This document shows positions 1 to 64,000 of a DNA stretch of 64,000 nucleotides, piece by piece; position 1 is the stretch's first letter; each line of letters begins with the position of its first letter. Location of the stretch: NCBI RefSeq assembly GCF_013177675.1, contig NZ_CP042652.1, positions 372,001-436,000 on the forward strand. Reading direction: 5' to 3'. The stretch comes from Arcobacter acticola (GTDB taxonomy: Bacteria; Campylobacterota; Campylobacteria; Campylobacterales; Arcobacteraceae). The position numbers and the translations under genes were made by a program. Below the pieces are notes generated by a model, which saw only the letters and a list, made by a program, of their open reading frames with translations, did no database searches and was not told where the DNA came from.

Positions 1-1
1 A

Positions 2-418
2 GGTGGAATGTTAGCTCCTCATTTATTTTGTAAACCAATTGCAAAAAGACCTGAAGATAGAACAGCTTTACTAAATGCTGCTTTAAAAGCTCACCCAAAA
101 CTAATGTTTGGAAGTGATTCAGCTCCTCATCCAAAACATAAAAAAGAGTGTTGTGGTTGTGCTGCAGGTGTTTTTACTTCGCCAATTGCTCTTCAAGTTT
201 TAGTAGAACTTTTTGAAAAACACAATTGTTTAGATAAATTAAATGCTTTTGTTTCTACAAATGCAAAAAAGATTTATGATTTAAATTTAACAAATAAAAC
301 AATAAAATTAATAAAAAAAGATTTTGTAGTTCCAGCTATTTATGAATACAAAAATGAAAATGTAGTTCCTATGTATGCAGGTGAAACTATTTCTTGGAGT
401 ATTGAATCAATTAATTAA
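2..418 (+). CDS. pyrC: Dihydroorotase, C-terminal part (5' end outside window)
   Basis: This is the last ~138 residues of a class II dihydroorotase, which closes carbamoyl-aspartate to dihydroorotate in cytoplasmic pyrimidine synthesis. The frame is already open at base 2, so the true start lies upstream of the window. Seen: GSDSAPH, holding the catalytic Asp of the metallo-dependent amidohydrolase fold, then a Cys-rich [10 protein letters not shown] segment and the closing AGETISWSI, all matching the PyrC (E. coli type) C-terminus. The gene converges on fliM and shares a hairpin terminator with it. pyrB lies at the other end of the window, so pyrimidine genes are dispersed here. Confidence 0.93.
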
Positions 419-423
419 AAATG

Positions 424-450
424 AAAAGATAGCTTATTTGCTATCTTTTT
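424..450. terminator. Bidirectional hairpin terminator, pyrC / fliM
   Basis: A perfect 10-bp stem, AAAAGATAGC (424-433) with GCTATCTTTT (440-449), has a 6-nt loop and is flanked by T-rich sequence in both directions. The fliM stop codon (434-436, minus strand) sits in the loop. It should end both converging transcripts. Confidence 0.8.
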
Positions 451-1531
451 GATTTAGAAGTCTTCTTATATTCTCAGCAGATTCTTTAGCTTTTTGTTCT
501 CTTTCTTCTCTCATTAATCTTAATGCATCAAGTGTCTCTTGTTTTTCTCTATCTAAATTAGCTCTAATTTGTATAGCTTTTCTATTATTTGAAATACCAG
601 ATATCGCTGAAAATTTTTCTTTTTTATTAATATAAATGGTTGCAGTTGATGAAGTTGCATTTTTATTAAATACTATAACATCATCTTCTTTTAGATTTAA
701 AATTTCTTGTGCGTTTAATTCTGTCTCTGCCATAATAGACTCAACTCTCATTCTAGCACCGGAAATTAGAGTTTTAATATCTCTTTTCCTACTTGATTTT
801 CTATTGGTACTTTCTGAAAATATTTTTTCTACAATTTTATTAAGTAATGCTTCAAAATATGAAATTGGGTAACATATTGATAAAAATCCTGATTCCTCAT
901 CAATTGTAATTTCTAAAACAACTAATAATACGATTTCATGGTCAGAAACGATTTGTATAGCATTTGCATTTGTATCCCTTGATTCTATTTTAAAGTTTAA
1001 AGTAGATACATCATTCCATGATTTGTATAAATTTTTTATAAACATTTTATAAAAATGCTCTAAAATCTCTATTTCAATTTCTGTTAATTCTCTATCAATA
1101 TTATCACTTGTATTAACAGCTCCTGAGCCTAATAATTCAGCAATTATCTTATGAGAGATTGCCGGATTACACTCAACAACGATTCGGCCTTCAAGGGGCT
1201 TTATAGATAAGGTATTTAAAGATGTAATTTGAGGAATTGATAAAATAAATTCTCCATAAGTCATCTGCTCAATAGAATAAAGTTTTACATCAACAATTTT
1301 TCGTAGCATTGAAGATAAATCATTAATAAACTCCCTTAGCATTTTGTCATGCATAGTAGAGAATGCTTTTAATTGTTCAGCCGTTATTCTATTTGGTTTT
1401 TTAAAGTCATAAATAGAGTAGTTTTTTTCTTTAGATATAACTTTTTCTATAGGTGAATTATCAATATCTTCACCTTGTTCTGCTATATCTAGAAGAGCAT
1501 CAATTTCATCTTGACTTAAGAATTCAGCCAT
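434..1531 (-). CDS. fliM: Flagellar motor switch protein FliM
   Basis: FliM is the C-ring protein that binds phospho-CheY and sets rotation direction. The 365-residue product opens with FLSQDEIDALLD, the N-terminal CheY-binding segment of the family, followed by the middle CheC-like domain (about 40-230) and a C-terminal SpoA/FliN-like domain (about 250-325). It ends in a charged helical tail of about 45 residues rich in Glu, Arg and Lys, which makes it longer than the enterobacterial protein. It starts one base after the flgI stop, so the two genes are surely co-transcribed and translationally close. Identification is firm; the role of the extra tail is unknown. Confidence 0.93.
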   Translation of the reverse strand: MAEFLSQDEIDALLDIAEQGEDIDNSPIEKVISKEKNYSIYDFKKPNRITAEQLKAFSTMHDKMLREFINDLSSMLRKIVDVKLYSIEQMTYGEFILSIPQITSLNTLSIKPLEGRIVVECNPAISHKIIAELLGSGAVNTSDNIDRELTEIEIEILEHFYKMFIKNLYKSWNDVSTLNFKIESRDTNANAIQIVSDHEIVLLVVLEITIDEESGFLSICYPISYFEALLNKIVEKIFSESTNRKSSRKRDIKTLISGARMRVESIMAETELNAQEILNLKEDDVIVFNKNATSSTATIYINKKEKFSAISGISNNRKAIQIRANLDREKQETLDALRLMREEREQKAKESAENIRRLLNQKDSK

Positions 1532-1532
1532 A

Positions 1533-2582
1533 TTATCCTCTTATCTCAATATCAACATCAATTGCGCCCATTTCTTTTATCATTTTTAGTGTATCAATTA
1601 TTTCACTCATAGGTAATTTCATAACTTTCATAGCTCGTACTAAATCAGAGATAGTTGGAGCAGCTTTTGTATTTATCATTGCATTGTCAATGTTAACTAC
1701 AGGTTTATCTGCAATTTTTACATTATCTCCTATATCAACACCTGGATTTTGTTTTGGATCATTCCAAGCTTCATTACTAAGTCCTGATTTATCAATTCTT
1801 ATTGTAAAACTATTTCTTGCAATTGTCACAGGATCAATAATTATATCTCCTCCAGTGATTAAAGATTCTCTACTAATATCAATAATAACTTTCTTTTTGA
1901 AAGAAGAATCAAGTTCAATATTTTGAACCATTGATAAAAATTTTACAATAGAAATATCTGCTGGTTTCATAACTTTTATTGTTCTTGTATCTATAGCAGT
2001 TGCAAGTTTTTTACCAAATTTATCATTTATTTTTGTTTCTACTAAATCTGCATTTTTTGCAGAATTCTGTAAAAGACTTAGTTCAATAAAGTTCTCATCT
2101 TTTAAACTAAAATCAATTTCATTTTCAACCGTTGCACCCTCATAAATAAAACCTGAAGTTTTATTATTTTCATTTGCAGCAATGGTTCCTTGTGCAAGTG
2201 CATATACATTTCCATCAACACCTTTTAATTGGGTGATTAAAAGCTCTCCATTATCAACTGATTTTGCATCACCAATAGTTGAAACTTTTACTTTTATTTT
2301 GTCACCTTGTCTAGAAAAAGGTGGTAAATCAGCAGTTACCATAACCGCTGCTATATTTTTTGAAGTAATAGAAGATGCTGGAATTTTTATATATGAATTT
2401 CTTAAAAGATTTTGTAAAGATTGTATCGTGAATTTTGATTTATCACCTGTTCCTGCAAGTCCTACGATTAGTCCATAGCCTATTAGTTGATTTTCTCTAA
2501 TTCCTATTACATTTGAAATGTCTTTAATTGTTTGGGAATATAAAGATGATAATAAAATTGTTATCATAAAAAAATATCTCAT
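1533..2582 (-). CDS. flgI: Flagellar P-ring protein FlgI
   Basis: FlgI forms the periplasmic P-ring around the flagellar rod. The 349-residue product begins with a short signal peptide (hydrophobic residues 4-13, cleavage expected near SLYSQ), then the family signature IKDISNVIGIRENQLIGYGL and the conserved LTQLKGVDG-type region; the end EMGAIDVDIEIRG is typical of FlgI. Length is close to the usual 340-370. It is the first gene of a leftward flgI-fliM unit and is divergent from the acidic-protein/fliQ operon, with 96 bp between them. The L-ring partner FlgH is encoded 5 kb away on the other strand. Confidence 0.95.
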   Translation of the reverse strand: MRYFFMITILLSSLYSQTIKDISNVIGIRENQLIGYGLIVGLAGTGDKSKFTIQSLQNLLRNSYIKIPASSITSKNIAAVMVTADLPPFSRQGDKIKVKVSTIGDAKSVDNGELLITQLKGVDGNVYALAQGTIAANENNKTSGFIYEGATVENEIDFSLKDENFIELSLLQNSAKNADLVETKINDKFGKKLATAIDTRTIKVMKPADISIVKFLSMVQNIELDSSFKKKVIIDISRESLITGGDIIIDPVTIARNSFTIRIDKSGLSNEAWNDPKQNPGVDIGDNVKIADKPVVNIDNAMINTKAAPTISDLVRAMKVMKLPMSEIIDTLKMIKEMGAIDVDIEIRG

Positions 2583-2638
2583 ATATCATCCTTTGTTATT
2601 AATTGCTTTTATTTTATCGAAAATTTAATAAAAAAAGG

Positions 2639-2644
2639 TATAAT
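2639..2644 (+). promoter_or_regulatory. Candidate -10 box for the fliQ operon
   Basis: TATAAT at 2639-2644 lies 34 bases upstream of the TTG start at 2679 in the divergent flgI/fliQ-operon spacer, at a distance fitting a short leader. No convincing -35 is seen, which is normal for the Campylobacterota housekeeping sigma factor. No sigma-54 or sigma-28 consensus was found. Confidence 0.4.
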
Positions 2645-2678
2645 CAATGCTAATAAAATTATTTTGTAGGGTTATAGA

Positions 2679-3779
2679 TTGAATATTTACATTTATGGTA
2701 ATCATAGTTTTAAAAAAGAAATACACGAAACTTTAGAACATTCAAACATCAAATTTAAACTTGATACAAATTCTATAATAAAAGAGATAGATGACTTATC
2801 TGAATTAAAAAAAACCATAAAAAACAATCCTAAAGATATTTATTTAATAGATGATGAAAAAATTATTAAGAAAAATTCATTGAATCAAAAGATTAAATTT
2901 TTAGCACCAAAAGATGGTATTGAAGAAGAATTTTTATTGGATAGTGGAATTGCTGATTTATCAGTTAACTCTCTAGCTGAAATCCCAAAGTATATACTTA
3001 GAAAACATGAAGAAGAAAAAGAACAATTAGATCCTAATATTCAAGCATCTATTGAAAATATTGTTGATGAAGCTTATGAAAAAGAGAGTATTGAACTTGA
3101 TGAAGAGTTATCTCAATTACTTGCTAAAGAAGAAGTCGATATTGAAGAAAAAAATATTAGTCAAGAAGAAGAGAATTTAGATGATATTTTTGATATGCCA
3201 TCGGATGTTGATTTAGGTATTCCAAAAGATGCCTTTGACAATATTGATGAATCATTGAATATATCAAAAGAAGAATTAGATGATATAATGAATTTTAATG
3301 ATAATTTTGGATTAAGTAATATATCATTAGATTACGATGATAAAAATATTGAAGATGATTTTCATGGGGATGAAGAACCTGAAGAAGGACATTTGAGTGA
3401 AGATGATAAAATGTTTGATGATTTAGATTTTTTAGAAGATGTTTTTAAAGAAAAAAAAGTAGATATTCAAGAAAAAGACGAAAAAGAAAATAAAAAAGAA
3501 GAAAATTTTGATAAATCTTTGCAAGGAGAATGGAGCATGAAGGATGATAAGTTTTTTGAATTAGATTCTCTTAAAGAAGAGGATTTATTAGATGCTTTAA
3601 ATTGTACAGCTACTAAAAAAGAAAAAAAAGATGAAGGAATTGATACAAAAAATCTGCTTGAAAAAAATGCTAATTCTATAAATATTACAAATTCATCAAA
3701 TGCAGATGAGCTAGCTCAATTAATTTCTAAATTATTAAACAATAAAACTTTAGAGATAACAATTAAAATTAAAGACTAA
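2679..3779 (+). CDS. Highly acidic protein of unknown function, first gene of fliQ operon
   Basis: I do not recognise this 366-residue protein. The first ~110 residues look like a small alpha/beta domain (strands such as MNIYIYG and DIYLIDDE, ending in a helix LAEIPKYILRKHEE). Residues ~115-320 are extremely rich in Asp and Glu with clusters such as EELDDIM, DDLDFLEDVF and EEDLLDAL, probably disordered or a string of short acidic helices. A short C-terminal segment (ADELAQLISKLL, then ITIKIKD) looks folded. There is no signal peptide or membrane segment, so it is cytoplasmic. The TTG start follows an in-frame stop at 2667 and there is no early ATG. It ends two bases before fliQ, so a flagellar role is inferred from context only. 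Confidence 0.75.
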   Translation: MNIYIYGNHSFKKEIHETLEHSNIKFKLDTNSIIKEIDDLSELKKTIKNNPKDIYLIDDEKIIKKNSLNQKIKFLAPKDGIEEEFLLDSGIADLSVNSLAEIPKYILRKHEEEKEQLDPNIQASIENIVDEAYEKESIELDEELSQLLAKEEVDIEEKNISQEEENLDDIFDMPSDVDLGIPKDAFDNIDESLNISKEELDDIMNFNDNFGLSNISLDYDDKNIEDDFHGDEEPEEGHLSEDDKMFDDLDFLEDVFKEKKVDIQEKDEKENKKEENFDKSLQGEWSMKDDKFFELDSLKEEDLLDALNCTATKKEKKDEGIDTKNLLEKNANSINITNSSNADELAQLISKLLNNKTLEITIKIKD

Positions 3780-3781
3780 AA

Positions 3782-4042
3782 ATGGATTTAATTGCAATTG
3801 CTGAAAATACAGTTAAAATTATATTAATATTAGGTCTTCCTTCTTTACTTGTTAGTATGGTAATTGGACTTATAATTTCTATATTTCAAGCAGTAACTCA
3901 AGTAAGTGATGCATCTTTATCTTTTGTTCCTAAAATGATTTTTGTTTCTGGATTTATTTTAATTTCTTTACCATGGATTGGTGATAATATAGAGGCATAT
4001 ACAAAAGATTTATGGAATATAATATTGGTTTTTGGTAATTAA
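3782..4042 (+). CDS. fliQ: Flagellar export apparatus protein FliQ
   Basis: FliQ is a small inner-membrane subunit of the flagellar type III export gate (the FliPQR complex). The 86-residue protein has two long hydrophobic helices (about 12-35 and 50-68) and the family signatures ILGLPSLLVSMVIGL and FQAVTQVSDASLSFVPK, at the usual length of 86-90. It follows the acidic protein with a two-base gap and runs directly into the FliJ-like gene, so it sits in the middle of a tightly coupled operon. The other gate genes fliP and fliR are not in this window. Confidence 0.95.
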   Translation: MDLIAIAENTVKIILILGLPSLLVSMVIGLIISIFQAVTQVSDASLSFVPKMIFVSGFILISLPWIGDNIEAYTKDLWNIILVFGN

Positions 4043-4043
4043 T

Positions 4044-4460
4044 TTGATAGAAAAGTTACATAATTTAAAGAAAAATCAAACAGATTTAAAATTAATGGAA
4101 AAAGCACAATTAGAATCTAGAATTGAAAAGATAGATATAGAAGTTGCTTTGACAAAAAATCAAATAGATACAGCATCTGTTCAAAAACATGGTGCAATAT
4201 CAGATTTTATGATTTTAACTATACATAAAAACACTATGAGATCTCACATATTAAAGTTAAACAATGAAAAAAAAGGTTTAAATTTAGAAATTGAAAAAGT
4301 AATAAAAGAGATAATAGAATTGCAAAAAGAAACAGAACAATTTGCTTATATTTTAGAAGAAGAAAGAAAAGAAGCAATAAAAAAGATATTATTAGCTGAA
4401 GAAGAAGCTTCAACAGAATATATGCAAAGTAAATATATAAATGAAAGGACAAACTTTTGA
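4044..4460 (+). CDS. Coiled-coil protein, FliJ-like
   Basis: A protein of about 138 residues that is almost entirely amphipathic helix (heptads through residues ~5-75 and ~78-130, rich in Glu, Lys and Leu). Size, coiled-coil nature and position between fliQ and a MotE-like gene fit FliJ, the export-ATPase-associated stalk protein, but FliJ sequences diverge too much for a firm call by eye. Two TTG codons are possible starts, at 4032 (overlapping fliQ) and 4044 (one base after its stop); the second gives MIEKLHNLKK, a FliJ-like opening. Its stop overlaps the start of the next gene. Function is inferred from context. Confidence 0.6.
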   Translation: MIEKLHNLKKNQTDLKLMEKAQLESRIEKIDIEVALTKNQIDTASVQKHGAISDFMILTIHKNTMRSHILKLNNEKKGLNLEIEKVIKEIIELQKETEQFAYILEEERKEAIKKILLAEEEASTEYMQSKYINERTNF

Positions 4461-4948
4461 TTAATAAATTATGTATTTTGATTTTAATATCAGTTTTTTT
4501 AAATGCAAGTGAAGAAACAAGTAGTAGTTTAACTAGACAAAAATTTGAAGTTTTAGAATTAAAAAAAGAATTAAACGATTTTTATAAAGATAAAGAACAA
4601 GAATATCAAGAAAGAAAAAAAGAGTTAGAAGGAATACTTTCTCAAATAGAAAAAGAAAAGAATGAAATAAAAGATCTACATGATAAAAATTTAGAAATAT
4701 TGCAAGATATTAAATTAGCAGTAGAGAGTAAAACATCAAAAATTTATAATCAAATGAAACCAAAAATTGCAGCAGATATTTTTAATCAAATGATAGGTGA
4801 AGGCAAAATTGATGATGTTTTTGATATAATTTTAAAATTAAAAGAGAGTAATGTTACACAAATAATGAAATTTTTAAGTGTACCAAATGCCTCAATACTT
4901 ACGCAGATGTTAGAAAATTTTAATATAAACAAAGAGAAGAAGGACTAA
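4457..4948 (+). CDS. MotE-like periplasmic coiled-coil motility protein
   Basis: The 163-residue product starts with a signal peptide (hydrophobic LCILILISVFLNAS) and continues as a long coiled coil (about 25-95) ending in a helical domain with KIYNQMKPKIAADIFNQM and LSVPNASILTQML. This layout matches the MotE / MgtE-intracellular-like motility chaperone family (Cj1496c group in Campylobacter), a periplasmic protein thought to help MotB or the stator engage the motor. The TTG start overlaps the upstream stop (TTGA). It sits directly before fliL, another stator-associated protein, supporting a stator role. Family assignment is probable; the mechanism is from literature on relatives. Confidence 0.75.
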   Translation: MINKLCILILISVFLNASEETSSSLTRQKFEVLELKKELNDFYKDKEQEYQERKKELEGILSQIEKEKNEIKDLHDKNLEILQDIKLAVESKTSKIYNQMKPKIAADIFNQMIGEGKIDDVFDIILKLKESNVTQIMKFLSVPNASILTQMLENFNINKEKKD

Positions 4949-5180
4949 AAATGGCAGAAGAAAATAACCAAGAAGCAAAAAGCTCAGGTGGCGGAAAAGG
5001 ATTAATGATTGTTTTAATCGCTTTAGTTGTTATTCTGTTATTAGCAGTTGTTGGTGGAGGATACTTCTTATATTCACAAGGAATCCTTTCTGGAAATAAT
5101 CAAGCAACAACTCAAGAAGTTGCAAAAGAAGAAGCAAGTGATCAGGGTGCTTCATTTAAAGCTGATATTAATGACTTAGT

Positions 5181-5185
5181 ATTAA
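5181..5185. repeat. Target site duplication, left copy (ATTAA)
   Basis: ATTAA directly abuts the left end of the insertion sequence and is repeated at 6679-6683. Uninterrupted fliL needs only one copy, which reads Val-Leu-Asn-Leu across the junction. Confidence 0.93.
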
Positions 5186-5201
5186 GAGCCACTTGCAGAT
5201 T
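5186..5201 (+). repeat. Left terminal inverted repeat of the insertion sequence
   Basis: GAGCCACTTGCAGATT; mismatches to the right end fall at positions 6 and 13 only. Confidence 0.9.
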
Positions 5202-5242
5202 ATAAAAAACAACCCGTAATTTAAGCTGATTTAAATTTTAAA

Positions 5243-5312
5243 AAGTTGAATCAAACTTCAGATAAGTTATAATTTTTTACTACAAAAATTTAACAGAAGA
5301 GCGATTCAACTT
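5243..5312 (+). promoter_or_regulatory. Transposase promoter nested between arms of a start-region hairpin
   Basis: AAGTTGAATC (5243-5252) is perfectly complementary to GATTCAACTT (5303-5312), and the right arm touches the transposase ATG at 5313. Between them lie a good -10 box TATAAT (5268-5273) and a Shine-Dalgarno-like AGAAGAG (5295-5301). Transcripts begun at this promoter lack the left arm; transcripts entering from fliL contain both arms and could fold over the ribosome-binding region. This arrangement resembles the read-through protection known in IS10 and IS50. The repeat and boxes are seen; the regulatory function is inference. Confidence 0.5.
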
Positions 5313-6488
5313 ATGGAAATTATTCTACCAAAAATATCTTCAAGTCTATCTAAAATGTGGACTAAGGTTTTAAATCTTGAAAATTCACTTTTTCCTTCTT
5401 TGAAAAGAGAGCTTCAATTAGAAGAGTTGTCAAATAAAGAGCAAAAGCTTATTAAGATATTAGACTTTGCTGCGATTGAAAAAAATATCACTGTCGTATC
5501 TATTACAAACACTCCAAAGCATAGAGAAGAGATTGCACGAGCATTTATTGCAAAGAGTGTTTACAATATCCAAACAACCAGAGACCTTATCGATAGACTT
5601 CATAGTGATAGAACGCTGAGGATCTTGTGTGGGTGGAGATATAAAAACGATATTCCAAGTGAGTCTAAATTTAGTAGAGTATTTAAAGAGTTAAGTGCTC
5701 TTAAAATTGCACAAAAGACGCATGAGCAGTTTGTGAAGGAGTATCTAAGGGATACACTCTTTTTTTATAATGCAAGTGATGCAACAAAAATACCACTGAG
5801 AGAAAAACCTGTAAAAGTTGAAAAAGAAAAGTTTAAACCAAAAAGAAGAGGACGACCTAAAAAAGGTGAAACAAGAGAGCCTAAAACACCCAGTATCTTG
5901 CAGCAACAAGAAGATATGAAAACCACAAAGCAGATGCTATCTTTGGTATCAACGCAGTGTGGAGTTGGAAGAAAACAGAATTCCAAAGGCAACTTTGAAA
6001 CATGGATAGGAGGGAAACTCCATATCAGTGTAGTAGATGGAGATATCCCTATTACTGCTATTTATTCAGGGGCAAATGTTCATGATAGCTCAGTAGCACT
6101 TCCTCTTATAAACGAGACAAGCAAAAAAGTATCATATCTTTATGACTTACAAGATGCAGGATACGACAGCAATATTATCAGAGATTTTTCCAAAAAACTA
6201 AATCATAGACCGCTTATTGATATCAATCCGAAGAACTCCAAAGAGTTAAAAGGAAAAATTCAACTTATAAAAGATGAAAAAAAGAAATTTGAAATTCTAA
6301 ACCTTACTCAAAGTTTAGATACCCATCACTATAACCAAAGAAGTATGGTTGAGCGTGTAAATAAATACCTCAAAGAAGACTTTGGATGCAGTAATATTTA
6401 TTATAAAGGAGCTACAAAAGTAGCTTCTGTTTTAGCATTTGGTATTTTATCAGTTTGTATTCATCAGAGTTTGAAAATGGTAACATAA
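5313..6488 (+). CDS. DDE transposase of the fliL insertion sequence
   Basis: The 391-residue protein has an N-terminal DUF772-like region (about 85-130, with SDRTLRILCGWRYKND) and a DDE nuclease domain. Likely catalytic residues are Asp156 (YNASDATKIP), Asp281 (LQDAGYDS) and Glu347 (NQRSMVERVNKYLK), where the Arg-x3-Glu-x6-Lys spacing is typical of IS4/IS5-superfamily enzymes. Residues 167-175 (KRRGRPKKG) form a textbook AT-hook, a minor-groove motif for A+T-rich DNA, placed between the first Asp and the rest of the core. No frameshift or stop interrupts it. Codon choice (more ATC, CTC, GTC) differs from neighbouring genes, suggesting recent arrival. Confidence 0.92.
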   Translation: MEIILPKISSSLSKMWTKVLNLENSLFPSLKRELQLEELSNKEQKLIKILDFAAIEKNITVVSITNTPKHREEIARAFIAKSVYNIQTTRDLIDRLHSDRTLRILCGWRYKNDIPSESKFSRVFKELSALKIAQKTHEQFVKEYLRDTLFFYNASDATKIPLREKPVKVEKEKFKPKRRGRPKKGETREPKTPSILQQQEDMKTTKQMLSLVSTQCGVGRKQNSKGNFETWIGGKLHISVVDGDIPITAIYSGANVHDSSVALPLINETSKKVSYLYDLQDAGYDSNIIRDFSKKLNHRPLIDINPKNSKELKGKIQLIKDEKKKFEILNLTQSLDTHHYNQRSMVERVNKYLKEDFGCSNIYYKGATKVASVLAFGILSVCIHQSLKMVT

Positions 6489-6662
6489 CTTTTAGCTAAA
6501 AACACTAAAAATTAGCCATTTTTAAAACTCAACCATCAAGCACGCACCCAATAATAGTTTTTTATCTAAAATTGACCCATAAAGCGGTAAAATGATTAAA
6601 AGTTTAAAAGATCTGCTTGATAAGTTTAGTAGGTTTACAAATTCACTAGTTTATGATGGTGG

Positions 6663-6678
6663 AATTTGCAAGCGGCTC
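6663..6678 (-). repeat. Right terminal inverted repeat of the insertion sequence
   Basis: Read on the minus strand this is GAGCCGCTTGCAAATT, matching the left end at 14 of 16 positions. It is followed at 6679-6683 by the right ATTAA copy. Confidence 0.9.
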
Positions 6679-6683
6679 ATTAA
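6679..6683. repeat. Target site duplication, right copy (ATTAA)
   Basis: Perfect copy of 5181-5185 directly after the right terminal repeat; fliL resumes here in its native frame. Confidence 0.93.
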
Positions 6684-6986
6684 ACTTAACTGATTCAAGA
6701 GGAAAAGAAAAATTAATGAAATTGTCTTTTTCTATTAAAAGTACAGAACCAACAATTGTTGCAATCGTTGAAAATTATAAAGCTGAAATTATTGATGTTG
6801 TAATTTCTCAAATTAGTGCAAGAGGTTCAGAAGAGTTATTAACAGTTGGTGGAAAAAATCTTTTAAAAGATGAATTAATGCAAGATATCAACAATGTAAT
6901 AAATGAGGTTACAGCTTCAAATACAGAAGTTAAAAGAAATAATGTAAATGCAATTTTATTTACAACTTTTGTAATAAAATAAAATT

Positions 6987-7415
6987 ATGATAGTAGCTGT
7001 TAAAAGAAATAAAAAACAAAAACTAATAAAGTTCTTCTCTTTATTTGTTTTAGTTTGTATGTTTGGTGGCTACTATTATTATACAAGTAAGGCTTTTGAA
7101 GAACAACAACAAAAAGAATTAGAAGCAAAACAAGCATTAAAAATAGAAGAAGATAAGCAAGAAAACAATAAAAAAGAGATTGAAAAAGCTATCTTAGTTG
7201 AAATTGAAAAGGCTGTTGATTTGGTTGGACAAGAAAATATTAAACATGTAAAAATTATTGAAAATAAAGTTGTATTAGTTTGTGAACTTGATACAAATTT
7301 AGATGCATTAATGGTTAGATATGGTGTAATGGCTTTCGTTAAAAAAACACTAAACGAAATCATTATTGCAGTAGATATTGATTTTATATTAAAAAGTAAA
7401 TTAAATGCGAAATAG
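6987..7415 (+). CDS. Small bitopic membrane protein between fliL and flgH
   Basis: I do not recognise this 142-residue protein. It has a basic N-terminus (KRNKKQK), one membrane segment (about 13-32), a Glu/Lys/Gln-rich coiled coil (about 37-75) and a compact C-terminal domain of alternating strands and helices (HVKIIENKVVLVCEL through VDIDFILK). The predicted topology puts that domain in the periplasm. It starts four bases after fliL and its end overlaps the flgH start, so it belongs to the flagellar operon and could be a periplasmic accessory of the disk or stator. No strong Shine-Dalgarno is visible. Its expression is probably altered by the upstream insertion. Confidence 0.7.
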   Translation: MIVAVKRNKKQKLIKFFSLFVLVCMFGGYYYYTSKAFEEQQQKELEAKQALKIEEDKQENNKKEIEKAILVEIEKAVDLVGQENIKHVKIIENKVVLVCELDTNLDALMVRYGVMAFVKKTLNEIIIAVDIDFILKSKLNAK

Positions 7416-8103
7416 TAATTTTATTCTTATTCTTTTACCCTTTATTTTTTTAGGTTGCGCAGTTACATCAGAACCAGAACTTGATTTTAATAAACCAGAC
7501 GTTCAAATTCCTAAAAAGCCACCTGAACCCATAAAAAATAAAGGTTCATTATATTCACAAAGAGGGACTTCTTTATTTGCAGATAAAAAAGACTTGCAGG
7601 TTGGAGATATTATCCAAATAGTTATTAGTGAAGATTTAACATCAAAAAGTACTAACAAAAGAGAATTATCAAGTACAAGAGATAATAGCTTAGGTGGTGG
7701 ACTTCTTGCTTCTACAGGAACAAATGGATTAAGTAGTGTTGCTAATAAAGTAAATTCAACTCTTGGTGTTGGTTTCTCAACAAATAGTGATAGCTCTGAT
7801 AAAGGTTCTGTAAAAACTTCATTGGATGAAACTTTTGAAACTACAGTTTCTGCAATAATTGAAGAAACTTATGAAAATGGTAACTACTACATAAAAGGTA
7901 GAAAAGAGATGCTTGTTGAGGGACAAAAGCAAGAGATAATTGTAAGTGGAGTAATCAGACCTTATGATATTACATCTGATAATTCTATAAACTCTTCTCA
8001 AATAGCAGACTTAAAATTACTATATGACAAAGATGGAACGGAATCTGAAATATTAGAAACTCCATGGGGATTAAAACTAATTAGAAAAATTTGGCCATTC
8101 TAA
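7405..8103 (+). CDS. flgH: Flagellar L-ring lipoprotein FlgH
   Basis: FlgH makes the outer-membrane L-ring of the flagellar basal body. The 232-residue precursor has a lipoprotein signal peptide with lipobox FLGCA (lipidated Cys near residue 18), then the family motifs GSLYSQRGTSLFADKK, VGDIIQIVISEDLTSKS and, near the end, IKGRKEMLVEGQKQEI with VSGVIRPYDI. Length is normal. The start codon overlaps the stop of the preceding gene. It is the last gene of the operon that begins at 2679, so it depends on transcription passing through the insertion sequence or on a promoter within or after it. Confidence 0.95.
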   Translation: MRNSNFILILLPFIFLGCAVTSEPELDFNKPDVQIPKKPPEPIKNKGSLYSQRGTSLFADKKDLQVGDIIQIVISEDLTSKSTNKRELSSTRDNSLGGGLLASTGTNGLSSVANKVNSTLGVGFSTNSDSSDKGSVKTSLDETFETTVSAIIEETYENGNYYIKGRKEMLVEGQKQEIIVSGVIRPYDITSDNSINSSQIADLKLLYDKDGTESEILETPWGLKLIRKIWPF

Positions 8104-8171
8104 TTTATTTATTCTAAATGGATGAAAAATAAAAGTTATTTATTCCCATTTTTTCCACCTTTAAGGGAATC

Positions 8172-8177
8172 TATAAT
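8172..8177 (+). promoter_or_regulatory. Candidate -10 box for fliS
   Basis: TATAAT at 8172-8177 lies 38 bases before the fliS ATG in a 112-bp spacer after flgH, and GGAG at 8204-8207 is a usable ribosome site. A short dyad ATTCCC (8142-8147) / GGGAAT (8165-8170) overlaps the spacer upstream of it. A sigma-28 consensus was not found, although fliS is often a late gene. Confidence 0.4.
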
Positions 8178-8215
8178 ATACTTTTATGTTAAAATAATTA
8201 ATATGGAGTTAGTAT

Positions 8216-8572
8216 ATGGGAATAGAAGCTTATAATCAACAAAACGCAATTTCAGATGATCCTTATGTTTTAGTATTAAAACTTTATGAGGGTGCAATCA
8301 AATATCTTTCTTTTGTAAAAAACTCAATGCAAGATGGAAATATCGAATTAAAATTTACTTATATTAATAAAACTATAGCAATTTTTGACGAACTAAGAAA
8401 TGTATTAGATTTTGATGGTGGAGAAGTTGCTTATTATTTAGATGGTTTATATTTATATCAAATAGAAACACTATTTAGTGCTGGAATTGATGATAATATC
8501 AATTCAGTTAATCAAGTTATAAAAGTTACTCAAGGACTAATTGACGCATGGAAAGAAGAAACAGGTCTTTAA
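8216..8572 (+). CDS. fliS: Flagellin export chaperone FliS
   Basis: FliS binds the C-terminus of flagellin in the cytoplasm and keeps it unfolded until export. The 118-residue, mostly helical product has the family opening AYNQQNAISDDPYVLVLKLY, the EGAIKYLSFVK helix and LDFDGGEVAYYLDGLYLY in the third helix. Length is normal at about 120-130. The downstream gene starts 25 bases before the fliS stop, which implies translational coupling. No flagellin gene lies in this window. Confidence 0.93.
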   Translation: MGIEAYNQQNAISDDPYVLVLKLYEGAIKYLSFVKNSMQDGNIELKFTYINKTIAIFDELRNVLDFDGGEVAYYLDGLYLYQIETLFSAGIDDNINSVNQVIKVTQGLIDAWKEETGL

Positions 8573-8817
8573 AAGCATTAAATGAATTAGTATATATTGA
8601 TTCTTTAGATTCTTTTGCAAAAGCTGATGCTTTAGTAAAATGGTATAACGATTATTTATCAGAAGATACAATAGAAGATTTTCAGTTAGAATTTGAAGAA
8701 TTAAAAAAACTAGAAGAGCTATTTTTTAGAAATATTAACTTTTTAAAAAAGCATAAAGAAGAAACTCGAATAGAGTTGATAAACACCCAAAAGATGAAAA
8801 GGTTTTTAAAGCATTAA
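8548..8817 (+). CDS. FliT-like small helical protein
   Basis: An 89-residue helical protein rich in Glu, Lys and Leu, beginning inside fliS and ending 12 bases inside tilS, which reads the other way. Position right after fliS, size and helical character match FliT, the small export chaperone usually encoded behind fliS, but sequence similarity is not evident by eye. It has no membrane segment or signal peptide. The overlap with fliS suggests coupled translation and hence a partner role. FliT identity is an inference from context. Confidence 0.6.
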   Translation: MERRNRSLKALNELVYIDSLDSFAKADALVKWYNDYLSEDTIEDFQLEFEELKKLEELFFRNINFLKKHKEETRIELINTQKMKRFLKH

Positions 8818-9786
8818 TTCTTTAGGGTTTATTTTTTTATAAGAAATATAGGCTCTTATATTTTTTGGAATATTATTTATTCTACACGTATCTTTAAATT
8901 TTTTATCCATTATACTTTTATTTAGGGGCGCAATCCAAATATATTTTTCACAAATAGATATATTTATTTTATGAGAAATTGTAAGCTCTTTTTGTTTTAT
9001 TATCTCATTTCTTTGGGCACTACTTAGAAGAAATCCTCTTTTCTTTAAAGATAAATCAATTGTTCTAATATTTAAATTATCATCATTTTGATTTAAAAAT
9101 ATTTCTAATTCATCTATCTTTTTCATTGCTTCATTTTGTATATTCATAGAGTTTAAATCATTTTGTAAATATTCAAAAGATTTTTTGATTCCCGGGCTAA
9201 ACTCTTCTAGAAATTTATTTGAAAAGTTATGTCTAAAGAAATTTCTTTTATATTTTTCATCAAAATTTGATTCATCAATAAAATACTTGTAACTATTTTT
9301 TTGTAGATAAATTATTAACTCATCTTTTGTAATATTTAATAGAGGTTTATAAATCTGATAGTTTTCTTTGTGTTCAAACTCATTAAATCCAATAAGTTCA
9401 ATTAATCCTGCACCTTTACTTAATTGCATCATAAACCACTCTAATTTGTCGTTTAATTGGTGTGCAGTAATTAGAGTTTCATAAGAGTGCTTATTTATAA
9501 TCTCTTCAAAAAAAGTATATCTTATATCCCTAGCTTTTTTCTCAAAATTAGAGCTGTTTTCAATGATTGTATCAAATATAAAAATCTCTTTATTATATTT
9601 TTTTGCTAGCTCTTTTGCATAAGAAACTTCATCGTTACTTTGAGCTCTTAGATTATAATTAACAATGGCAATATCAAAGGGAATGTCTTTTTCAATTAGT
9701 AAAAAAAAAAGTGCAGAAGAATCAATGCCTGCTGAAAATGCTAGCAGGTTTTTTTGATTCTTAATTGCACTAAAATCTAAGTTCAT
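8806..9786 (-). CDS. tilS: tRNA(Ile)-lysidine synthase TilS
   Basis: TilS adds lysine to C34 of the CAU-anticodon isoleucine tRNA so that it decodes AUA, an essential step. The 326-residue protein carries the ATP-PPase loop near the N-terminus as FSAGIDSSAL (family SGGxDS), and TAHQLNDKLEWFMMQLSKGAGL, the tRNA-ligase ATP-PPase core motif. The C-terminal domain is short compared with the E. coli enzyme, as is usual in Campylobacterota. It lies one base downstream of rimO and is presumably co-transcribed with it. The A+T-rich coding here uses ATA often, which fits dependence on TilS. Confidence 0.9.
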   Translation of the reverse strand: MNLDFSAIKNQKNLLAFSAGIDSSALFFLLIEKDIPFDIAIVNYNLRAQSNDEVSYAKELAKKYNKEIFIFDTIIENSSNFEKKARDIRYTFFEEIINKHSYETLITAHQLNDKLEWFMMQLSKGAGLIELIGFNEFEHKENYQIYKPLLNITKDELIIYLQKNSYKYFIDESNFDEKYKRNFFRHNFSNKFLEEFSPGIKKSFEYLQNDLNSMNIQNEAMKKIDELEIFLNQNDDNLNIRTIDLSLKKRGFLLSSAQRNEIIKQKELTISHKINISICEKYIWIAPLNKSIMDKKFKDTCRINNIPKNIRAYISYKKINPKELML

Positions 9787-9787
9787 A

Positions 9788-11128
9788 TTATTTAATAATA
9801 GTTGCTAGTAGTTTATCGCCTGCTAATTCAGTAACTCTTACTGTATACATTTGTCCAAATTTAATTTGCTCACCTTCAGCTAATTCATTATCATTGATAT
9901 ATATTTCACCATCAATATCAGGTGCCCATAATACTTTTCTAGCACTTAATAAATATTCATGTTCATCGCTTTCACCATCAATGTACACATCAAAAACTTG
10001 TCCAACTTCTGCTTCTAAAGACTCTTGAGTAGTTTGTGCAATTATATCTCCAATAACTTCAGCTCTTTCATCTATTATTTCTTGCTCAATTAATTCTTTT
10101 GAAGCAGCAGCTGCTGTTCCTTCTTCAGTTGAATAAGAAAATACATTTGCTCTATCAAATTTAAACTCTTCGATATATTTACAAAGTGCTTCATGATCTT
10201 CAAGTGTTTCACCTGGGTGTCCAGCAATAAATGTTGTTCTTACAAAAGAGTTTGGTTTAGTTCTCATATGATTCATAAGCTCATTTAGTTTTTCAACACC
10301 TTTTCCTCTTTTCATGATTTTAAGCATAGAAGGAGTGATATGTTGTAATGGCATATCAAAGTAGTTTACAAATACAGATGAATCTGCAATTTTATCAATT
10401 AAAGATAAAGTTGTAGTTGATGGGTAAAGGTATAAAATTCTAGCTGTTTTTATTCCTTCAATTTTTTCAACTTCAGAAATTAACTGCTCTAATCCATCTT
10501 TATGTCCTAAATCTCTTAAAAATGAAGATGAATCCTGTGATACAAAAGAAAAATCAATATAACCACGAGCTACAAGTGATTTAACCTCTTTTACAAGTGA
10601 TTCAAGAGTTCTTGAGTGAAGTTTTCCTTTAAATGAAGGAATTGCACAAAATGAACAAGTTTGATTACATCCTTCACTAAGTTTCACATAAGCATGATAT
10701 GAAGATCCTGTAATTACCCTTTCATTTGTGTCAGAAGCTAAAAATACTTCATTTGTAAAAGCACTTCTTTTCTCATTTACAAGTAAATCTATTTTATCAT
10801 AGTCTCCAACTCCTGTGAATACATCAATTTCTGGTAACTCTTTTTGAAGTTCACCTTGATATCTTTCACTTAAACATCCAGCCATTACTAAAACTGATTC
10901 TTTTTTTCTTTCATCGTGAAGATTTAAAATAGTATTTAAACTCTCTTGTTTTGCACTATCAATAAACCCACATGTATTTACAATAATAACATCAGCACTT
11001 GCTGCATCATCTGTCATTGTATAATCTTTTAATTTACCTAACATAATCTCTGAGTCAACAAGGTTTTTTGTACAACCAAGACTTACTAAGTGTAGAGATT
11101 TTTTAGGATTTTGTGTTGAAAATTTCAT
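9788..11128 (-). CDS. rimO: Ribosomal protein S12 methylthiotransferase RimO
   Basis: RimO is a radical-SAM enzyme that methylthiolates an aspartate of ribosomal protein S12. The 446-residue protein has an N-terminal UPF0004 domain with three cluster cysteines (SLGCTKNLVDSE, NTCGFIDSAK, AGCLSER), the radical-SAM motif CNQTCSFC (CX3CX2C), and a C-terminal TRAM domain. The SLGCTKN opening and EGCNQTCSFCAIP distinguish RimO from the related MiaB, which is also in this window at 42354. It lies upstream of tilS with a single-base gap. Confidence 0.93.
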   Translation of the reverse strand: MKFSTQNPKKSLHLVSLGCTKNLVDSEIMLGKLKDYTMTDDAASADVIIVNTCGFIDSAKQESLNTILNLHDERKKESVLVMAGCLSERYQGELQKELPEIDVFTGVGDYDKIDLLVNEKRSAFTNEVFLASDTNERVITGSSYHAYVKLSEGCNQTCSFCAIPSFKGKLHSRTLESLVKEVKSLVARGYIDFSFVSQDSSSFLRDLGHKDGLEQLISEVEKIEGIKTARILYLYPSTTTLSLIDKIADSSVFVNYFDMPLQHITPSMLKIMKRGKGVEKLNELMNHMRTKPNSFVRTTFIAGHPGETLEDHEALCKYIEEFKFDRANVFSYSTEEGTAAAASKELIEQEIIDERAEVIGDIIAQTTQESLEAEVGQVFDVYIDGESDEHEYLLSARKVLWAPDIDGEIYINDNELAEGEQIKFGQMYTVRVTELAGDKLLATIIK

Positions 11129-11192
11129 ATTATTATTCTTTTTATTTTATTTTTTTTGCAATTTTATCATAAACTCTTTTTAAAACAAAATG

Positions 11193-12011
11193 TTAAAGCC
11201 AAATATTATCAAGTAATCTAGTGTTTCCAAATCTAGCAACCACAAGTATTATTGTATTTTTTGGCTCAATTACTGTTATTTCATCAAATTCTCTATTAAC
11301 AATTGCCACATATTCTACTTCTAATGTTTGCATTATTTCATAGATTTTATCTTTTACTTTTTGCACATCTCTTTCACCCTTTGAAATAAGTGAACCTGCC
11401 ATATAAAGTGATTTAGAGATTAAAAGTGCTTCATGTCTTTGAGTAGAGTCTAAATAAATATTTCTAGAGCTTAGTGCTAAGCCATCATCTTCTCTTATGA
11501 TTTCACATGGAATTATATTTATTGGCATAAAGAAATCCTTCACCATTTGAGTAATAAGTGAAAGCTGTTGAGCATCTTTTTTACCAAAGTATGCATTTGT
11601 TGGTTGAACTAAATTAAATAGTTTTAATACAACCCTTAAAACTCCATCAAAGTGTCCAGGTCTTGTTTTTCCTTCTAAAATATAACTTTTATTAGGAGCT
11701 TTTACTAAAACTTCTTCCTGTGAATACATAGTAGAAATTTCAGGCATAAAAACATAATCAACTTTGCACATTTGACAAATTCTCTTATCCGCTTCATCTT
11801 TTCTAGGATATGCATCTAAATCTTCTGTTGGTAAAAATTGAGTAGGATTTACAAAAATAGAAACAATAACTATGTCATTTTCTTCTCTTGCTTTTTTTAT
11901 AAGTGAAATATGACCGTTGTGAAGTGCTCCCATTGTTGGAACAAAACCAACTGAACCGTTTATACTTTTTCTTATTTCTTGTAACTCTTCAATGGTTTTT
12001 AAAACTTGCAA
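11193..12011 (-). CDS. panC: Pantothenate synthetase PanC
   Basis: PanC joins pantoate and beta-alanine with ATP to give pantothenate, the vitamin precursor of coenzyme A. The 272-residue protein shows the nucleotidyltransferase motif [16 protein letters not shown] (HxGH), the adenylation region [18 protein letters not shown] and the second signature [10 protein letters not shown]. Length is normal. It follows the ABC permease gene by about 30 bp on the same strand and precedes rimO by 64 bp, so it may be in the same transcript, without obvious functional linkage. Confidence 0.95.
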
Positions 12012-12040
12012 CTTTTTTCCTTATTTTAAATATATAAAAT

Positions 12041-13000
12041 TTATTTTTCTTCATAATTTGGATTTAATTTTAATAAAACTAGATCTGCAATCATATTACC
12101 AATTAGTGTCAAAAAGGCACCAATTATCAAAATTCCCATAATAACTGGATAATCATGTGCCAAAGCACTTTGATAAAACAACAATCCCATTCCATCTATT
12201 GAAAATATTGTCTCAAGAATAACTGATCCCCCAATAATTCCTGGAAGTGAAAGTCCAAGTAAAGTAATAACTGGAGGATATAAGTTAGGTAAAATATAGT
12301 ATCTTAAAATCTGTTTTTGACTTAAACCTCTAGCTTGGGCGAAAAATATATAATCAGATTTAAGTATTTCAATAGTTAAGCTTCTAATATATAAAATTAA
12401 ACTTCCAATACCACCAAAAACGATAATAAATATAGGTAAAACTAAATGCCAAGCATAATCTAAATAATAAGCAAAACTTCCATCATCAGGAACACTATGT
12501 AATCCTGCAATTGGAAGAATTTCAAAATTTATAGAAAAAACTAGAACCAATAAAAGTGCTAAATAAAATGAAGGCATTGAAAAACTAAGAAGTGATAACT
12601 GTCCTGTAAATCTATCAAAAAAACTGTTTTTATTTAAAGCAGATTTGATTCCAAAATATAGTGATATTATAAATATCAATACCATAGAAAGTATGTTTAT
12701 AATAAGAGTAATTGGAATTCTAGTTAATATTTCATTTTTAACCATTTCTCCACTTGAAAAAGATATTCCAAAATCAAGTTGAATTATAGAATAAAGCCAA
12801 GAAAAAAACTGAACATATAAAGGCTTATCTAAACCATAAATAGCTTTTAATTGTGCTATTGATTCAGGAGTTATATTTGGATTTAATTCACCACTTGCGA
12901 AAAATGAGTTAGGAGCAGCATTTATTGCTATAAAAGAAATAAGGCTAATAATAAATAACATGATGATAAGGTATAATATTTTTTTAATAAATAGTTTCAT
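12041..13000 (-). CDS. ABC transporter permease, DppB/OppB family (orphan)
   Basis: A 319-residue inner-membrane permease of the dipeptide/oligopeptide (DppB/OppB) type with six membrane helices. Seen: the family N-terminus (LISFIAINAAPNSF, then LKAIYGLDKPLYVQF), the coupling-loop region YIFFAQARGLSQKQILRYY (EAA-like, with the conserved ARG-L-S and the downstream N-L-P) and a last pair of helices. I place the start at 13000 (MKLFIKK); upstream in-frame Met codons at 13009 and 13051 would run toward or into divergent acpS. No second permease, ATPase or binding-protein gene is adjacent, so its partners must be encoded elsewhere. The substrate is unknown. Confidence 0.85.
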   Translation of the reverse strand: MKLFIKKILYLIIMLFIISLISFIAINAAPNSFFASGELNPNITPESIAQLKAIYGLDKPLYVQFFSWLYSIIQLDFGISFSSGEMVKNEILTRIPITLIINILSMVLIFIISLYFGIKSALNKNSFFDRFTGQLSLLSFSMPSFYLALLLVLVFSINFEILPIAGLHSVPDDGSFAYYLDYAWHLVLPIFIIVFGGIGSLILYIRSLTIEILKSDYIFFAQARGLSQKQILRYYILPNLYPPVITLLGLSLPGIIGGSVILETIFSIDGMGLLFYQSALAHDYPVIMGILIIGAFLTLIGNMIADLVLLKLNPNYEEK

Positions 13001-13029
13001 ATGGGACATTATACAAAAGATAGGTTTAA

Positions 13030-13383
13030 ATGATAGGCATAGATATAACATCGGTTGATAGAATTAAAAGAATGTATGAAAAGTTTGGAATAAGAGCTTA
13101 TGAAAAGTTTTTAAATCCAAAAGAAATAGAGCTTGTAAAAAAGCCTGAAACTGCTGCTGGATTTTGGGCAGCTAAAGAAGCTGCTTCAAAAGCTATTGGT
13201 ACGGGAATAGGAGCAGCTTGCGGTTTCCATGATATTAAAATATCAAAAAGTGAACTTGGGGCTCCATTGATAAAGTATAAAAAAAGAGTTCGTAAAGCTT
13301 TTAATATAAAAGATTCACACCTTTCAATTACTCATGATGCAGGATTTGTAATAGCTGTTGTGGTAAATAGTTTAAAGAAATAA
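13030..13383 (+). CDS. acpS: Holo-[acyl-carrier-protein] synthase AcpS
   Basis: AcpS transfers phosphopantetheine from CoA to acyl carrier protein. The 117-residue protein has both signatures: GIDITSVDRIKRMYEKFG at the N-terminus, holding the metal-binding Asp, and FWAAKEAASKAIGTG (residues ~46-60). Length is normal. A -10-like TATACA (13010-13015) lies just upstream. The gene is divergent from the permease gene and converges on ruvX with a 29-bp gap. Panthothenate synthesis (panC) and its use (acpS) are thus close, though on opposite strands. Confidence 0.95.
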   Translation: MIGIDITSVDRIKRMYEKFGIRAYEKFLNPKEIELVKKPETAAGFWAAKEAASKAIGTGIGAACGFHDIKISKSELGAPLIKYKKRVRKAFNIKDSHLSITHDAGFVIAVVVNSLKK

Positions 13384-13412
13384 AGTTTATTCTCTAAGCT
13401 TTTCTTTAGCCT

Positions 13413-13793
13413 TTATTTCTTAGCTAAAAATCTTTCTAATATGATTTTAGCAGCAAGAGAGTCAACTCTTCCATCTCTTTTATATTTAATCTCACCTTTT
13501 ATCATATCTTCTGCTTCAATAGAACTCATATTCTCTTCGCAGAATTCATAAGGAATAGTAAGATTAAGTAAAGAGACAAAGTGTTGAATTCTTCTTTGCA
13601 TTTCTTCATTTGCACTTGGAAAACCTACTATTAGTTTTTCGATTTCCCACTCTTTTAAAAAAGTATTTATATCTCGTGCTGCTTGGTCTCTATTTTTTCT
13701 CAAAATTGCACTTTGTGGAGTTACTATATTTGAAGCTAAACAAATAGCTAAACCTATTCTTTTAAGACCAACATCAATACAAGCTAATTTCAA
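13413..13793 (-). CDS. ruvX: Putative pre-16S rRNA nuclease YqgF/RuvX
   Basis: A 126-residue RNase H-fold protein of the YqgF family, implicated in 16S rRNA 5'-end processing (formerly called a Holliday-junction resolvase). Seen: the N-terminal CIDVGLKRIGLAIC with the first catalytic Asp, the central IEKLIVGFPSANE (usually VVGLP) and the C-terminal RVDSLAAKIILERF holding the last Asp. Length is slightly short but in family range. Its start overlaps the stop of the metF-like gene by four bases (ATGA), so the two are translationally coupled. Confidence 0.9.
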   Translation of the reverse strand: MKLACIDVGLKRIGLAICLASNIVTPQSAILRKNRDQAARDINTFLKEWEIEKLIVGFPSANEEMQRRIQHFVSLLNLTIPYEFCEENMSSIEAEDMIKGEIKYKRDGRVDSLAAKIILERFLAKK

Positions 13794-14713
13794 GAAATAA
13801 TCTCATTTGCCACATCAAATCTATTTGCAGTCATTAGGTGAATTTTCGGATGAAGTTTATTTATTTCTTTAAATAAATCAGAACTTAGTTTCATTCCAAC
13901 TTTGTACTCTTCTTCTTCTGAGATACTATGAGCAGATTCTAAAGCATCAATCCAAAATTGAGGTACATGAATACCTGGAACTTGTGCTGATAAAAATAGA
14001 GCAGTTCTAAGTTTTGTAACTGGAAATAATCCAAAAATTAATTGAGCTTTTTTCTTATCACCTTCAACTCCATCTTTAGCTATATTGAATGATTCCAAAA
14101 GTTTTTTTGCATTTTCTATATCAAATACAGGTTGAGAAATTATTCCTAAAGCACCATTTTGTATTTTTTGGTGCATTTTTCTTTCTAAACTTGAAAAGTT
14201 TTTAGCATAAGAATTTACTACGGCAAAGGGAAATATTTGCTTTGGTTCAATTTTAAAAGGATGTCCTGAATAATCCATTCCATAGTTAAATGATTTTATT
14301 ATTTTTAAAAGCATTAATGAATTTGATTCAAATACACCTTTTGAGTGTGGCTGATCACTCATTTTTGCAGGATCTCCTGTTAGGGCTAAAATAGCTCTAA
14401 CATCAAAATCATTTGCACCCATTAAATCAGATTGTAAAGCAATTTTATTTCTATCTCTCATACTCATTGTTGCAATTACTGGTTTTTTAAATTCCATTTG
14501 TAATTTAAGTGAGGCAAAAAGGGCATTATATTTTAGTTTAGCAAGAGGATTATCTGTGCATGAAAAACCATCAACTCTATCTTGCAATTTAAATTTTTTA
14601 ATTCTTTCTATAATATTATGCATAGATGGTTCGTGTTGAGGTGTTGTTTCAAGTGTTAAAAATCTATCTTCTTGAAGTTTTTGTATTAGTGTTTCAAACA
14701 TAGTGAAAAACAT
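13790..14713 (-). CDS. Methylenetetrahydrofolate reductase family protein
   Basis: A 307-residue TIM-barrel protein of the MetF/MTHFR family, which reduces 5,10-methylene- to 5-methyl-tetrahydrofolate with FAD. Seen: TLETTPQHEP near the N-terminus (MetF usually EFFPP), VDGFSCTDNPLAKLKYNAL (substrate and flavin region), RDRNKIALQSDL and ILALTGDPAK (GD of the family), and QPVFDIENAKKLLE. The N-terminus and several motifs diverge from canonical MetF, so this may be the short or variant form found in Campylobacterota rather than the main methionine enzyme. An alternative Met start lies at 14701. It is coupled by a four-base overlap to ruvX. Confidence 0.8.
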   Translation of the reverse strand: MFFTMFETLIQKLQEDRFLTLETTPQHEPSMHNIIERIKKFKLQDRVDGFSCTDNPLAKLKYNALFASLKLQMEFKKPVIATMSMRDRNKIALQSDLMGANDFDVRAILALTGDPAKMSDQPHSKGVFESNSLMLLKIIKSFNYGMDYSGHPFKIEPKQIFPFAVVNSYAKNFSSLERKMHQKIQNGALGIISQPVFDIENAKKLLESFNIAKDGVEGDKKKAQLIFGLFPVTKLRTALFLSAQVPGIHVPQFWIDALESAHSISEEEEYKVGMKLSSDLFKEINKLHPKIHLMTANRFDVANEIIS

Positions 14714-14782
14714 TCCTTTTAGTATATTTAGTTAAATTTAGCTAATATTATACCTTTAAAAGACTAAAACTAGGGAAAATTA

Positions 14783-15406
14783 ATGAAATTAGCTGTTTTT
14801 GATTTTGATTCAACACTTATGGATGGTGAGACTATTGATTTTCTTGCTGATGAATTAGGTATTGGAGAAGAGGTTGCAAAGATTACTGAAGAAGCAATGA
14901 GTGGGAGATTAGATTTTTTTGAATCTTTAACTACAAGAGTTGCTCTTTTAAAAGGTATGGAATATAATAAAGTTGTGGATATTTGTGCTAATTTACCTTT
15001 AATGCCAGGGGCAGAAGAATTAGTTCCTGCGCTTCAAAAAATGGGATATAAAGTAGTATGTTTTTCAGGTGGATTTAGATTAGGTACAGGTCCTGCTGCT
15101 AAAAGATTAGGTCTTGATGCAGATTTTTCAAATGTATTACATGAAAAAGATGGAAAACTAACAGGTCTAATTGGTGGAGATATGATGTTTGGATATTCAA
15201 AAGGTGATATGCTTCAAAGAATTCAATCTTTAATGGGAATAACAAGGGCTGATACATTAGTTTGTGGCGATGGAGCAAATGATTTATCAATGTTCGCACA
15301 TGCTGATACTAGAATTGCTTTTTGCGCAAGAGAAATTCTTAAAAAAGAAGCAAATGTTGTTATTGATACAAAAGATTTAAGAAAAATTTTAGATTATATA
15401 AAATAG
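14783..15406 (+). CDS. serB: Phosphoserine phosphatase SerB
   Basis: SerB dephosphorylates phosphoserine, the last step of serine synthesis. The 207-residue HAD-superfamily protein has motif I AVFDFDSTLMDGETIDFLA (DxDST), motif II VVCFSGGFRLG and motif III with CGDGANDLSMF. Length is typical of the Campylobacterota form, which lacks the N-terminal ACT domain of E. coli SerB. A TAGGGAAAA stretch ends four bases before the ATG. It is divergent from the metF-like gene and upstream of tal. Confidence 0.95.
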   Translation: MKLAVFDFDSTLMDGETIDFLADELGIGEEVAKITEEAMSGRLDFFESLTTRVALLKGMEYNKVVDICANLPLMPGAEELVPALQKMGYKVVCFSGGFRLGTGPAAKRLGLDADFSNVLHEKDGKLTGLIGGDMMFGYSKGDMLQRIQSLMGITRADTLVCGDGANDLSMFAHADTRIAFCAREILKKEANVVIDTKDLRKILDYIK

Positions 15407-15433
15407 GCTTCTTTGTAAAGATTTTGTCGTTTG

Positions 15434-15454
15434 CTTCTTTTAATTAAAAAGAAG
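15434..15454. repeat. Hairpin between serB and tal
   Basis: CTTCTTTT (15434-15441) pairs with AAAAGAAG (15447-15454) around a 5-nt loop. There is no long T tract after it; it is a weak terminator candidate for serB. Confidence 0.4.
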
Positions 15455-15469
15455 TTAGAAATATAGGTC

Positions 15470-15494
15470 CATTTTAAAAGGACATTTTAAAGGA
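15470..15494 (+). repeat. Tandem near-duplicate carrying the tal ribosome-binding site
   Basis: CATTTTAAAAGGA (15470-15482) is followed at once by CATTTTAAAGGA (15483-15494), so the AAAGGA Shine-Dalgarno of tal (ATG at 15501) exists in two copies 12 bases apart. Only the second is well placed. Confidence 0.6.
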
Positions 15495-15500
15495 ATAAAA

Positions 15501-16493
15501 ATGAGTTTAAAAGAAGAAATTAACTACTCTTTATGGTGTGATTTTATTGAAAGAGATTTTTTAGAAAATAGATTTAAAGAGATTATCAAAAAACAAATTA
15601 TTCAAGGTGCAACATCAAATCCTGCGATTTTTGAATCATCAATTTCAAACTCTGTTGCTTATAAACAACAACTTGATATGTTACAAGCAAATAATGCAAA
15701 AACAATTTATGAAGAATTAGCATTAACAGATATTAAAAGAGCTGCTTTTCTACTTGATAAATTACATAAAAACGATTCTGATGATGGATTTATTTCTATT
15801 GAAGTTGACCCATTATTATGTGATGATGCAGCAGGAACTATTGAAGAAGGTGTTAGACTTTATTCTCAAATTAATGCTGAAAATGTAATGATAAAAGTTC
15901 CTGCAACTGAAGCTGGATATATTGCTATGAGAGAATTAACATCAAGAGGAATTAATGTAAATGCAACTTTGATTTTTTCACCAGCTCAAGCTATTAAATG
16001 TGCACAAGCTTTAGATGAAGGAATTAAAGATTCAAATAAAGATATAAAAGCAGTTATTTCTGTTTTTGTTTCAAGATTAGATAGATTAGCTGATGGTGAT
16101 TTTGCATTAAAAGGACTTCAAACTTCAAAGCTTGGAATTGTTAATGCAACAAAATGTTATCACGAAGTAAATAAGTTTAAAAATCCAAATATTAGAACAT
16201 TATTTGCAAGTACGGGTGTTAAAGGAAATGAGTTAAGTCCTACATATTATGTAGATAATTTAATTTTTCCAAACTCTGTAAATACAGCACCTCTTGCTAC
16301 TATTGAGGATTGGTTAACTGATGGTTCAAAAGAGCCAACTGCTATTATGAGTGAAGTAGATTGTGATAAATATTTTGATACTTTAAAACAAAAAGGTATT
16401 AAAATGCAAGCAATTTATGACAAACTTTTAGTAGATGGACTAGACTCTTTTAAAGTTTCTTTTAGAGATTTACTTTCAAAACTAATTAACTAA
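15501..16493 (+). CDS. tal: Transaldolase
   Basis: Transaldolase moves a three-carbon unit between sugar phosphates in the non-oxidative pentose phosphate pathway. The 330-residue protein has the family features QGATSNPAIFESSI, ISIEVDPLLCDDAAGTIEEG and the Schiff-base lysine in ENVMIKVPATEAGYIA (about residue 133). Later LIFSPAQAIKCA and VSRLDRLADG are also conserved. Its length and style match the longer Tal of Campylobacterota and Actinobacteria rather than the short FSA-like form. It is followed by a long hairpin and then the DAHP synthase gene, which uses erythrose 4-phosphate, a transaldolase product. Confidence 0.93.
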   Translation: MSLKEEINYSLWCDFIERDFLENRFKEIIKKQIIQGATSNPAIFESSISNSVAYKQQLDMLQANNAKTIYEELALTDIKRAAFLLDKLHKNDSDDGFISIEVDPLLCDDAAGTIEEGVRLYSQINAENVMIKVPATEAGYIAMRELTSRGINVNATLIFSPAQAIKCAQALDEGIKDSNKDIKAVISVFVSRLDRLADGDFALKGLQTSKLGIVNATKCYHEVNKFKNPNIRTLFASTGVKGNELSPTYYVDNLIFPNSVNTAPLATIEDWLTDGSKEPTAIMSEVDCDKYFDTLKQKGIKMQAIYDKLLVDGLDSFKVSFRDLLSKLIN

Positions 16494-16495
16494 TA

Positions 16496-16527
16496 TATTT
16501 AAGTAGCTATTTTTAGCTACTTAAATA
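16496..16527 (+). terminator. Long perfect hairpin after tal
   Basis: A 14-bp perfect stem (16496-16509 with 16514-16527, core AAGTAGCTA / TAGCTACTT) with a TTTT loop begins two bases after the tal stop. No T tract follows, so it may act as a transcript-end or stability structure rather than a classic intrinsic terminator. Confidence 0.6.
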
Positions 16528-16634
16528 ACTATACCAAAAACTACTATTACAAACTAATAACAAAACAAACTCAACAACTTAAGAATTATTTAGATAAAAT
16601 TTATTCAATTAATTAAAAACAAAAGGCAGATTAA

Positions 16635-17996
16635 ATGAATAATTGGAATCCAAGCTCTTGGAGAGATTTCCCTATAAAGCAACAACCTACTTATACTGAT
16701 TTAGAAAAACTAAAAAAAGTAGAAAGTGAATTAGCTTCTTATCCACCTTTAATTTTTGCAGGTGAAGCGCTAAATTTAAAAAAACAGTTAGCTGATGTAG
16801 TAAATGGGAAAGCTTTTTTACTTCAAGGGGGAGATTGTGCAGAATCATTTTCATCATTTAATGCGGCAAATATAAAAGATTTATTTAAAGTAATGATGCA
16901 AATGGCTGTTGTTTTAACTTTTTCAGGTGGTTGTCCAGTTGTAAAAGTAGGGCGAGTTGCAGGGCAGTTTGCAAAACCTAGATCTTCTGATTTTGAAGAA
17001 ATAGATGGAATTTCATTACCATCTTATAGAGGTGATATTGTAAATGATATTGAGTTTACAGAAAAAGCAAGAAATCCAAAAGCTAAAAAACTTTTAAAAG
17101 CATATAACCAAAGTGCAGCAACAATGAACCTTTTAAGAGCATTCTCAAGAGGTGGAATGGCTGATTTAAATCAAGTTCATTTATGGAATTTAGACTTTGT
17201 TAAAGATAATTATTTAGGTGCTAAATATGAAGAGTTAGCAGATGAAATTTCAAAAACATTGAAGTTTATGAAAGCATGTGGAATTACAAGTGAATCAACT
17301 CCTCAAATCAATCAAACAACACTATTTACTTCTCATGAAGCATTATTATTAAACTATGAGCAAGCACTTACAAGAAGAGATTCAATTACAGGTGACTGGT
17401 TTAACTGTGCTGCTCATATGTTATGGATAGGGGATAGAACAAGAGATTTAAGAGATGCTCATATTGAATATTTCAGAGGTATTAAAAATCCTATTGGTTG
17501 TAAAGTTGGTCCAACTATGAGAGAAGATGAACTAATTCAATTAATAGATACTTTAAATCCTGATAATGAAGCAGGAAGATTAAATCTAATTGTTAGAATG
17601 GGTGCAAATAAAGTAGGTGATTATCTACCTAAACTATTGAAAAAAGTAAAAGCTGAAGGTAAAAATGTATTATGGTCTTGTGACCCAATGCATGGAAATA
17701 CAATTAAAGCTGATAATGGTTATAAAACAAGAGATTTTGAAGCAATATTATCTGAAGTAAAACAGTTTTTCCAAATCCATAAAGCAGAAGGTACATACGC
17801 AGGTGGAATTCACTTAGAAATGACAGGACAAAACGTAACTGAATGTACAGGAAGTGCAAGTTCTGCTGTTACTCAAGAAGGATTAGCTTCTAGATATCAT
17901 ACACAATGTGACCCTAGAATGAATGCTGATCAAGCATTAGAATTGTCATTTATGATAGCTGATACTTTAAAAGAAGCTAGAAGCGATTTATTTTAG
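16635..17996 (+). CDS. 3-deoxy-7-phosphoheptulonate (DAHP) synthase, class II
   Basis: This enzyme condenses phosphoenolpyruvate with erythrose 4-phosphate, the first step to aromatic amino acids. The 453-residue protein is the plant-like class II type: [17 protein letters not shown] at the N-terminus, [12 protein letters not shown], the [11 protein letters not shown] motif, [13 protein letters not shown] and near the C-terminus SCDPMHGNT and [14 protein letters not shown]. These contain the conserved Cys, Arg, His and Glu of substrate and metal binding. Length is normal. It starts behind AAAAGGC, 141 bp after tal, and converges on the ArsC-like gene across a hairpin. Confidence 0.95.
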
Positions 17997-18007
17997 AAAA
18001 ATAGACT

Positions 18008-18045
18008 AAAAAATAGAGTAGAAATTTCCTACTCTATAAAAAAGT
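18008..18045. terminator. Bidirectional hairpin terminator, DAHP synthase / ArsC-like
   Basis: ATAGAGTAG (18013-18021) pairs perfectly with CTACTCTAT (18029-18037). A run of six A precedes it and A then T runs follow, so minus-strand transcripts end in a T tract. The stop codon of the ArsC-like gene (18034-18036) lies within the stem. Confidence 0.75.
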
Positions 18046-18375
18046 TTTTTTATAAATATCTTCATCCCAAGCTACAAGAACTTTGTTATCAAACTCAATA
18101 ACAGGTCTTTTGAAAAGCATAGGTTCTTTACATAACCATTCAAATTTTCCATTTTCATCTAAGTTTAATTCTTTTAGATTTAATGTTTTATATTTTGTAC
18201 CTTTTGAATTAAAAAGTATATTTATATCAGACTTTTGTGTCCAAGTTTTTATTTTGTCACTAGATGGAGTTTCCTTTTTAAAATCAAAAAATTCAACTTC
18301 TATATTATTGTCTTTGAAAAATTTCAAAGCGTTTCTAACACTTCCACAAGTTTTTATTCCATAAACTGTAATCAT
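18034..18375 (-). CDS. ArsC/Spx-family thioredoxin-fold protein
   Basis: A 113-residue protein of the ArsC/YffB/Spx family. Seen: YGIKTCGSVRNALKFFKDN, where the usual CX2C is CGSV, so only the first Cys is present, and PMLFKRPVIEFDN near the end (family motif with R-P-V/I). Arsenate reductases and Spx-like regulators share this fold; with no ars genes nearby and the YffB-like length, a general thiol or glutathione-linked role is more likely than arsenate resistance. It sits eight bases after gatC on the same strand. Confidence 0.85.
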   Translation of the reverse strand: MITVYGIKTCGSVRNALKFFKDNNIEVEFFDFKKETPSSDKIKTWTQKSDINILFNSKGTKYKTLNLKELNLDENGKFEWLCKEPMLFKRPVIEFDNKVLVAWDEDIYKKTFL

Positions 18376-18383
18376 TTACTTTC

Positions 18384-18674
18384 CTATTCAATAATTTTTG
18401 GAACTACGAAATATCCATCTTCACTTTTTGGTGCATGTTTTAAAATATGATTTGATAGTTCTAAATCTTGAACTGCAACATCTTCTCTTAATGGAGTTCC
18501 ACCTTCAATTGTACTAAATGTTGCTTCAATTCCTGAAACATCGATTTCATTTAAATTTTCAACAAAGTTTATAATATCACCTAACTCTGCTTTTAATTTC
18601 TCTTTTTTTGAATCATCAATTTCTAAACTAGATAGTTTAGATAGTTTTGCTATTAAGTTATCATCAACAGTCAT
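18384..18674 (-). CDS. gatC: Asp/Glu-tRNA amidotransferase subunit C
   Basis: GatC is the small stabilising subunit of GatCAB, which converts mischarged Glu-tRNA(Gln) and Asp-tRNA(Asn) to the amide forms. The 96-residue protein has the family pattern DDNLIAKLSKLSSLEIDDS at the N-terminus, then GDIINFVENLNEIDVSGIEA and the C-terminal PLREDV and DGYFVVPKIIE. Length is normal. gatA and gatB are not adjacent, as is usual in Campylobacterota. It is 45 bp downstream of tgt and likely shares a transcript with the ArsC-like gene. Confidence 0.93.
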   Translation of the reverse strand: MTVDDNLIAKLSKLSSLEIDDSKKEKLKAELGDIINFVENLNEIDVSGIEATFSTIEGGTPLREDVAVQDLELSNHILKHAPKSEDGYFVVPKIIE

Positions 18675-18719
18675 AATTTTCCTTAATTTTTAATATTTTT
18701 TATTTTAGCTAAAAAGAGT

Positions 18720-19859
<1,140 letters not shown>

Positions 19860-19900
19860 TTAAAATATTTTGATTATATCTAAAGTTAAATAATAATAAA

Positions 19901-19956
19901 ATTTTATAATAATTATATACTATTTTAATTATAAAATAATAATTTTGGTGTATAAT
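19901..19956 (+). promoter_or_regulatory. Dyad and -10 box upstream of the TolC-PhnD-kinase operon
   Basis: A perfect 10-bp inverted repeat, ATTTTATAAT (19901-19910) and ATTATAAAAT (19928-19937), lies before a -10 box TATAAT (19951-19956) and an AAGG ribosome site at 19976-19979. The dyad could be an operator, but the spacer is nearly pure A/T, so chance is a real alternative. Confidence 0.35.
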
Positions 19957-19984
19957 ATAATAATATTTTTAAGCAAGGCAATTA

Positions 19985-21375
19985 ATGAAAAAAATTCTAC
20001 TAATCTCATTTCTTATGATCTCTTCGATTTTTGCAAAAGAAGTAAAAATAAGTTTAGATGAGGCTATATCCTTAGCTTTAGAAAATAATGGTTTAAATAA
20101 ATTTCAAAGATAAATTTAGAAATTGCAGAGGCTCAATATCAACAAGCTCTTAGTGCAAACTACCCAAGTTTAGATGCTGTTTTATATGCAAATAGAGATA
20201 AAAAAGATTTAATATATCAACAAAGAGGAACATTTACCTTACCTGCAAATTTAGCTGGTGCATTGTCATATGTTACGGGACAACAAATAACTACAATTCC
20301 TGCTGATATAGATGCAACTGCATATGGTAGAGATACAGTTAAAGGTTCACTTGAACTAAATTATCCACTTTATACAGGTGGAAAAATTGAAGCTATTATT
20401 AATCAAGCTAAACTAAATAAAGAATTAGTGAAAGTTGTAATAATAAGAAGTCAAAATGATGTTACTTTTGATGTAAAAAGATACTATTATGGATACATAC
20501 TAACTAATGAATTACATAAAATAGTAGAAAAGATTTATAAAAATATGAAATTTAGTACAGATTTAGCAAAAGAGTTTTTAGAAAGTAGTACAACATTAAA
20601 AATAAACAGAACAGATTATTTAAATGCAAAATTAACAACTTCTTTACTTCAATCAACACTTTCAAAACTAGAATTAAATAGAGAACTATTAAAAAATGCA
20701 ATGGGAAATTTAGTTGGTTTAACTTGGGATGATAAGGTTGAAATTTCTTATGAAGAAAAAGAAATATTAAATCAAAATCTTTCTTTACAAAAAATAATAG
20801 AAAAAGCTTATTCATTAAATCCAGATATTCATCAAGTAAATCTAGCAGTTAAAATAAAAGATGAGCAAATAAATGAAGCCCAATCTGCTTATTATCCTCA
20901 GGTTGGAGTTTTTGGTAGTGTTAATCGAACTTATAATTCTTATGAATATGGATATTTAAATGATGATAATCAAGATACTTGGAATATAGGAATTGCAGTT
21001 AAAATGTCTCTTTTTGATGGCTTTAAAACTAAAAATACAGTCTTAGAAAAGAAATTAAATAAAAATGTAATGGATGAGCAAAAAATATTACTAGAAAATG
21101 CAGTTGCTTTACAACTAAAAAATGAGTTTTTAACTTCTACTTTAGGATATGAGCAGATTAATATATTAAAAGAAGCAGTTGCGACAGCAGCTGAAAATAG
21201 TGAATTAAATCTAAAAGGCTTCGAATATGAAATGGTTGAAGCAAGAGATTTAGTTCAATCCCAGTTAACAGAAGCTTACATCAGAGCAGATTATTTAAAA
21301 AATGTGCATGATTATTTGCTTTCATTAGCTACAATTGATAAATTGATAGGACAAAAATTAGATGAAAGTTTTTAA
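19985..21375 (+). pseudogene. TolC-family outer membrane efflux protein, frameshifted
   Basis: The gene starts at 19985 behind an AAGG site with a signal peptide (KKILLISFLMISSIFA) and the TolC-like ISLDEAISLALENNG, but the frame hits TAA at 20111-20113 after 42 codons. The -1 frame continues unbroken from about 20101 (ISKINLEIAEAQYQQALSAN) to 21375. Adding one A in the A run at 20099-20101 restores a 463-residue protein of normal TolC length, with two helical repeats (NLEIAEAQYQQ and DEQINEAQSAYYPQVG). No slippery heptamer is in phase, so this is an indel mutation or a sequencing error rather than programmed shifting. An internal start at 20263 would lack the signal peptide. It overlaps the next gene by 14 bp. 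Confidence 0.85.
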
Positions 21376-22243
21376 AAATGTTTTAGTTTTTATTTTTCTA
21401 TTTTTAAACATATCTTCAAATGCTGAAGAAAAATTAGTTTTTGGGATTACAGTTTCAGAAAACTATGCTGGAGATGAACATCGTATAAGAAAATTAGCTT
21501 CTAATATGATTAATAAAATGAATATTGAATATGAGAAAGAATTTGATGCAATTTTTTATGATAATCAAGAATTGTTATTAAAAGATTTTAAAGATAAAAA
21601 AAATATTAATGCAGTTGTGCTTTACCCAGCGTTTTATTTTGATAATAAAAACTTAATAAAAAAGATATCTAAAAATCCATTTATTTATAAAACTAGCACA
21701 ACAAGTAGCTCTCAATTATTTTTAATAGCAAATACGAACTCAAAAATTAATTCAATCAGTGATATAAAAAATAAAACGTTTATGAATACAGATTTTAATG
21801 ATACTTATTCAACTTGGTTAGATTATTTAACACTAAAAAATTTAAATAACACATATAAGAAAGTAATAGGAAATCAATTAAAATCTAGTAAATCATCAAC
21901 AGCATTGTTAGATGTATATTTTAATAAAGCAGATTTCTGTGTTATTGAAAAAGAAACATATGTAAATATGTTAATACTTAATCCATCTTTAGAAAAAAAA
22001 TTAAAAGTCGTAGAAAAATCTCCAGAAATATTTTTCTCTGCAATTACAACAATTCACAAAGAGGCAACGCCAGAGTTAATAACTTTAATAAATGAAATAT
22101 TAGATAAGAAAACTTTTAAAGATGATTTTAAAGAATTTTTAAAGTTGATAAATTTAGATTCAGCTTTAAGAGTTGAATTTGAAGACTTGAAAAATTTTGA
22201 AGATTTTTATTCTGAATATAGATTTTTAAAAGGGAAAGAATAA
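21362..22243 (+). CDS. PhnD-like periplasmic substrate-binding protein
   Basis: A 293-residue exported protein with a signal peptide (VFKNVLVFIFLFLNISSNA) followed by LVFGITVSENYAGDEHRIRKL and a two-lobed binding-protein pattern; YFNKADFCVIEKETYVNML and FFSAITTIHKEATPELITLI match the PhnD / type-2 periplasmic family (phosphate or phosphonate ABC-type binding proteins). No ABC permease or ATPase is nearby; instead a membrane histidine kinase follows by three bases, so the likely job is to deliver a ligand signal to that kinase. The ligand is unknown. The gene starts inside the end of the TolC-like gene. Confidence 0.8.
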   Translation: MKVFKNVLVFIFLFLNISSNAEEKLVFGITVSENYAGDEHRIRKLASNMINKMNIEYEKEFDAIFYDNQELLLKDFKDKKNINAVVLYPAFYFDNKNLIKKISKNPFIYKTSTTSSSQLFLIANTNSKINSISDIKNKTFMNTDFNDTYSTWLDYLTLKNLNNTYKKVIGNQLKSSKSSTALLDVYFNKADFCVIEKETYVNMLILNPSLEKKLKVVEKSPEIFFSAITTIHKEATPELITLINEILDKKTFKDDFKEFLKLINLDSALRVEFEDLKNFEDFYSEYRFLKGKE

Positions 22244-22246
22244 TTA

Positions 22247-23848
22247 ATGTTTTTTACTAAAAATACAATATTCTCTAAAATATTTAGATTACTTTTTGTT
22301 CTGTTTGTATTTGTTAGTATTCCATTAATAATATATTCTATTTCTACTCAAAAGAAAATGCTTTTAGATTCTTTAGAAGTTGAAGCTAAAGATATAAATA
22401 GATTTATTGAATTTGCATTGTCTGATGCCTTGCTTTTAAATGATAATTCAGCAATTGTAGAATTTTTAATAGATTATTCAAAGAAAAATGAAAAGCTGGA
22501 AAATATAATTATTTCAAAAGAAAACAATGATTATATAATTATTGAAAAAAATTCTTGGTCATTTGAACCTCAAATAGATCAAAAGTATAAAGATTTAGAA
22601 AAAAATGTTGAAAATTCTTTATTATTTAAATCACCCATCTTAAATACACAAGTTTTTCATCATACTTTCCCTATATATTCTTCAGGAATACATTTAGGAT
22701 GGATTCATTTAAGTATGAGTCTTGATGAATATAATAAAAGATTAGAGACTGTTTATTTAGGTTTTTTTACATTTTTTATTATACTCTTGGGATTTTCTTT
22801 ATTTATCTCATATATTCTTTCAAAATCAATTTCAGATCCTATTGTTTCATTAAATAATGTTGTAAGTAATATTTCTAAAGGAAATTTAAAATTAAGATCA
22901 AATTATGAAAGTGATGATGAAGTAGGAGCTTTAGCTCAAGGTTTTAATACAATGATATCTGCAATTGATGAAACACAAATACAGTTAAAACTTTCCCATG
23001 AAAAACTTGAAGAAAGAGTAGAATTAAGAACAAAAGATTTAGATAATACAAATAAATTATTAGAAACAAAAACAACAGAACTTGAAGAGTTAAATAAATC
23101 TCTTGATAAAAAAATAAAAGAAGAGATAGAAAAAAGAATTCAACAAGAAAGTATTCTAATACAACAATCAAGACTTGCAGCAACAGGTGAAATGATAGGT
23201 AATATTGCTCACCAATGGAGACAGCCATTATCTTTGATTACCACATGTGCAAGTGGAATAAAACTTGAAAAAGAGTTTGGTGTTTCAACTAAAGAAAGTG
23301 AAGTAGCAAAATTAGATACTATTATTCAATCTTCAAATTATTTATCTAAAACAATAGATGATTTTAGAAACTTCTTTAAGCCAAATAAAGAAAAAAACTA
23401 TTTCTCTATTGAAGAAATGGCAAACCAATCTATCTCGTTAATAAGCGCAAGTTTTGCTTTTCATTATATAAAGATAAATAAAAACTTTGCCAATATAGAA
23501 AAAGTTTTTGGTTTTCCAAATGAATTTTCACAAGCAATATTAAATGTATTAGCAAATGCAAAAGATGTTTTAGTTCAGAAGGAAATAGAAAATCCACAGG
23601 TAAATATTAATATATATGAAAATGAAGAGTTTGGTTTTTTGGAAATAGAAGATAATGGAGGTGGTATAAATCCAAATATTCTAATAAAAATATTTGAACC
23701 ATATTTTACAACAAAAGAAAAGAATCAAGGTACTGGAATTGGGCTTTATATGTCTAAAATGATTGTTGAAAAAAATATGAGTGGAAAATTAACCGTTATT
23801 AATACTTCAATTGGTGCAAAATTTATTTTTGCTATTCCAAAGGAATAA
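22247..23848 (+). CDS. HAMP-domain sensor histidine kinase
   Basis: A 533-residue inner-membrane kinase: first membrane helix about 12-30, periplasmic domain about 35-160, second membrane helix about 168-192, HAMP about 193-245 (SDPIVSLNNVVSNISKGNL), a long coiled coil about 245-310, then the phosphoacceptor region GNIAHQWRQPLSLI (His322) and a C-terminal ATPase with N box NVLANAKDV, G1 EIEDNGGGI, F box FEPYFTTK and G2 GTGIGLYMSK. The HQWRQPL dimerisation helix is the variant common in Campylobacterota kinases. No response regulator is adjacent, so its target is elsewhere. The PhnD-like protein directly upstream is the probable periplasmic input. Confidence 0.9.
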   Translation: MFFTKNTIFSKIFRLLFVLFVFVSIPLIIYSISTQKKMLLDSLEVEAKDINRFIEFALSDALLLNDNSAIVEFLIDYSKKNEKLENIIISKENNDYIIIEKNSWSFEPQIDQKYKDLEKNVENSLLFKSPILNTQVFHHTFPIYSSGIHLGWIHLSMSLDEYNKRLETVYLGFFTFFIILLGFSLFISYILSKSISDPIVSLNNVVSNISKGNLKLRSNYESDDEVGALAQGFNTMISAIDETQIQLKLSHEKLEERVELRTKDLDNTNKLLETKTTELEELNKSLDKKIKEEIEKRIQQESILIQQSRLAATGEMIGNIAHQWRQPLSLITTCASGIKLEKEFGVSTKESEVAKLDTIIQSSNYLSKTIDDFRNFFKPNKEKNYFSIEEMANQSISLISASFAFHYIKINKNFANIEKVFGFPNEFSQAILNVLANAKDVLVQKEIENPQVNINIYENEEFGFLEIEDNGGGINPNILIKIFEPYFTTKEKNQGTGIGLYMSKMIVEKNMSGKLTVINTSIGAKFIFAIPKE

Positions 23849-23914
23849 AATTACTTTCTAAAATTTGTTTTTAAATCATAATATCTTCGAACCAAATATT
23901 TAGTACGAAAAAGA

Positions 23915-23920
23915 TATAAT
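23915..23920 (+). promoter_or_regulatory. -10 box suggesting a leaderless transcript
   Basis: TATAAT ends only six bases before the ATG at 23927, and there is no Shine-Dalgarno in between (bases CCTTCC). Normal -10 to start-site spacing would put the first transcribed base at or next to the A of the ATG. Confidence 0.45.
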
Positions 23921-23926
23921 CCTTCC

Positions 23927-25354
23927 ATGAAAAAAATATTAATTATACTAGATGGTATTGTTGCAAAGAAATTAATGCAAAGAATTATTGAAGCTAATAC
24001 GGGCGACAATAGTTACGATGTTATTTATATGAGTGATGTGATATTACCTGTACAAAAACCTTCAAATTTTACATTTTATAAGTTTGATCCAACATCTAAA
24101 TCAAAGCTAGCAATGGTTTTAGATAAAAATATTCATACTGAAGTTTTAATTGCACTTAACTCTAAAGACGAGATGTTAAATGTAATAAAAAATATTAGAG
24201 AACATACAAAAAATCTTCAGATGACTATTTTGGATTATTGGGGAATGAAATCAAGTGACCCTTTAGTAACTATATATAGAGGTATTGAAGTTCTTGCTAA
24301 TGGAATGGTTGAGAAACTTCCAAATGTACCTGTTTTAGCTCAAAATATTGGATTAAAACAAGGTGAAATTATGGAAATTAGAGTTCCTTTTGGAAGCTCT
24401 TATGCATATAGATATATAGGTTCTATTGAGCAAAAAGAGTGGAAAATATTTGGACTTTATAGAAACCAAAAAATGATTACAATAAAACCATCATTAGTTT
24501 TAAAACCAAATGACCTTATTTTAGTTATTGGAAAACCTGAAGTTTTAATGCAAGTTTATAATGTAATAGGAAAAACACAAGGGCAGTTTCCTATGCCATT
24601 TGGAAGTAATATTTATTTATATTTAGATTTATATTTCGAAGATGAAAATAGTGTAAGAAAAGCTATTGAAGAAGCTAAATATTTAAATCAGAAATTAAAA
24701 AACAATTTATTAATAGTTAGAATCACAAGACCAACTACTGTTGAGATTATGGATTTTATAAAAAGTGAATTAAAATATTTCCCAACAATTAATTTAATTA
24801 TTGATTATTCAAATAAGGGTTTTGCAAAAATTATAAAAGAAGATTCAAGAAAAAACAATATTGGTATGATTATGTTAACTTCTGAAATGTTTAAAAATAA
24901 AGAGAATACTAAATCTGTTATGGAATTGAAAATTCCAGTTTTTAAATTTGGTAAAGAGAAGTTAAAATCAATTAAAAGAACAGTAATTGTATTAAATGAT
25001 ACAAACTCTTATGAACAAATTTCTCCAATTGTATTTGATATTTCAAGTCAATTAAAAGTAAAAACAAAAATATTTGATTTAGATCCTATTGGAGAAAAAG
25101 ATGGAAAGTCTACTCTTTTAGATCATTTTGAAAATCTTGCAAAAATATTTAATGAAAAATTAGAAGTTGTAACAAGTGGTGAAAATCCTATTAGAGAATT
25201 AAAAAAACAAAGAAATATGCTACAGATATTACCTTTAAAAGATGAAATGTTCAAAAAAAGATTCTCTTTTAAATTTTTATATACAAATAGTGATTTTATA
25301 GCATTTGATATGAATAAATTTAATCAACTATTAATTCCAATAGTTGAAGAATAA
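23927..25354 (+). CDS. TrkA-C (RCK) domain protein, COG3400-like
   Basis: A 475-residue cytoplasmic protein with a Rossmann-like N-terminal part (KKILIILDGIVAKKLMQRI), a TrkA-C/RCK-C-like domain around residues 145-215 (EIRVPFGSSYAYRYIGSI through KPNDLILVIGKPEVL), and a C-terminal half with repeated alpha/beta units resembling USP-like or RCK-like lobes. It belongs to a conserved Campylobacterota family (COG3400) with no settled function; relation to potassium or other cation transport control is suggested only by the RCK domain. No ion channel gene adjoins it. It is followed by the aminotransferase gene. Confidence 0.75.
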   Translation: MKKILIILDGIVAKKLMQRIIEANTGDNSYDVIYMSDVILPVQKPSNFTFYKFDPTSKSKLAMVLDKNIHTEVLIALNSKDEMLNVIKNIREHTKNLQMTILDYWGMKSSDPLVTIYRGIEVLANGMVEKLPNVPVLAQNIGLKQGEIMEIRVPFGSSYAYRYIGSIEQKEWKIFGLYRNQKMITIKPSLVLKPNDLILVIGKPEVLMQVYNVIGKTQGQFPMPFGSNIYLYLDLYFEDENSVRKAIEEAKYLNQKLKNNLLIVRITRPTTVEIMDFIKSELKYFPTINLIIDYSNKGFAKIIKEDSRKNNIGMIMLTSEMFKNKENTKSVMELKIPVFKFGKEKLKSIKRTVIVLNDTNSYEQISPIVFDISSQLKVKTKIFDLDPIGEKDGKSTLLDHFENLAKIFNEKLEVVTSGENPIRELKKQRNMLQILPLKDEMFKKRFSFKFLYTNSDFIAFDMNKFNQLLIPIVEE

Positions 25355-25367
25355 AAGGAAAAAATTA

Positions 25368-26498
25368 ATGAATTTTGAAAAATATCCATTTGAAAGATTA
25401 ACTGAGTTATTGCAAGATATAATTCCAAATGAAAAATATGAATTATCAGCTTTAACAATAGGTGAACCAAAATTTGAAACACCTCAATTTATACAAGATA
25501 AATTAAAAGAAACAAGCTCTTTATTAAAAAAATATCCATCAACAATTGGTGAGCCATTTTTAAGAGAATCAATGATAAATTTTGTAAAAACAAGATTTAA
25601 TGTAAGTTTGCAAATGAATCAAATTATTCCATCATTTGGAACAAGAGAAGTTTTATTTAACTTCCCTCAATTTGCTTTATTTAATAAAAAAAATCCAGTA
25701 ATTGCTTTTACAAACCCTTTTTATCAAATCTATGAAGGAGCTGCTATTGCTGCAAGAGCAGAAGTTATTCATATTGATTTAACAAAAGAGAATAACTTTA
25801 AAGCAAATCTTAGTGATGAAGATTTAAAAAGATGTGATTTAGTAATAATAAACTTTCCAAATAATCCAACATCAGCTTCAATGAGTATTGAAGAGCTTGG
25901 ATCTTGGGTAGAAAAAGCTTTAAAATATGATTTTATTTTAGTAAATGATGAGTGTTATTCAGAAATTTATTTTGATGAGAAAACAAAACCAGCTTCACTT
26001 TTAGAAGCTTCACTTCTTGTTGGAAATGAAAGCTTCAAAAATATTCTTGTTATGAATTCTATATCAAAAAGAAGTAGTGCGCCAGGTTTACGAAGCGGTT
26101 TCATAGCAGGTGATGAGCAAATTTTAAAAGAGTATTTACAATATAGAACTTATGTAGGATGTGCAAGTCCTGTTCCTCTACAAGAAGCAGCAGCTGTTGC
26201 TTGGAATGATCAAGAACATGTAGCTGGTTTTAGAAAAATCTACAAAAAGAATTTTGAAATAGCAAACGAGATTTTAGGTACACCAATTCCTGATGCAACT
26301 TTTTATATTTGGCTTGAAGTAGAAGATGAACTTGAATTTACAAGAAACTTATATAAAGAAAAAAATGTAAAAGTATTACCAGGAAGCTTTTTAGGAAGAA
26401 ATGGTTTAGGAAAAGGATATATTAGAATTGCTCTTGTGGAAAATGAAATTAAAACAAGAGATGTACTTACAAGATTAAAGGATTTTATAGATGGATAA
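25368..26498 (+). CDS. Class I/II PLP-dependent aminotransferase, DapC-like
   Basis: A 376-residue fold-type I aminotransferase. Seen: the N-terminal FEKYPFERLTELLQDIIP, TIGEPKFETP (substrate-binding Gly), PSTIGEPFLRESM, NFPNNPTSASMS, the Asp/Tyr pair NDECYSEIYFDEKTKP and the Schiff-base lysine motif NSISKRSSAPGLRSGF. The pattern fits the succinyldiaminopimelate aminotransferase (DapC) group used for lysine and peptidoglycan synthesis, consistent with murC two genes later, but substrate cannot be fixed by eye. The start at 25368 follows a good AAAGGA (25354-25359) site; the frame opens earlier at 25344. Confidence 0.85.
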   Translation: MNFEKYPFERLTELLQDIIPNEKYELSALTIGEPKFETPQFIQDKLKETSSLLKKYPSTIGEPFLRESMINFVKTRFNVSLQMNQIIPSFGTREVLFNFPQFALFNKKNPVIAFTNPFYQIYEGAAIAARAEVIHIDLTKENNFKANLSDEDLKRCDLVIINFPNNPTSASMSIEELGSWVEKALKYDFILVNDECYSEIYFDEKTKPASLLEASLLVGNESFKNILVMNSISKRSSAPGLRSGFIAGDEQILKEYLQYRTYVGCASPVPLQEAAAVAWNDQEHVAGFRKIYKKNFEIANEILGTPIPDATFYIWLEVEDELEFTRNLYKEKNVKVLPGSFLGRNGLGKGYIRIALVENEIKTRDVLTRLKDFIDG

Positions 26499-27072
26499 AG
26501 AAGCATTATTTGAAGCAAGAACAAACCCAGATTTTTTAAAATATTTAGAAGAAGCCAGAATTAACTCTATGAAAGCTGAAGATATTGGATTAATGTATGA
26601 AACATTAGATTCTATGTTAGTTTTAGATTTAGATGAAGAAAAAGTAAATAAATTATATGAGCAAATTTTAAAAACATCATTTTCTAATGTGGAAAAGATT
26701 TTAAGTAAACATGCAAAATTAAATCTTGAAGATGATAATTTATTATACGTAAGAGCTTTATATGAACATGCTATTGAAAAATGGTCCCATGATAATTTTG
26801 ATGGGGCAAAAGATCTGATTTTTGTTTTGGCAAATATCGTTGACGACGAATCTTTAGTAAAATCTTTAAAGATTTTAATTGTATTTTTATCATCAAAAAT
26901 AGGACTTGATGATTTTTATGATACAAGAGTTGATTTAGAAGCTGATGTTGATGATGAAAAATATGGATATTTTATTACAAATTTTAACTTTGATAATCAA
27001 GAGTTTTTAGATGAAAATAAAGATATTTTAGAAACTGAATATAAAAATTTAAAACATTTATTAGGAAATTAA
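26491..27072 (+). CDS. Acidic helical protein of unknown function
   Basis: I do not recognise this 193-residue protein. It is acidic, helical (MDKEALFEARTNPDFLKYLE, then YETLDSMLVLDLDEEKVNKL) and has no signal peptide, membrane segment or obvious metal site. It overlaps the end of the aminotransferase gene by eight bases and its stop abuts the murC start, so it is locked into a cell-wall-precursor operon and probably made in fixed ratio to its neighbours. A cytoplasmic partner of the DapC-like enzyme or MurC is possible, but only by context. Confidence 0.7.
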   Translation: MDKEALFEARTNPDFLKYLEEARINSMKAEDIGLMYETLDSMLVLDLDEEKVNKLYEQILKTSFSNVEKILSKHAKLNLEDDNLLYVRALYEHAIEKWSHDNFDGAKDLIFVLANIVDDESLVKSLKILIVFLSSKIGLDDFYDTRVDLEADVDDEKYGYFITNFNFDNQEFLDENKDILETEYKNLKHLLGN

Positions 27073-28377
27073 TTGAAAGTACATTTTATAGGAATTGGTG
27101 GAATTGGTCTTTCTGCCTTAGCAAGATTTTTAAATTTTGACGGGCATGAAGTAAGTGGTTCTGATATGAAAAGCTCTTTAATTACAAAAGCTTTAGAGGA
27201 TGAAGGAATAAAAGTTTTTTGTCCACAAAGTGAAACAAATATAAAAGATGATTTTGATTTAGTTATATACTCAGCCGCTGTTACAGATGAAAATCCTGAA
27301 TTAATAGAAGCTAGACTTAAACAAATAAGAACACTTTCAAGAAAAGAAGCACTTCCTATTATTTTAGGGGATAAGAAAAACTATTGTGTTGCAGGAGCTC
27401 ACGGCAAATCAACTACAACTGCTATCTTAGCTTCGATACTTCAAAGTAGCGCATTAATAGGAGCTATTTCAAAAGATTTTGGTTCAAACTTTAGATATGT
27501 AAATGATTTAATAGCTTTCGAAGCTGATGAGTCTGATGCATCTTTTTTACTTTCTAATCCTTATTGTGCAATTGTTACAAATGCTGAACCTGAGCATATG
27601 GAATATTATCACTATGATTATGATAAATTTTATGAGTCATATGAAAGATTTATCTCACTTGCTACAAAAAAAGTAGTAAATGGTGAAGATAAAGATATTA
27701 AAAAATTGAAAATCGAAGATGCAACTTATCTATATCCATCTAAAGATATTAAAAATCTTTGTTATACCCTAAGAGATAATCAACCTTGTACTAAATTTGA
27801 TTTAAAAGATTTAGGTACATTTGAGGTTTGGGGGTTTGGTTTTCATATGGCTTCAAATGCTTCATTAGCGATACTTGCTGCACTGAATGAACTTGATGTT
27901 GAAACTATTAGAAAAAATCTTTTAAACTATAAAGGTATTAAAAAAAGATTTGATATTGTTCAAGCAAATGATAAATTTGTTGTAATTGATGATTATGCTC
28001 ATCATCCAACAGAAATTGAAGCAACTATGAAATCAATTGAGTTATATGATAATCTTACTAATCTAAATAAAAGAATAGTTCTTTGGCAACCACATAAATA
28101 TAGTAGAACTAGTGATAATCTAGAAGGTTTTAAAAAATGTTTTAGAAGATGTGACGAACTTATTATTTTACCAATTTGGACGATTCCAGGTGAGAAAAAA
28201 ATTGATATCGATTTCCAAAAAGAATTTGCAGCATATAATCCAATTTTTGCAGATAGAATCTCTACAACAGAAGGTAGAGTTGATTTAATAAAAGATGAAA
28301 AGATTATAAAAAGTTACGATGAAGGTATTTTTTTAGGTGTTGGTGCTGGTGATATTACTTATCAGTTAAGACACTAA
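27073..28377 (+). CDS. murC: UDP-N-acetylmuramate--L-alanine ligase MurC
   Basis: MurC adds L-alanine to UDP-MurNAc, the first peptide step of peptidoglycan synthesis. The 434-residue Mur ligase has an N-terminal Rossmann motif HFIGIGGIGLSALARFL, the ATP loop GAHGKSTTTAI (about 112-122), EADESDASFL, the central EPEHMEYY and the C-terminal IDDYAHHPTEI. Start is TTG at 27073, immediately after the previous stop, behind AGGAAA. The length is a little shorter than in E. coli, as is common in this group. It is followed by a 12-bp hairpin. Confidence 0.96.
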   Translation: MKVHFIGIGGIGLSALARFLNFDGHEVSGSDMKSSLITKALEDEGIKVFCPQSETNIKDDFDLVIYSAAVTDENPELIEARLKQIRTLSRKEALPIILGDKKNYCVAGAHGKSTTTAILASILQSSALIGAISKDFGSNFRYVNDLIAFEADESDASFLLSNPYCAIVTNAEPEHMEYYHYDYDKFYESYERFISLATKKVVNGEDKDIKKLKIEDATYLYPSKDIKNLCYTLRDNQPCTKFDLKDLGTFEVWGFGFHMASNASLAILAALNELDVETIRKNLLNYKGIKKRFDIVQANDKFVVIDDYAHHPTEIEATMKSIELYDNLTNLNKRIVLWQPHKYSRTSDNLEGFKKCFRRCDELIILPIWTIPGEKKIDIDFQKEFAAYNPIFADRISTTEGRVDLIKDEKIIKSYDEGIFLGVGAGDITYQLRH

Positions 28378-28393
28378 AACTTTATAAATTCCC

Positions 28394-28426
28394 CATTTTT
28401 TACTTTACCTTTTTAAGTAAAAAATG
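28394..28426 (+). terminator. Hairpin after murC
   Basis: CATTTTTTACTT (28394-28405) pairs perfectly with AAGTAAAAAATG (28415-28426) around a 9-nt loop. There is little T tract after it. It is the only structure seen in the 180-bp murC-nhaA spacer, which otherwise should hold the nhaA promoter. Confidence 0.55.
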
Positions 28427-28557
28427 AGTGTTTATCTTCTATAGATTCTAAAATACCATCTTTTTTAAAAGTGCATTTTTTATCTTATGTTTAATATTTA
28501 AAAATAAATAAAGCTTTCTACACTAAAATATATGTATTAACTTTAAGGATAATTATT

Positions 28558-29739
28558 ATGAAAGTTTTAGTTGGAAAATTTCTAGAAAAAGAGTCTTCTT
28601 CTGGCATCATCTTAATTTTTGTTACTATTATTGCATTAATATTTAGTAATACTTTTCTTTCAGAATTTTATAATACATTTTTACATACAAAAATAGAGTT
28701 TAGAGTAGGAACTTTTCTTGAAATTTCAAAACCTTTAATTTTGTGGGTAAATGATGGGCTTATGGCAATTTTCTTTCTAATGATTGGCTTAGAGATAAAA
28801 AGAGAATTAATACTAGGACATCTTTCAAAACTTTCACATGTAACTCTTCCTTTAATTGGTGCTCTTGGTGGAATGGTAGTGCCTGCTTTAGTTTTTGCAG
28901 CTTTTAATAGTGCTGATGATTTTGCATTAAGGGGTTGGGCAATTCCTACCGCCACAGATATAGCCTTTGCCCTTGGGATTTTATCTTTACTTGGAAAAAG
29001 AGTGCCAACATCATTAAAAATATTTTTAATGGCACTTGCAATATTTGATGATTTAGGTGCAATTTTAATTATTGCATTTTTTTATACTGCTGAATTATCT
29101 GTTATATCTTTAGTTTTTGGAACAGTATGTATTTTTATTTTGATACTATTAAATAGATTTAAAGTTACATATTTAAGTATTTATGCAGTAATTGGGTTTA
29201 TTCTTTGGATTTGCGTTTTAAAAACAGGAGTTCATGCAACTTTAACAGGAATAATTCTCGCTTTTACAATACCTTTGAGTGTTGTAAATGAAAAAAGAAA
29301 ACATATATCTCCTATTAGAACTTTAGAGCATTTTATCCATAATTGGGTGGCATATTTTATATTACCAATGTTTGCTTTTGTAAATGCTGGAATTGATTTA
29401 AGACTTATATCTTTAGAACAAATGAATAATTCTGTTTCATGGGGAATATTTTTAGGACTATTTATAGGAAAGCAATTAGGAGTATTTTCTTTTGTATATC
29501 TTGCTGTTAAATTAAATTTAACAAAGCTTCCTACAAATGTTTCATGGCTTCAATTATATGGAGTCGCAGTTTTAACAGGAGTAGGCTTTACTATGAGTTT
29601 ATTTATTGATTCTTTAGCTTATGTTGATTCATCTATATTCTTTTATACTGATAAACTAGCTATTTTATTGGGTTCTTTATTTTCAGGAATCATTGGATAT
29701 ATAATTTTGTTAAATGCAAAAAAGAAAAAATTAATTTAA
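28558..29739 (+). CDS. nhaA: Na+/H+ antiporter NhaA
   Basis: NhaA exchanges external protons for internal sodium and sets pH and salt tolerance. The 393-residue protein has about 12 membrane helices. Seen: the N-terminal SSGIILIFVTIIALIFSNT, PLILWVNDGLMAIFFLMIGLEIKRE, the core IPTATDIAFALG and the paired aspartates in LAIFDDLGAILIIAFFYT (transport site), and GVGFTMSLFI near the C-terminus. Length is normal (about 390). An AAGGA ribosome site precedes the ATG. It overlaps the dprA end by four bases in convergent orientation. Confidence 0.96.
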   Translation: MKVLVGKFLEKESSSGIILIFVTIIALIFSNTFLSEFYNTFLHTKIEFRVGTFLEISKPLILWVNDGLMAIFFLMIGLEIKRELILGHLSKLSHVTLPLIGALGGMVVPALVFAAFNSADDFALRGWAIPTATDIAFALGILSLLGKRVPTSLKIFLMALAIFDDLGAILIIAFFYTAELSVISLVFGTVCIFILILLNRFKVTYLSIYAVIGFILWICVLKTGVHATLTGIILAFTIPLSVVNEKRKHISPIRTLEHFIHNWVAYFILPMFAFVNAGIDLRLISLEQMNNSVSWGIFLGLFIGKQLGVFSFVYLAVKLNLTKLPTNVSWLQLYGVAVLTGVGFTMSLFIDSLAYVDSSIFFYTDKLAILLGSLFSGIIGYIILLNAKKKKLI

Positions 29740-30509
29740 ATTACTTGAACTTTTCCATTTTCTATTTTTATTTTTCCTTCTAGTTCATATTCAAATATCT
29801 TATTAGGGAATTTATTCATAGCTTCTTCATAACTTGGATTATTTTTACAAAATCTTAAAACTTCATCTTGTGTAGGATTATTTTTAACTCCTGTAATCTC
29901 TTCAATAAACCCATCAATATCATAAATTACAGTGATTAAATTTTGTTTAACTAAATTTTGAGTACCTAAACTTTCATTTAATCTATGAGGCAATGTATAA
30001 ACTTTTTTACCCATATTTAAGGCATAGTGAATTGAAGTTAATGTTCCTGAATTTATATCAGCCTGTGTGACAATTAATATATCTCCTAAAGATACAACTA
30101 TTTCATTTCTTAGAACAAAAGTATAGTTTCTTGCTTTTTCATTTTCTTTATAAGCTGAAAGAATCAATCCATTTCTTTCTATATCAATTATCAGGTTTTT
30201 ATTTATTGCAGGATATCTAATATCTAAGCCGTTTGCTACAACTGCTATTGTGTTAGTAGATTTTGCTCCTTGATGTGCAATTGCATCTACTCCCATAGCT
30301 GCACCACTAACTATGCAGATTCCTGAATCTGATAGTTTTGACGCTAATTTGTAGGTAAACTCTTTTGTATAAGAATTTGGTCTTCTAGTTCCTACTATAG
30401 AAATCTTTTTTTTCTTTAGTAGGGTAGTATTTCCAATATAAAAAAGTTCATTTGGGTATTTTTTCATTGATGATAACTCATCAATTTTAAAGTTTATTTT
30501 TGAAATCAT
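29736..30509 (-). CDS. dprA: DNA-processing protein DprA
   Basis: DprA loads RecA on incoming single-stranded DNA during natural transformation. The 257-residue Rossmann-like protein has ISIVGTRRPNSYTKEFTYKL, VSGAAMGVDAIAHQGA, GLDIRYPAINKNLI and SGTLTSIHYALNMGKKVYTLPHR, all signatures of the DNA-binding domain. The N-terminal SAM domain of longer DprA proteins is absent, and the C-terminal part is short, as in other Campylobacterota. It lies downstream of the deacetylase gene in the leftward direction and suggests transformation competence. Confidence 0.93.
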   Translation of the reverse strand: MISKINFKIDELSSMKKYPNELFYIGNTTLLKKKKISIVGTRRPNSYTKEFTYKLASKLSDSGICIVSGAAMGVDAIAHQGAKSTNTIAVVANGLDIRYPAINKNLIIDIERNGLILSAYKENEKARNYTFVLRNEIVVSLGDILIVTQADINSGTLTSIHYALNMGKKVYTLPHRLNESLGTQNLVKQNLITVIYDIDGFIEEITGVKNNPTQDEVLRFCKNNPSYEEAMNKFPNKIFEYELEGKIKIENGKVQVI

Positions 30510-30550
30510 AAATCTCCATTATAATAAAATAAATTATTATAACAGATTTT

Positions 30551-31765
30551 TTATAAATATGGAAGTTTATTCATATAAATAGGTTCAACATCTTTAAGAA
30601 GATGTTTTGACTCTTTTAGAACTTTTAGTGTGATATCATGAGGATGCCCAATTGCTATTGCATATCCTTGTTTTTTTGCTATTTCAATAGCTTTTATTAA
30701 TTGAGTTTGAATAGATTTATAGTCTCTATCATTATCTATAAAAGTATTTCTTACAATATACGGCATATCATATTTTTTTGCATATTTTTTAATTACTGAT
30801 TTAGCACTTGTTCTACTATCAACAAATATAAAATTATATTTTTTTAGTGCACGAAATAATTTATCAACAGCTTCTTCATTTTCAGTAAACACTGAACCTG
30901 TATGATTATTTGTATAAATTGCATTTGGATACCAATCTCTAAGTTGTTTAACTCTTTTTTCAATAGTTTCATATGAGTCTGTAATTTTCAGAGTATTTAT
31001 TTCTTCACCTTTAAATGCACTCGATGCTTGCATAGGAAAATGTATCATATAAAATGGTAAATTTTGAGCTATACTTGCAGAATCTTTGTGTGTTTTTGTT
31101 GGTGGTAAAAACGCCATATTAACTGTGTAGCCAATATTTAAAATCTTGTCTTTTTGTGCTTTTGTACTAACATCATCAATTAATATTACAAGTTTTGCTT
31201 TAGTATCTTTGTTATATTTAAAAGTATCTTTTTTAGTAATAATATTTTTTTCATCTATAGGGATTACTTTTTTTACTTCTTTTATCTCTTTTATTATTTC
31301 TTTAGGTTCTTCTTTCTTTTCTTCTTTTTCTTTATTATCATTAATTATTGTTTCTAATTTTTTCTTATCTTCTTTTATTTCTTCAACTTTTTTTAATACT
31401 TCTTCATTTTCTTTATTTATTAATTCTGTTGCTTCATCTTTTTCTATAATTATATTATCAAATTCTTTTGTATATTCTTCAAATTTTTCATGTTTATCTT
31501 GTGTTTTATTCAGTTCATCAAAATATTCTTCGGGTGTTTTTTCTTCAAAAGTTTTGATTTCATTTGTTGGTATATTTATAATTTCTTTTTTATTTTCTAA
31601 GATATTATCTGTTTTTACTGAACTGGGACTTTCTTTTTTCATTAAGTAATAGCTAAGAGCTGATGCTATTATAGTAATTATTAATAATGATAAAAAATAT
31701 AGTGGTAATTTATTTTTCTTAATATTATTTTTTTTACTTTTTGATTTATTTTTTTTATGATTCAT
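30551..31765 (-). CDS. Divergent polysaccharide deacetylase family protein, membrane-anchored
   Basis: A 404-residue bitopic protein. It has a Lys/Asn-rich cytoplasmic N-terminus (about 1-22), one membrane helix (about 23-43), an extended Glu/Lys-rich periplasmic linker (about 55-185) and a C-terminal domain (about 195-404) of the divergent polysaccharide deacetylase family: LVILIDDVSTKAQKD with the metal-type Asp pair, FYMIHFPMQ, TNNHTGS and GYAIAIGHPHDITLKVL. The family is related to carbohydrate esterases; the substrate is unknown, with peptidoglycan or an envelope polysaccharide as plausible targets. The linker length would let the domain reach well across the periplasm. Confidence 0.85.
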   Translation of the reverse strand: MNHKKNKSKSKKNNIKKNKLPLYFLSLLIITIIASALSYYLMKKESPSSVKTDNILENKKEIINIPTNEIKTFEEKTPEEYFDELNKTQDKHEKFEEYTKEFDNIIIEKDEATELINKENEEVLKKVEEIKEDKKKLETIINDNKEKEEKKEEPKEIIKEIKEVKKVIPIDEKNIITKKDTFKYNKDTKAKLVILIDDVSTKAQKDKILNIGYTVNMAFLPPTKTHKDSASIAQNLPFYMIHFPMQASSAFKGEEINTLKITDSYETIEKRVKQLRDWYPNAIYTNNHTGSVFTENEEAVDKLFRALKKYNFIFVDSRTSAKSVIKKYAKKYDMPYIVRNTFIDNDRDYKSIQTQLIKAIEIAKKQGYAIAIGHPHDITLKVLKESKHLLKDVEPIYMNKLPYL

Positions 31766-31777
31766 ATAAGTAGTTTT

Positions 31778-31804
31778 ATTTAAGGAAGAAAATCTTCCTT
31801 AAAT
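31778..31804. repeat. Hairpin between ilvC and the deacetylase gene
   Basis: ATTTAAGGAAGA (31778-31789) and TCTTCCTTAAAT (31793-31804) form a perfect 12-bp stem with an AAA loop. It lies just after ilvC (leftward) and just before the deacetylase start, so it may end or attenuate ilvC transcripts; no T tract follows. It also contains the AAGGAAGA complement of the deacetylase ribosome-site region. Confidence 0.6.
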
Positions 31805-31810
31805 TAATTT

Positions 31811-32863
<1,053 letters not shown>

Positions 32864-32966
32864 TCATTATACAAAAAACAATCTAAATGTTAGATAACGT
32901 AAAAAATTAAAGGGAAGAATACTTTTAGTTTAGCTATTATTATGAGATTATTAAAAAGGAATAAAT

Positions 32967-34817
32967 TTGCTAAAAGAACTATTTAAAAAAATTCAAACAG
33001 ATTGTAAGACATACTCAAAAGAGGAGCTAATACAAATTGAAAATTTTTTAAAAGAAGATATTATTGTTAAAAATGAGAATAATAACTATGAATTAAATTC
33101 AAAATATAAAGTTGCAATTGTAAATGTTGGAAAAAATTTAGTTATTTTAGAAGATTTATTAAGTGAGCATAAAAATATTAAAATTGAATTTGATGATTTA
33201 AATGGTGCTTATAATGGTGATTTAGTTTTAGCAAAAAGAATTTTTAATCCAAGAAGCAGAGTAAAAGCTAAAATAGTAAGAATTCTTGATGGTAAAAAGA
33301 ATGAAGTATTAGTTTATATAAAAGATAAAGCATTTCATACTGTAAAAGAAAATATAAGATTAGAGAATAAAAATGCATTAAAATATAATGAAGGTGATGT
33401 TTTATTAGTAGATAATAAATCACTTGATTTAATTAAAAATCTAGGAAATATAGAAGATCCTAATATTGATGAATTTATTTCTTTACATTTATATCAAGAA
33501 ATATATAGACTTGAAAAGCATCTAGAAGTAGATGCAAAAATGGATGATACAAAACAAAGAGTAGATTTAAGAGATTTATGCTTTTGTACAATTGATCCAA
33601 ATAGTGCAAAAGATCATGATGATGCAATTTATTTTGATACAAAAGAAAATATTTTATATGTAGCAATTGCAGATGTTTCTTATTTTGTAAAAGAAGGAAG
33701 TGAGCTTGATTTATTAGCATTTAAAAAATCAACATCTATTTATCTACCTCAAAAAGTACTTCCAATGTTACCTCCTGTTTTAAGTGAAGATATGTGTTCT
33801 TTAAAAGAAGGGCAAGATAGATACTCTTATGTTTTTAAAATGTATTTAGATGTACAAAATCAAAGTGTTAAAAAATCAGAACTTTTTGAAGCAATAATAA
33901 AATCCCACAAAAATTTTTCTTATGGAAGAATAGATAGGGTAATTGAAGGACACTTAGATCAGTATTCAAAAATTGAAAAAGAGATATTTGATTATTTGAT
34001 TCCTTTTTATGAAATAAGCAAAAAATTTAGAGCAAAAAGATTACTAAAAGGTTATGATTTTAGAACCAGTGAAAATAGATTAAAATTAAGAAACTCTAAG
34101 CTTGAATCAATAGAAGTTGAAACATCAACATCCTCTCATCAATTAGTTGAAGAGTGCATGTTACTCGCAAATATAGAAGCCAGTAAAAAAGTTAATACAG
34201 TTGGAATTTATAGAATTCATGAAGAACCTGCTTTCAAAGCAATTTCAAAACTTGTTGATGATGTGAATATTTTAGGAGTTAATGCAAAACTTCAAAGTGA
34301 TGTTCACGAAACTATTTTGCATATTCAGCAAAAAGCTAAAATAGCTATGTTAAGTGCTGAAATTGATGAACTTATAATTCAATCACAAACTCAAGCAAAA
34401 TATTCATCAAAAAATCTAGGACATTTTGGTTTAGGATTTTCTTCTTATTCACACTTCACATCTCCAATTAGAAGATATTCAGATTTGGTTTTACATAGAA
34501 TTCTAAAAACAAAACAAACTCCAAAAAATATAGATGATGTTTGTTCACATATTTCATTAAATGAAAGAAAAGTTGATCAACTAGTTTGGGATTTTGAAGA
34601 CAGAATTTATGCACGTTGGGCAGCAGATAATATAGGTGAAGATATAAAAGTAAAAGTTGTAGATACTGAAAAAGGAAGAGCAGTTTGTTATGAAAATATG
34701 ATTGGAATGAAAGTGGTTTTAGAAAATTACAAAGGGCAGAAATTATTTTCTAAAATGGGAGTAAAAATAAAATCAGCCGATATAGTAACAAAAATTATAA
34801 TAGCAACAATTAAATAG
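32967..34817 (+). CDS. rnr: Ribonuclease R / VacB family exoribonuclease
   Basis: A 616-residue RNase II-superfamily 3'-5' exonuclease that degrades structured RNA. After an N-terminal cold-shock-like region (about 60-140) comes the RNB domain with CTIDPNSAKDHDDAIYFD (metal-binding Asp residues, about 205-225), YLPQKVLPMLPP, IYRIHEEP and HFTSPIRRYSDLVLHR, and then a C-terminal S1-like segment. It is shorter than E. coli RNase R, as is typical for Campylobacterota. Translation starts at TTG 32967 behind AAAGGA. It overlaps the fliW end by eight bases in convergent orientation. Confidence 0.92.
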   Translation: MLKELFKKIQTDCKTYSKEELIQIENFLKEDIIVKNENNNYELNSKYKVAIVNVGKNLVILEDLLSEHKNIKIEFDDLNGAYNGDLVLAKRIFNPRSRVKAKIVRILDGKKNEVLVYIKDKAFHTVKENIRLENKNALKYNEGDVLLVDNKSLDLIKNLGNIEDPNIDEFISLHLYQEIYRLEKHLEVDAKMDDTKQRVDLRDLCFCTIDPNSAKDHDDAIYFDTKENILYVAIADVSYFVKEGSELDLLAFKKSTSIYLPQKVLPMLPPVLSEDMCSLKEGQDRYSYVFKMYLDVQNQSVKKSELFEAIIKSHKNFSYGRIDRVIEGHLDQYSKIEKEIFDYLIPFYEISKKFRAKRLLKGYDFRTSENRLKLRNSKLESIEVETSTSSHQLVEECMLLANIEASKKVNTVGIYRIHEEPAFKAISKLVDDVNILGVNAKLQSDVHETILHIQQKAKIAMLSAEIDELIIQSQTQAKYSSKNLGHFGLGFSSYSHFTSPIRRYSDLVLHRILKTKQTPKNIDDVCSHISLNERKVDQLVWDFEDRIYARWAADNIGEDIKVKVVDTEKGRAVCYENMIGMKVVLENYKGQKLFSKMGVKIKSADIVTKIIIATIK

Positions 34818-35181
34818 CACACTCATCAATTGAGGCTAAACATGGGTCAACTTTTAAAGAAGTAAGATATTGACCGATTAGTTTCTCTTTTTCATTAATT
34901 AAAATAGGTGAAATAAGATTTACAATTGAATTTTCAATAGGATTTTGAGAAACAACTACAAAATAAGTATCAAAATCATTTTTAGATTTAATTTTTAATT
35001 TTTCTAAAGCGCTATCATCTATTTCAAAATTAAATGATATTTTATTTAAAGCCTTGATATTCATAACTGTAATTTTTGTTTTTTCATTCAAAACTAGAAA
35101 TGAAAAAGACTCATCAATCTTCTCAATTGATAAACTATTAAAGCCCTCAAAACCTAATATTGGAAGAACTATTTTGTACAT
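34810..35181 (-). CDS. fliW: Flagellar assembly factor FliW
   Basis: FliW binds flagellin and the translational repressor CsrA, linking flagellin level to its translation. The 123-residue protein has IVLPILGFEGFNSLSIEKID with the family GF.G pattern, FLVLNEK, and DTYFVVVSQNPIENSIVNLI with SPILINEKEKLIGQ, close to the FliW signature of a beta-rich fold. Length is normal at 120-150. Neither csrA nor a flagellin gene is adjacent, though flagellar genes occur at 0.4-8.8 kb. It is divergent from holA. Confidence 0.9.
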   Translation of the reverse strand: MYKIVLPILGFEGFNSLSIEKIDESFSFLVLNEKTKITVMNIKALNKISFNFEIDDSALEKLKIKSKNDFDTYFVVVSQNPIENSIVNLISPILINEKEKLIGQYLTSLKVDPCLASIDECAI

Positions 35182-35235
35182 AATCTTACTCCTAATTTAA
35201 TCTATAATTAAATTGTATTAAAAGTAAACTTAGGA

Positions 35236-35241
35236 TATCAT
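35236..35241 (+). promoter_or_regulatory. -10-like box very close to the holA start
   Basis: TATCAT ends six bases before the holA ATG (35248). The nearest purine-rich stretch, AGGA at 35232-35235, is too far upstream (12 bases) to serve well as ribosome site. A leaderless transcript is possible. Confidence 0.35.
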
Positions 35242-35247
35242 CTGCCC

Positions 35248-36228
35248 ATGTATAAAAATGAGTTTGATAATTATTTGAAACAAAATAAAAAGTTTAAATC
35301 TTATATGTTTTATGGGCAATCAATGTTTTTGGTTGAACAATATTCTCTTGCAATTGCTCAATCATTTGGAGAAAATGATGAAATAGAAAAATTATATTTT
35401 GAGGAGTATAATTTTAAATATGCAAAAGATAAATTGTTACAATCTTCTTTATTTTCTTCAAATAATATATTATTGATTAAAGTAGAAAAAAAACTGCCTA
35501 AAAAAGAAGTTGATACTTTAATTGAAGCCTGTAATGCTAATCCTGACAGCACGCTTATTTTTGCCTGCTTGGGAGATGGTGATTTTAAGACTATGGAAAG
35601 TAGTTTCTCACTAAAAACAAATTCAGTAGCAGTTAGATTTTTCCAACCAACTGATACAGAAGCTATTAGATTTTTAGAATATGAAGCAAAGTTACTTGAA
35701 ATGCAATATGAAATATCTGCTTTAAATCATCTATATTTCATGCATAAAAACGATTTAGCACTATGTGTAAATGATTTAAAAAAATTAGCTATTTTAGACC
35801 AATTAATAACAGTAAATTTGGTTGATGCCAATTGTTTTGGAATTGGTGTTATTAATTTTGAAGATTTCTTACATGATTTAATAAGTGGTAAAGATGTTGG
35901 TGATGATTTAAGTTTAATACTAGAAGAGGGTATGAACGAAATCTTTTTATTGACTCAAGTCACATCTTTTGTTCAACAACTATTTATGATAAGTTCATAT
36001 GCAAGGACTTTAGGGCAACCAAATCCAAAAGAAATATTGGGTTTTATACCTCCAAAAAATATTTGGGAAAAAAAATCAAAATTAGCTATTAATAAAAAAC
36101 CAGAAACATATCAAGAAATTTTAGAGTATCTTTTAAATATTGAATTAGAATTAAAATCTTCAAAAATTAACGATCAAAATTCATATATTCAGGCAAGCCT
36201 AAGAAAGTTTACAGTTTTATTTAGATAA
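35248..36228 (+). CDS. holA: DNA polymerase III delta subunit HolA
   Basis: HolA is the clamp-loader subunit that opens the beta clamp. The 326-residue protein starts with the family pattern YKNEFDNYLKQ and has KSYMFYGQSMFLVEQY (degenerate P-loop position), LFSSNNILLIKVEKKLPK and TLIFACLGDGD, and an all-helical C-terminal collar domain (EIFLLTQVTSFVQQLFMI, then PPKNIWEKKSKLAI). Divergence from E. coli HolA is usual in this group. It is upstream of the rpsF operon with an 82-bp spacer. Confidence 0.88.
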   Translation: MYKNEFDNYLKQNKKFKSYMFYGQSMFLVEQYSLAIAQSFGENDEIEKLYFEEYNFKYAKDKLLQSSLFSSNNILLIKVEKKLPKKEVDTLIEACNANPDSTLIFACLGDGDFKTMESSFSLKTNSVAVRFFQPTDTEAIRFLEYEAKLLEMQYEISALNHLYFMHKNDLALCVNDLKKLAILDQLITVNLVDANCFGIGVINFEDFLHDLISGKDVGDDLSLILEEGMNEIFLLTQVTSFVQQLFMISSYARTLGQPNPKEILGFIPPKNIWEKKSKLAINKKPETYQEILEYLLNIELELKSSKINDQNSYIQASLRKFTVLFR

Positions 36229-36237
36229 AATCTCGAA

Positions 36238-36296
36238 CTTTACAAAAAAAGAAATCCTTGCTGATATTAGGAAATGTAAAGAATACCGGCACAATC
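36238..36296 (+). promoter_or_regulatory. Candidate S6:S18-binding leader of the rpsF operon
   Basis: In the 82-bp spacer before rpsF, CTTTACA (36238-36244) pairs perfectly with TGTAAAG (36275-36281), and the 3' side is followed by ATACCGGCA. A stem next to a conserved CCG trinucleotide is the hallmark of the S6:S18 mRNA motif, by which the S6-S18 dimer represses its operon in many bacteria. The stem and CCG are seen; the outer helix that would put the CCG in a bulge is not clear. A strong AAGGAG ribosome site follows. Confidence 0.4.
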
Positions 36297-36310
36297 TATA
36301 AGGAGAATTA

Positions 36311-36667
36311 ATGTCAAAATTAAAACATTACGAAACTATGTTTATCTTAAAACCTACTCTTACTGAAGAAGAAACAGTAGCACAAATTGATGGTATCAGA
36401 GCTATCATTGAGAAAAACGGTGGAGAAATTGTATCATCTGATAACGTAGGAACAAGAGAACTTGCTTACGAAATCGAAAAATGTAAAAGAGGTTACTACT
36501 ATGTAATCTATTTCAGAGGTAATCCATCAGGAATTGCTGAAATCGAAAGAAATTATAGAATCAACGAAAACTTAATCAGATTTATTTTCATTAAATATGA
36601 TAGTAAAAAAGAGATTGTTTCTTGGACTAAAATGAGCGACGAAGCAGCTAAAAAAGCTAACAAGTAA
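36311..36667 (+). CDS. rpsF: 30S ribosomal protein S6
   Basis: S6 pairs with S18 on the 30S platform. The 118-residue protein shows the family opening LKHYETMFILKPTLTEEE, the glycine-tyrosine stretch GTRELAYEIEKCKRGYYYVIYF and NYRINENLIRFIFIK. It begins after a strong AAGGAG site and is followed by ssb with a 21-bp gap and then rpsR, the standard bacterial order. Codon use is more biased than in neighbouring genes, as expected for high expression. Confidence 0.97.
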   Translation: MSKLKHYETMFILKPTLTEEETVAQIDGIRAIIEKNGGEIVSSDNVGTRELAYEIEKCKRGYYYVIYFRGNPSGIAEIERNYRINENLIRFIFIKYDSKKEIVSWTKMSDEAAKKANK

Positions 36668-36688
36668 CAATTATTTAGGAACCTTAAC

Positions 36689-37195
36689 ATGTATAATAAA
36701 GTAATAATGGTAGGAAATTTAACAAGGGATATTGAATTAAGATATTTGCCTTCAGGTTCTGCGATTGCAAAATCTGCGATTGCAACATCTTTTAAATACA
36801 AATCTTCAACTGGTGAACAAAAAGATGAAGTTTGTTTTTTAGATTTTAATATTTTTGGTAGATCTGCTGAGGTTGCTAATCAATATTTGAAAAAGGGTTC
36901 TAAAGTTTTATTAGAAGGAAGACTTGTATTTGAACAATGGACTGCTCAAGATGGATCAACAAGAAGTAGACACTCATTAAGAGTTGACTCTATGAAAATG
37001 TTAGATTCTAAGGGTGATTCATCAAGTTCTGGGGACAACCAAGGTTATAATCCACAAGGATCATATAATCAACCAGAACCTCAATACAATGAATCAAGTT
37101 CACAAGGAAGCTACGGTGGTATGAATCAAGCTAAACCAAAAGTTGAGCAAAGAATACCTGAAATTGATATAGACGAAGACGAAATACCGTTTTAG
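36689..37195 (+). CDS. ssb: Single-stranded DNA-binding protein
   Basis: The 168-residue SSB has an N-terminal OB fold ([18 protein letters not shown], then [14 protein letters not shown] and [15 protein letters not shown]), a Ser/Gly/Asn/Gln-rich flexible linker (about 112-150) and the acidic tip DIDEDEIPF that docks repair and replication proteins. The length is normal. Location between rpsF and rpsR is the classical order, giving co-regulation with ribosome synthesis. Confidence 0.97.
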
Positions 37196-37209
37196 AAAAG
37201 GAAAATCAA

Positions 37210-37476
37210 ATGGCAGAAAGAAGAAAATACGGAAAAAAATATTGTAAATATACTGAAATGAAAGTTGATTTCATCGATTATAAAAATACAGATTTATTAA
37301 AACTATCAATGAGTGAAAGAGGTAAAATTATGCCTAGAAGACTTACTGGTAACTCTAAAAATTCACAAGAAATGGTAGAGAAAGCAATCAAAAGAGCTAG
37401 ACATATGGCATTAGTTCCTTATATTGTTGATACTAAAAATATCACTGATTCTGCATACGCAAGATCATTTTACTAA
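37210..37476 (+). CDS. rpsR: 30S ribosomal protein S18
   Basis: The 88-residue protein has the S18 core: a basic N-terminus ([17 protein letters not shown]), [20 protein letters not shown], the conserved [21 protein letters not shown] and ARHMALVPY. It binds as a dimer with S6 near the platform. Preceded by AAAAGGAAA and the last gene of the rpsF-ssb-rpsR unit, followed by a strong intrinsic terminator. Confidence 0.97.
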
Positions 37477-37500
37477 GAATTATTTTTAGTAAATCAAAGA

Positions 37501-37530
37501 GGGAAGAAGTTTAACTTCTTCCCTTTTTTT
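37501..37530. terminator. Strong intrinsic terminator of the rpsF operon
   Basis: GGGAAGAAG (37501-37509) pairs with CTTCTTCCC (37515-37523) and a run of seven T follows, the best classic terminator in this window. The stop codon of the convergent reductase gene (37529-37531) lies at the end of the T run. Confidence 0.92.
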
Positions 37531-39265
37531 ATGCTCTTAAAATATATGTATTTTTTAATTTTTTATCTTCATTTGAATCTTCACTAAACCATAATTCTTG
37601 ATATAAGTTTTTAGTAATATTTCTTAAATCATTAGAGTCTAATAAAGATACAAAACTATATTTATTAAATAAACCATTAAATAAATCAATTTCATTACTA
37701 GTTTTTTTAAGATATACTTTTTCTTTTGTTTTAAATTTTGCTAGGAACCAAAGAGCTAGAAAATCTGCACTAAAGGTATTTAATATATTTTTAGAGAATA
37801 ACTCAAATTGTTCATATTCACTTTCTTCATATTCATCAATTATTATTTCTAATAATTCTTTTAGGCTATGTAAAGGTATTGCTTCAAATATAAATCTTGC
37901 AGTACTTTCTCCAAATGTATATAATCCACCAAGATAAATACGAGCTGTTTTTTCTCTTTTCCCATGTAAATCAGATTTTAAACCTACTAATCCTATATCA
38001 CTATGTTCATGTTTAGCACAGCCTTTTAAACATCCCGAAAATCCAACTAAGATACTATTCTTTTCAATCTTATCTAGAGGTAAACATTGAATCTCATCTT
38101 TTATATTCCAATAAGAATAAGGACAGAAATCACTACCTGCGCATGCTAACATAGTTCTATTTCCATTATAATGCACTATAGGTACTTTGGGTTTAATTAA
38201 GTTAAATAAGTAAATTTGTTGATCTGTTCCAAATCTAATTTCTAAATTATCTTTAATTGCCCATGAAGCAATTTCATAAAGCTCAGATGCTTGAATTCTA
38301 GCAAATAATGAACGATAACAAAAACTATATTTATTATTTTTTAGTTTTTCAAATTCATTAAAATCTATTTTCTCTAATAGTGTTTCACCTTTTGATTGCC
38401 ATGTTTTTTTATAAGATGTTTGTATATACTCTTTTAATTTGTCAATTCCTATCTCTTCTATTAAATGAAATAATCTATTATTATTTCTATCTATTCTTGA
38501 ACCATGTTTATTAAAAACATCAATAAATGCAATAAAAAAATCTAATAAATCTTCTTTTTCTAAAAATATATTTGCATCTTTAGCAATTTGTGTGTTCTTA
38601 CCACCTAAATATACATTAAATCCATAAATATCATTTTTCTTTGCTAGAGCAAAATATAAATCACTAGCAAAAAAAGAGTTTACATTGGCGCAAGATCCAG
38701 ATATTCCAAGCGATAATCTTCTAGGAAGTAATCCTAAATATTCTTCATTATTTAAAATATACTCTTGCATTTTGATAATATAAGGGTAAACTTCTATAAT
38801 ATTGTATTTTCCAATACCATCAAATATATCTCCTGTAATATTTCTAATATTATCACCAAAACTTTGAAAAGTTGTAATTTCAGAGTTGTTTATTTTATTA
38901 AATACTTCAAGTATATTATTTGAATTGAGTCCATGAAGTTGCATACCAGCTCGTGCTGTTAATATTATTTGAAGATTGTATTTTTTTGCTAAGTTTGCAA
39001 TTAAAAGTACAGAATCATTTGATACTCTTCCTCCTGGAAAACGGATTCTTAACATAAACTCTTCTTCATTCAGTTCATTGTTGTATATACCAAAATCTTG
39101 TAAAAAAAATCTATCACTAGATGCTAATTGTTCAAAATCTAAATCTTTGATTTCTTTAAAATAATTATATGGTTTTTTAGCTTTTTTGAGTTTTTCTCTG
39201 AAGTTGAAACACTCAAAATCATCTGTAGTGTTCATTTCAATATAGCTTAAGTTTTTTTTAGACAT
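37529..39265 (-). CDS. Siroheme nitrite/sulfite reductase family protein
   Basis: A 578-residue assimilatory-type nitrite/sulfite reductase (ferredoxin- or flavoprotein-linked, six-electron). The protein has the two ferredoxin-like half-domains (GGRVSNDSVLLIANLAKKYN region and the later ASWAIKDNLEIRFGTDQ), the siroheme/4Fe4S cysteines CAGSDFCP (CX5C) and SGCLKGCAKHEHSDIG (CX3C), and LSLGISGSCANVNSF. No partner electron-transfer subunit or siroheme gene adjoins it, so whether it reduces nitrite or sulfite cannot be settled by eye. It stands alone, between the rpsF operon and cysS. Confidence 0.87.
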   Translation of the reverse strand: MSKKNLSYIEMNTTDDFECFNFREKLKKAKKPYNYFKEIKDLDFEQLASSDRFFLQDFGIYNNELNEEEFMLRIRFPGGRVSNDSVLLIANLAKKYNLQIILTARAGMQLHGLNSNNILEVFNKINNSEITTFQSFGDNIRNITGDIFDGIGKYNIIEVYPYIIKMQEYILNNEEYLGLLPRRLSLGISGSCANVNSFFASDLYFALAKKNDIYGFNVYLGGKNTQIAKDANIFLEKEDLLDFFIAFIDVFNKHGSRIDRNNNRLFHLIEEIGIDKLKEYIQTSYKKTWQSKGETLLEKIDFNEFEKLKNNKYSFCYRSLFARIQASELYEIASWAIKDNLEIRFGTDQQIYLFNLIKPKVPIVHYNGNRTMLACAGSDFCPYSYWNIKDEIQCLPLDKIEKNSILVGFSGCLKGCAKHEHSDIGLVGLKSDLHGKREKTARIYLGGLYTFGESTARFIFEAIPLHSLKELLEIIIDEYEESEYEQFELFSKNILNTFSADFLALWFLAKFKTKEKVYLKKTSNEIDLFNGLFNKYSFVSLLDSNDLRNITKNLYQELWFSEDSNEDKKLKNTYILRA

Positions 39266-39354
39266 CCATAGCCTTAATCTTAAAATTTAATAATATTTTA
39301 ACATTAAGTTATGAATTTTTTATAGATTTAAGTCAAGAAGTAATTATTAAATAA

Positions 39355-40758
39355 TTATAACTTCTCCCAAACCGTTCCATTTACAGTATCCATTAAAGAT
39401 ATTTCAAGTGTAGTTAATTCATCTCTAACTGCATCTGCTGTTGCAAAATCTTTTACTTTTTTTGCTTCATTTCTTTTTTCAATTAGTGTTTCAATTTTAG
39501 ATTTTGTTTGCTCATCAATTCCAAATTGGAAGTATTCATATGCATCGTTAAAGCCAATTCCTAAAATATCATTGATAAATAAAATATTCGCAATTAACTC
39601 TTTTTTTAGATTCTTATCTTTTGCATTAGCATCAAGTTTATCATTTGCATTAGAAATCATTTCATCTATTAAAGATAATGCTTTTGAAGTGTTAATATCA
39701 TCGTTTAAAGCATTTAATATATCTTCTTTAAATTTAGCATTTACAATAGATGCTTCCATTCCATAAACTCTTTTTTTAATTCTATAAAGTTTATCAAGTC
39801 TTTTTTTAGATGAAATTAAATCCTCTTCATTGAAGTTAAAATTTGCTCTATAGTGTGCGCTCATTAAATAAAATCTAATAATCTCACCTGAATATGATTT
39901 TAAAACATCTTTTAAGAAAAATGAGTTTCCAAGTGATTTACTCATTTTTTCACCATCAATATTTACAAAACCATTATGCATCCAATATTTTGCTAGATTT
40001 TGTCCACTTGAACATCTTGTTTGGGCAGCTTCATTTTCATGATGAGGAAAAAGTAAATCAGCACCACCACCGTGAATATCTATTTGAAAATCACCTTCTT
40101 TATAGGCTAAGTGCTTTTCAATCATAGCAGAGCATTCAATATGCCAACCAGGACGCCCAAGTCCAAAAGAGCATTCAAAACTTACATCATTTGTTTTAGC
40201 AAACTTCCAAAGAGCAAAATCCGATGGATTTCTTTTTTCATTATTAGTTTCAACTCTTGCTTGTGCATTTTCATCACTTGCTTTATGTGAAAGTGAGCCA
40301 TATGAGTTATCTTTTGAAGTATCAAAATATACACTATCACTTGTTTTATATGCAATATCTTTTGAGATAAGATTTGAAATCATATCTTTCATAATTTCAA
40401 GATTTTCAGTAGCTTTTGGTTCAATCGTATTATTTAGAATATTTAAAGCTTGCATATCAGCTTTATAAGCATTTATATATTGAGTAGTTATATCTTCAAG
40501 AGTTCTTGAAGTTTCATTCATTTTTTTAATGATTTTATCATCAATATCTGTAAAATTTTTAGTCATGATTACTTCATAGTTATTAGCTTTTAAAACCCTA
40601 TGAAGTAAATCAAACGCGATTGCACTTCTAGCATGTCCTAGATGTGAATCGTCATAAACAGTAGGACCACAAACATAAATCTTAGCAATATTTTCTTTAA
40701 TAGAAACGAACTCTACTTTTTCTTTTTTTACTGAGTCATAGATGTGTATTTTATTCAT
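39355..40758 (-). CDS. cysS: Cysteinyl-tRNA synthetase
   Basis: CysS charges tRNA(Cys). The 467-residue class I synthetase has CGPTVYDDSHLGHARSAIAF (HIGH motif as HLGH, with the zinc Cys), GRPGWHIECSAM with further zinc ligands, HHENEAAQT, and EKMSKSLGNS (KMSKS). Length is normal. It is one base after the nusA stop in the leftward direction and is probably transcribed with nusA. Confidence 0.96.
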   Translation of the reverse strand: MNKIHIYDSVKKEKVEFVSIKENIAKIYVCGPTVYDDSHLGHARSAIAFDLLHRVLKANNYEVIMTKNFTDIDDKIIKKMNETSRTLEDITTQYINAYKADMQALNILNNTIEPKATENLEIMKDMISNLISKDIAYKTSDSVYFDTSKDNSYGSLSHKASDENAQARVETNNEKRNPSDFALWKFAKTNDVSFECSFGLGRPGWHIECSAMIEKHLAYKEGDFQIDIHGGGADLLFPHHENEAAQTRCSSGQNLAKYWMHNGFVNIDGEKMSKSLGNSFFLKDVLKSYSGEIIRFYLMSAHYRANFNFNEEDLISSKKRLDKLYRIKKRVYGMEASIVNAKFKEDILNALNDDINTSKALSLIDEMISNANDKLDANAKDKNLKKELIANILFINDILGIGFNDAYEYFQFGIDEQTKSKIETLIEKRNEAKKVKDFATADAVRDELTTLEISLMDTVNGTVWEKL

Positions 40759-40759
40759 T

Positions 40760-41938
40760 TTATTTAAATAATGCCTCTAAAGATGCTGTATCAGTTGTTT
40801 TCTCTTCAGCTGTATTATTATTTTCATTATTTGCTGAACCTGTATTTAAAGATGCAATTTCAATAAGTTCAATGTCATATTTTGTAAGCATCGAAGCTAA
40901 TCTAATATTTAAACCAGCTTTTCCAATTGCTTTTGATTTTTGATCACTTGGAATTGTAACAATTGCTTTTCCTTTTTCTCCATAACTTGGATGTTTTTCA
41001 ATTTTAACACTATTTACCATCGCAGGTGATAATGCTCTTGAAATAAACATTTCTGGAATTGTTGAGAACTCTACACAATCTATATTTTCACCATGTAGTT
41101 GTTTTGAAACAGAACCAATTCTAACACCTTTTACTCCAACAACAGCGCCAATTGGATCTATTTGAGGCTCAATAGTCGATAGAGCAATTTTAGATCTAGT
41201 CCCTGGAATTCTAGCACTTGCTTCGATAGTTACTTTTTTATCTTTTAATTCAGGTACTGCATTAATTAATAAATTTTCTAAAAACTTTGGAGAAGTTCTT
41301 GAAATATCTACTAATAATCCACTTGTTTTGTCAATATTTACGCCTTTAACAACAGCTTGAACAACGTCTCCAACTTTAAAAGTTTCACCTTTAATTCTAC
41401 TTTTTCTTTGTAAAATACCTTTTACTTCACCAATTTCTATGAATGTATTTTCTTGTTTATCAATTCTTGTAACTGTTCCTGAAACAGTTTTTCCGATTTT
41501 GTCTTTGTACTTATTAACAATATTTTCTTCAACAAATCTTTGAAGTCTAAATTCAAAATTACTATGTAATATAGTAGCTGCATTTCTACCCATATTTTCG
41601 AATTCTAAATCATAATTCATAAAATCACCAATTTCTAAATCTGGATCAATCTCTTTTGCTTCTTCTAATGTAATATAATTTTCAAAATTAAGTGCTTCAC
41701 CATATTTGTTAACTGCATTTGCAAGTAATCTTTCATCATCTTGATTTACAACCTCAATTTTTTGAAATAATTCAAGCTTTTTATTTGCCCTGTCTATGTT
41801 TGCATCAAATGTTAAAGTTTCATCAACCATTTTTTGTGCAGTTTTAATCAAAGCCTCTTTAAGTGCATTTTCAACGTCGTCAATTTTAAGACCTTTTTCA
41901 TATGCAATTGAATCTAAAATATCTATTATTTTATCCAT
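40760..41938 (-). CDS. nusA: Transcription termination/antitermination factor NusA
   Basis: NusA binds RNA polymerase and RNA during pausing and termination. The 392-residue protein starts MDKIIDILDSIAYEKGL at 41938 behind AAAGGTT; the frame is open further up to 42229 but that part is hydrophobic, unrelated to NusA and overlaps the divergent HP0268-type gene. It has the N-terminal polymerase-binding domain, an S1 domain (GKTVSGTVTRIDKQENTFIE), and KH1/KH2 (VGVKGVRIGSVSKQLHGENI and SKAIGKAGLNIRLASML). The acidic repeats of the E. coli C-terminus are absent, as in other Campylobacterota. Confidence 0.95.
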   Translation of the reverse strand: MDKIIDILDSIAYEKGLKIDDVENALKEALIKTAQKMVDETLTFDANIDRANKKLELFQKIEVVNQDDERLLANAVNKYGEALNFENYITLEEAKEIDPDLEIGDFMNYDLEFENMGRNAATILHSNFEFRLQRFVEENIVNKYKDKIGKTVSGTVTRIDKQENTFIEIGEVKGILQRKSRIKGETFKVGDVVQAVVKGVNIDKTSGLLVDISRTSPKFLENLLINAVPELKDKKVTIEASARIPGTRSKIALSTIEPQIDPIGAVVGVKGVRIGSVSKQLHGENIDCVEFSTIPEMFISRALSPAMVNSVKIEKHPSYGEKGKAIVTIPSDQKSKAIGKAGLNIRLASMLTKYDIELIEIASLNTGSANNENNNTAEEKTTDTASLEALFK

Positions 41939-42087
41939 TAATAACCTTTTATTTGTTGACATTGAAATGATTGTTTGATTTCCAATGTAGTATAGAATAT
42001 TAGTATAGCTAAAATAGCCTTTTATACAAATTAAAGTAATTTTGAGATAAAATAGATGATTAATAAAAAAGATAAAAGGCTTAGTAT

Positions 42088-42330
42088 ATGGAATTATTAT
42101 TTGCAAGAAATGAGTTAAATGAAAAACCAAAAAAAGTGCAATTAGATAAAATAAAAGATGAGTTAAAAAAAGATGGTCAAAGAATATTTTATTTTGACAG
42201 AGATAATTCACACAAAGACATGATGGCATTAGTAGATGCTTTAGAAGCAGATAGTTATAATGTATATTTTAGAGAAGTAAAATATGGTTTGGCTGATGAT
42301 GAGTATATGTACGAGGTTCATGCACTTTAA
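42088..42330 (+). CDS. HP0268-family small nuclease-like protein
   Basis: An 80-residue protein closely resembling Helicobacter pylori HP0268: ELLFARNELNEKPKK, then RIFYFDRDNSHKDMMALVDA and the closing DEYMYEVHAL. HP0268 has an SMR-like fold and is reported as a nicking endonuclease and purine-specific ribonuclease. The same neighbours follow as in Helicobacter: miaB, a DUF374 acyltransferase and an unknown gene. An AAAGGC site precedes the ATG. Family assignment is strong; enzymatic activity is inferred from the relative. Confidence 0.88.
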   Translation: MELLFARNELNEKPKKVQLDKIKDELKKDGQRIFYFDRDNSHKDMMALVDALEADSYNVYFREVKYGLADDEYMYEVHAL

Positions 42331-42353
42331 TCTTTTGATAGTGTTATAAAAAT

Positions 42354-43664
42354 ATGAGTTCAAACAAAAAACTATTTATACAAACATTAGGCTGTCAGAT
42401 GAATGATACTGACAGCCAACATATGGCATCTGAGTTAGAAAAACATAAAGATTATGTTCAAACAAATATAATGGAAGAAGCTGATTTAATTATCATAAAT
42501 ACTTGTTCTGTTAGAGAAAAACCTGTTTCTAGACTTTTTTCTGAAATTGGTCAATTTAATAAAAAGAAAAAACAAGGTGCTAAAATCGGAGTTGCTGGTT
42601 GTACAGCATCTCATTTAGGTGAAGATATTATTAGAAGAGCACCTGCAGTTGATTTTGTTTTAGGTGCTAGAAATATATCTAAAATAAAAGATATTGTAGA
42701 TATCAAAGGTTCAGTAGAAATTTCCATTAATCATGATGAATCAACTTATGAATTTGCAACTGCAAAAACAAATAAATATAGAGCAAGTGTTAATATCTCT
42801 GTTGGTTGTGATAAAAAATGTACTTATTGTATAGTTCCAAGCACACGAGGTGAAGAGATTTCTATTCCTCCTGAAATGATTGTTGATCAAGTACGAAGAT
42901 CTGTTGCAGAAGGTGCTGTTGAAGTTACACTTCTAGGACAAAATGTTAACTCTTATGGAAGAAATTTTTCTGATGGAAGAGGTAAATATACTTTTACAAA
43001 TCTTTTACAAGATGTTTCAAAAGTAGAAGGATTAGAGAGAATTAGATTTACATCTCCACATCCATTACATATGGATGATGAATTTATTGAAGAGTTTGCA
43101 AAAAATCCAAAAATTTCAAAATGTATTCATATGCCTTTACAAAGTGGTTCAACTAGTATATTAAGAGCTATGAAAAGAGGGTACACTAAAGAGTGGTTTT
43201 TAAATAGAGCTGCAAAACTAAGAGCTCTTGTACCTAATCTTAGAATTACAACAGATATTATTGTTGCATTTCCAGGTGAAACACAAGAGGATTTTGAAGA
43301 TACTTTAGATGTAGTAAATCAAGTTAGATTTAATCAAATTTTTAATTTTAAATATTCTCCAAGACCAGGAACTGAAGCTTTAAATTTTGCTGATATTGAA
43401 ATTCCTGATGAAAATGGAAGTGCTAGATTAATTGAGTTAATTGAATTACATAAAAAACATTTAGTTGAAATAATGGATACTTATGTTGGTGAGACAATGA
43501 CTGTATTAATTGAGTCTTTAAAACCAAATGGTGAAGTTTGTGGATTTACTGATAATTTTTTACAAGTATTCACAAAAGGTAGCGATGAACTTTTAGGACA
43601 ATTTGTAAATATTAAAATCACAGAAGCATCTAGAACTTCTCTAAAAGGTGTTGTGGTTTTATAA
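42354..43664 (+). CDS. miaB: tRNA-2-methylthio-N6-dimethylallyladenosine synthase MiaB
   Basis: MiaB is a radical-SAM methylthiotransferase that completes ms2i6A at position 37 of tRNAs reading UNN codons. The 436-residue protein has the UPF0004 domain with IQTLGCQMNDTDSQHMAS, NTCSVREKPVSRLFSEIG and GVAGCTAS, the radical-SAM CDKKCTYCIVPSTRGEE (CX3CX2C) and a C-terminal TRAM domain. The CQMND-type opening and CTYCIVP identify MiaB rather than RimO. It overlaps the DUF374 gene by one base. Confidence 0.95.
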   Translation: MSSNKKLFIQTLGCQMNDTDSQHMASELEKHKDYVQTNIMEEADLIIINTCSVREKPVSRLFSEIGQFNKKKKQGAKIGVAGCTASHLGEDIIRRAPAVDFVLGARNISKIKDIVDIKGSVEISINHDESTYEFATAKTNKYRASVNISVGCDKKCTYCIVPSTRGEEISIPPEMIVDQVRRSVAEGAVEVTLLGQNVNSYGRNFSDGRGKYTFTNLLQDVSKVEGLERIRFTSPHPLHMDDEFIEEFAKNPKISKCIHMPLQSGSTSILRAMKRGYTKEWFLNRAAKLRALVPNLRITTDIIVAFPGETQEDFEDTLDVVNQVRFNQIFNFKYSPRPGTEALNFADIEIPDENGSARLIELIELHKKHLVEIMDTYVGETMTVLIESLKPNGEVCGFTDNFLQVFTKGSDELLGQFVNIKITEASRTSLKGVVVL

Positions 43665-44278
43665 TGAAATATTTTTTTAAATTAAAGATATTACCTTATG
43701 TATTATATTTAATAGTAAAATTTATTTATTTAACAAATAGAAAAGAATTTCATCACCCAAAATTAAAAGATGGTGAAGCTTTGATATTTGTTACTTGGCA
43801 TGATGATTTAATTTGTCAGCCATTGAATTATTATAAAAATAGACCAAATGGTAAAATAAAAACATTAATTAGTCAAAGTAAAGATGGTGAAATTTTATCT
43901 AAGATTTACAATTTGTTTGGAGGAGAAACAATAAGAGGTTCTTCTTCTAAAGGTGCAACTAAAGCATTAATTAGTACAATTAGAGAAATTAAAGCGGGAA
44001 GTGATATTGCGTTAACTCCTGATGGTCCAAGAGGACCCCGACACACCGTAGCTGATGGTGTTATTGCTATTGCTCAAAAAAGTGCTGCTAGAATTGTAGT
44101 TTTAAATTCTAAGCCTTCATCTTATTGGCAATTTAATTCTTGGGATAAATTTATTTTGCCAAAACCTTTTGGGAAAATAGATTTCTATATGTCTGAGCCT
44201 TTTAATATAAATGATTTAGAGTTTGAAGAGGCAAGAAATTTTATCAAAGATAAAATGATGTTAAATGCTATACTTTAA
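43664..44278 (+). CDS. DUF374 lysophospholipid-acyltransferase-like protein
   Basis: A 204-residue protein of the DUF374 family, related to lysophospholipid and lipid A acyltransferases. Seen: an N-terminal hydrophobic stretch (KILPYVLYLIVKFIYL), ALIFVTWHDDLICQPL (position of the HX4D active site in the family), LISQSKDGEIL, GGETIRGSSSKGATKAL and the family block LTPDGPRGPRHTVADGVIAI. It likely acts at the inner membrane on an acyl substrate that remains unknown. The ATG overlaps the miaB stop (TAATG), so translation is coupled. Confidence 0.87.
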   Translation: MKYFFKLKILPYVLYLIVKFIYLTNRKEFHHPKLKDGEALIFVTWHDDLICQPLNYYKNRPNGKIKTLISQSKDGEILSKIYNLFGGETIRGSSSKGATKALISTIREIKAGSDIALTPDGPRGPRHTVADGVIAIAQKSAARIVVLNSKPSSYWQFNSWDKFILPKPFGKIDFYMSEPFNINDLEFEEARNFIKDKMMLNAIL

Positions 44279-44298
44279 AGAATTACAATAGGAAATAT

Positions 44299-45870
44299 AT
44301 GTTTACTACTAAAGAGTCTTTGTATATTAATGTTATCAAATATGATTCTCAGCTAAGGCTTGACTATAAAAAAATAACTAATGAAATTATTATAGATAAT
44401 ACTAATGCTATATATTTAGTTGATGATGATATCTTATCTTCAGAAATTTCTGAAAAATTAAATCATGCACAAGAGGAAAATGATTTTACATATATATCTA
44501 CACTTTTAATTAGTGATACTACAAAGCTTGTACCTAAAGCTTTGTCTTCAAAATTAAAAGATTGTGAAATTGCAAAATTTAATAATGAATTTGATATTGC
44601 AGTATTAAAAACTACACTTTTTGAAACTAAAAACTATTTTATAAAAACAGGTATTGATTATATTTATTCAGCTTTTCATATAATGAATTTACATTTAGAA
44701 AAGAAAATATGTAAGAATGAATTATTAGTATTTCTATTTAACAATAAAGCTTTTACTTTAATTGTTAATCAAAAAGGATTGATTGCTTTTCATCAAACAT
44801 TTGATTTACCAACTTTTGAATCGGTTAAAAAAACACACTTCTATGAAGATGATGTTGATGGTCAGAAATTATTTGATGAGATATATTATTTAGAATTAAA
44901 TGAAATTATTCATAATGTACTGGCAACTTTTTATGAAAAGAAAACTGATGTATTTATAGAAAAAGTTACTCTTCTTTACGTTCTAAAACAGCTTTCAAGT
45001 GAACAAATAGAACAGTTAAACGATGATTTAATGCTAGAAGTAGAATATCATTCAATAAATATTGATGAAGAAATATTCGAATTATCAAAAGATAAACATC
45101 TAAAAAAGAGCTTCACAAAACCTCGAAAGAAAGTTAAAAAGAGAAATTACAATAATATTTCTGCGATTATTCTTCTAATATTATTACTAATTGGTCTTTA
45201 TTATTTTTATGAATTAGTTATGGTAAAACAAAATATTCCACAAAAAGTGCTAGAACCTAAAAAAATTGAACAAAAATTAGAATTACCTGATCATATAAAT
45301 ATAAATGATAAAATAGAACAAAGAATAAGAGCTATTTTTAATACTATTGAATATGATATTATTTTAAAAGAGTTGAAACTAGAAGAAAATACTTTAGAAT
45401 TAAAAGGAATATTTTTAAAAGAAGATACTTATATTACTTCTTTAAAACCAAGATTAGAGTTATTATATAAAAATATTGAATATAAAGCCCTAGATGAAAC
45501 TAAGAAAGTAAATATAGAAAGTTCAGTTATTGCAAAAGATATATTTGAATTAAAAGATATAACATATAAAACTAATACAAAAAAATATATTACTGATGAG
45601 CTTATTTTAGTAGATAGAGTTAGTGAGCAATTAAAAATATTAATGCCAGAAAATTCAATTATAAAACTTTTATCTTCAACAGATAATTATATAATTGAAT
45701 ACAACTATATTGTTAATATTTTAGTAAAAGAGCCAAGTGAATTTTTTGAGTTGATTAATACTTTAAATAATGAATTATATTCTATTAATTTATCTTATCC
45801 TTTAAGTATGATAAGAACTGAAACAGGAATTGAAATAGAGTTTAATTTGGTGTTTAATCAACCAAAATAG
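44299..45870 (+). CDS. Bitopic membrane protein of unknown function, GspL/PilM-like layout
   Basis: I do not recognise the family of this 523-residue protein by name. It has a large N-terminal cytoplasmic part (about 1-270; strands such as LLVFLFNNKAFTLIVNQKG suggest an actin-like or PilM/GspL-like fold), a very basic patch (KPRKKVKKRNY, about 274-284), one membrane helix (288-307) and a C-terminal periplasmic part of about 215 residues. That layout resembles GspL or fused PilM-PilN of type II secretion and type IV pili. It is 20 bp behind the DUF374 gene in the HP0268-miaB block, with an order like that of Helicobacter. Any function is inference. Confidence 0.65.
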   Translation: MFTTKESLYINVIKYDSQLRLDYKKITNEIIIDNTNAIYLVDDDILSSEISEKLNHAQEENDFTYISTLLISDTTKLVPKALSSKLKDCEIAKFNNEFDIAVLKTTLFETKNYFIKTGIDYIYSAFHIMNLHLEKKICKNELLVFLFNNKAFTLIVNQKGLIAFHQTFDLPTFESVKKTHFYEDDVDGQKLFDEIYYLELNEIIHNVLATFYEKKTDVFIEKVTLLYVLKQLSSEQIEQLNDDLMLEVEYHSINIDEEIFELSKDKHLKKSFTKPRKKVKKRNYNNISAIILLILLLIGLYYFYELVMVKQNIPQKVLEPKKIEQKLELPDHININDKIEQRIRAIFNTIEYDIILKELKLEENTLELKGIFLKEDTYITSLKPRLELLYKNIEYKALDETKKVNIESSVIAKDIFELKDITYKTNTKKYITDELILVDRVSEQLKILMPENSIIKLLSSTDNYIIEYNYIVNILVKEPSEFFELINTLNNELYSINLSYPLSMIRTETGIEIEFNLVFNQPK

Positions 45871-45883
45871 AAGATTAAAGATA

Positions 45884-45916
45884 AATTAAAAACTTGGAAT
45901 TACCAAGTTCTTAATT
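45884..45916. terminator. Hairpin shared by convergent genes, unknown protein / mqnE
   Basis: AACTTGG (45891-45897) pairs with CCAAGTT (45903-45909), extended after one mismatch by AATTAA (45884-45889) with TTAATT (45911-45916). The mqnE stop codon (45900-45902) lies in the loop. There is no strong T run. Confidence 0.6.
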
Positions 45917-46961
45917 CATTATAAATAGAGTCTCTCTCAACTGGAATAAATCCAGAATTTTTAATCAAATCAACAAATTCTAATTGAGCAATTCCATTTG
46001 CACTTGTAGCACCTGCTGCACTTTGGATTGATTCTTTCTCAATAGTTCCATCAACATCATTTGCCCCAAACTCTTGAGCTATTAATGCTAATTTTACAGT
46101 TGAAGTTGCCCAATATGCTTTTATATTTGGAATATTATCAAGTAGTATTCTAGCAATTGCATAAGTTTTTAGTATCTCTTGACCTGTTAGAGGCTCTTTT
46201 ACTTTTAAGTAATTGTTTTCTGTTTGAAATACTAAAGGAATAAAGGCATTAAAACCACCTGTAATGTCTTGTAAGTCTCTAAGTCTTAACATATGGTCAA
46301 TTCTATGGTTTCTATCTTCAACGTGTCCAAAAAGCATTGTAGCATTAGATTTTTTACCAGCACTATGCCAAAGTCTGTGAATTTCTAACCATTGTTCTGA
46401 TGTAACTTTCCCACCACAGATTTTTTTTCTTACTTTTTCATCAAAAATTTCAGCTCCACCACCTGGCATTGAGTCAATTCCATGTTTAATCATCATATTT
46501 ATAATTTCCTGATATGAAAGATTGTACTCTGTACTTAAGAAATGAATCTCAGCAGCTGTTAGTGCTTTTACATGAATTGATGGAAAATTTTCTTTTATTT
46601 TTCTAAATACATCCATATACCATTGTAATCCTGTATCTGGATTATGTGCTGATACTATATGTACTTCTTTTATATCATTTTTTGAAGAGTTTTTAACTAT
46701 TTCTAGAATCTCTTCATGTGTCATTGTCCATTGATTTGGATTTTTCCTACTTGCACTATATGCACAGAATTGACATACATCTTTACAAACATTTGTTGGG
46801 TTTATATGTCTATTTATATTAAAGTAAGTCTTTTTCCCATGTCTTTCTTCTCTAATCTTATTTGCGTATGATGCAAGTGTGAATAAATCTAAATCATATA
46901 ATTTTATTGCATCTTCGTAATTTAATCTTTCTTGTTTTTCTAATTTTTCTATTATGCTCAT
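45900..46961 (-). CDS. mqnE: Aminodeoxyfutalosine synthase MqnE
   Basis: MqnE is the radical-SAM enzyme that makes aminodeoxyfutalosine in the futalosine route to menaquinone, used by Campylobacterota instead of the Men pathway. The 353-residue protein has the cluster motif NVCKDVCQFCAYSASR (CX3CX2C), VHIVSAHNPDTGLQWY, VKALTAAEIHFLS and the C-terminal region DVDGTIEKESIQSAAGATS. MqnC, the related dehypoxanthine enzyme, has a different motif set. It is the last gene of the bioF-can-unknown-mqnE unit and starts eight bases after the preceding stop. Confidence 0.94.
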   Translation of the reverse strand: MSIIEKLEKQERLNYEDAIKLYDLDLFTLASYANKIREERHGKKTYFNINRHINPTNVCKDVCQFCAYSASRKNPNQWTMTHEEILEIVKNSSKNDIKEVHIVSAHNPDTGLQWYMDVFRKIKENFPSIHVKALTAAEIHFLSTEYNLSYQEIINMMIKHGIDSMPGGGAEIFDEKVRKKICGGKVTSEQWLEIHRLWHSAGKKSNATMLFGHVEDRNHRIDHMLRLRDLQDITGGFNAFIPLVFQTENNYLKVKEPLTGQEILKTYAIARILLDNIPNIKAYWATSTVKLALIAQEFGANDVDGTIEKESIQSAAGATSANGIAQLEFVDLIKNSGFIPVERDSIYNELRTW

Positions 46962-46969
46962 TTTTTTTC

Positions 46970-47293
46970 CTATTTACAATCAAAATCTTTTGTATGACTT
47001 CCATCTCTATTTTGATGAACAAACCCAATACAAGTTTGTTTTAAATCATTATCATAAAATGTTACTTTAAATACACTACTTTTGTATCTAGTTTCTGTAT
47101 CTTCAACGCTTAATTTGTTAATCACTTCTAAATTTTTTATATTAGAGTGACCTATAGTAGCTAAAACTTCTTCTAACTTTAACTCTTTTAACTCTTTTAA
47201 TAAAAAGAATACTACAAATCCCATTGCAATTAAGATAGAAATTATTAATACTGTTTTTTTAGGTAATTTTCTTACTTCATTTTGCATTTGCAT
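46970..47293 (-). CDS. Small bitopic membrane protein
   Basis: I do not recognise this 107-residue protein. It has a short cytoplasmic N-terminus (MQMQNEVRKLPKK), one membrane helix (about 14-32) and a periplasmic C-terminal domain of about 70 residues with two cysteines (QTCIGFVHQ and DFDCK) that could form a disulfide. It overlaps the carbonic anhydrase gene by 17 bases and is followed by mqnE after eight bases. Translational coupling to a carbonic anhydrase is the only hint of function. Confidence 0.7.
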   Translation of the reverse strand: MQMQNEVRKLPKKTVLIISILIAMGFVVFFLLKELKELKLEEVLATIGHSNIKNLEVINKLSVEDTETRYKSSVFKVTFYDNDLKQTCIGFVHQNRDGSHTKDFDCK

Positions 47294-47930
47294 TCTCTTT
47301 TAATGGTTTAAATGAACATTCTTCTCCATCATAGTACTCAATAGTTCCATCTTCAATTCTATAATACCAACCATGAATTTGTAATTCACCACTTTTAACT
47401 TTTCTTTCAACTTCTGGAAAAGTTAAAAGGTTTTCCATTTGATGTACGATCGAAATTCTTTCTGTTGCTCTATATAATTTTTCTTGATCTGATTTGTCTT
47501 GAATTGCAAGAAGAGTATATTCTTTAGCTCTTTTCCCAAGTTCTAGCCATTTTTTAACGTGAATTAAATCAGGTGAAGGACCAATATCTTGATATAAACT
47601 TTTACATGCTCCACAATGAGAATGTCCACATATGATAATATGTTTAACACCTAAAATAGAAACAGCATATTCAATAACAGCAGAACTACCATGAAAATCA
47701 TCATCAGGACTATAAGGTGGTACAAAATTACCAACATTTCTTAAAATAAACATATCACCTGGTTTTGTATCAAGCATTAAATCAGGTGTAACTCTACTAT
47801 CACTACACCCAACAAAAAGAATCTCTGGTTTTTGACCTTTTTCTACAAGTTCTTTTACATCACCTTCATATCTTGGAAAACTAACTTCCCTAAATTTTTT
47901 GTTACCCTTAATTAAATCATTTATTAACAT
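47277..47930 (-). CDS. can: Beta-class carbonic anhydrase
   Basis: This 217-residue enzyme interconverts CO2 and bicarbonate, important for a capnophilic or microaerophilic lifestyle. The zinc ligands are visible: LFVGCSDSRVTPD (Cys and Asp-Arg dyad) and IIICGHSHCGACKSL (His and Cys), with LRNVGNFVPPY between. Length is typical. Overlap by 14 bases with the end of bioF and by 17 with the next gene shows tight coupling. Cytosolic location is implied by the absence of a signal peptide. Confidence 0.95.
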   Translation of the reverse strand: MLINDLIKGNKKFREVSFPRYEGDVKELVEKGQKPEILFVGCSDSRVTPDLMLDTKPGDMFILRNVGNFVPPYSPDDDFHGSSAVIEYAVSILGVKHIIICGHSHCGACKSLYQDIGPSPDLIHVKKWLELGKRAKEYTLLAIQDKSDQEKLYRATERISIVHQMENLLTFPEVERKVKSGELQIHGWYYRIEDGTIEYYDGEECSFKPLKENANAK

Positions 47931-49020
47931 TCAATTCCTTCAATAATTTACATATATTTGTTAAAACATCACTTTGTATATCAATTTTTGCAATTAATCT
48001 AATAATTGCTTCCTTAACGGTTGGTTGCCTAATAGCTCCAACTAAATAACCATATTTTTTTAAAATTTCTTGAATTTCTTTGGCTTTTTTGTTATCTCCT
48101 ATTAAAATAGGAATAATCAAACTTTGCGATTTTATTCCTAACTCTTTATAAATAATATTTAAATTTTCTTCAATTCTTTTTTTTAATTCTTTTTTATTTT
48201 CTATAATAAATTTTAATGATTCATAACCAAGTGCTGTATCAAATAAAGATGGAGCAGTTGAATATATAATAGGTTTAGCTCTATTTACTAAAAAATCTAT
48301 TATTTCTTGTGATGCTAAAATATAAGCACCATATGATCCATATGCTTTTCCAAGAGTTCCCATTTTTACATGATATTTATTTGGTTTAATTTTATAATAA
48401 TCAAAGATACCTAATAGATTCTCACCAATAACTCCTGAACTATGTGCTTCATCTACAATTAAAATAGCTTTATATTCATCTGCTATATTAAATATTTCAA
48501 TAGGTGCTAAATCACCACCCATTGAATAAACACCTTCAATAGCAATTACATTTCTTCCAGTTCTTTTATTATCTAAAATTTTAGTTTTTAAGTCATTGAA
48601 ATCATTATGATTAAAAACAATTACTTGTTCAGGTCTTAATAATTTACTAGCTAAAATACCACTTGCATGATACTCTTCATCTATAAAAAGTGTATCATTT
48701 TTTCTACAAAGTGCTTCTATCATAGAAATATTAGCTAAAAATCCAGAACCAACTGTAACTGCTGCTTCAAATTTATTTAATTCACATAGTTTATCTTCAA
48801 ATTGTTTATGTATTTTACTATATCCATTTACAAGCATTGAAGCTTTTGGTGAGTGATAATTTTCTTTTAAAACTGTTTCATAAGCTTTTTGAAAAATTTC
48901 TTTTTTTGTTGATAATCCTAAATAATCGTTTGATGCTAAGTCAATAAGATTTTCATCGAATAATTCTCTTGTTCTAAAGCGGTTTGATTTTTTAATAGAT
49001 GATAGTTCTTTTGAGTACAA
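47917..49020 (-). CDS. bioF: 8-amino-7-oxononanoate synthase-like enzyme (BioF)
   Basis: A 367-residue alpha-oxoamine synthase that condenses pimeloyl thioester with alanine in biotin synthesis. Seen: IDLASNDYLGLSTKKE, the SPKASMLVNGYSKIHKQFED region, AIEGVYSMGGDLAPI, VDEAHSSGVIG and the PLP lysine in MGTLGKAYGSYGAYIL. The family also includes glycine acetyltransferases and others, but length and motifs fit BioF. Translation starts at TTG 49020 behind CGGAG. No other bio gene lies nearby; instead it heads an operon with carbonic anhydrase and mqnE. Confidence 0.88.
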   Translation of the reverse strand: MYSKELSSIKKSNRFRTRELFDENLIDLASNDYLGLSTKKEIFQKAYETVLKENYHSPKASMLVNGYSKIHKQFEDKLCELNKFEAAVTVGSGFLANISMIEALCRKNDTLFIDEEYHASGILASKLLRPEQVIVFNHNDFNDLKTKILDNKRTGRNVIAIEGVYSMGGDLAPIEIFNIADEYKAILIVDEAHSSGVIGENLLGIFDYYKIKPNKYHVKMGTLGKAYGSYGAYILASQEIIDFLVNRAKPIIYSTAPSLFDTALGYESLKFIIENKKELKKRIEENLNIIYKELGIKSQSLIIPILIGDNKKAKEIQEILKKYGYLVGAIRQPTVKEAIIRLIAKIDIQSDVLTNICKLLKELNVNK

Positions 49021-49163
49021 AAAATTCTCCGTAAGTATTTTTGTATGTTAACTAAAAACTATTAAGAAGAAGATAAATTAACAAATTTATGAGATGCTAG
49101 ACTATTGCTATTTTATATTGTTACAATTCCTTCTACTAATTTTAAATACAAACACAAACTAGT

Positions 49164-49193
49164 AAGAGGTGTTTTTTGCGACCTTCACCTCTT
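49164..49193. repeat. Hairpin in the 211-bp bioF-yraN spacer
   Basis: AAGAGGTG (49164-49171) and CACCTCTT (49186-49193) form a perfect 8-bp stem with a 14-nt loop containing TTGCGACC, G+C-richer than its surroundings. On the minus strand it lies 38 bp after yraN, so it may end that transcript. The rest of the spacer (49021-49231) shows no gene; it must carry the bioF promoter. Confidence 0.5.
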
Positions 49194-49231
49194 GCTTTAT
49201 TCTTCTTTGAAAATCATTTTATAATTTAAAA

Positions 49232-49564
49232 CTAAAGAGTTATATTTTCTAAAAAAGTTATATCTTGATCAGTTACAATAATTGCATCAATACAATAAGT
49301 AACATCTAATTTTTTTGTTTGTAAATAGTAATCAACACTTCTTTTTATTTTTGATAGTTTTGAATTTGTTAGATTGTTTACAGCACTTTCATAATCACTT
49401 GCTGATTTTACTTCGCAGAAGTGATAGATATTATCTTTTTTTGCAATAATATCTATTTCACCTAATTTTTTTGCATAAAAATTTGTTTCAATTATTTTGA
49501 AATTGGAGTCTTCTAAAAAAGATATTGCTCTTTTTTCAGCAAAATCACCTTTTTCTTTACTCAT
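49232..49564 (-). CDS. YraN (UPF0102) family endonuclease-like protein
   Basis: A 110-residue protein of the YraN/UPF0102 family, a restriction-endonuclease-like fold related to archaeal Holliday-junction resolvases. Seen: KGDFAEKRAISFLED, ETNFYAKKLGEIDIIAKKD and HFCEVKSASDYESA, holding the E-D-ExK catalytic pattern. Length matches the family (about 110-120). Its cellular role remains unsettled. It follows thiS by six bases on the minus strand. Confidence 0.9.
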   Translation of the reverse strand: MSKEKGDFAEKRAISFLEDSNFKIIETNFYAKKLGEIDIIAKKDNIYHFCEVKSASDYESAVNNLTNSKLSKIKRSVDYYLQTKKLDVTYCIDAIIVTDQDITFLENITL

Positions 49565-49570
49565 AAAAAA

Positions 49571-49771
49571 TCATCCACCACCAACAAATTGTAAAAGCTC
49601 AAGTTTGTCATCGTTTTTTGGAACAAAGCTATTCCAATCATCTTTTTTTACTATATTCATATTAACAGCTGCTGCCATTACTTTATTTTCTATTTGTAAT
49701 TCTGTAATTATATTTTGTAGTGTTAAATTATCTTTAAATTCTTTAGTTTCGCCATTTACAATAAGTGTCAT
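49571..49771 (-). CDS. thiS: Sulfur carrier protein ThiS
   Basis: ThiS carries the sulfur used in thiazole synthesis for thiamine. The 66-residue ubiquitin-like protein starts MTLIVNGETKEFKDNLTLQ and ends in the essential Gly-Gly (LLQFVGGG), which is adenylated and thiocarboxylated. Length is normal. The other thiazole genes (thiG, thiH, thiF) are not adjacent. A thiS followed by yraN, not by thiG, is an unusual pairing. Confidence 0.93.
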   Translation of the reverse strand: MTLIVNGETKEFKDNLTLQNIITELQIENKVMAAAVNMNIVKKDDWNSFVPKNDDKLELLQFVGGG

Positions 49772-49820
49772 TTTATACCTTTTTAATATTTTTAAAAGTT
49801 CGATTATACAAAGAGTTAAC

Positions 49821-50828
49821 TTATTTTCTTATATTCAAGGTTTTAAATCTATCTCCCATTCCCGTTGGTTCTAATAATACTTTAACTTTTTGGGTTTGTC
49901 TTAGATATTCATCTTCACTTACATTTGCTTTTAAAATCTCTAATAAGTCTAAAATACCAAATTCTACCAATGATTTTAATTGGGTATTAAATTTTATTTC
50001 TTTTATATTATTTTCTTTAAAACAATCACTTAGATAATTGAAATGCACATCATAGGTAATATCTGATTTTTTGAATAGTTTTTCTAAGGGTAAATTATCT
50101 TCAAAAATAGGATAAACATTATGCTTTTCATAAACTCTTGTGGAAAAATCATTTCTTGGATATCTATCTCCATAATCAAATGTTAGAAATTCAAAACTGT
50201 TTATATTTTCACAAATAGTATTTGTAAAATCTTTATATGAAAGTGCAACTTCACCCTTTGTAATACTATATTTATTGCAGTGATTTATTATATTATCATC
50301 AATACAATCTATAAATTCTATTTTATTATCTGATACAAAAGCCTGCTGTAAAATATTTTCTTTATTTGTATAAACTAAATCACATCCAAAAGCATCAAAT
50401 ATCTCATTTGCTAAAACATAAGCATTTTGTAGTTTTACTTCACTTATGTCATTGTAATGTTTTAGTTTTACAATATCGCCAAAAGAGTCATTTATATATT
50501 TTTTTTGCTGTTCTTGTAAGTCTTTAAATCGCTCTACAATTGCAAAATTTAAAGTATCTAAAAGTTTTGGTTTAAGTGTATAAATAAATTGAATTATATC
50601 AGCTAATAAATATCCATGGTGTGCACCAATTTCTATAATAGTTGTATTGGATGGTAAAAACCCACTTTCAATAGAATCAATTATTTTTTTAGCAATTGAT
50701 CCACCAAAAAAAGAGCTTGTCGAAACAGAAGTAAAAAAATCACCATCTTTACCAATTTGTTTGTAGTTTGAGTAATATCCATTTTGACCGTAAAGCCAAT
50801 CATTAAAGTAATTAGAAAATTTTATCAT
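49821..50828 (-). CDS. MidA-type SAM-dependent methyltransferase (DUF185)
   Basis: A 335-residue protein of the DUF185/MidA (NDUFAF7) family. Seen: an N-terminal DWLYGQNGYYSNYKQIGKDG and FFTSVSTSSFFGGSIAKKII pattern of the family, a class I methyltransferase core with IIEIGAHHGYLLADI (SAM-binding Gly-rich loop), VLANEIFDAFGCDL and FLTFDYGDRYPR. In mitochondria the homologue methylates a complex I subunit Arg; the bacterial substrate is unknown. It is a single gene between thiS and the OmpA-like gene on the same strand. Confidence 0.88.
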   Translation of the reverse strand: MIKFSNYFNDWLYGQNGYYSNYKQIGKDGDFFTSVSTSSFFGGSIAKKIIDSIESGFLPSNTTIIEIGAHHGYLLADIIQFIYTLKPKLLDTLNFAIVERFKDLQEQQKKYINDSFGDIVKLKHYNDISEVKLQNAYVLANEIFDAFGCDLVYTNKENILQQAFVSDNKIEFIDCIDDNIINHCNKYSITKGEVALSYKDFTNTICENINSFEFLTFDYGDRYPRNDFSTRVYEKHNVYPIFEDNLPLEKLFKKSDITYDVHFNYLSDCFKENNIKEIKFNTQLKSLVEFGILDLLEILKANVSEDEYLRQTQKVKVLLEPTGMGDRFKTLNIRK

Positions 50829-50897
50829 GTGAGAATTGTATCAAAAAGAGTATTTTATTGATGTAAAAAAGAGTTGTAAATAAAAAGATTTCTCTTT

Positions 50898-51623
50898 TTA
50901 TTTACAAACATCAATTACTGATTCTTGATTTGGATATAAGTAAACTTCTACTCTTCTATTTAATCCCATATTAGCTTCACTGTTATTTAAAGCAACTGGT
51001 TTATCAAATGAACAACCTCTTGAGAAGATTTGATTTTGAGCACCTGAGTTAAAAATAATATTTCCAACATTTGTAGCTCTTTGATTCGATAGATTTAAGT
51101 TATATGAATGACTTCCTCGACTATCCGTATGCCCTACAACTTGAACTAAAGTATTTGGATATTTTTGTAAAACAGAGTTTATTTTTGCAATCTTAGCACT
51201 AGCACTTGCTGTTGGATTTGCAGAGTTTGTTTCAAACATCATGTCATCTCTAAACATTATTTTTACGTAATTATCAGTATTCGATACGATTAAATCTTGG
51301 TTTGGATCTAAGGCTGCATTTGGGTTATTATTAACATTTGTATTTAAACTTTGTGCAACTTCTTTAGCTTGTTTATCCATACTATAACCAATAGCTCCAC
51401 CAATTGCAGCACCTGCAACGGCTCCAATTACTTTGTTTCTACTTTTACTTCCACCACCAACATTATTTCCAAGAACAACACCTGCAATTGCTCCTAATGT
51501 TGTACCAATAATTGCATTTTGATTTTGGTCATAAGTTTCATTTCCAGTTTTTTGCGCACAACCACTAATCATAGTAGCAATCAAAGCACTTGAGAATAAA
51601 AATTTTGTATTAATTAGTTTCAT
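50898..51623 (-). CDS. OmpA-family lipoprotein with glycine-zipper segment
   Basis: A 241-residue outer-membrane lipoprotein with lipobox MISGCAQK (lipidated Cys near residue 22), a glycine-zipper region (about 38-85, with IGTTLGAIAGVVLGNNVGGG and GAAIGGAIGYSMD) and a C-terminal OmpA domain (about 115-235) with VVGHTDSRGSHSYNLNLSNQRA, the peptidoglycan-binding motif. It likely tethers the outer membrane to the wall. Length is typical of the Pal/YiaD-like group with a Gly-zipper. Divergent from pyk. Confidence 0.9.
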   Translation of the reverse strand: MKLINTKFLFSSALIATMISGCAQKTGNETYDQNQNAIIGTTLGAIAGVVLGNNVGGGSKSRNKVIGAVAGAAIGGAIGYSMDKQAKEVAQSLNTNVNNNPNAALDPNQDLIVSNTDNYVKIMFRDDMMFETNSANPTASASAKIAKINSVLQKYPNTLVQVVGHTDSRGSHSYNLNLSNQRATNVGNIIFNSGAQNQIFSRGCSFDKPVALNNSEANMGLNRRVEVYLYPNQESVIDVCK

Positions 51624-51718
51624 AATTAGACCTTTTTTGTTTTGTAATTAATTTTAACATAATTATTGTGAAATAATAGTTGAGCAGATTAAGTTACTTT
51701 AATGTAATAATTTTATGT

Positions 51719-51724
51719 TATAAT
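51719..51724 (+). promoter_or_regulatory. -10 box for pyk
   Basis: TATAAT at 51719-51724, followed by an AAAAAGGAG ribosome site ending seven bases before the ATG at 51750, gives a short leader of about 20 bases. The upstream spacer shared with the divergent lipoprotein gene is 126 bp. Confidence 0.55.
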
Positions 51725-51749
51725 TTTTATAAGTTAAAAAGGAGAATTT

Positions 51750-53210
51750 ATGCAAAAAAGAACAAAAATATTAGCAACATTAGGCCCAGCGAGCCACACT
51801 ATTGAAATGATTGAAGGATTAATTAAAGCTGGCGCGAATATGTTTAGATTGAACTTTTCTCATGGTAGTCATGAATATCACTTAGAAACATTAAATAATA
51901 TTAGAACAGCTATGAAAAATACAGGAAAAACTGTTGGAATTTTACAAGATATTTCAGGACCAAAAGTAAGAATTGGTGATGTAAAAGAGCCATTTGAACT
52001 ATATAGAGATGATATTATTACGTTTTTAAAAGATGATATGGTTGGATATAAAAGAGGTGATAAAGATTATGTAGTATCAATTAATTACCCAGATATCCTA
52101 GACAAAGTAAAAATAAATGAATATATCTACCTTTATGATGGAACTATAAGAGCTAAAGTTATAGAAACTGGAGAAACAGTAAAAGCACGAATCGAAAACC
52201 ATGGAATCTTAGGTTCGAAAAAAGGTGTAAATTTCCCAAATACTGTAATTGATATTGATGTAATTACAAAAAAAGATGAAAAAGATATAGCTTGGGGAGT
52301 TGAAAATCAAGTTGATTATTTTGCAATCTCATTTGTACAAAATGCAAAAGATATGAAAAAAGCAAGAAGTTTGCTAAATGGTTATAAAGGTAAATTAATA
52401 GCAAAAATTGAGAAGTTTGATGCAGTTGAAAATATAGATGAAATTATAGAAGAAAGTGATGGAATAATGGTTGCAAGGGGTGACCTTGGAATAGAAGTTC
52501 CTTACTATGATGTTCCAACAATTCAAAAAATGCTTATAAAAAAAGCAAATGCTGTAGGAATTCCAGTAATCACTGCAACTCAAATGCTTCTTTCAATGAC
52601 TCAAAATGAAAGAGCAACTAGAGCAGAGATTTCAGATGTTGCAAATGCTGTTTTAGATGGAACTGATGTTGTGATGCTAAGTGAAGAAAGTGCAGTTGGA
52701 GAAGATCCTATAAATGTTGTTGATACTATGAGTAATATTATTGCTAAAACTGAGTGTATTTATAACTATGAAAAACAGTATAAAATGCCATATTTAGACG
52801 AGTTTGATGTAATTCAAGCAACAGTTACAAAACTTGCAGATGATTTAAAAGCAAATGGTATTTTAGCACTTACAAGCTCTGGAAAATCAGCTCTTAAAAT
52901 GTCAAGATATAGACCAAAAACACCAATTTTTGCTTTTACACATAAGAAAAAAGTATTAAACTCATTAACAGGAATTTGGGGAGTTGAACCAATTGGAACA
53001 ATAAAAGAAGCACAAGCTTCAAAAATGTTTCAAAAAATGTTAAAAGCTCTTTTAGAAAAAGGATTGTTAAATACTAATGGTATATATGTAGCAACTGTTG
53101 GATATCCAGTTGGGATGCCAGGAAGTACTAATACTATTAAAATTTTAACTCCATCTGAAATAGAATATTATTTAAACTTTAAAGAAGAAAAAGAAAAAAA
53201 ATCTAAATAG
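51750..53210 (+). CDS. pyk: Pyruvate kinase
   Basis: Pyruvate kinase makes pyruvate and ATP from phosphoenolpyruvate. The 486-residue protein has KILATLGPASHTIEMIEGLI, GANMFRLNFSHGSHEYH, ILQDISGPKVRIGDV, the active-site signature LIAKIEKFDAVENIDEIIE with the catalytic Lys, GDLGIEVPY, and ITATQMLLSM. Length is normal. Many Campylobacterota are thought not to use glycolysis strongly, so the enzyme may act in gluconeogenic balance. It converges on the L,D-transpeptidase gene across a hairpin. Confidence 0.96.
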   Translation: MQKRTKILATLGPASHTIEMIEGLIKAGANMFRLNFSHGSHEYHLETLNNIRTAMKNTGKTVGILQDISGPKVRIGDVKEPFELYRDDIITFLKDDMVGYKRGDKDYVVSINYPDILDKVKINEYIYLYDGTIRAKVIETGETVKARIENHGILGSKKGVNFPNTVIDIDVITKKDEKDIAWGVENQVDYFAISFVQNAKDMKKARSLLNGYKGKLIAKIEKFDAVENIDEIIEESDGIMVARGDLGIEVPYYDVPTIQKMLIKKANAVGIPVITATQMLLSMTQNERATRAEISDVANAVLDGTDVVMLSEESAVGEDPINVVDTMSNIIAKTECIYNYEKQYKMPYLDEFDVIQATVTKLADDLKANGILALTSSGKSALKMSRYRPKTPIFAFTHKKKVLNSLTGIWGVEPIGTIKEAQASKMFQKMLKALLEKGLLNTNGIYVATVGYPVGMPGSTNTIKILTPSEIEYYLNFKEEKEKKSK

Positions 53211-53212
53211 AT

Positions 53213-53234
53213 AAAGGAGGATTTTCCCTCTTTT
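53213..53234. terminator. Hairpin terminator, pyk / L,D-transpeptidase
   Basis: AAAGGAGG (53213-53220) pairs with CCTCTTTT (53227-53234), including one G-T pair, around ATTTTC; A/T-rich sequence follows. The stop codon of the convergent transpeptidase gene overlaps the right arm end. Confidence 0.65.
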
Positions 53235-54201
53235 ATTTTAAAACCACTTTTATATTATCAAAACTTTTAATAGAGGCAAAATTATTTAACAAAGATGCTA
53301 ATTCTACAACTTCACTATTTTTCATTCTAATACAGCCACTTGATTCATATGTTCCAATAGTCTCTTCATTTATTGTTCCATGTATTCTATAAACTTCATT
53401 ACCATTAACCCTATGACTTAAATTTATTTTTGCAGCACCCATATAATTTAATCTATGACCATAAGGGACAGAAGAAGGTAAATTTATTCCTTTTTGTCTA
53501 AAAGCTTTTAATGTTTTTTGAGTTGGATACCAAATTGGTTCTAATGAAATAGCTGTAATATCGCCAATTCCAAGAGGTTTTTTTATATTTGTTCTTGCAG
53601 TTGAAACTTTGTAGGATTTTATATTTGTTAATTTTTTATCTTCTTCACCTTTTAAAAACATAATATTTTTCTTTGAATCCACTTCTACAATTAATGAATT
53701 AAAATCTTCAATTTTAGGCATTATTGTTTTAAAAATATTTTCTTTTTTAGATTTTTCAACTATAGGAATATTATCTTCTTTAGGTTTTTCAACAATAGGA
53801 TCTTTACTAAGGCCCTTTAAATAAAAGGCTTCAAGTAATTTATATTCATCTTTAATTTCAGGTGTAGGAATAAGAGGGAGTGTTTTTATAGTAGTACTTG
53901 GTTCTTTTTTAAGTTCTTTTATAAAAGGTTTTTGTTTTTTAATAAAACTACTTGAAGTATTTAAAAACTTTTTTGCATCAGCATAGCTATCAAATAATCC
54001 TACATATGTTCTGAATTGATTATTTTTTTCATCTTTAATTATAAAAATATTTTCTTTTGTAGATTCTGAAATATCATTTTTGCAGTTGTTTGCACTATCT
54101 TTTGATGAGGTAGTGCAAACAGATATTGAGAAGAAAGTATTTGAAGCAAAAGAATTTATATTTAAAATTATAAATATTAAAATATAAAGAATAATGTTCA
54201 T
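53233..54201 (-). CDS. L,D-transpeptidase (YkuD) with SPOR-like N-terminal region
   Basis: A 322-residue exported protein with a signal peptide (MNIILYILIFIILNINSFAS), a SPOR-like region (about 22-100, with KNNQFRTYVGLFDSYADAKK) and a C-terminal YkuD domain (about 165-322). The active-site block is clear: YRIHGTINEETIGTYESSGC with catalytic His and Cys, continuing IRMKN. It should cross-link peptidoglycan or anchor proteins to it. It lies 13 bp after the SPOR lipoprotein gene and is part of the leftward envelope block. Confidence 0.9.
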   Translation of the reverse strand: MNIILYILIFIILNINSFASNTFFSISVCTTSSKDSANNCKNDISESTKENIFIIKDEKNNQFRTYVGLFDSYADAKKFLNTSSSFIKKQKPFIKELKKEPSTTIKTLPLIPTPEIKDEYKLLEAFYLKGLSKDPIVEKPKEDNIPIVEKSKKENIFKTIMPKIEDFNSLIVEVDSKKNIMFLKGEEDKKLTNIKSYKVSTARTNIKKPLGIGDITAISLEPIWYPTQKTLKAFRQKGINLPSSVPYGHRLNYMGAAKINLSHRVNGNEVYRIHGTINEETIGTYESSGCIRMKNSEVVELASLLNNFASIKSFDNIKVVLK

Positions 54202-54214
54202 ACTTTCCTAAAGT

Positions 54215-55063
54215 TTATTTATTTGATTTAAAAGCAACTATACTTATATCTGGATAATTATTTTTAAAATCATTCATGATTTTTTCAGCTTCAACTCTAG
54301 TTTTATATCTACCAAGTCTAACAACTTGATATTCATAAAATGGATGAATTCTAACATCAAGATTTTTAGACTTCAAGTTATTGTACTCTGTTAAAGCTTG
54401 TTCTTTATTTGATGAACATAAAAATTGTACACTATAAACTAAAGGTGCATTAGTACATTTAGCAGAAGTACATTTTTTAACTACTTTTTTAGCAGCGCTT
54501 TCTTGTTTTACAACTTTTGGTGCTACAACTTCATGTACATCTACTTTAATTTTCGTATTTATTTGTGTATTTACTTCTTGCGTATTTTCAGTTTGATAAA
54601 ACTCTTGATCTAAAAATAGAGATTTTCTTAATCTGTCAAATAAATATCTATAAATCAAATCATCTTCAATTACAATGTATGATTTAAAAGCAAGGCTTTT
54701 ATCAATAGCATTTATACTAAATCTTACTAAAAATGAATTGTTTTTTAACTCTTTTACAACTGAAACTATATCTAGTTCAGGATTATTCTTGCTATTTTTA
54801 GCACTAATTACTCCAGCTTTTGTATCAATCATATTTACAAAATATCCATCATCCAATAAAGTATCAACAATAGCATTAATTAAATCTTCTTTTGTTGTAT
54901 TTTCAAATGTTCTAGTTTGAATATCTCTTATTTGTAATGATGATTCTTTGTTAATTATATTATTTTCTGGGGTCATTTCTAATGTTTTTACATTACTGCA
55001 GCCTGTAATAAAAAATAGAACTCCCAAAGAAATAAGTAAATTTTTTTTGCTAAACATTAACAT
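54215..55063 (-). CDS. Lipoprotein with C-terminal SPOR domain
   Basis: A 282-residue lipoprotein: signal peptide with lipobox FITGCSN (Cys near residue 22), a central beta-rich region (about 50-150, with NAIVDTLLDDGYFVNMIDTKAGVIS, related to the periplasmic sorting-type lipoproteins) and a C-terminal SPOR domain (about 210-280, with VYSVQFLCSSNKEQALTEYN). SPOR domains bind denuded glycan at division sites. It adjoins the BamE-like lipoprotein and the L,D-transpeptidase with gaps of 3 and 13 bp, so all three work on the envelope. Confidence 0.8.
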   Translation of the reverse strand: MLMFSKKNLLISLGVLFFITGCSNVKTLEMTPENNIINKESSLQIRDIQTRTFENTTKEDLINAIVDTLLDDGYFVNMIDTKAGVISAKNSKNNPELDIVSVVKELKNNSFLVRFSINAIDKSLAFKSYIVIEDDLIYRYLFDRLRKSLFLDQEFYQTENTQEVNTQINTKIKVDVHEVVAPKVVKQESAAKKVVKKCTSAKCTNAPLVYSVQFLCSSNKEQALTEYNNLKSKNLDVRIHPFYEYQVVRLGRYKTRVEAEKIMNDFKNNYPDISIVAFKSNK

Positions 55064-55066
55064 CTC

Positions 55067-55579
55067 TTAAAATGAAGAATACATATATGAGAAATTAGAT
55101 AATTTATCATTTTCATCAAAATCAAGAATTATAGTCATTGTTTTTTGTTCAGTTTTATATTCATAATCACCTTGAACATTAATTAATGTTGCTAATCCAA
55201 TTGCTGCTGCAGAGATTAAAAAATTTGTTGGATTAGAATTTGATAATGCAGCTGCAGTTCCAGCCACGATTCCACCTGTAATAACGAAATCATTTGCATT
55301 CATTCTTACAAAATTTAAACCACCATTTGTTTTTGAATGGTAAGTACTAACTCTGTCATAAACCCAAGTAGTTTTTCCCATTTTATCTTTTGTGATAATA
55401 TTTGGAGAACCAAGAGCTTTTACTACATCTGTTGAAAACATACCTTTTGAAACATGTTGTTGAACTTTTCCTGGAGTTAATTTACTTTCAGGAACTTCAG
55501 GTCCTTGAATATTTTCACAACCTGCAAAAATAAATAGTGCACATACACCACTTAATAAAATAATCTTTGACTTTAACAA
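55067..55579 (-). CDS. BamE/SmpA-like lipoprotein
   Basis: A 170-residue lipoprotein with lipobox IFAGCEN (Cys near residue 21), then a BamE/SmpA-like segment GKVQQHVSKGMFSTDVVKAL followed by GSPNIITKD and TTWVYDRVS, and a hydrophobic glycine/alanine stretch (about 100-128) that is not typical of BamE. The resemblance suggests an outer-membrane assembly or envelope-stability role; it may also be a distinct family. It starts about 70 bp downstream of the response regulator gene, with its own ribosome-site region. Confidence 0.72.
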   Translation of the reverse strand: MLKSKIILLSGVCALFIFAGCENIQGPEVPESKLTPGKVQQHVSKGMFSTDVVKALGSPNIITKDKMGKTTWVYDRVSTYHSKTNGGLNFVRMNANDFVITGGIVAGTAAALSNSNPTNFLISAAAIGLATLINVQGDYEYKTEQKTMTIILDFDENDKLSNFSYMYSSF

Positions 55580-55648
55580 AATACCATCTCCTATATATAA
55601 AATAATTTATATTCTATAAAATAGATGTGTCAATAAAGGGGCAAAATG

Positions 55649-56284
55649 TCATTTTATATAATATCCTTCATCTAAACTATTAAAAATTATATCTTTTGTT
55701 ATTTTTCTTCTTAATCTTTTTACTAAACTTCTAATTGCATCAGAGCTTTTTGAAACTCTATCGTATATATAATCTTCTATTTGAGAATGACTTACTTTAT
55801 TACTTTTATTATTTATTAATAAAATAAGAAGATTTCTTTCATTTTTTGTGAGTTCTATTTCTATATTATTTAAAAATAGTTTTTTATCATTTTTATTAAA
55901 ATAAAGATTTTCATCTAAAATAATAATATGAGGTTTTTGAGTATATTTATTTATCTTTAATAATAATTCTTCAATATCAAAAGGTTTTTTAATATAGTCA
56001 TCACAACCTTTTAAATAGGCTTCTTTGATTTGATCTATATTTATATTTGCACTAATCATTATAACTTTAGAGTTAGGATTTATATTTTTAATATGTTCAA
56101 GTAGATATAAACCATCAATATTTGGAACATTTATATCAAAAATATATAATTCATAATCACCTATGATATTCTCATATGCTACATCACCTTCATAGAAACT
56201 ATCAACTATAAAGTTTTCAGTTTCTAACATCTCTTTTATTGATTCATTTAATGAGTAATCATCTTCTAGTAAAAATATTTTCAT
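55649..56284 (-). CDS. OmpR-type response regulator
   Basis: A 211-residue two-component regulator with an N-terminal receiver (FLLEDDYSLNESIKEML, acidic pair D8/D9, phosphoacceptor Asp50 in IFDINVPNIDGLYLL, Lys in DYIKKPFDIEEL near residue 100) and a C-terminal winged-helix DNA-binding domain (IELTKNERNLLILLINNKSN and DAIRSLVKRLRRK). The gene follows 18 bp after the sensor kinase start region on the same strand, so the two form a cognate pair. Its targets are likely nearby envelope genes, by inference. Confidence 0.92.
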   Translation of the reverse strand: MKIFLLEDDYSLNESIKEMLETENFIVDSFYEGDVAYENIIGDYELYIFDINVPNIDGLYLLEHIKNINPNSKVIMISANINIDQIKEAYLKGCDDYIKKPFDIEELLLKINKYTQKPHIIILDENLYFNKNDKKLFLNNIEIELTKNERNLLILLINNKSNKVSHSQIEDYIYDRVSKSSDAIRSLVKRLRRKITKDIIFNSLDEGYYIK

Positions 56285-56302
56285 GGGCTAATAATATTCT
56301 TT

Positions 56303-57928
56303 TTATATGTCAATATTGTGGCAATTAAATTTATAAGAAAAAATATTTAAACTATTTTCCATAGATGTTACTTTTACATCAATATTATATTTTTTACATA
56401 TATCTTTTACTATTGAAAGACCTAATCCATGACCGCCTGAACTATCATTTTCCCTTGCATATTTATCAAAAATTTTATTTACATCAATTATTTTTTTCCC
56501 AAAAGATTGAAATTCTAAAACATTATCTTTTAATATGATTTTTATTGTACTTTCAATTTTACTGTACTTAATTGCATTTGAGAGATTGTTATCTATTAAT
56601 CGGTGTAATTCTATTTTACTTGTATCAATATATATGTTATTAATAACTTCTAAATCAAGTTTTCTATTTTGGGTTGAAGCAATTATTTCAAAATATTTTA
56701 TTCTATCTTTCAATATTTTTTGTAAGCTTATATGTTCAATGTGATAATTTATTTTCTCTTTTGTATGTAAAAATGTCATGTCTTCATAGGAGTTTTCCAA
56801 GGTTTTTAATGCCCCTTCAATCTTTTTGGAATATTTATCTTGTCCAAAAAATTTATTTCGAAGTTGAATATTTAAACTTATAATTGCCAATGGAGTTTTA
56901 ATCTCATGAACAGAGTGCTCTATAAATTTATCTTTATACGTTAAAAGGTTCTCTTTAAATCTTACTTTATAAATTATATATATAGTAATAATTCCAATAA
57001 AGCAGATAAATATCATTGCTAAATTTAATTTGATAAGATTGTTATTATATTCACTTTCATCAAAAACAATACTATATACTATCTTTGCTTCATCAAAAAT
57101 AGGACTTTTTTGTGAGAAATAAGTAACTTTATATTTATTGTTTTCTTTTTCTAAATATGCAGTTTTATACTCATTCTCTTTAATCTCATTTGATAACTCT
57201 TCTCCTTTTTTTATTCTTTCTTCAATATCTTTAAGGGTTGGTTTATATGATTTTAAAGATTTAAAAATAAAATCACCAATATATCCATCATTAAATAAAA
57301 TATAGGCATTCGAAGCTTTTATCTTAGGATTTGAATCAATAACATGTTGAAGTTTTTTTAAGTCATCATTTAGTTGATTAAATGTGTAACTAACTTGTAA
57401 AACTTTGTTATCTTTTTTACTTAGATATGAATCAGTGTAACTGAAGAATTTTAAAGAGTACATCTCAAATATAGGAGGAGATACTGCAATAATATTACTT
57501 TTATAATGATTTTCAAATAACTCTTTTGCAAAACTCAAATCAAAATCTAAATCAGCAGGAAAAGTAGTGTTTTTTATGATTAAATTTTCATCTGTGATAT
57601 AAATATTATATTCAGAATCACTAGTATTTTCATTTATCTTTTTATAAATTTCATCTAAAGGTATATCATAAGATTTATCTTGAAGATAAGTTAAAACCTC
57701 TTTATGTTTAGCTAATAAAATCTCTTTTTGAGTTGAAAATTTATATAAAAGTTTTGTTAATAAATTGTTTGTATCTTTTTGAATTTGGTAAAAAGTGATT
57801 TCTTGATTTTTTAAATGATCATCAGATAGATTTTTTACTAATAATCTATAACTAATAAAACTAAATAATAAGAATAATAAAATTGTAAAAAATAAAATAG
57901 TAGATGATTTAGGTAAAAAATCCTTCAA
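56303..57928 (-). CDS. Membrane sensor histidine kinase
   Basis: A 541-residue kinase with a first membrane helix (about 10-31), a large periplasmic sensor domain (about 32-300, containing SEYNIYITDENLIIKNTTF, a Cache-like pattern), a second helix (about 303-322), the H box SVHEIKTPLAIISLN (His341) and a C-terminal ATPase with N box NNLSNAIKYSK, and G box GGHGLGLSIVKDI. No HAMP domain is evident. It sits between a TolC-like gene and its response regulator, all leftward with short gaps, so it may report on envelope or efflux state. Confidence 0.9.
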   Translation of the reverse strand: MKDFLPKSSTILFFTILLFLLFSFISYRLLVKNLSDDHLKNQEITFYQIQKDTNNLLTKLLYKFSTQKEILLAKHKEVLTYLQDKSYDIPLDEIYKKINENTSDSEYNIYITDENLIIKNTTFPADLDFDLSFAKELFENHYKSNIIAVSPPIFEMYSLKFFSYTDSYLSKKDNKVLQVSYTFNQLNDDLKKLQHVIDSNPKIKASNAYILFNDGYIGDFIFKSLKSYKPTLKDIEERIKKGEELSNEIKENEYKTAYLEKENNKYKVTYFSQKSPIFDEAKIVYSIVFDESEYNNNLIKLNLAMIFICFIGIITIYIIYKVRFKENLLTYKDKFIEHSVHEIKTPLAIISLNIQLRNKFFGQDKYSKKIEGALKTLENSYEDMTFLHTKEKINYHIEHISLQKILKDRIKYFEIIASTQNRKLDLEVINNIYIDTSKIELHRLIDNNLSNAIKYSKIESTIKIILKDNVLEFQSFGKKIIDVNKIFDKYARENDSSGGHGLGLSIVKDICKKYNIDVKVTSMENSLNIFSYKFNCHNIDI

Positions 57929-57950
57929 ATAAATCCTTGTTGTAAAACTT

Positions 57951-59141
57951 CTATTGAAGTTTTACATACATTTCAAGAAGTTCTAATTGTTTATCTATTT
58001 CATAAACTTTTATATCTAAAGATTTGATTTTTTGTGAATTTTGCAATGTGTCTAAATCACTTTGTGTTTTGATTTGCGCATCTTTTTCTTCATTTATAAT
58101 TTTTAAAATAGAATCATAAACATCCAAATCATCTTTTGTGATTTGCAATCTTTCATCAATCATTGATAGCTTATCAAGTTTAGTTTTGAAGAAAGTTTTT
58201 TCATCATCTTTACTATTTTCCAGGTTTAATTTTGATTTTAGATAATCTATTTTTTTACTTTGGATATCATTAAAAGTTCTACTATCAAGTGGAATATTAA
58301 GTGTTAATCCAACAGTGTGGTCATTGCCTTTATCTAAACTTGAATCATCATCATCATGATATTTTGAATAAGTATAATAAGCATTTACACTTGGCAAATA
58401 TTTTGCCATAGTCATATATGAATAATTTCCTTTTTTCATAACATCTGCTTCAATTTTTTTAAGATTTATATTATTATCTAAAAACTCTTTTTCATCAAAT
58501 AATTTAAAAGTTGGCAATTCAAAATTTGTATATTCTTTTGAAGAAATATTATTAAAATTGTTTATCAATTCTTGTTTTTGATATTTTAAATCTACTAAAT
58601 TATGTTTTGTAGTATTTAGTGTTAAAAGTGCATCATCTAAAAATGATGCATCTAAAAAGCCATTTAATACTTGTTCTTTTTTTCTATTTACATCTATTTT
58701 TGCATTTTCTAAAGTGTATTTCGCTTTTTCAATATTTAAATTAGTTTTTTCAATATTGAATAAGATATTTAGCGCATCTTTTATAAGCTCTTTTTTTTGC
58801 TGTTCTAAATCTAAACTAGCATATTTATATGTTGAATCTGCATATTTAATAGCTTGATAAATACCACCACTTTGGAAAATTGGCTGATTTATTGAAATTA
58901 CTGAACGTTGAGTTTTATACTCTTCACCTAAATTATTTGTATATTGATAAGTGATTGGATTTATCCAGTCTTTTTTTAACTTTGAACTATCTTCTTTTAT
59001 TTGTTCACTAGAAAGTTCAAAGTTTTTTAATCTTTTATCAGAGATTATCTTATCATCAAATGCATCATCTGCTGCGTATAAGTTTATAGTGATTAAACTA
59101 CAAAGTAGTAGTTTAATCTTGCTTGATTTTATCAAGTGCAT
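57951..59141 (-). CDS. TolC-family outer membrane protein
   Basis: A 396-residue outer membrane efflux-type protein with a signal peptide (KIKLLLCSLITINLYA), long amphipathic helices (IEKAKYTLENAKIDVNRKKE and later KTKLDKLSMIDERLQITKDD), and strand regions with aromatic and polar alternation (YLPSVNAYYTYSKYHDDDD, HTVGLTLNIPLDSRTFNDIQ). It is shorter than classic TolC (about 470) but complete. It begins inside the end of argD, overlapping 29 bp, and is followed 22 bp later by the histidine kinase. No inner-membrane pump or adaptor gene adjoins it. Confidence 0.83.
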   Translation of the reverse strand: MHLIKSSKIKLLLCSLITINLYAADDAFDDKIISDKRLKNFELSSEQIKEDSSKLKKDWINPITYQYTNNLGEEYKTQRSVISINQPIFQSGGIYQAIKYADSTYKYASLDLEQQKKELIKDALNILFNIEKTNLNIEKAKYTLENAKIDVNRKKEQVLNGFLDASFLDDALLTLNTTKHNLVDLKYQKQELINNFNNISSKEYTNFELPTFKLFDEKEFLDNNINLKKIEADVMKKGNYSYMTMAKYLPSVNAYYTYSKYHDDDDSSLDKGNDHTVGLTLNIPLDSRTFNDIQSKKIDYLKSKLNLENSKDDEKTFFKTKLDKLSMIDERLQITKDDLDVYDSILKIINEEKDAQIKTQSDLDTLQNSQKIKSLDIKVYEIDKQLELLEMYVKLQ

Positions 59142-60312
59142 TTTCTAACCTTTTAAATCCTTCATTCATCTCTTCTTTTGAGATAGTAAGTGCAGGAAGA
59201 AATCTAAGAGTATTTTTTCCAGCTTTTAAAACTAGAACACCATGTTCAAAAGCTGTTTTAATAACTAAAGCTAAAGTATCAGCATCTTTAACTCTTAATC
59301 CTCTCATAAGTCCAAGACCTACATTTCCTGTAAAGATTTCTTTATTCTTTTCATATACTTCATTTAGTTTTGAATTAAAATAAATAATAGTTTCATCTAA
59401 AGCTCCATTATCTTTAATTTCTTCTAATATATCTAATACTTCTAACGCAGCAGCTGTTACAAGATAGTTTCCACCAAAAGTAGAACCATGATCTCCTGGG
59501 CTAAAAATATCTTTATGAGTAGTCATAATAGCTCCAATTGGAACTCCTCCACCTAAACCTTTTGCAAGAGTTATGATATCAGGATTTATTTCATAAAGAT
59601 TTGATGCTAAAAATTCACCTGTTCTGTATACACCTGTTTGAACTTCATCAATAATAAGTAAAATTTTATTTTCTTTTAAAAACTTAGCTAATTCTTGAAT
59701 TTCTTGTTTAGCAAATGGTTGAACACCACCTTCACCTTGAACAAGTTCAATCATAACTGCAACAGTTTCATCATCAATTGCATTATAAATATCATTTATA
59801 TAATTATAATATGAAAAACCATCAGGATATGGAGCAAAATTTGGAGTATGCATTGAGCTTTGTCCCGTTGCTTTTACTGTTGTTATTGTTCTTCCATGAA
59901 AAGAGTGTGTTAACGTTATAACTTTATATTTTTTCTTTTCGAAATTTGTTTCACCAAACTTTCTTGCAATCTTAATAGCGCCTTCATTTGCTTCAGCACC
60001 ACTATTTGAAAAAAATGTTCTAATATCGTATCCACTTAATTCTTTTAATCTTTTTGCAAGTTTTGCTTGTGGCTCAATTCCATATAAATTTGAAATATGT
60101 GTAATATTTAAAATTTGTTCATAGATTTTATCTGCAACTCTTTTATTTCCATGACCTACACTACAAACTGCAATTCCAGATGTAAAATCAATATAATCTT
60201 TATCATTTTCATCAAAAAGAGTAGCGTTTATACCTTTTTTGAAATTAACATAATTTCTGGCATAAGTATGAAGTACATACTCTTTATCTAATTGTTCTAA
60301 TTGTTCACTCAT
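59113..60312 (-). CDS. argD: Acetylornithine aminotransferase ArgD
   Basis: ArgD transaminates N-acetylglutamate semialdehyde in arginine synthesis and may also act in lysine synthesis. The 399-residue class III aminotransferase has YIDFTSGIAVCSVGHG, FFSNSGAEANEGAIKIARK, LTHSFHGRTITTVKATGQ, LLIIDEVQTGVYRTGEF and PLP lysine in ITLAKGLGGGVPIGAI, with HGSTFGGNYLVTAAALEVLD. Length is normal. It heads the leftward series ending with the TolC-like gene, kinase and regulator, but its metabolic role suggests only loose association. Confidence 0.95.
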   Translation of the reverse strand: MSEQLEQLDKEYVLHTYARNYVNFKKGINATLFDENDKDYIDFTSGIAVCSVGHGNKRVADKIYEQILNITHISNLYGIEPQAKLAKRLKELSGYDIRTFFSNSGAEANEGAIKIARKFGETNFEKKKYKVITLTHSFHGRTITTVKATGQSSMHTPNFAPYPDGFSYYNYINDIYNAIDDETVAVMIELVQGEGGVQPFAKQEIQELAKFLKENKILLIIDEVQTGVYRTGEFLASNLYEINPDIITLAKGLGGGVPIGAIMTTHKDIFSPGDHGSTFGGNYLVTAAALEVLDILEEIKDNGALDETIIYFNSKLNEVYEKNKEIFTGNVGLGLMRGLRVKDADTLALVIKTAFEHGVLVLKAGKNTLRFLPALTISKEEMNEGFKRLENALDKIKQD

Positions 60313-60386
60313 TTTTTTTCCTAAAAAAATTAAAATATCTTAATTGGCAAGATTATATCTAAAAATTTTAAACCAATTATTAATTA

Positions 60387-62717
60387 TTATTGATTTCTTG
60401 CACGACTTATATATCTATTTAAATCAAATAATCCATAATTTAGAGGATCTTGTTTTTTAAACTCTTTATCAAACCAATCAAACACTTCCCAAAAGTCAGG
60501 ATTTGCTCTATTAACTGCAAATTTCTGCACTTTTATATTGTCTCTTGGAATATCTTTATAATTTTGCAATAGACTAAAGAATTCACTTAAATCATCTTGT
60601 TTTACATTAACAAAAACATTTGGATATGAACCAATAAATCCTTTTACAAAATTTATTCTATCTTTTGTTGAATCAAGCCTTGCGTCTTCATTAAAAAGAA
60701 GCGCTACATTTTTGTGCCATCTATTTATAACAAGAGTATAAATTAGATTTTCTCCTGAGTTCATTTGAATTCTTATATAGGCTAAATTTGATTTGCTATC
60801 TGTAAACTTTTTTATAATTTCTGAACTATTAGGAAGTGTCAAAGTTTTTAAAGTTTCTTCAATATCTTTTTTATCATTATATGTATCTTTTATTGGACTT
60901 GCTGTGTAATTACTGTCGATAAAATTTATAGGATCTTTTTTTACATTAGCGTATTGAAAAATTTTATCAACAAACTCTTTTTTATATTCTGTTGATGTGT
61001 ATTTTATATTTACATTACTACTAGTAGGTACATATACACTTAAATATTGAGCTAACCAACCTTCATACCAAGAATTAAAATAATTTACTCTAGAACTTCT
61101 TGGTAAGTACTCTAAAAAATTACTTTCCCCTTCAATTCTTAATCGATCCATATGTGTTCGTACAAGTAATTGATGAGCAGTATTTCCAAATACATCAAAA
61201 CCTGCAACCAATGAATAATAAATTCGCTCAAGTAAAGGATAATCAATTACCCATAAAGTTTTTGGTGTATCTCCATATGCACCTTTATGAACTGATGCTG
61301 AATCAAAATGTCTATAAATTGTTAAAATAGAATCATTTTCTTCTTTTTGATTCCCTTTCCAAATACTATTTATTGATAAGCCATCTGGATAATAACTGTT
61401 ATAGATTTTTGCTTTATTTGTATGATATTTTTTTGATAATTCATAGTTATCTAAAACTTTAAAAGTTTTGAATAAACTAGGATCTTCTCCATATTCATTT
61501 GGTATAGAAAGATTAGGAATATTATCATGTAAGAAATATTTATCTTGAAGTGATAAATCATAGTTTGGATCCATAAACATTACCCAAAAATGGTCTTGAA
61601 TTACATTTAAAGCAATTTGTCCTTTACAAACAGGGCCTCTAATAAATGTCATAATTATATAATGAACATCATCAAGTAAAAATTGATATCTACTTTTTGA
61701 AGGTATTTGTTCAAAAGTCTTTAAAGGATTTGCAGAAATTCCAACTTCATAAGATGGTAAAAATGGTTTTTGATCCCATGGTGTATTTATAAATAATTCA
61801 TGATATCTTTTTAATTTTTCATCATTTAATTTATAAACCATATGTGTTTTATGAACAATGGTTGATTCTATTTTTCTAAATCTATAATAAAATGGTTCTT
61901 TAACTTCATCATATGGAAATCTAGTTGCAATTACTTCAGGTAGATATCCTGTTGGTGTAGTTGAACGAATTAATTCAAAGAAATTTCCACTTTCATCATC
62001 AAAAGTAATATGAGCTAGAAAAAGATGTTCATAAATATATCTTGCACTTATTTTATGTTTTATTTCTTGATTATTTAGAAAATCTTCAAACTTTTTTATT
62101 TCATTTTGTTCAAAAGTTGTTTTTGTATTTTTAATAGTGTCATCAACAGCACCTTGTTTTAGCCATGTCATTAAAAGATTGTATTCATGTTTTTTTAGCG
62201 CTGGAAATCCATAAGGCATACCTTTATGAGGGTTTTCTTCAAAAAAAGTTGCTAATTCATCTTTATCTTTAACGCAAGTTAATTCATCTGTTTCAGGTGA
62301 ATACTCTCCTATAATCTGTGGGTTTGTATCTTTTTGAAAAAGGTATTGCATCATTATAGATTCATTTGAATTTTCTAAACTATCTACCATTGAGAAAAAT
62401 CCTTTTTCTCTCCATTGTTTTTCATTAACAGCATCAATAAAAAGTCTAGTTGGACTATCTGCACTTATTCTATTTGCATAGATATCTTTTTTTGAAGCTC
62501 CCCTTTCTAATCCTTCAAAAGAAGATAGTTTCAATTGGCAAGGTGAGTTATAACAAGAGTGACAAGAAACACATCTATTGTCTAATATAGGTTTTATATC
62601 TTGTGTAAAAGATATGTGTTTTTCTACTGTATCAAATTTTACAGGATCAAGTGGTTTAACTGAACATGCTGTAAATATAAAAGCAAAAATGGTGATGATA
62701 ATGAGTTGAATTTTCAT
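60387..62717 (-). CDS. cti: Fatty acid cis/trans isomerase (Cti)
   Basis: Cti converts cis to trans unsaturated fatty acids in membrane phospholipids, a rapid response to solvent or heat stress. The 776-residue protein has a lipoprotein-like signal with FIFTACSVKP, a c-type haem motif NRCVSCHSCYNSPC (CXXCH), PTRLFIDAV and further long conserved blocks such as FIRGPVCKGQIALNVIQDHF and GDTPKTLWVIDYPLLERIYY. It is periplasmic, consistent with the signal. The gene stands alone between argD and pyrB. Cti is best known in Pseudomonas and Vibrio; its presence here is noteworthy. Confidence 0.9.
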   Translation of the reverse strand: MKIQLIIITIFAFIFTACSVKPLDPVKFDTVEKHISFTQDIKPILDNRCVSCHSCYNSPCQLKLSSFEGLERGASKKDIYANRISADSPTRLFIDAVNEKQWREKGFFSMVDSLENSNESIMMQYLFQKDTNPQIIGEYSPETDELTCVKDKDELATFFEENPHKGMPYGFPALKKHEYNLLMTWLKQGAVDDTIKNTKTTFEQNEIKKFEDFLNNQEIKHKISARYIYEHLFLAHITFDDESGNFFELIRSTTPTGYLPEVIATRFPYDEVKEPFYYRFRKIESTIVHKTHMVYKLNDEKLKRYHELFINTPWDQKPFLPSYEVGISANPLKTFEQIPSKSRYQFLLDDVHYIIMTFIRGPVCKGQIALNVIQDHFWVMFMDPNYDLSLQDKYFLHDNIPNLSIPNEYGEDPSLFKTFKVLDNYELSKKYHTNKAKIYNSYYPDGLSINSIWKGNQKEENDSILTIYRHFDSASVHKGAYGDTPKTLWVIDYPLLERIYYSLVAGFDVFGNTAHQLLVRTHMDRLRIEGESNFLEYLPRSSRVNYFNSWYEGWLAQYLSVYVPTSSNVNIKYTSTEYKKEFVDKIFQYANVKKDPINFIDSNYTASPIKDTYNDKKDIEETLKTLTLPNSSEIIKKFTDSKSNLAYIRIQMNSGENLIYTLVINRWHKNVALLFNEDARLDSTKDRINFVKGFIGSYPNVFVNVKQDDLSEFFSLLQNYKDIPRDNIKVQKFAVNRANPDFWEVFDWFDKEFKKQDPLNYGLFDLNRYISRARNQ

Positions 62718-62818
62718 AATAAAGAGTTCCTAAAAAATTTAAGTTTCTTTATTATACAAAAAGTTTTATTTTTTAAAGAGCTTTTTGCTAAAATCAAAAC
62801 TAAAATTAAAGGAAAAAA

Positions 62819-63697
62819 ATGCAGCACTTAATTAGAACTTCGGATTTTTCAAAAGATGAGATTTTAGGCTTATTTGATGACGCTAGAGAATTTTTAAAAT
62901 TTGAACCAAATGAAATTTTAAAAGGGAAAATAATAGTTACACTATTTTTTGAAAATTCTACAAGAACAAGAAGTTCATTTGAAATTGCAGCTAAAAGATT
63001 AGGTGCTGAGGTTGTATCTTTAGATGTTAGCACATCATCTGCATCAAAGGGTGAAACTATATTTGATACAGTTGCAAATATAAATGCAATGAAACCTGAT
63101 GCAATCATTATCAGACACTCAGAGTGTGGTTTACCTGAATCACTTGCTGGATATGTTGATTGTCCTATTATTAATGCAGGCGATGGTAAACATGCCCATC
63201 CTACACAAGCTTTACTTGATTTATTTACTATATATGAACATTTTAATGGAAACACTGAAGGTAAAAAAGTGGCAATCGTGGGAGACGTAAGAACTTCAAG
63301 AGTTGCTGGATCTAATAGAAGATTATTACCAAGATTTGGAATGGATGTTAGTTTTATTTCACCTGAGTGTTTTAGATATGATGGAGACGAATTTAAAACT
63401 TATATCCATATTTCAGATGTTATTGATGACCTTGATGTAATTATGAGTTTAAGAACACAACTTGAAAGACATTCAGAAATTTATTTTGAGTCTTTAAATG
63501 AATATGCAAAAGATTATTGTATAACAAATGAAGTAGTAGGAGATAGAGATATCTTATTATTACATCCAGGTCCTGTAAATAGAAATGTTGATATTAGTGA
63601 TGACATGTTAAAAGACCCAAGATGTAAAGTATTAACACAAGTTACAAATGGTGTTGCTATTAGAGCTGCTGTTTTAAAGAAATTAATATTAGCTTAG
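62819..63697 (+). CDS. pyrB: Aspartate carbamoyltransferase catalytic subunit
   Basis: PyrB makes carbamoyl-aspartate, the second step in pyrimidine synthesis; the product is the substrate of the PyrC whose end opens this window. The 292-residue protein has TLFFENSTRTRSSFEIAAKR (carbamoyl-phosphate loop), DVSTSSASKGETIFDT, IIRHSECGLPESLA, AGDGKHAHPTQALLDLFTI and LLHPGPVNRN. Length is slightly below the usual 305. The AAAGGA site precedes the ATG. pabB starts two bases after its stop. Confidence 0.96.
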   Translation: MQHLIRTSDFSKDEILGLFDDAREFLKFEPNEILKGKIIVTLFFENSTRTRSSFEIAAKRLGAEVVSLDVSTSSASKGETIFDTVANINAMKPDAIIIRHSECGLPESLAGYVDCPIINAGDGKHAHPTQALLDLFTIYEHFNGNTEGKKVAIVGDVRTSRVAGSNRRLLPRFGMDVSFISPECFRYDGDEFKTYIHISDVIDDLDVIMSLRTQLERHSEIYFESLNEYAKDYCITNEVVGDRDILLLHPGPVNRNVDISDDMLKDPRCKVLTQVTNGVAIRAAVLKKLILA

Positions 63698-63698
63698 T

Positions 63699-64000
63699 TT
63701 GAGTATAGATTTAATAAAAGAAAAATTAAATAAATTTGGTTCAAAAAAAGAACCATTTTTATTTGTTTTATCTTATAACTTAGAAGAGTTTTATATTGAA
63801 AAACTCTCAGAACTTCCAAATAATATTAGATTTGAGTTAAACTCAAAAGAACATCATAAATCTAAAATAAATAAAAAATATAAACTAGAAAAATTCCCAA
63901 TATCTTTTGATGAATACAAAAAAAAGTTTGATTATATTCAAGAGCAAATAAAAAGTGGAAATTCATATCTTTTAAATCTAACTGCTCAAACAAAAATAAA
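63699..64000 (+). CDS. pabB: Aminodeoxychorismate synthase component I, N-terminal part (runs off window)
   Basis: The frame opens with TTG at 63699, one base after the pyrB stop, and continues to the end of the window, giving about 100 residues. It begins LSIDLIKEKLNKFGSK and contains FDYIQEQIKSGNSYLLNLTA, which matches the start of the chorismate-binding domain of PabB (Ile-x2-Gly-(N/D)-x-Y-x2-Asn-L/x-T). PabB turns chorismate plus ammonia into aminodeoxychorismate for folate synthesis. No strong ribosome site is seen, so it may depend on translational coupling to pyrB. Confidence is moderate because only the N-terminal piece is visible. Confidence 0.78.
   Translation, partial: MSIDLIKEKLNKFGSKKEPFLFVLSYNLEEFYIEKLSELPNNIRFELNSKEHHKSKINKKYKLEKFPISFDEYKKKFDYIQEQIKSGNSYLLNLTAQTKI

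Follow-up and report, generated by a model that had tools for sequence, protein, structure and literature searches.

A conserved TolC-like, PhnD-like and histidine kinase gene module of Arcobacter acticola and its relatives that may form a trans-envelope sensor feeding c-di-GMP signaling

In the window analyzed here, a stretch of 64,000 nucleotides of Arcobacter acticola DNA, three genes on the forward strand are packed as tightly as the preliminary description had reported: one for a TolC-family outer-membrane protein (19985–21375; Pfam OEP, PF02321, 117 bits for the TolC-like part), one for a PhnD-like solute-binding protein of the periplasm whose N-terminus carries a signal-like segment (21362–22243; Phosphonate-bd, PF12974, 52 bits), which overlaps the end of the first by 14 nt, and, 3 nt further on, one for a membrane histidine kinase (22247–23848; HAMP, HisKA and HATPase_c domains). 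The kinase has hydrophobic segments at about 6–35 and 165–196, with a part of about 130 residues between them. Outside this set, tgt (18720–19841, reverse strand) lies across a divergent intergenic region of 143 nt (19842–19984), and a gene for a TrkA_C-domain protein (23927–25354, forward strand), present in 99 of 104 family genomes, follows the kinase. These two genes border a slot that shows the same gene order in many relatives. No pump, ABC transporter part or response regulator adjoins the three genes in the window, and the only other receiver gene found there (55649–56284, reverse strand) adjoins a kinase of its own (56303–57928).

Although an OEP gene does lie where it was first reported, it is not a single open frame. 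The first frame runs from 19985 and stops after 42 codons (19985–20113) at a stop codon (20111–20113) produced by a frame break at a short A run (20099–20113; the feature as given includes the stop), and the remainder, to 21375, is read in a second frame, whose first listed start is at 20263. A search of the genome likewise gave one internal stop at this site in the TolC-like gene, and intact copies exist in relatives. Going by this break, the module in this genome may be decaying: for this genome only, and compatibly with the family-level explanation that we prefer below, it could be a remnant with a genuinely pseudogenized TolC-like gene and an orphan kinase. The lack of a regulator adjoining the kinase here, the presence of the genes in only 2 of the 31 genomes of the genus, and broken copies in three other genomes (G108, G120 and G122, described below) would all fit such decay. 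However, the PhnD-like gene and the kinase are intact, the ORF layout of the window shows no further gene that is obviously split, and one-base slips in A runs are a common assembly error. In comparison with genome G014, dN/dS is about 0.22 for the TolC-like gene past the break and about 0.25 for the kinase, indicating purifying selection on both. Because the TolC-like gene past the break is under purifying selection much like the kinase, we take the break to be recent or an assembly error, and we regard decay as unlikely.

The three genes are a conserved module. They recur together in different genera and families, and we saw no partner from an ABC importer; both points bear out the earlier suggestion of a sensing module. 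Among the 104 family genomes, 27 carry both the TolC and the PhnD clades, none carries TolC only, one carries PhnD only and 76 carry neither (raw genome counts, with shared ancestry ignored). The 28 PhnD carriers were counted at E<1e-8 from 33 family genomes that matched at E≤1e-3; left out were G016 and G097, whose matches fall within larger frames (850 and 978 aa), G090 (a weak match), G122 (a broken gene) and G091, whose fragment of 101 aa lies next to the TrkA_C gene where a contig ends (locus L171) and which is probably a true carrier. At the order level, PhnD is present in 16 of 16 genomes with the TolC clade, with G187 (E 5e-43) set aside as a pump TolC. PhnD immediately precedes a kinase 32 times among the mapped loci, the spacing ranging from −20 to +24 nt. 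A locus can also contain several PhnD-like paralogs, as L075 does with four. TolC, PhnD and kinase are adjacent in other families as well, and the TolC arrangement is repeated in two other families of the order; this recurrence of the gene order rules out a chance neighborhood.

Because most carriers hold the genes linked, part of the co-occurrence pattern reflects a single operon being kept or lost whole. In 8 of the 27 genomes with both clades (G032, G035, G108, G115, G116, G117, G118 and G123), TolC lies apart from PhnD. In G108 the same transposase is inserted in TolC and in the kinase, and in both G120 and G122 TolC survives as remnants while the PhnD genes, at other loci, are broken; in these three genomes, then, separated parts are broken together. 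The arrangement at loci L153–L157, where TolC is alone in the slot and PhnD–kinase pairs lie at other loci, together with the many PhnD–kinase loci that have no adjoining TolC, could suggest a plain system of binding protein and kinase, with TolC a passenger whose role is unrelated and which is linked to the others through the history of the slot. Three observations make this improbable in our view: the presence of PhnD in every family genome with TolC, unlinked cases included; the joint decay at unlinked loci; and the adjacency of all three genes in other families.

Although the preliminary description was right that no response regulator lies beside the genes in the window, the same is not true of relatives. 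We mapped 40 module kinases, 26 of which have a receiver protein encoded in the same run or divergently adjoining and 14 of which do not. In 25 of these 26 cases the neighboring receiver protein contains a GGDEF, EAL or HD-GYP domain. At locus L134 the adjoining regulator is receiver-only. Kinase and RR-GGDEF genes are linked at, for instance, L135, L025 and L204. Two of the loci, L136 and L137, were found partly via a regulator search, and without both the figures become 24 of 38 kinases with a regulator, 23 of them with a c-di-GMP domain. Each of these two loci pairs a GGDEF regulator with a second regulator (221 and 220 aa, respectively), which at L137 is of a DNA-binding type (Trans_reg_C). 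The G114 kinase (L138) was scored as having no regulator, and an RR-GGDEF gene lies beside TolC on another contig of that genome (L064). From these neighborhoods, we think it likely that c-di-GMP is the main output of the module family.

For this genome, the explanation that we prefer implies a regulator encoded elsewhere. The RR/PAS/GGDEF protein (426 aa) of other genera has no ortholog here: its best match, 43% identical, lies at a locus (L139) without kinase or PhnD matches. A search of this genome at E≤1e-45 did not match the divergent RR-GGDEF protein (324 aa) of other genera. A search for an orphan regulator co-occurring with the module had been suggested, but the receiver-domain profile, which has 1 to 23 matches in each of the 31 genus genomes, singled out none specific to the two carriers.

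Members of the TolC family usually serve as channels for efflux or secretion, and the profile of the module's TolC-like family does match TolC chains. Like TolC, OprM, MdsC and AbuO, its members have the OEP domain and two repeats and match a TolC-type profile; they differ in having a tip 1 that is longer by two to three residues, a long first surface loop, and a changed tip 2. The codon for the repeat-2 tip residue, at the position of the adaptor-docking glycine of pump-type TolC proteins, encodes Glu here (21229–21231, forward strand), and across 24 TolC members this position is Glu in 11, Asp in 11, Gln in 1 and Gly in 1. The docking glycine is thus replaced by an acidic residue in 22 of 24, and the family belongs with the outer-membrane factors of tripartite pumps by fold but lacks their tip-glycine motif. 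In contrast, the pump-type outgroup from G187, which adjoins HlyD and AcrB genes, keeps the glycine. According to the MdsC study, conserved tip glycines within a V/TGV motif are required for adaptor docking, MdsC depends on its tip glycine to bind the adaptor, and a Gly to Ala change of the equivalent residue abolishes function of the MdsAB–MdsC pump (PMC4069162). At the mapped loci we saw neither an adaptor nor a pump gene next to the module, although an adaptor could be encoded elsewhere or use different residues for docking.

These observations bear on the earlier proposal that the TolC channel is a co-regulated output. In its fullest form, the kinase would sense a toxic or signaling compound and raise export through the channel, with the pump borrowed from elsewhere. 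The shared operon in most carriers, the usual role of TolC-family proteins and the DNA-binding regulator near the related kinase at L137 speak for this. However, the altered docking position, whose mutation is so damaging in MdsC, and the lack of a neighboring adaptor or pump speak against it. Because most of the regulators linked to the module in relatives are c-di-GMP enzymes and not DNA-binding proteins, and because TolC and PhnD share the same fate across genomes even where they are encoded at separate loci, we find the proposal unsupported and consider a TolC output rather unlikely.

The ligand of the PhnD-like protein is not necessarily a phosphonate. PhnD and PtxB, the binding proteins of phosphonate and phosphite importers, belong to the same fold family (PF12974) and provide its best solved relatives in the PDB (5jvb, 3p7i and 5o2j), whereas no AioX chain there was matched by the profile of the PhnD-like family at E≤0.01. 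The protein scores only 32.2 bits against the PhnD equivalog TIGR03431 (cut-off 261.1) and, by a rough mapping, does not keep the Ser/Thr pocket motif; both results weigh against the phosphonate or phosphite first suggested as its ligand. Its fold and closest structures would also fit the solute-binding subunit of a PhnCDE-like ABC importer, with the kinase and TolC incidental. However, no permease or ATPase was seen adjoining it here or in the mapped relatives, whose neighbors were Pfam-scanned in part, a kinase follows it directly in 32 mapped cases, and both other PF12974 proteins above the cut-off in this genome are also beside kinases. An importer was accordingly ruled out for lack of ABC parts, and we give it next to no weight.

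Periplasmic proteins that control c-di-GMP synthesis have precedents in NspS–MbaA and YfiBNR, where YfiB adds an outer-membrane part. In both, c-di-GMP enzyme activity resides in the membrane protein itself, whereas the module's kinase would relay to receiver proteins. We know of no TolC partner for TorT–TorS, LuxP–LuxQ or AgtS/AruS-type pairs. These pairs resemble the module in that a binding protein senses for a membrane kinase (PMC5908839, PMC11113362); LuxP and TorT are of a different phylogeny and structure (PMC5908839). Comparable too are the arsenic oxyanion sensors AioX–AioS–AioR, ArxXSR and ArrX, in which a PhnD-fold periplasmic protein signals beside a histidine kinase instead of serving import (PMC5908839). 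The AioX subfamily proper is marked by a pocket cysteine (Cys106) and by arsenic-oxyanion binding. As in AioXS, the solute-binding protein gene of the module abuts a membrane histidine kinase gene. However, the DNA target of AioR lies upstream of an RpoN promoter, and instead of an RpoN-type AioR with a molybdoenzyme, the module's linked regulators are GGDEF, EAL or HD-GYP proteins, a receiver-only protein and, once, a Trans_reg_C protein; these different regulators rule out membership in the AioX group. The module also differs in having a TolC-family channel in its set.

The explanation that we favor, and consider somewhat more probable than not, is a trans-envelope sensory module: a PhnD-like/kinase system that feeds c-di-GMP, with a TolC protein turned from efflux to sensing. 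A small molecule would enter the periplasm and be bound by the PhnD-like protein, and, judging from gene adjacency and from AioX–AioS, the loaded protein would act on the periplasmic part of the kinase; signaling by this pair is very probable. Genome context in relatives suggests that the kinase feeds receiver proteins with diguanylate cyclase (GGDEF) or phosphodiesterase (EAL, HD-GYP) outputs, so the signal would change c-di-GMP. The TolC channel, which accompanies the binding protein also where the two are unlinked and which is altered at its adaptor-docking tip, would be a dedicated partner that has left efflux. We see an even chance that it works on the input side, either by letting the ligand through the outer membrane or by contacting the binding protein or kinase. 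Physical contact with the sensor, PhnD or kinase, would be conjecture, and it is possible, although we hold this only tentatively, that TolC is the outer-membrane part of a receptor, its tip docking the PhnD-like protein, the sensor part of the kinase or both instead of a pump adaptor. Such a receptor would give a continuous line from the outside through channel, binding protein and kinase to c-di-GMP enzymes. AlphaFold models built from 2-sequence alignments were poor (mean pLDDT 44.7 for PhnD and 31.3 for a relative's TolC), and neither was used.

Binding-protein/kinase pairs and TolC channels are each already known separately. In the literature searched, we found no two-component receptor that incorporates a TolC protein, and no description of a lasting union of such a pair with TolC and with c-di-GMP enzymes as the apparent output. 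Because relatives place c-di-GMP enzymes beside a set of genes that travels together, the set resembles a dedicated line of sensing that leads from outside the cell to c-di-GMP. If TolC is indeed part of the receptor, outer-membrane channels would have a wider role, the passage of a signal across two membranes could be studied on the module, and some of the many unassigned kinases and c-di-GMP enzymes of Arcobacter-like bacteria would gain a first testable pairing.

The TolC-like gene (Pfam OEP; frame beginning at 19985), the PhnD-like gene (Phosphonate-bd; 21362-22243) and the kinase gene (HAMP/HisKA/HATPase_c; 22247-23848) lie in a 3.02 Mb genome assembled as one contig, of which the window spans 372001-436000; G+C in the window is 26.7%. 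Coordinates and Pfam domains confirm the gene positions in the preliminary description, along with the overlap of the TolC-like and PhnD-like genes (14 nt) and the 3-nt spacing between the PhnD-like gene and the kinase. Its identification and placement of the TolC-like gene also stand, but it overlooked a frame break: the frame opened at 19985 stops at 20111-20113, and the remainder of the gene is in another frame. Measured against genome G014, dN/dS 3′ of the break is about 0.22, versus 0.25 for the kinase, 0.47 for the PhnD-like gene (the fastest evolving of the three) and 0.09 for the TrkA_C neighbour; past the break, the TolC-like gene thus evolves as a working gene does. The window also holds a DDE transposase gene (DDE_Tnp_1, DUF772; 5313-6488, plus) and a fatty acid cis/trans isomerase (CTI, PF06934; 60387-62717, minus).

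A cut-off of E<=1e-3 gives PhnD-like matches in 33 of the 104 family genomes, and E<1e-8 keeps 28 of these; the TolC-like part matches in 27 (E<=1e-30; single copy each, weakest 1e-51). All 27 TolC carriers fall within the 28 PhnD carriers, and the only genome with PhnD and no TolC match, G120, has a truncated PhnD gene. Fisher's test on this table (27/0/1/76) gives 4e-24, a figure that only describes the pattern because the genomes are related. Within the genus the set is present in 2 of 31 genomes, and in six others whose tgt/TrkA_C slot was fetched (L159-L164) that slot is free of module genes. Across the order, the PhnD profile (A1) reaches E<=1e-25 in 16 of 398 genomes and the TolC profile (A2) E<=1e-40 in 17, the genomes sampled for A1 and for A2 being taken as the same 398, as both result tables suggest. 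The weakest TolC match, in G187, adjoins HlyD and AcrB genes and was set aside as a pump component. All 16 remaining carriers have PhnD, 15 by profile A1 and G224 by a contig-end fragment adjoining TolC; G291 has PhnD without TolC in a genome that is 79% complete and on a contig that begins within the locus. Of the 16 carriers, twelve belong to the window's family and four to two other families, the four having the orders PhnD-TolC-PhnD-kinase (G309, G317), TolC-PhnD-kinase-response regulator (G384) and PhnD-TolC-kinase-response regulator/HD-GYP (G224).

This co-occurrence is more than an operon effect, judging from carriers with unlinked genes and from joint decay. In G035, G115, G117, G118 and G123, TolC is the sole module gene in the tgt/TrkA_C slot (L153-L157), and PhnD-kinase pairs are found at other loci (L023, L025, L066, L067, L070, L084, L087, L089, L091). 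TolC directly adjoins a kinase in the slots of G032 and G116 with no PhnD in between (L134, L135), PhnD being located elsewhere (L022, L085), and G068 has TolC-PhnD on one contig and kinase-regulator on another (L068, L137). In G120 and G122, both about 85% complete, TolC survives in the slot only as fragments (L170, L169), and PhnD too is broken in each genome. In G108 (L088, L158), copies of one transposase gene, identical across 454 residues, interrupt both TolC and the kinase gene at the PhnD locus. Matches to this transposase number 31 in G108, 27 of them full length, so chance insertion into exactly these two genes is not impossible, though unlikely; the transposase is a recent expansion that also struck TolC and the module kinase.

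A Ser/Thr run lines the pocket of PhnD-type proteins. At least two Ser/Thr in three pocket columns are found in 2 of 37 rows, window included, under a rough column mapping by which the run appears not to be retained; the phosphonate ligand proposed earlier is therefore unsupported. Searched against the PDB, the profile of the binding protein finds PhnD and PtxB, in each case with a weak match (E 1e-4 to 4e-3). The nearest described match to the module is the AioX-type PhnD-like sensor, whose pocket contains serines (PMC5908839). PhnD-like genes reach four copies at one locus (L075), and this repetition, with their fast evolution, would be in keeping with a single kinase that takes input from several ligands or contacts. 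Solitary PhnD-like genes, without kinase or TolC (L027, L062, L071-L073, L078, L083, L085), are possibly extra inputs to a kinase encoded elsewhere. In one genus, PhnD(-kinase) genes lie directly 3′ of gyrB with no regulator adjoining (L026, L066, L067, L070, L146); at L026 gyrB is preceded by dnaA and dnaN, and these genes likely sit at the replication origin. The other two above-cut-off PF12974 proteins of the window's genome also adjoin kinases (L028:6061-9879, L029:12905-16268), one of these neighbours being a receiver-kinase hybrid; sensors of the PhnD fold are thus a recurrent feature of this genome.

The suggestion that TolC is a co-regulated output is not supported, since the regulators adjoining the kinase in relatives are mostly of c-di-GMP type. 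Outside the window, 40 kinases in fetched regions score >550 bits to the module kinase profile, and 26 of these, spread over 24 loci, are accompanied by a response regulator that belongs to their gene run or diverges from its start, a count that covers module kinases only. GGDEF or HD-GYP was flagged in 24 of the 26 cases, Pfam adds that at L204 (REC-GGDEF), and the last is receiver-only (L134); one regulator at L065 additionally carries a Pfam EAL domain. The other 14 kinases, like that of the window, have no adjoining regulator; among them are those from the majority of one genus's slot loci (L074, L075, L077, L079-L081). The window's genome encodes an NMT1 binding-protein domain fused to PAS and GGDEF (L032:7460-9370), so periplasmic-binding-type input to c-di-GMP exists there in another form. 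At L033:5699-8161 (minus), an 820-aa kinase carries both an NMT1 and an SBP_bac_3 binding-protein domain as fusions. The window also holds, unlinked to the module, a second two-component pair of a 211-aa receiver protein and a 541-aa kinase (55649-56284 and 56303-57928, minus). For A. butzleri, the genome report gives totals of 37 kinases, 42 regulators and 25 c-di-GMP proteins; it states that most non-chemotaxis two-component systems permit no functional prediction (PMC2147049).

In pump-type channels, both tip repeats have a glycine that contacts the adaptor, and in MdsC replacing either with alanine abolished function and reduced adaptor cross-linking (PMC4069162). With the repeat-2 column placed by profile alignment with TolC chains, the 24 module TolC members have Glu (11), Asp (11), Gln (1) or Gly (1, L204), and the pump outgroup G187 has Gly; G187 and the aligned chains are the only pump controls in this comparison. 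Repeat 1 is two to three residues longer than in G187, and its tip has no glycine in the window TolC or its nearest relative. The segment YNSYEYG, well conserved in the main branch of the TolC clade, is presumably a surface loop, going by TolC topology.

A literature search returned no description of the TolC/PhnD-like/kinase set, which is weak evidence given that most subscription journals lay outside its scope. The sensing module proposed in the preliminary description is upheld as a conserved binding-protein/kinase set with a TolC-family partner, accompanied in relatives by c-di-GMP regulators. From the co-occurrence and the altered docking tip, we infer that TolC may be part of the receptor, which is the step that would be new.
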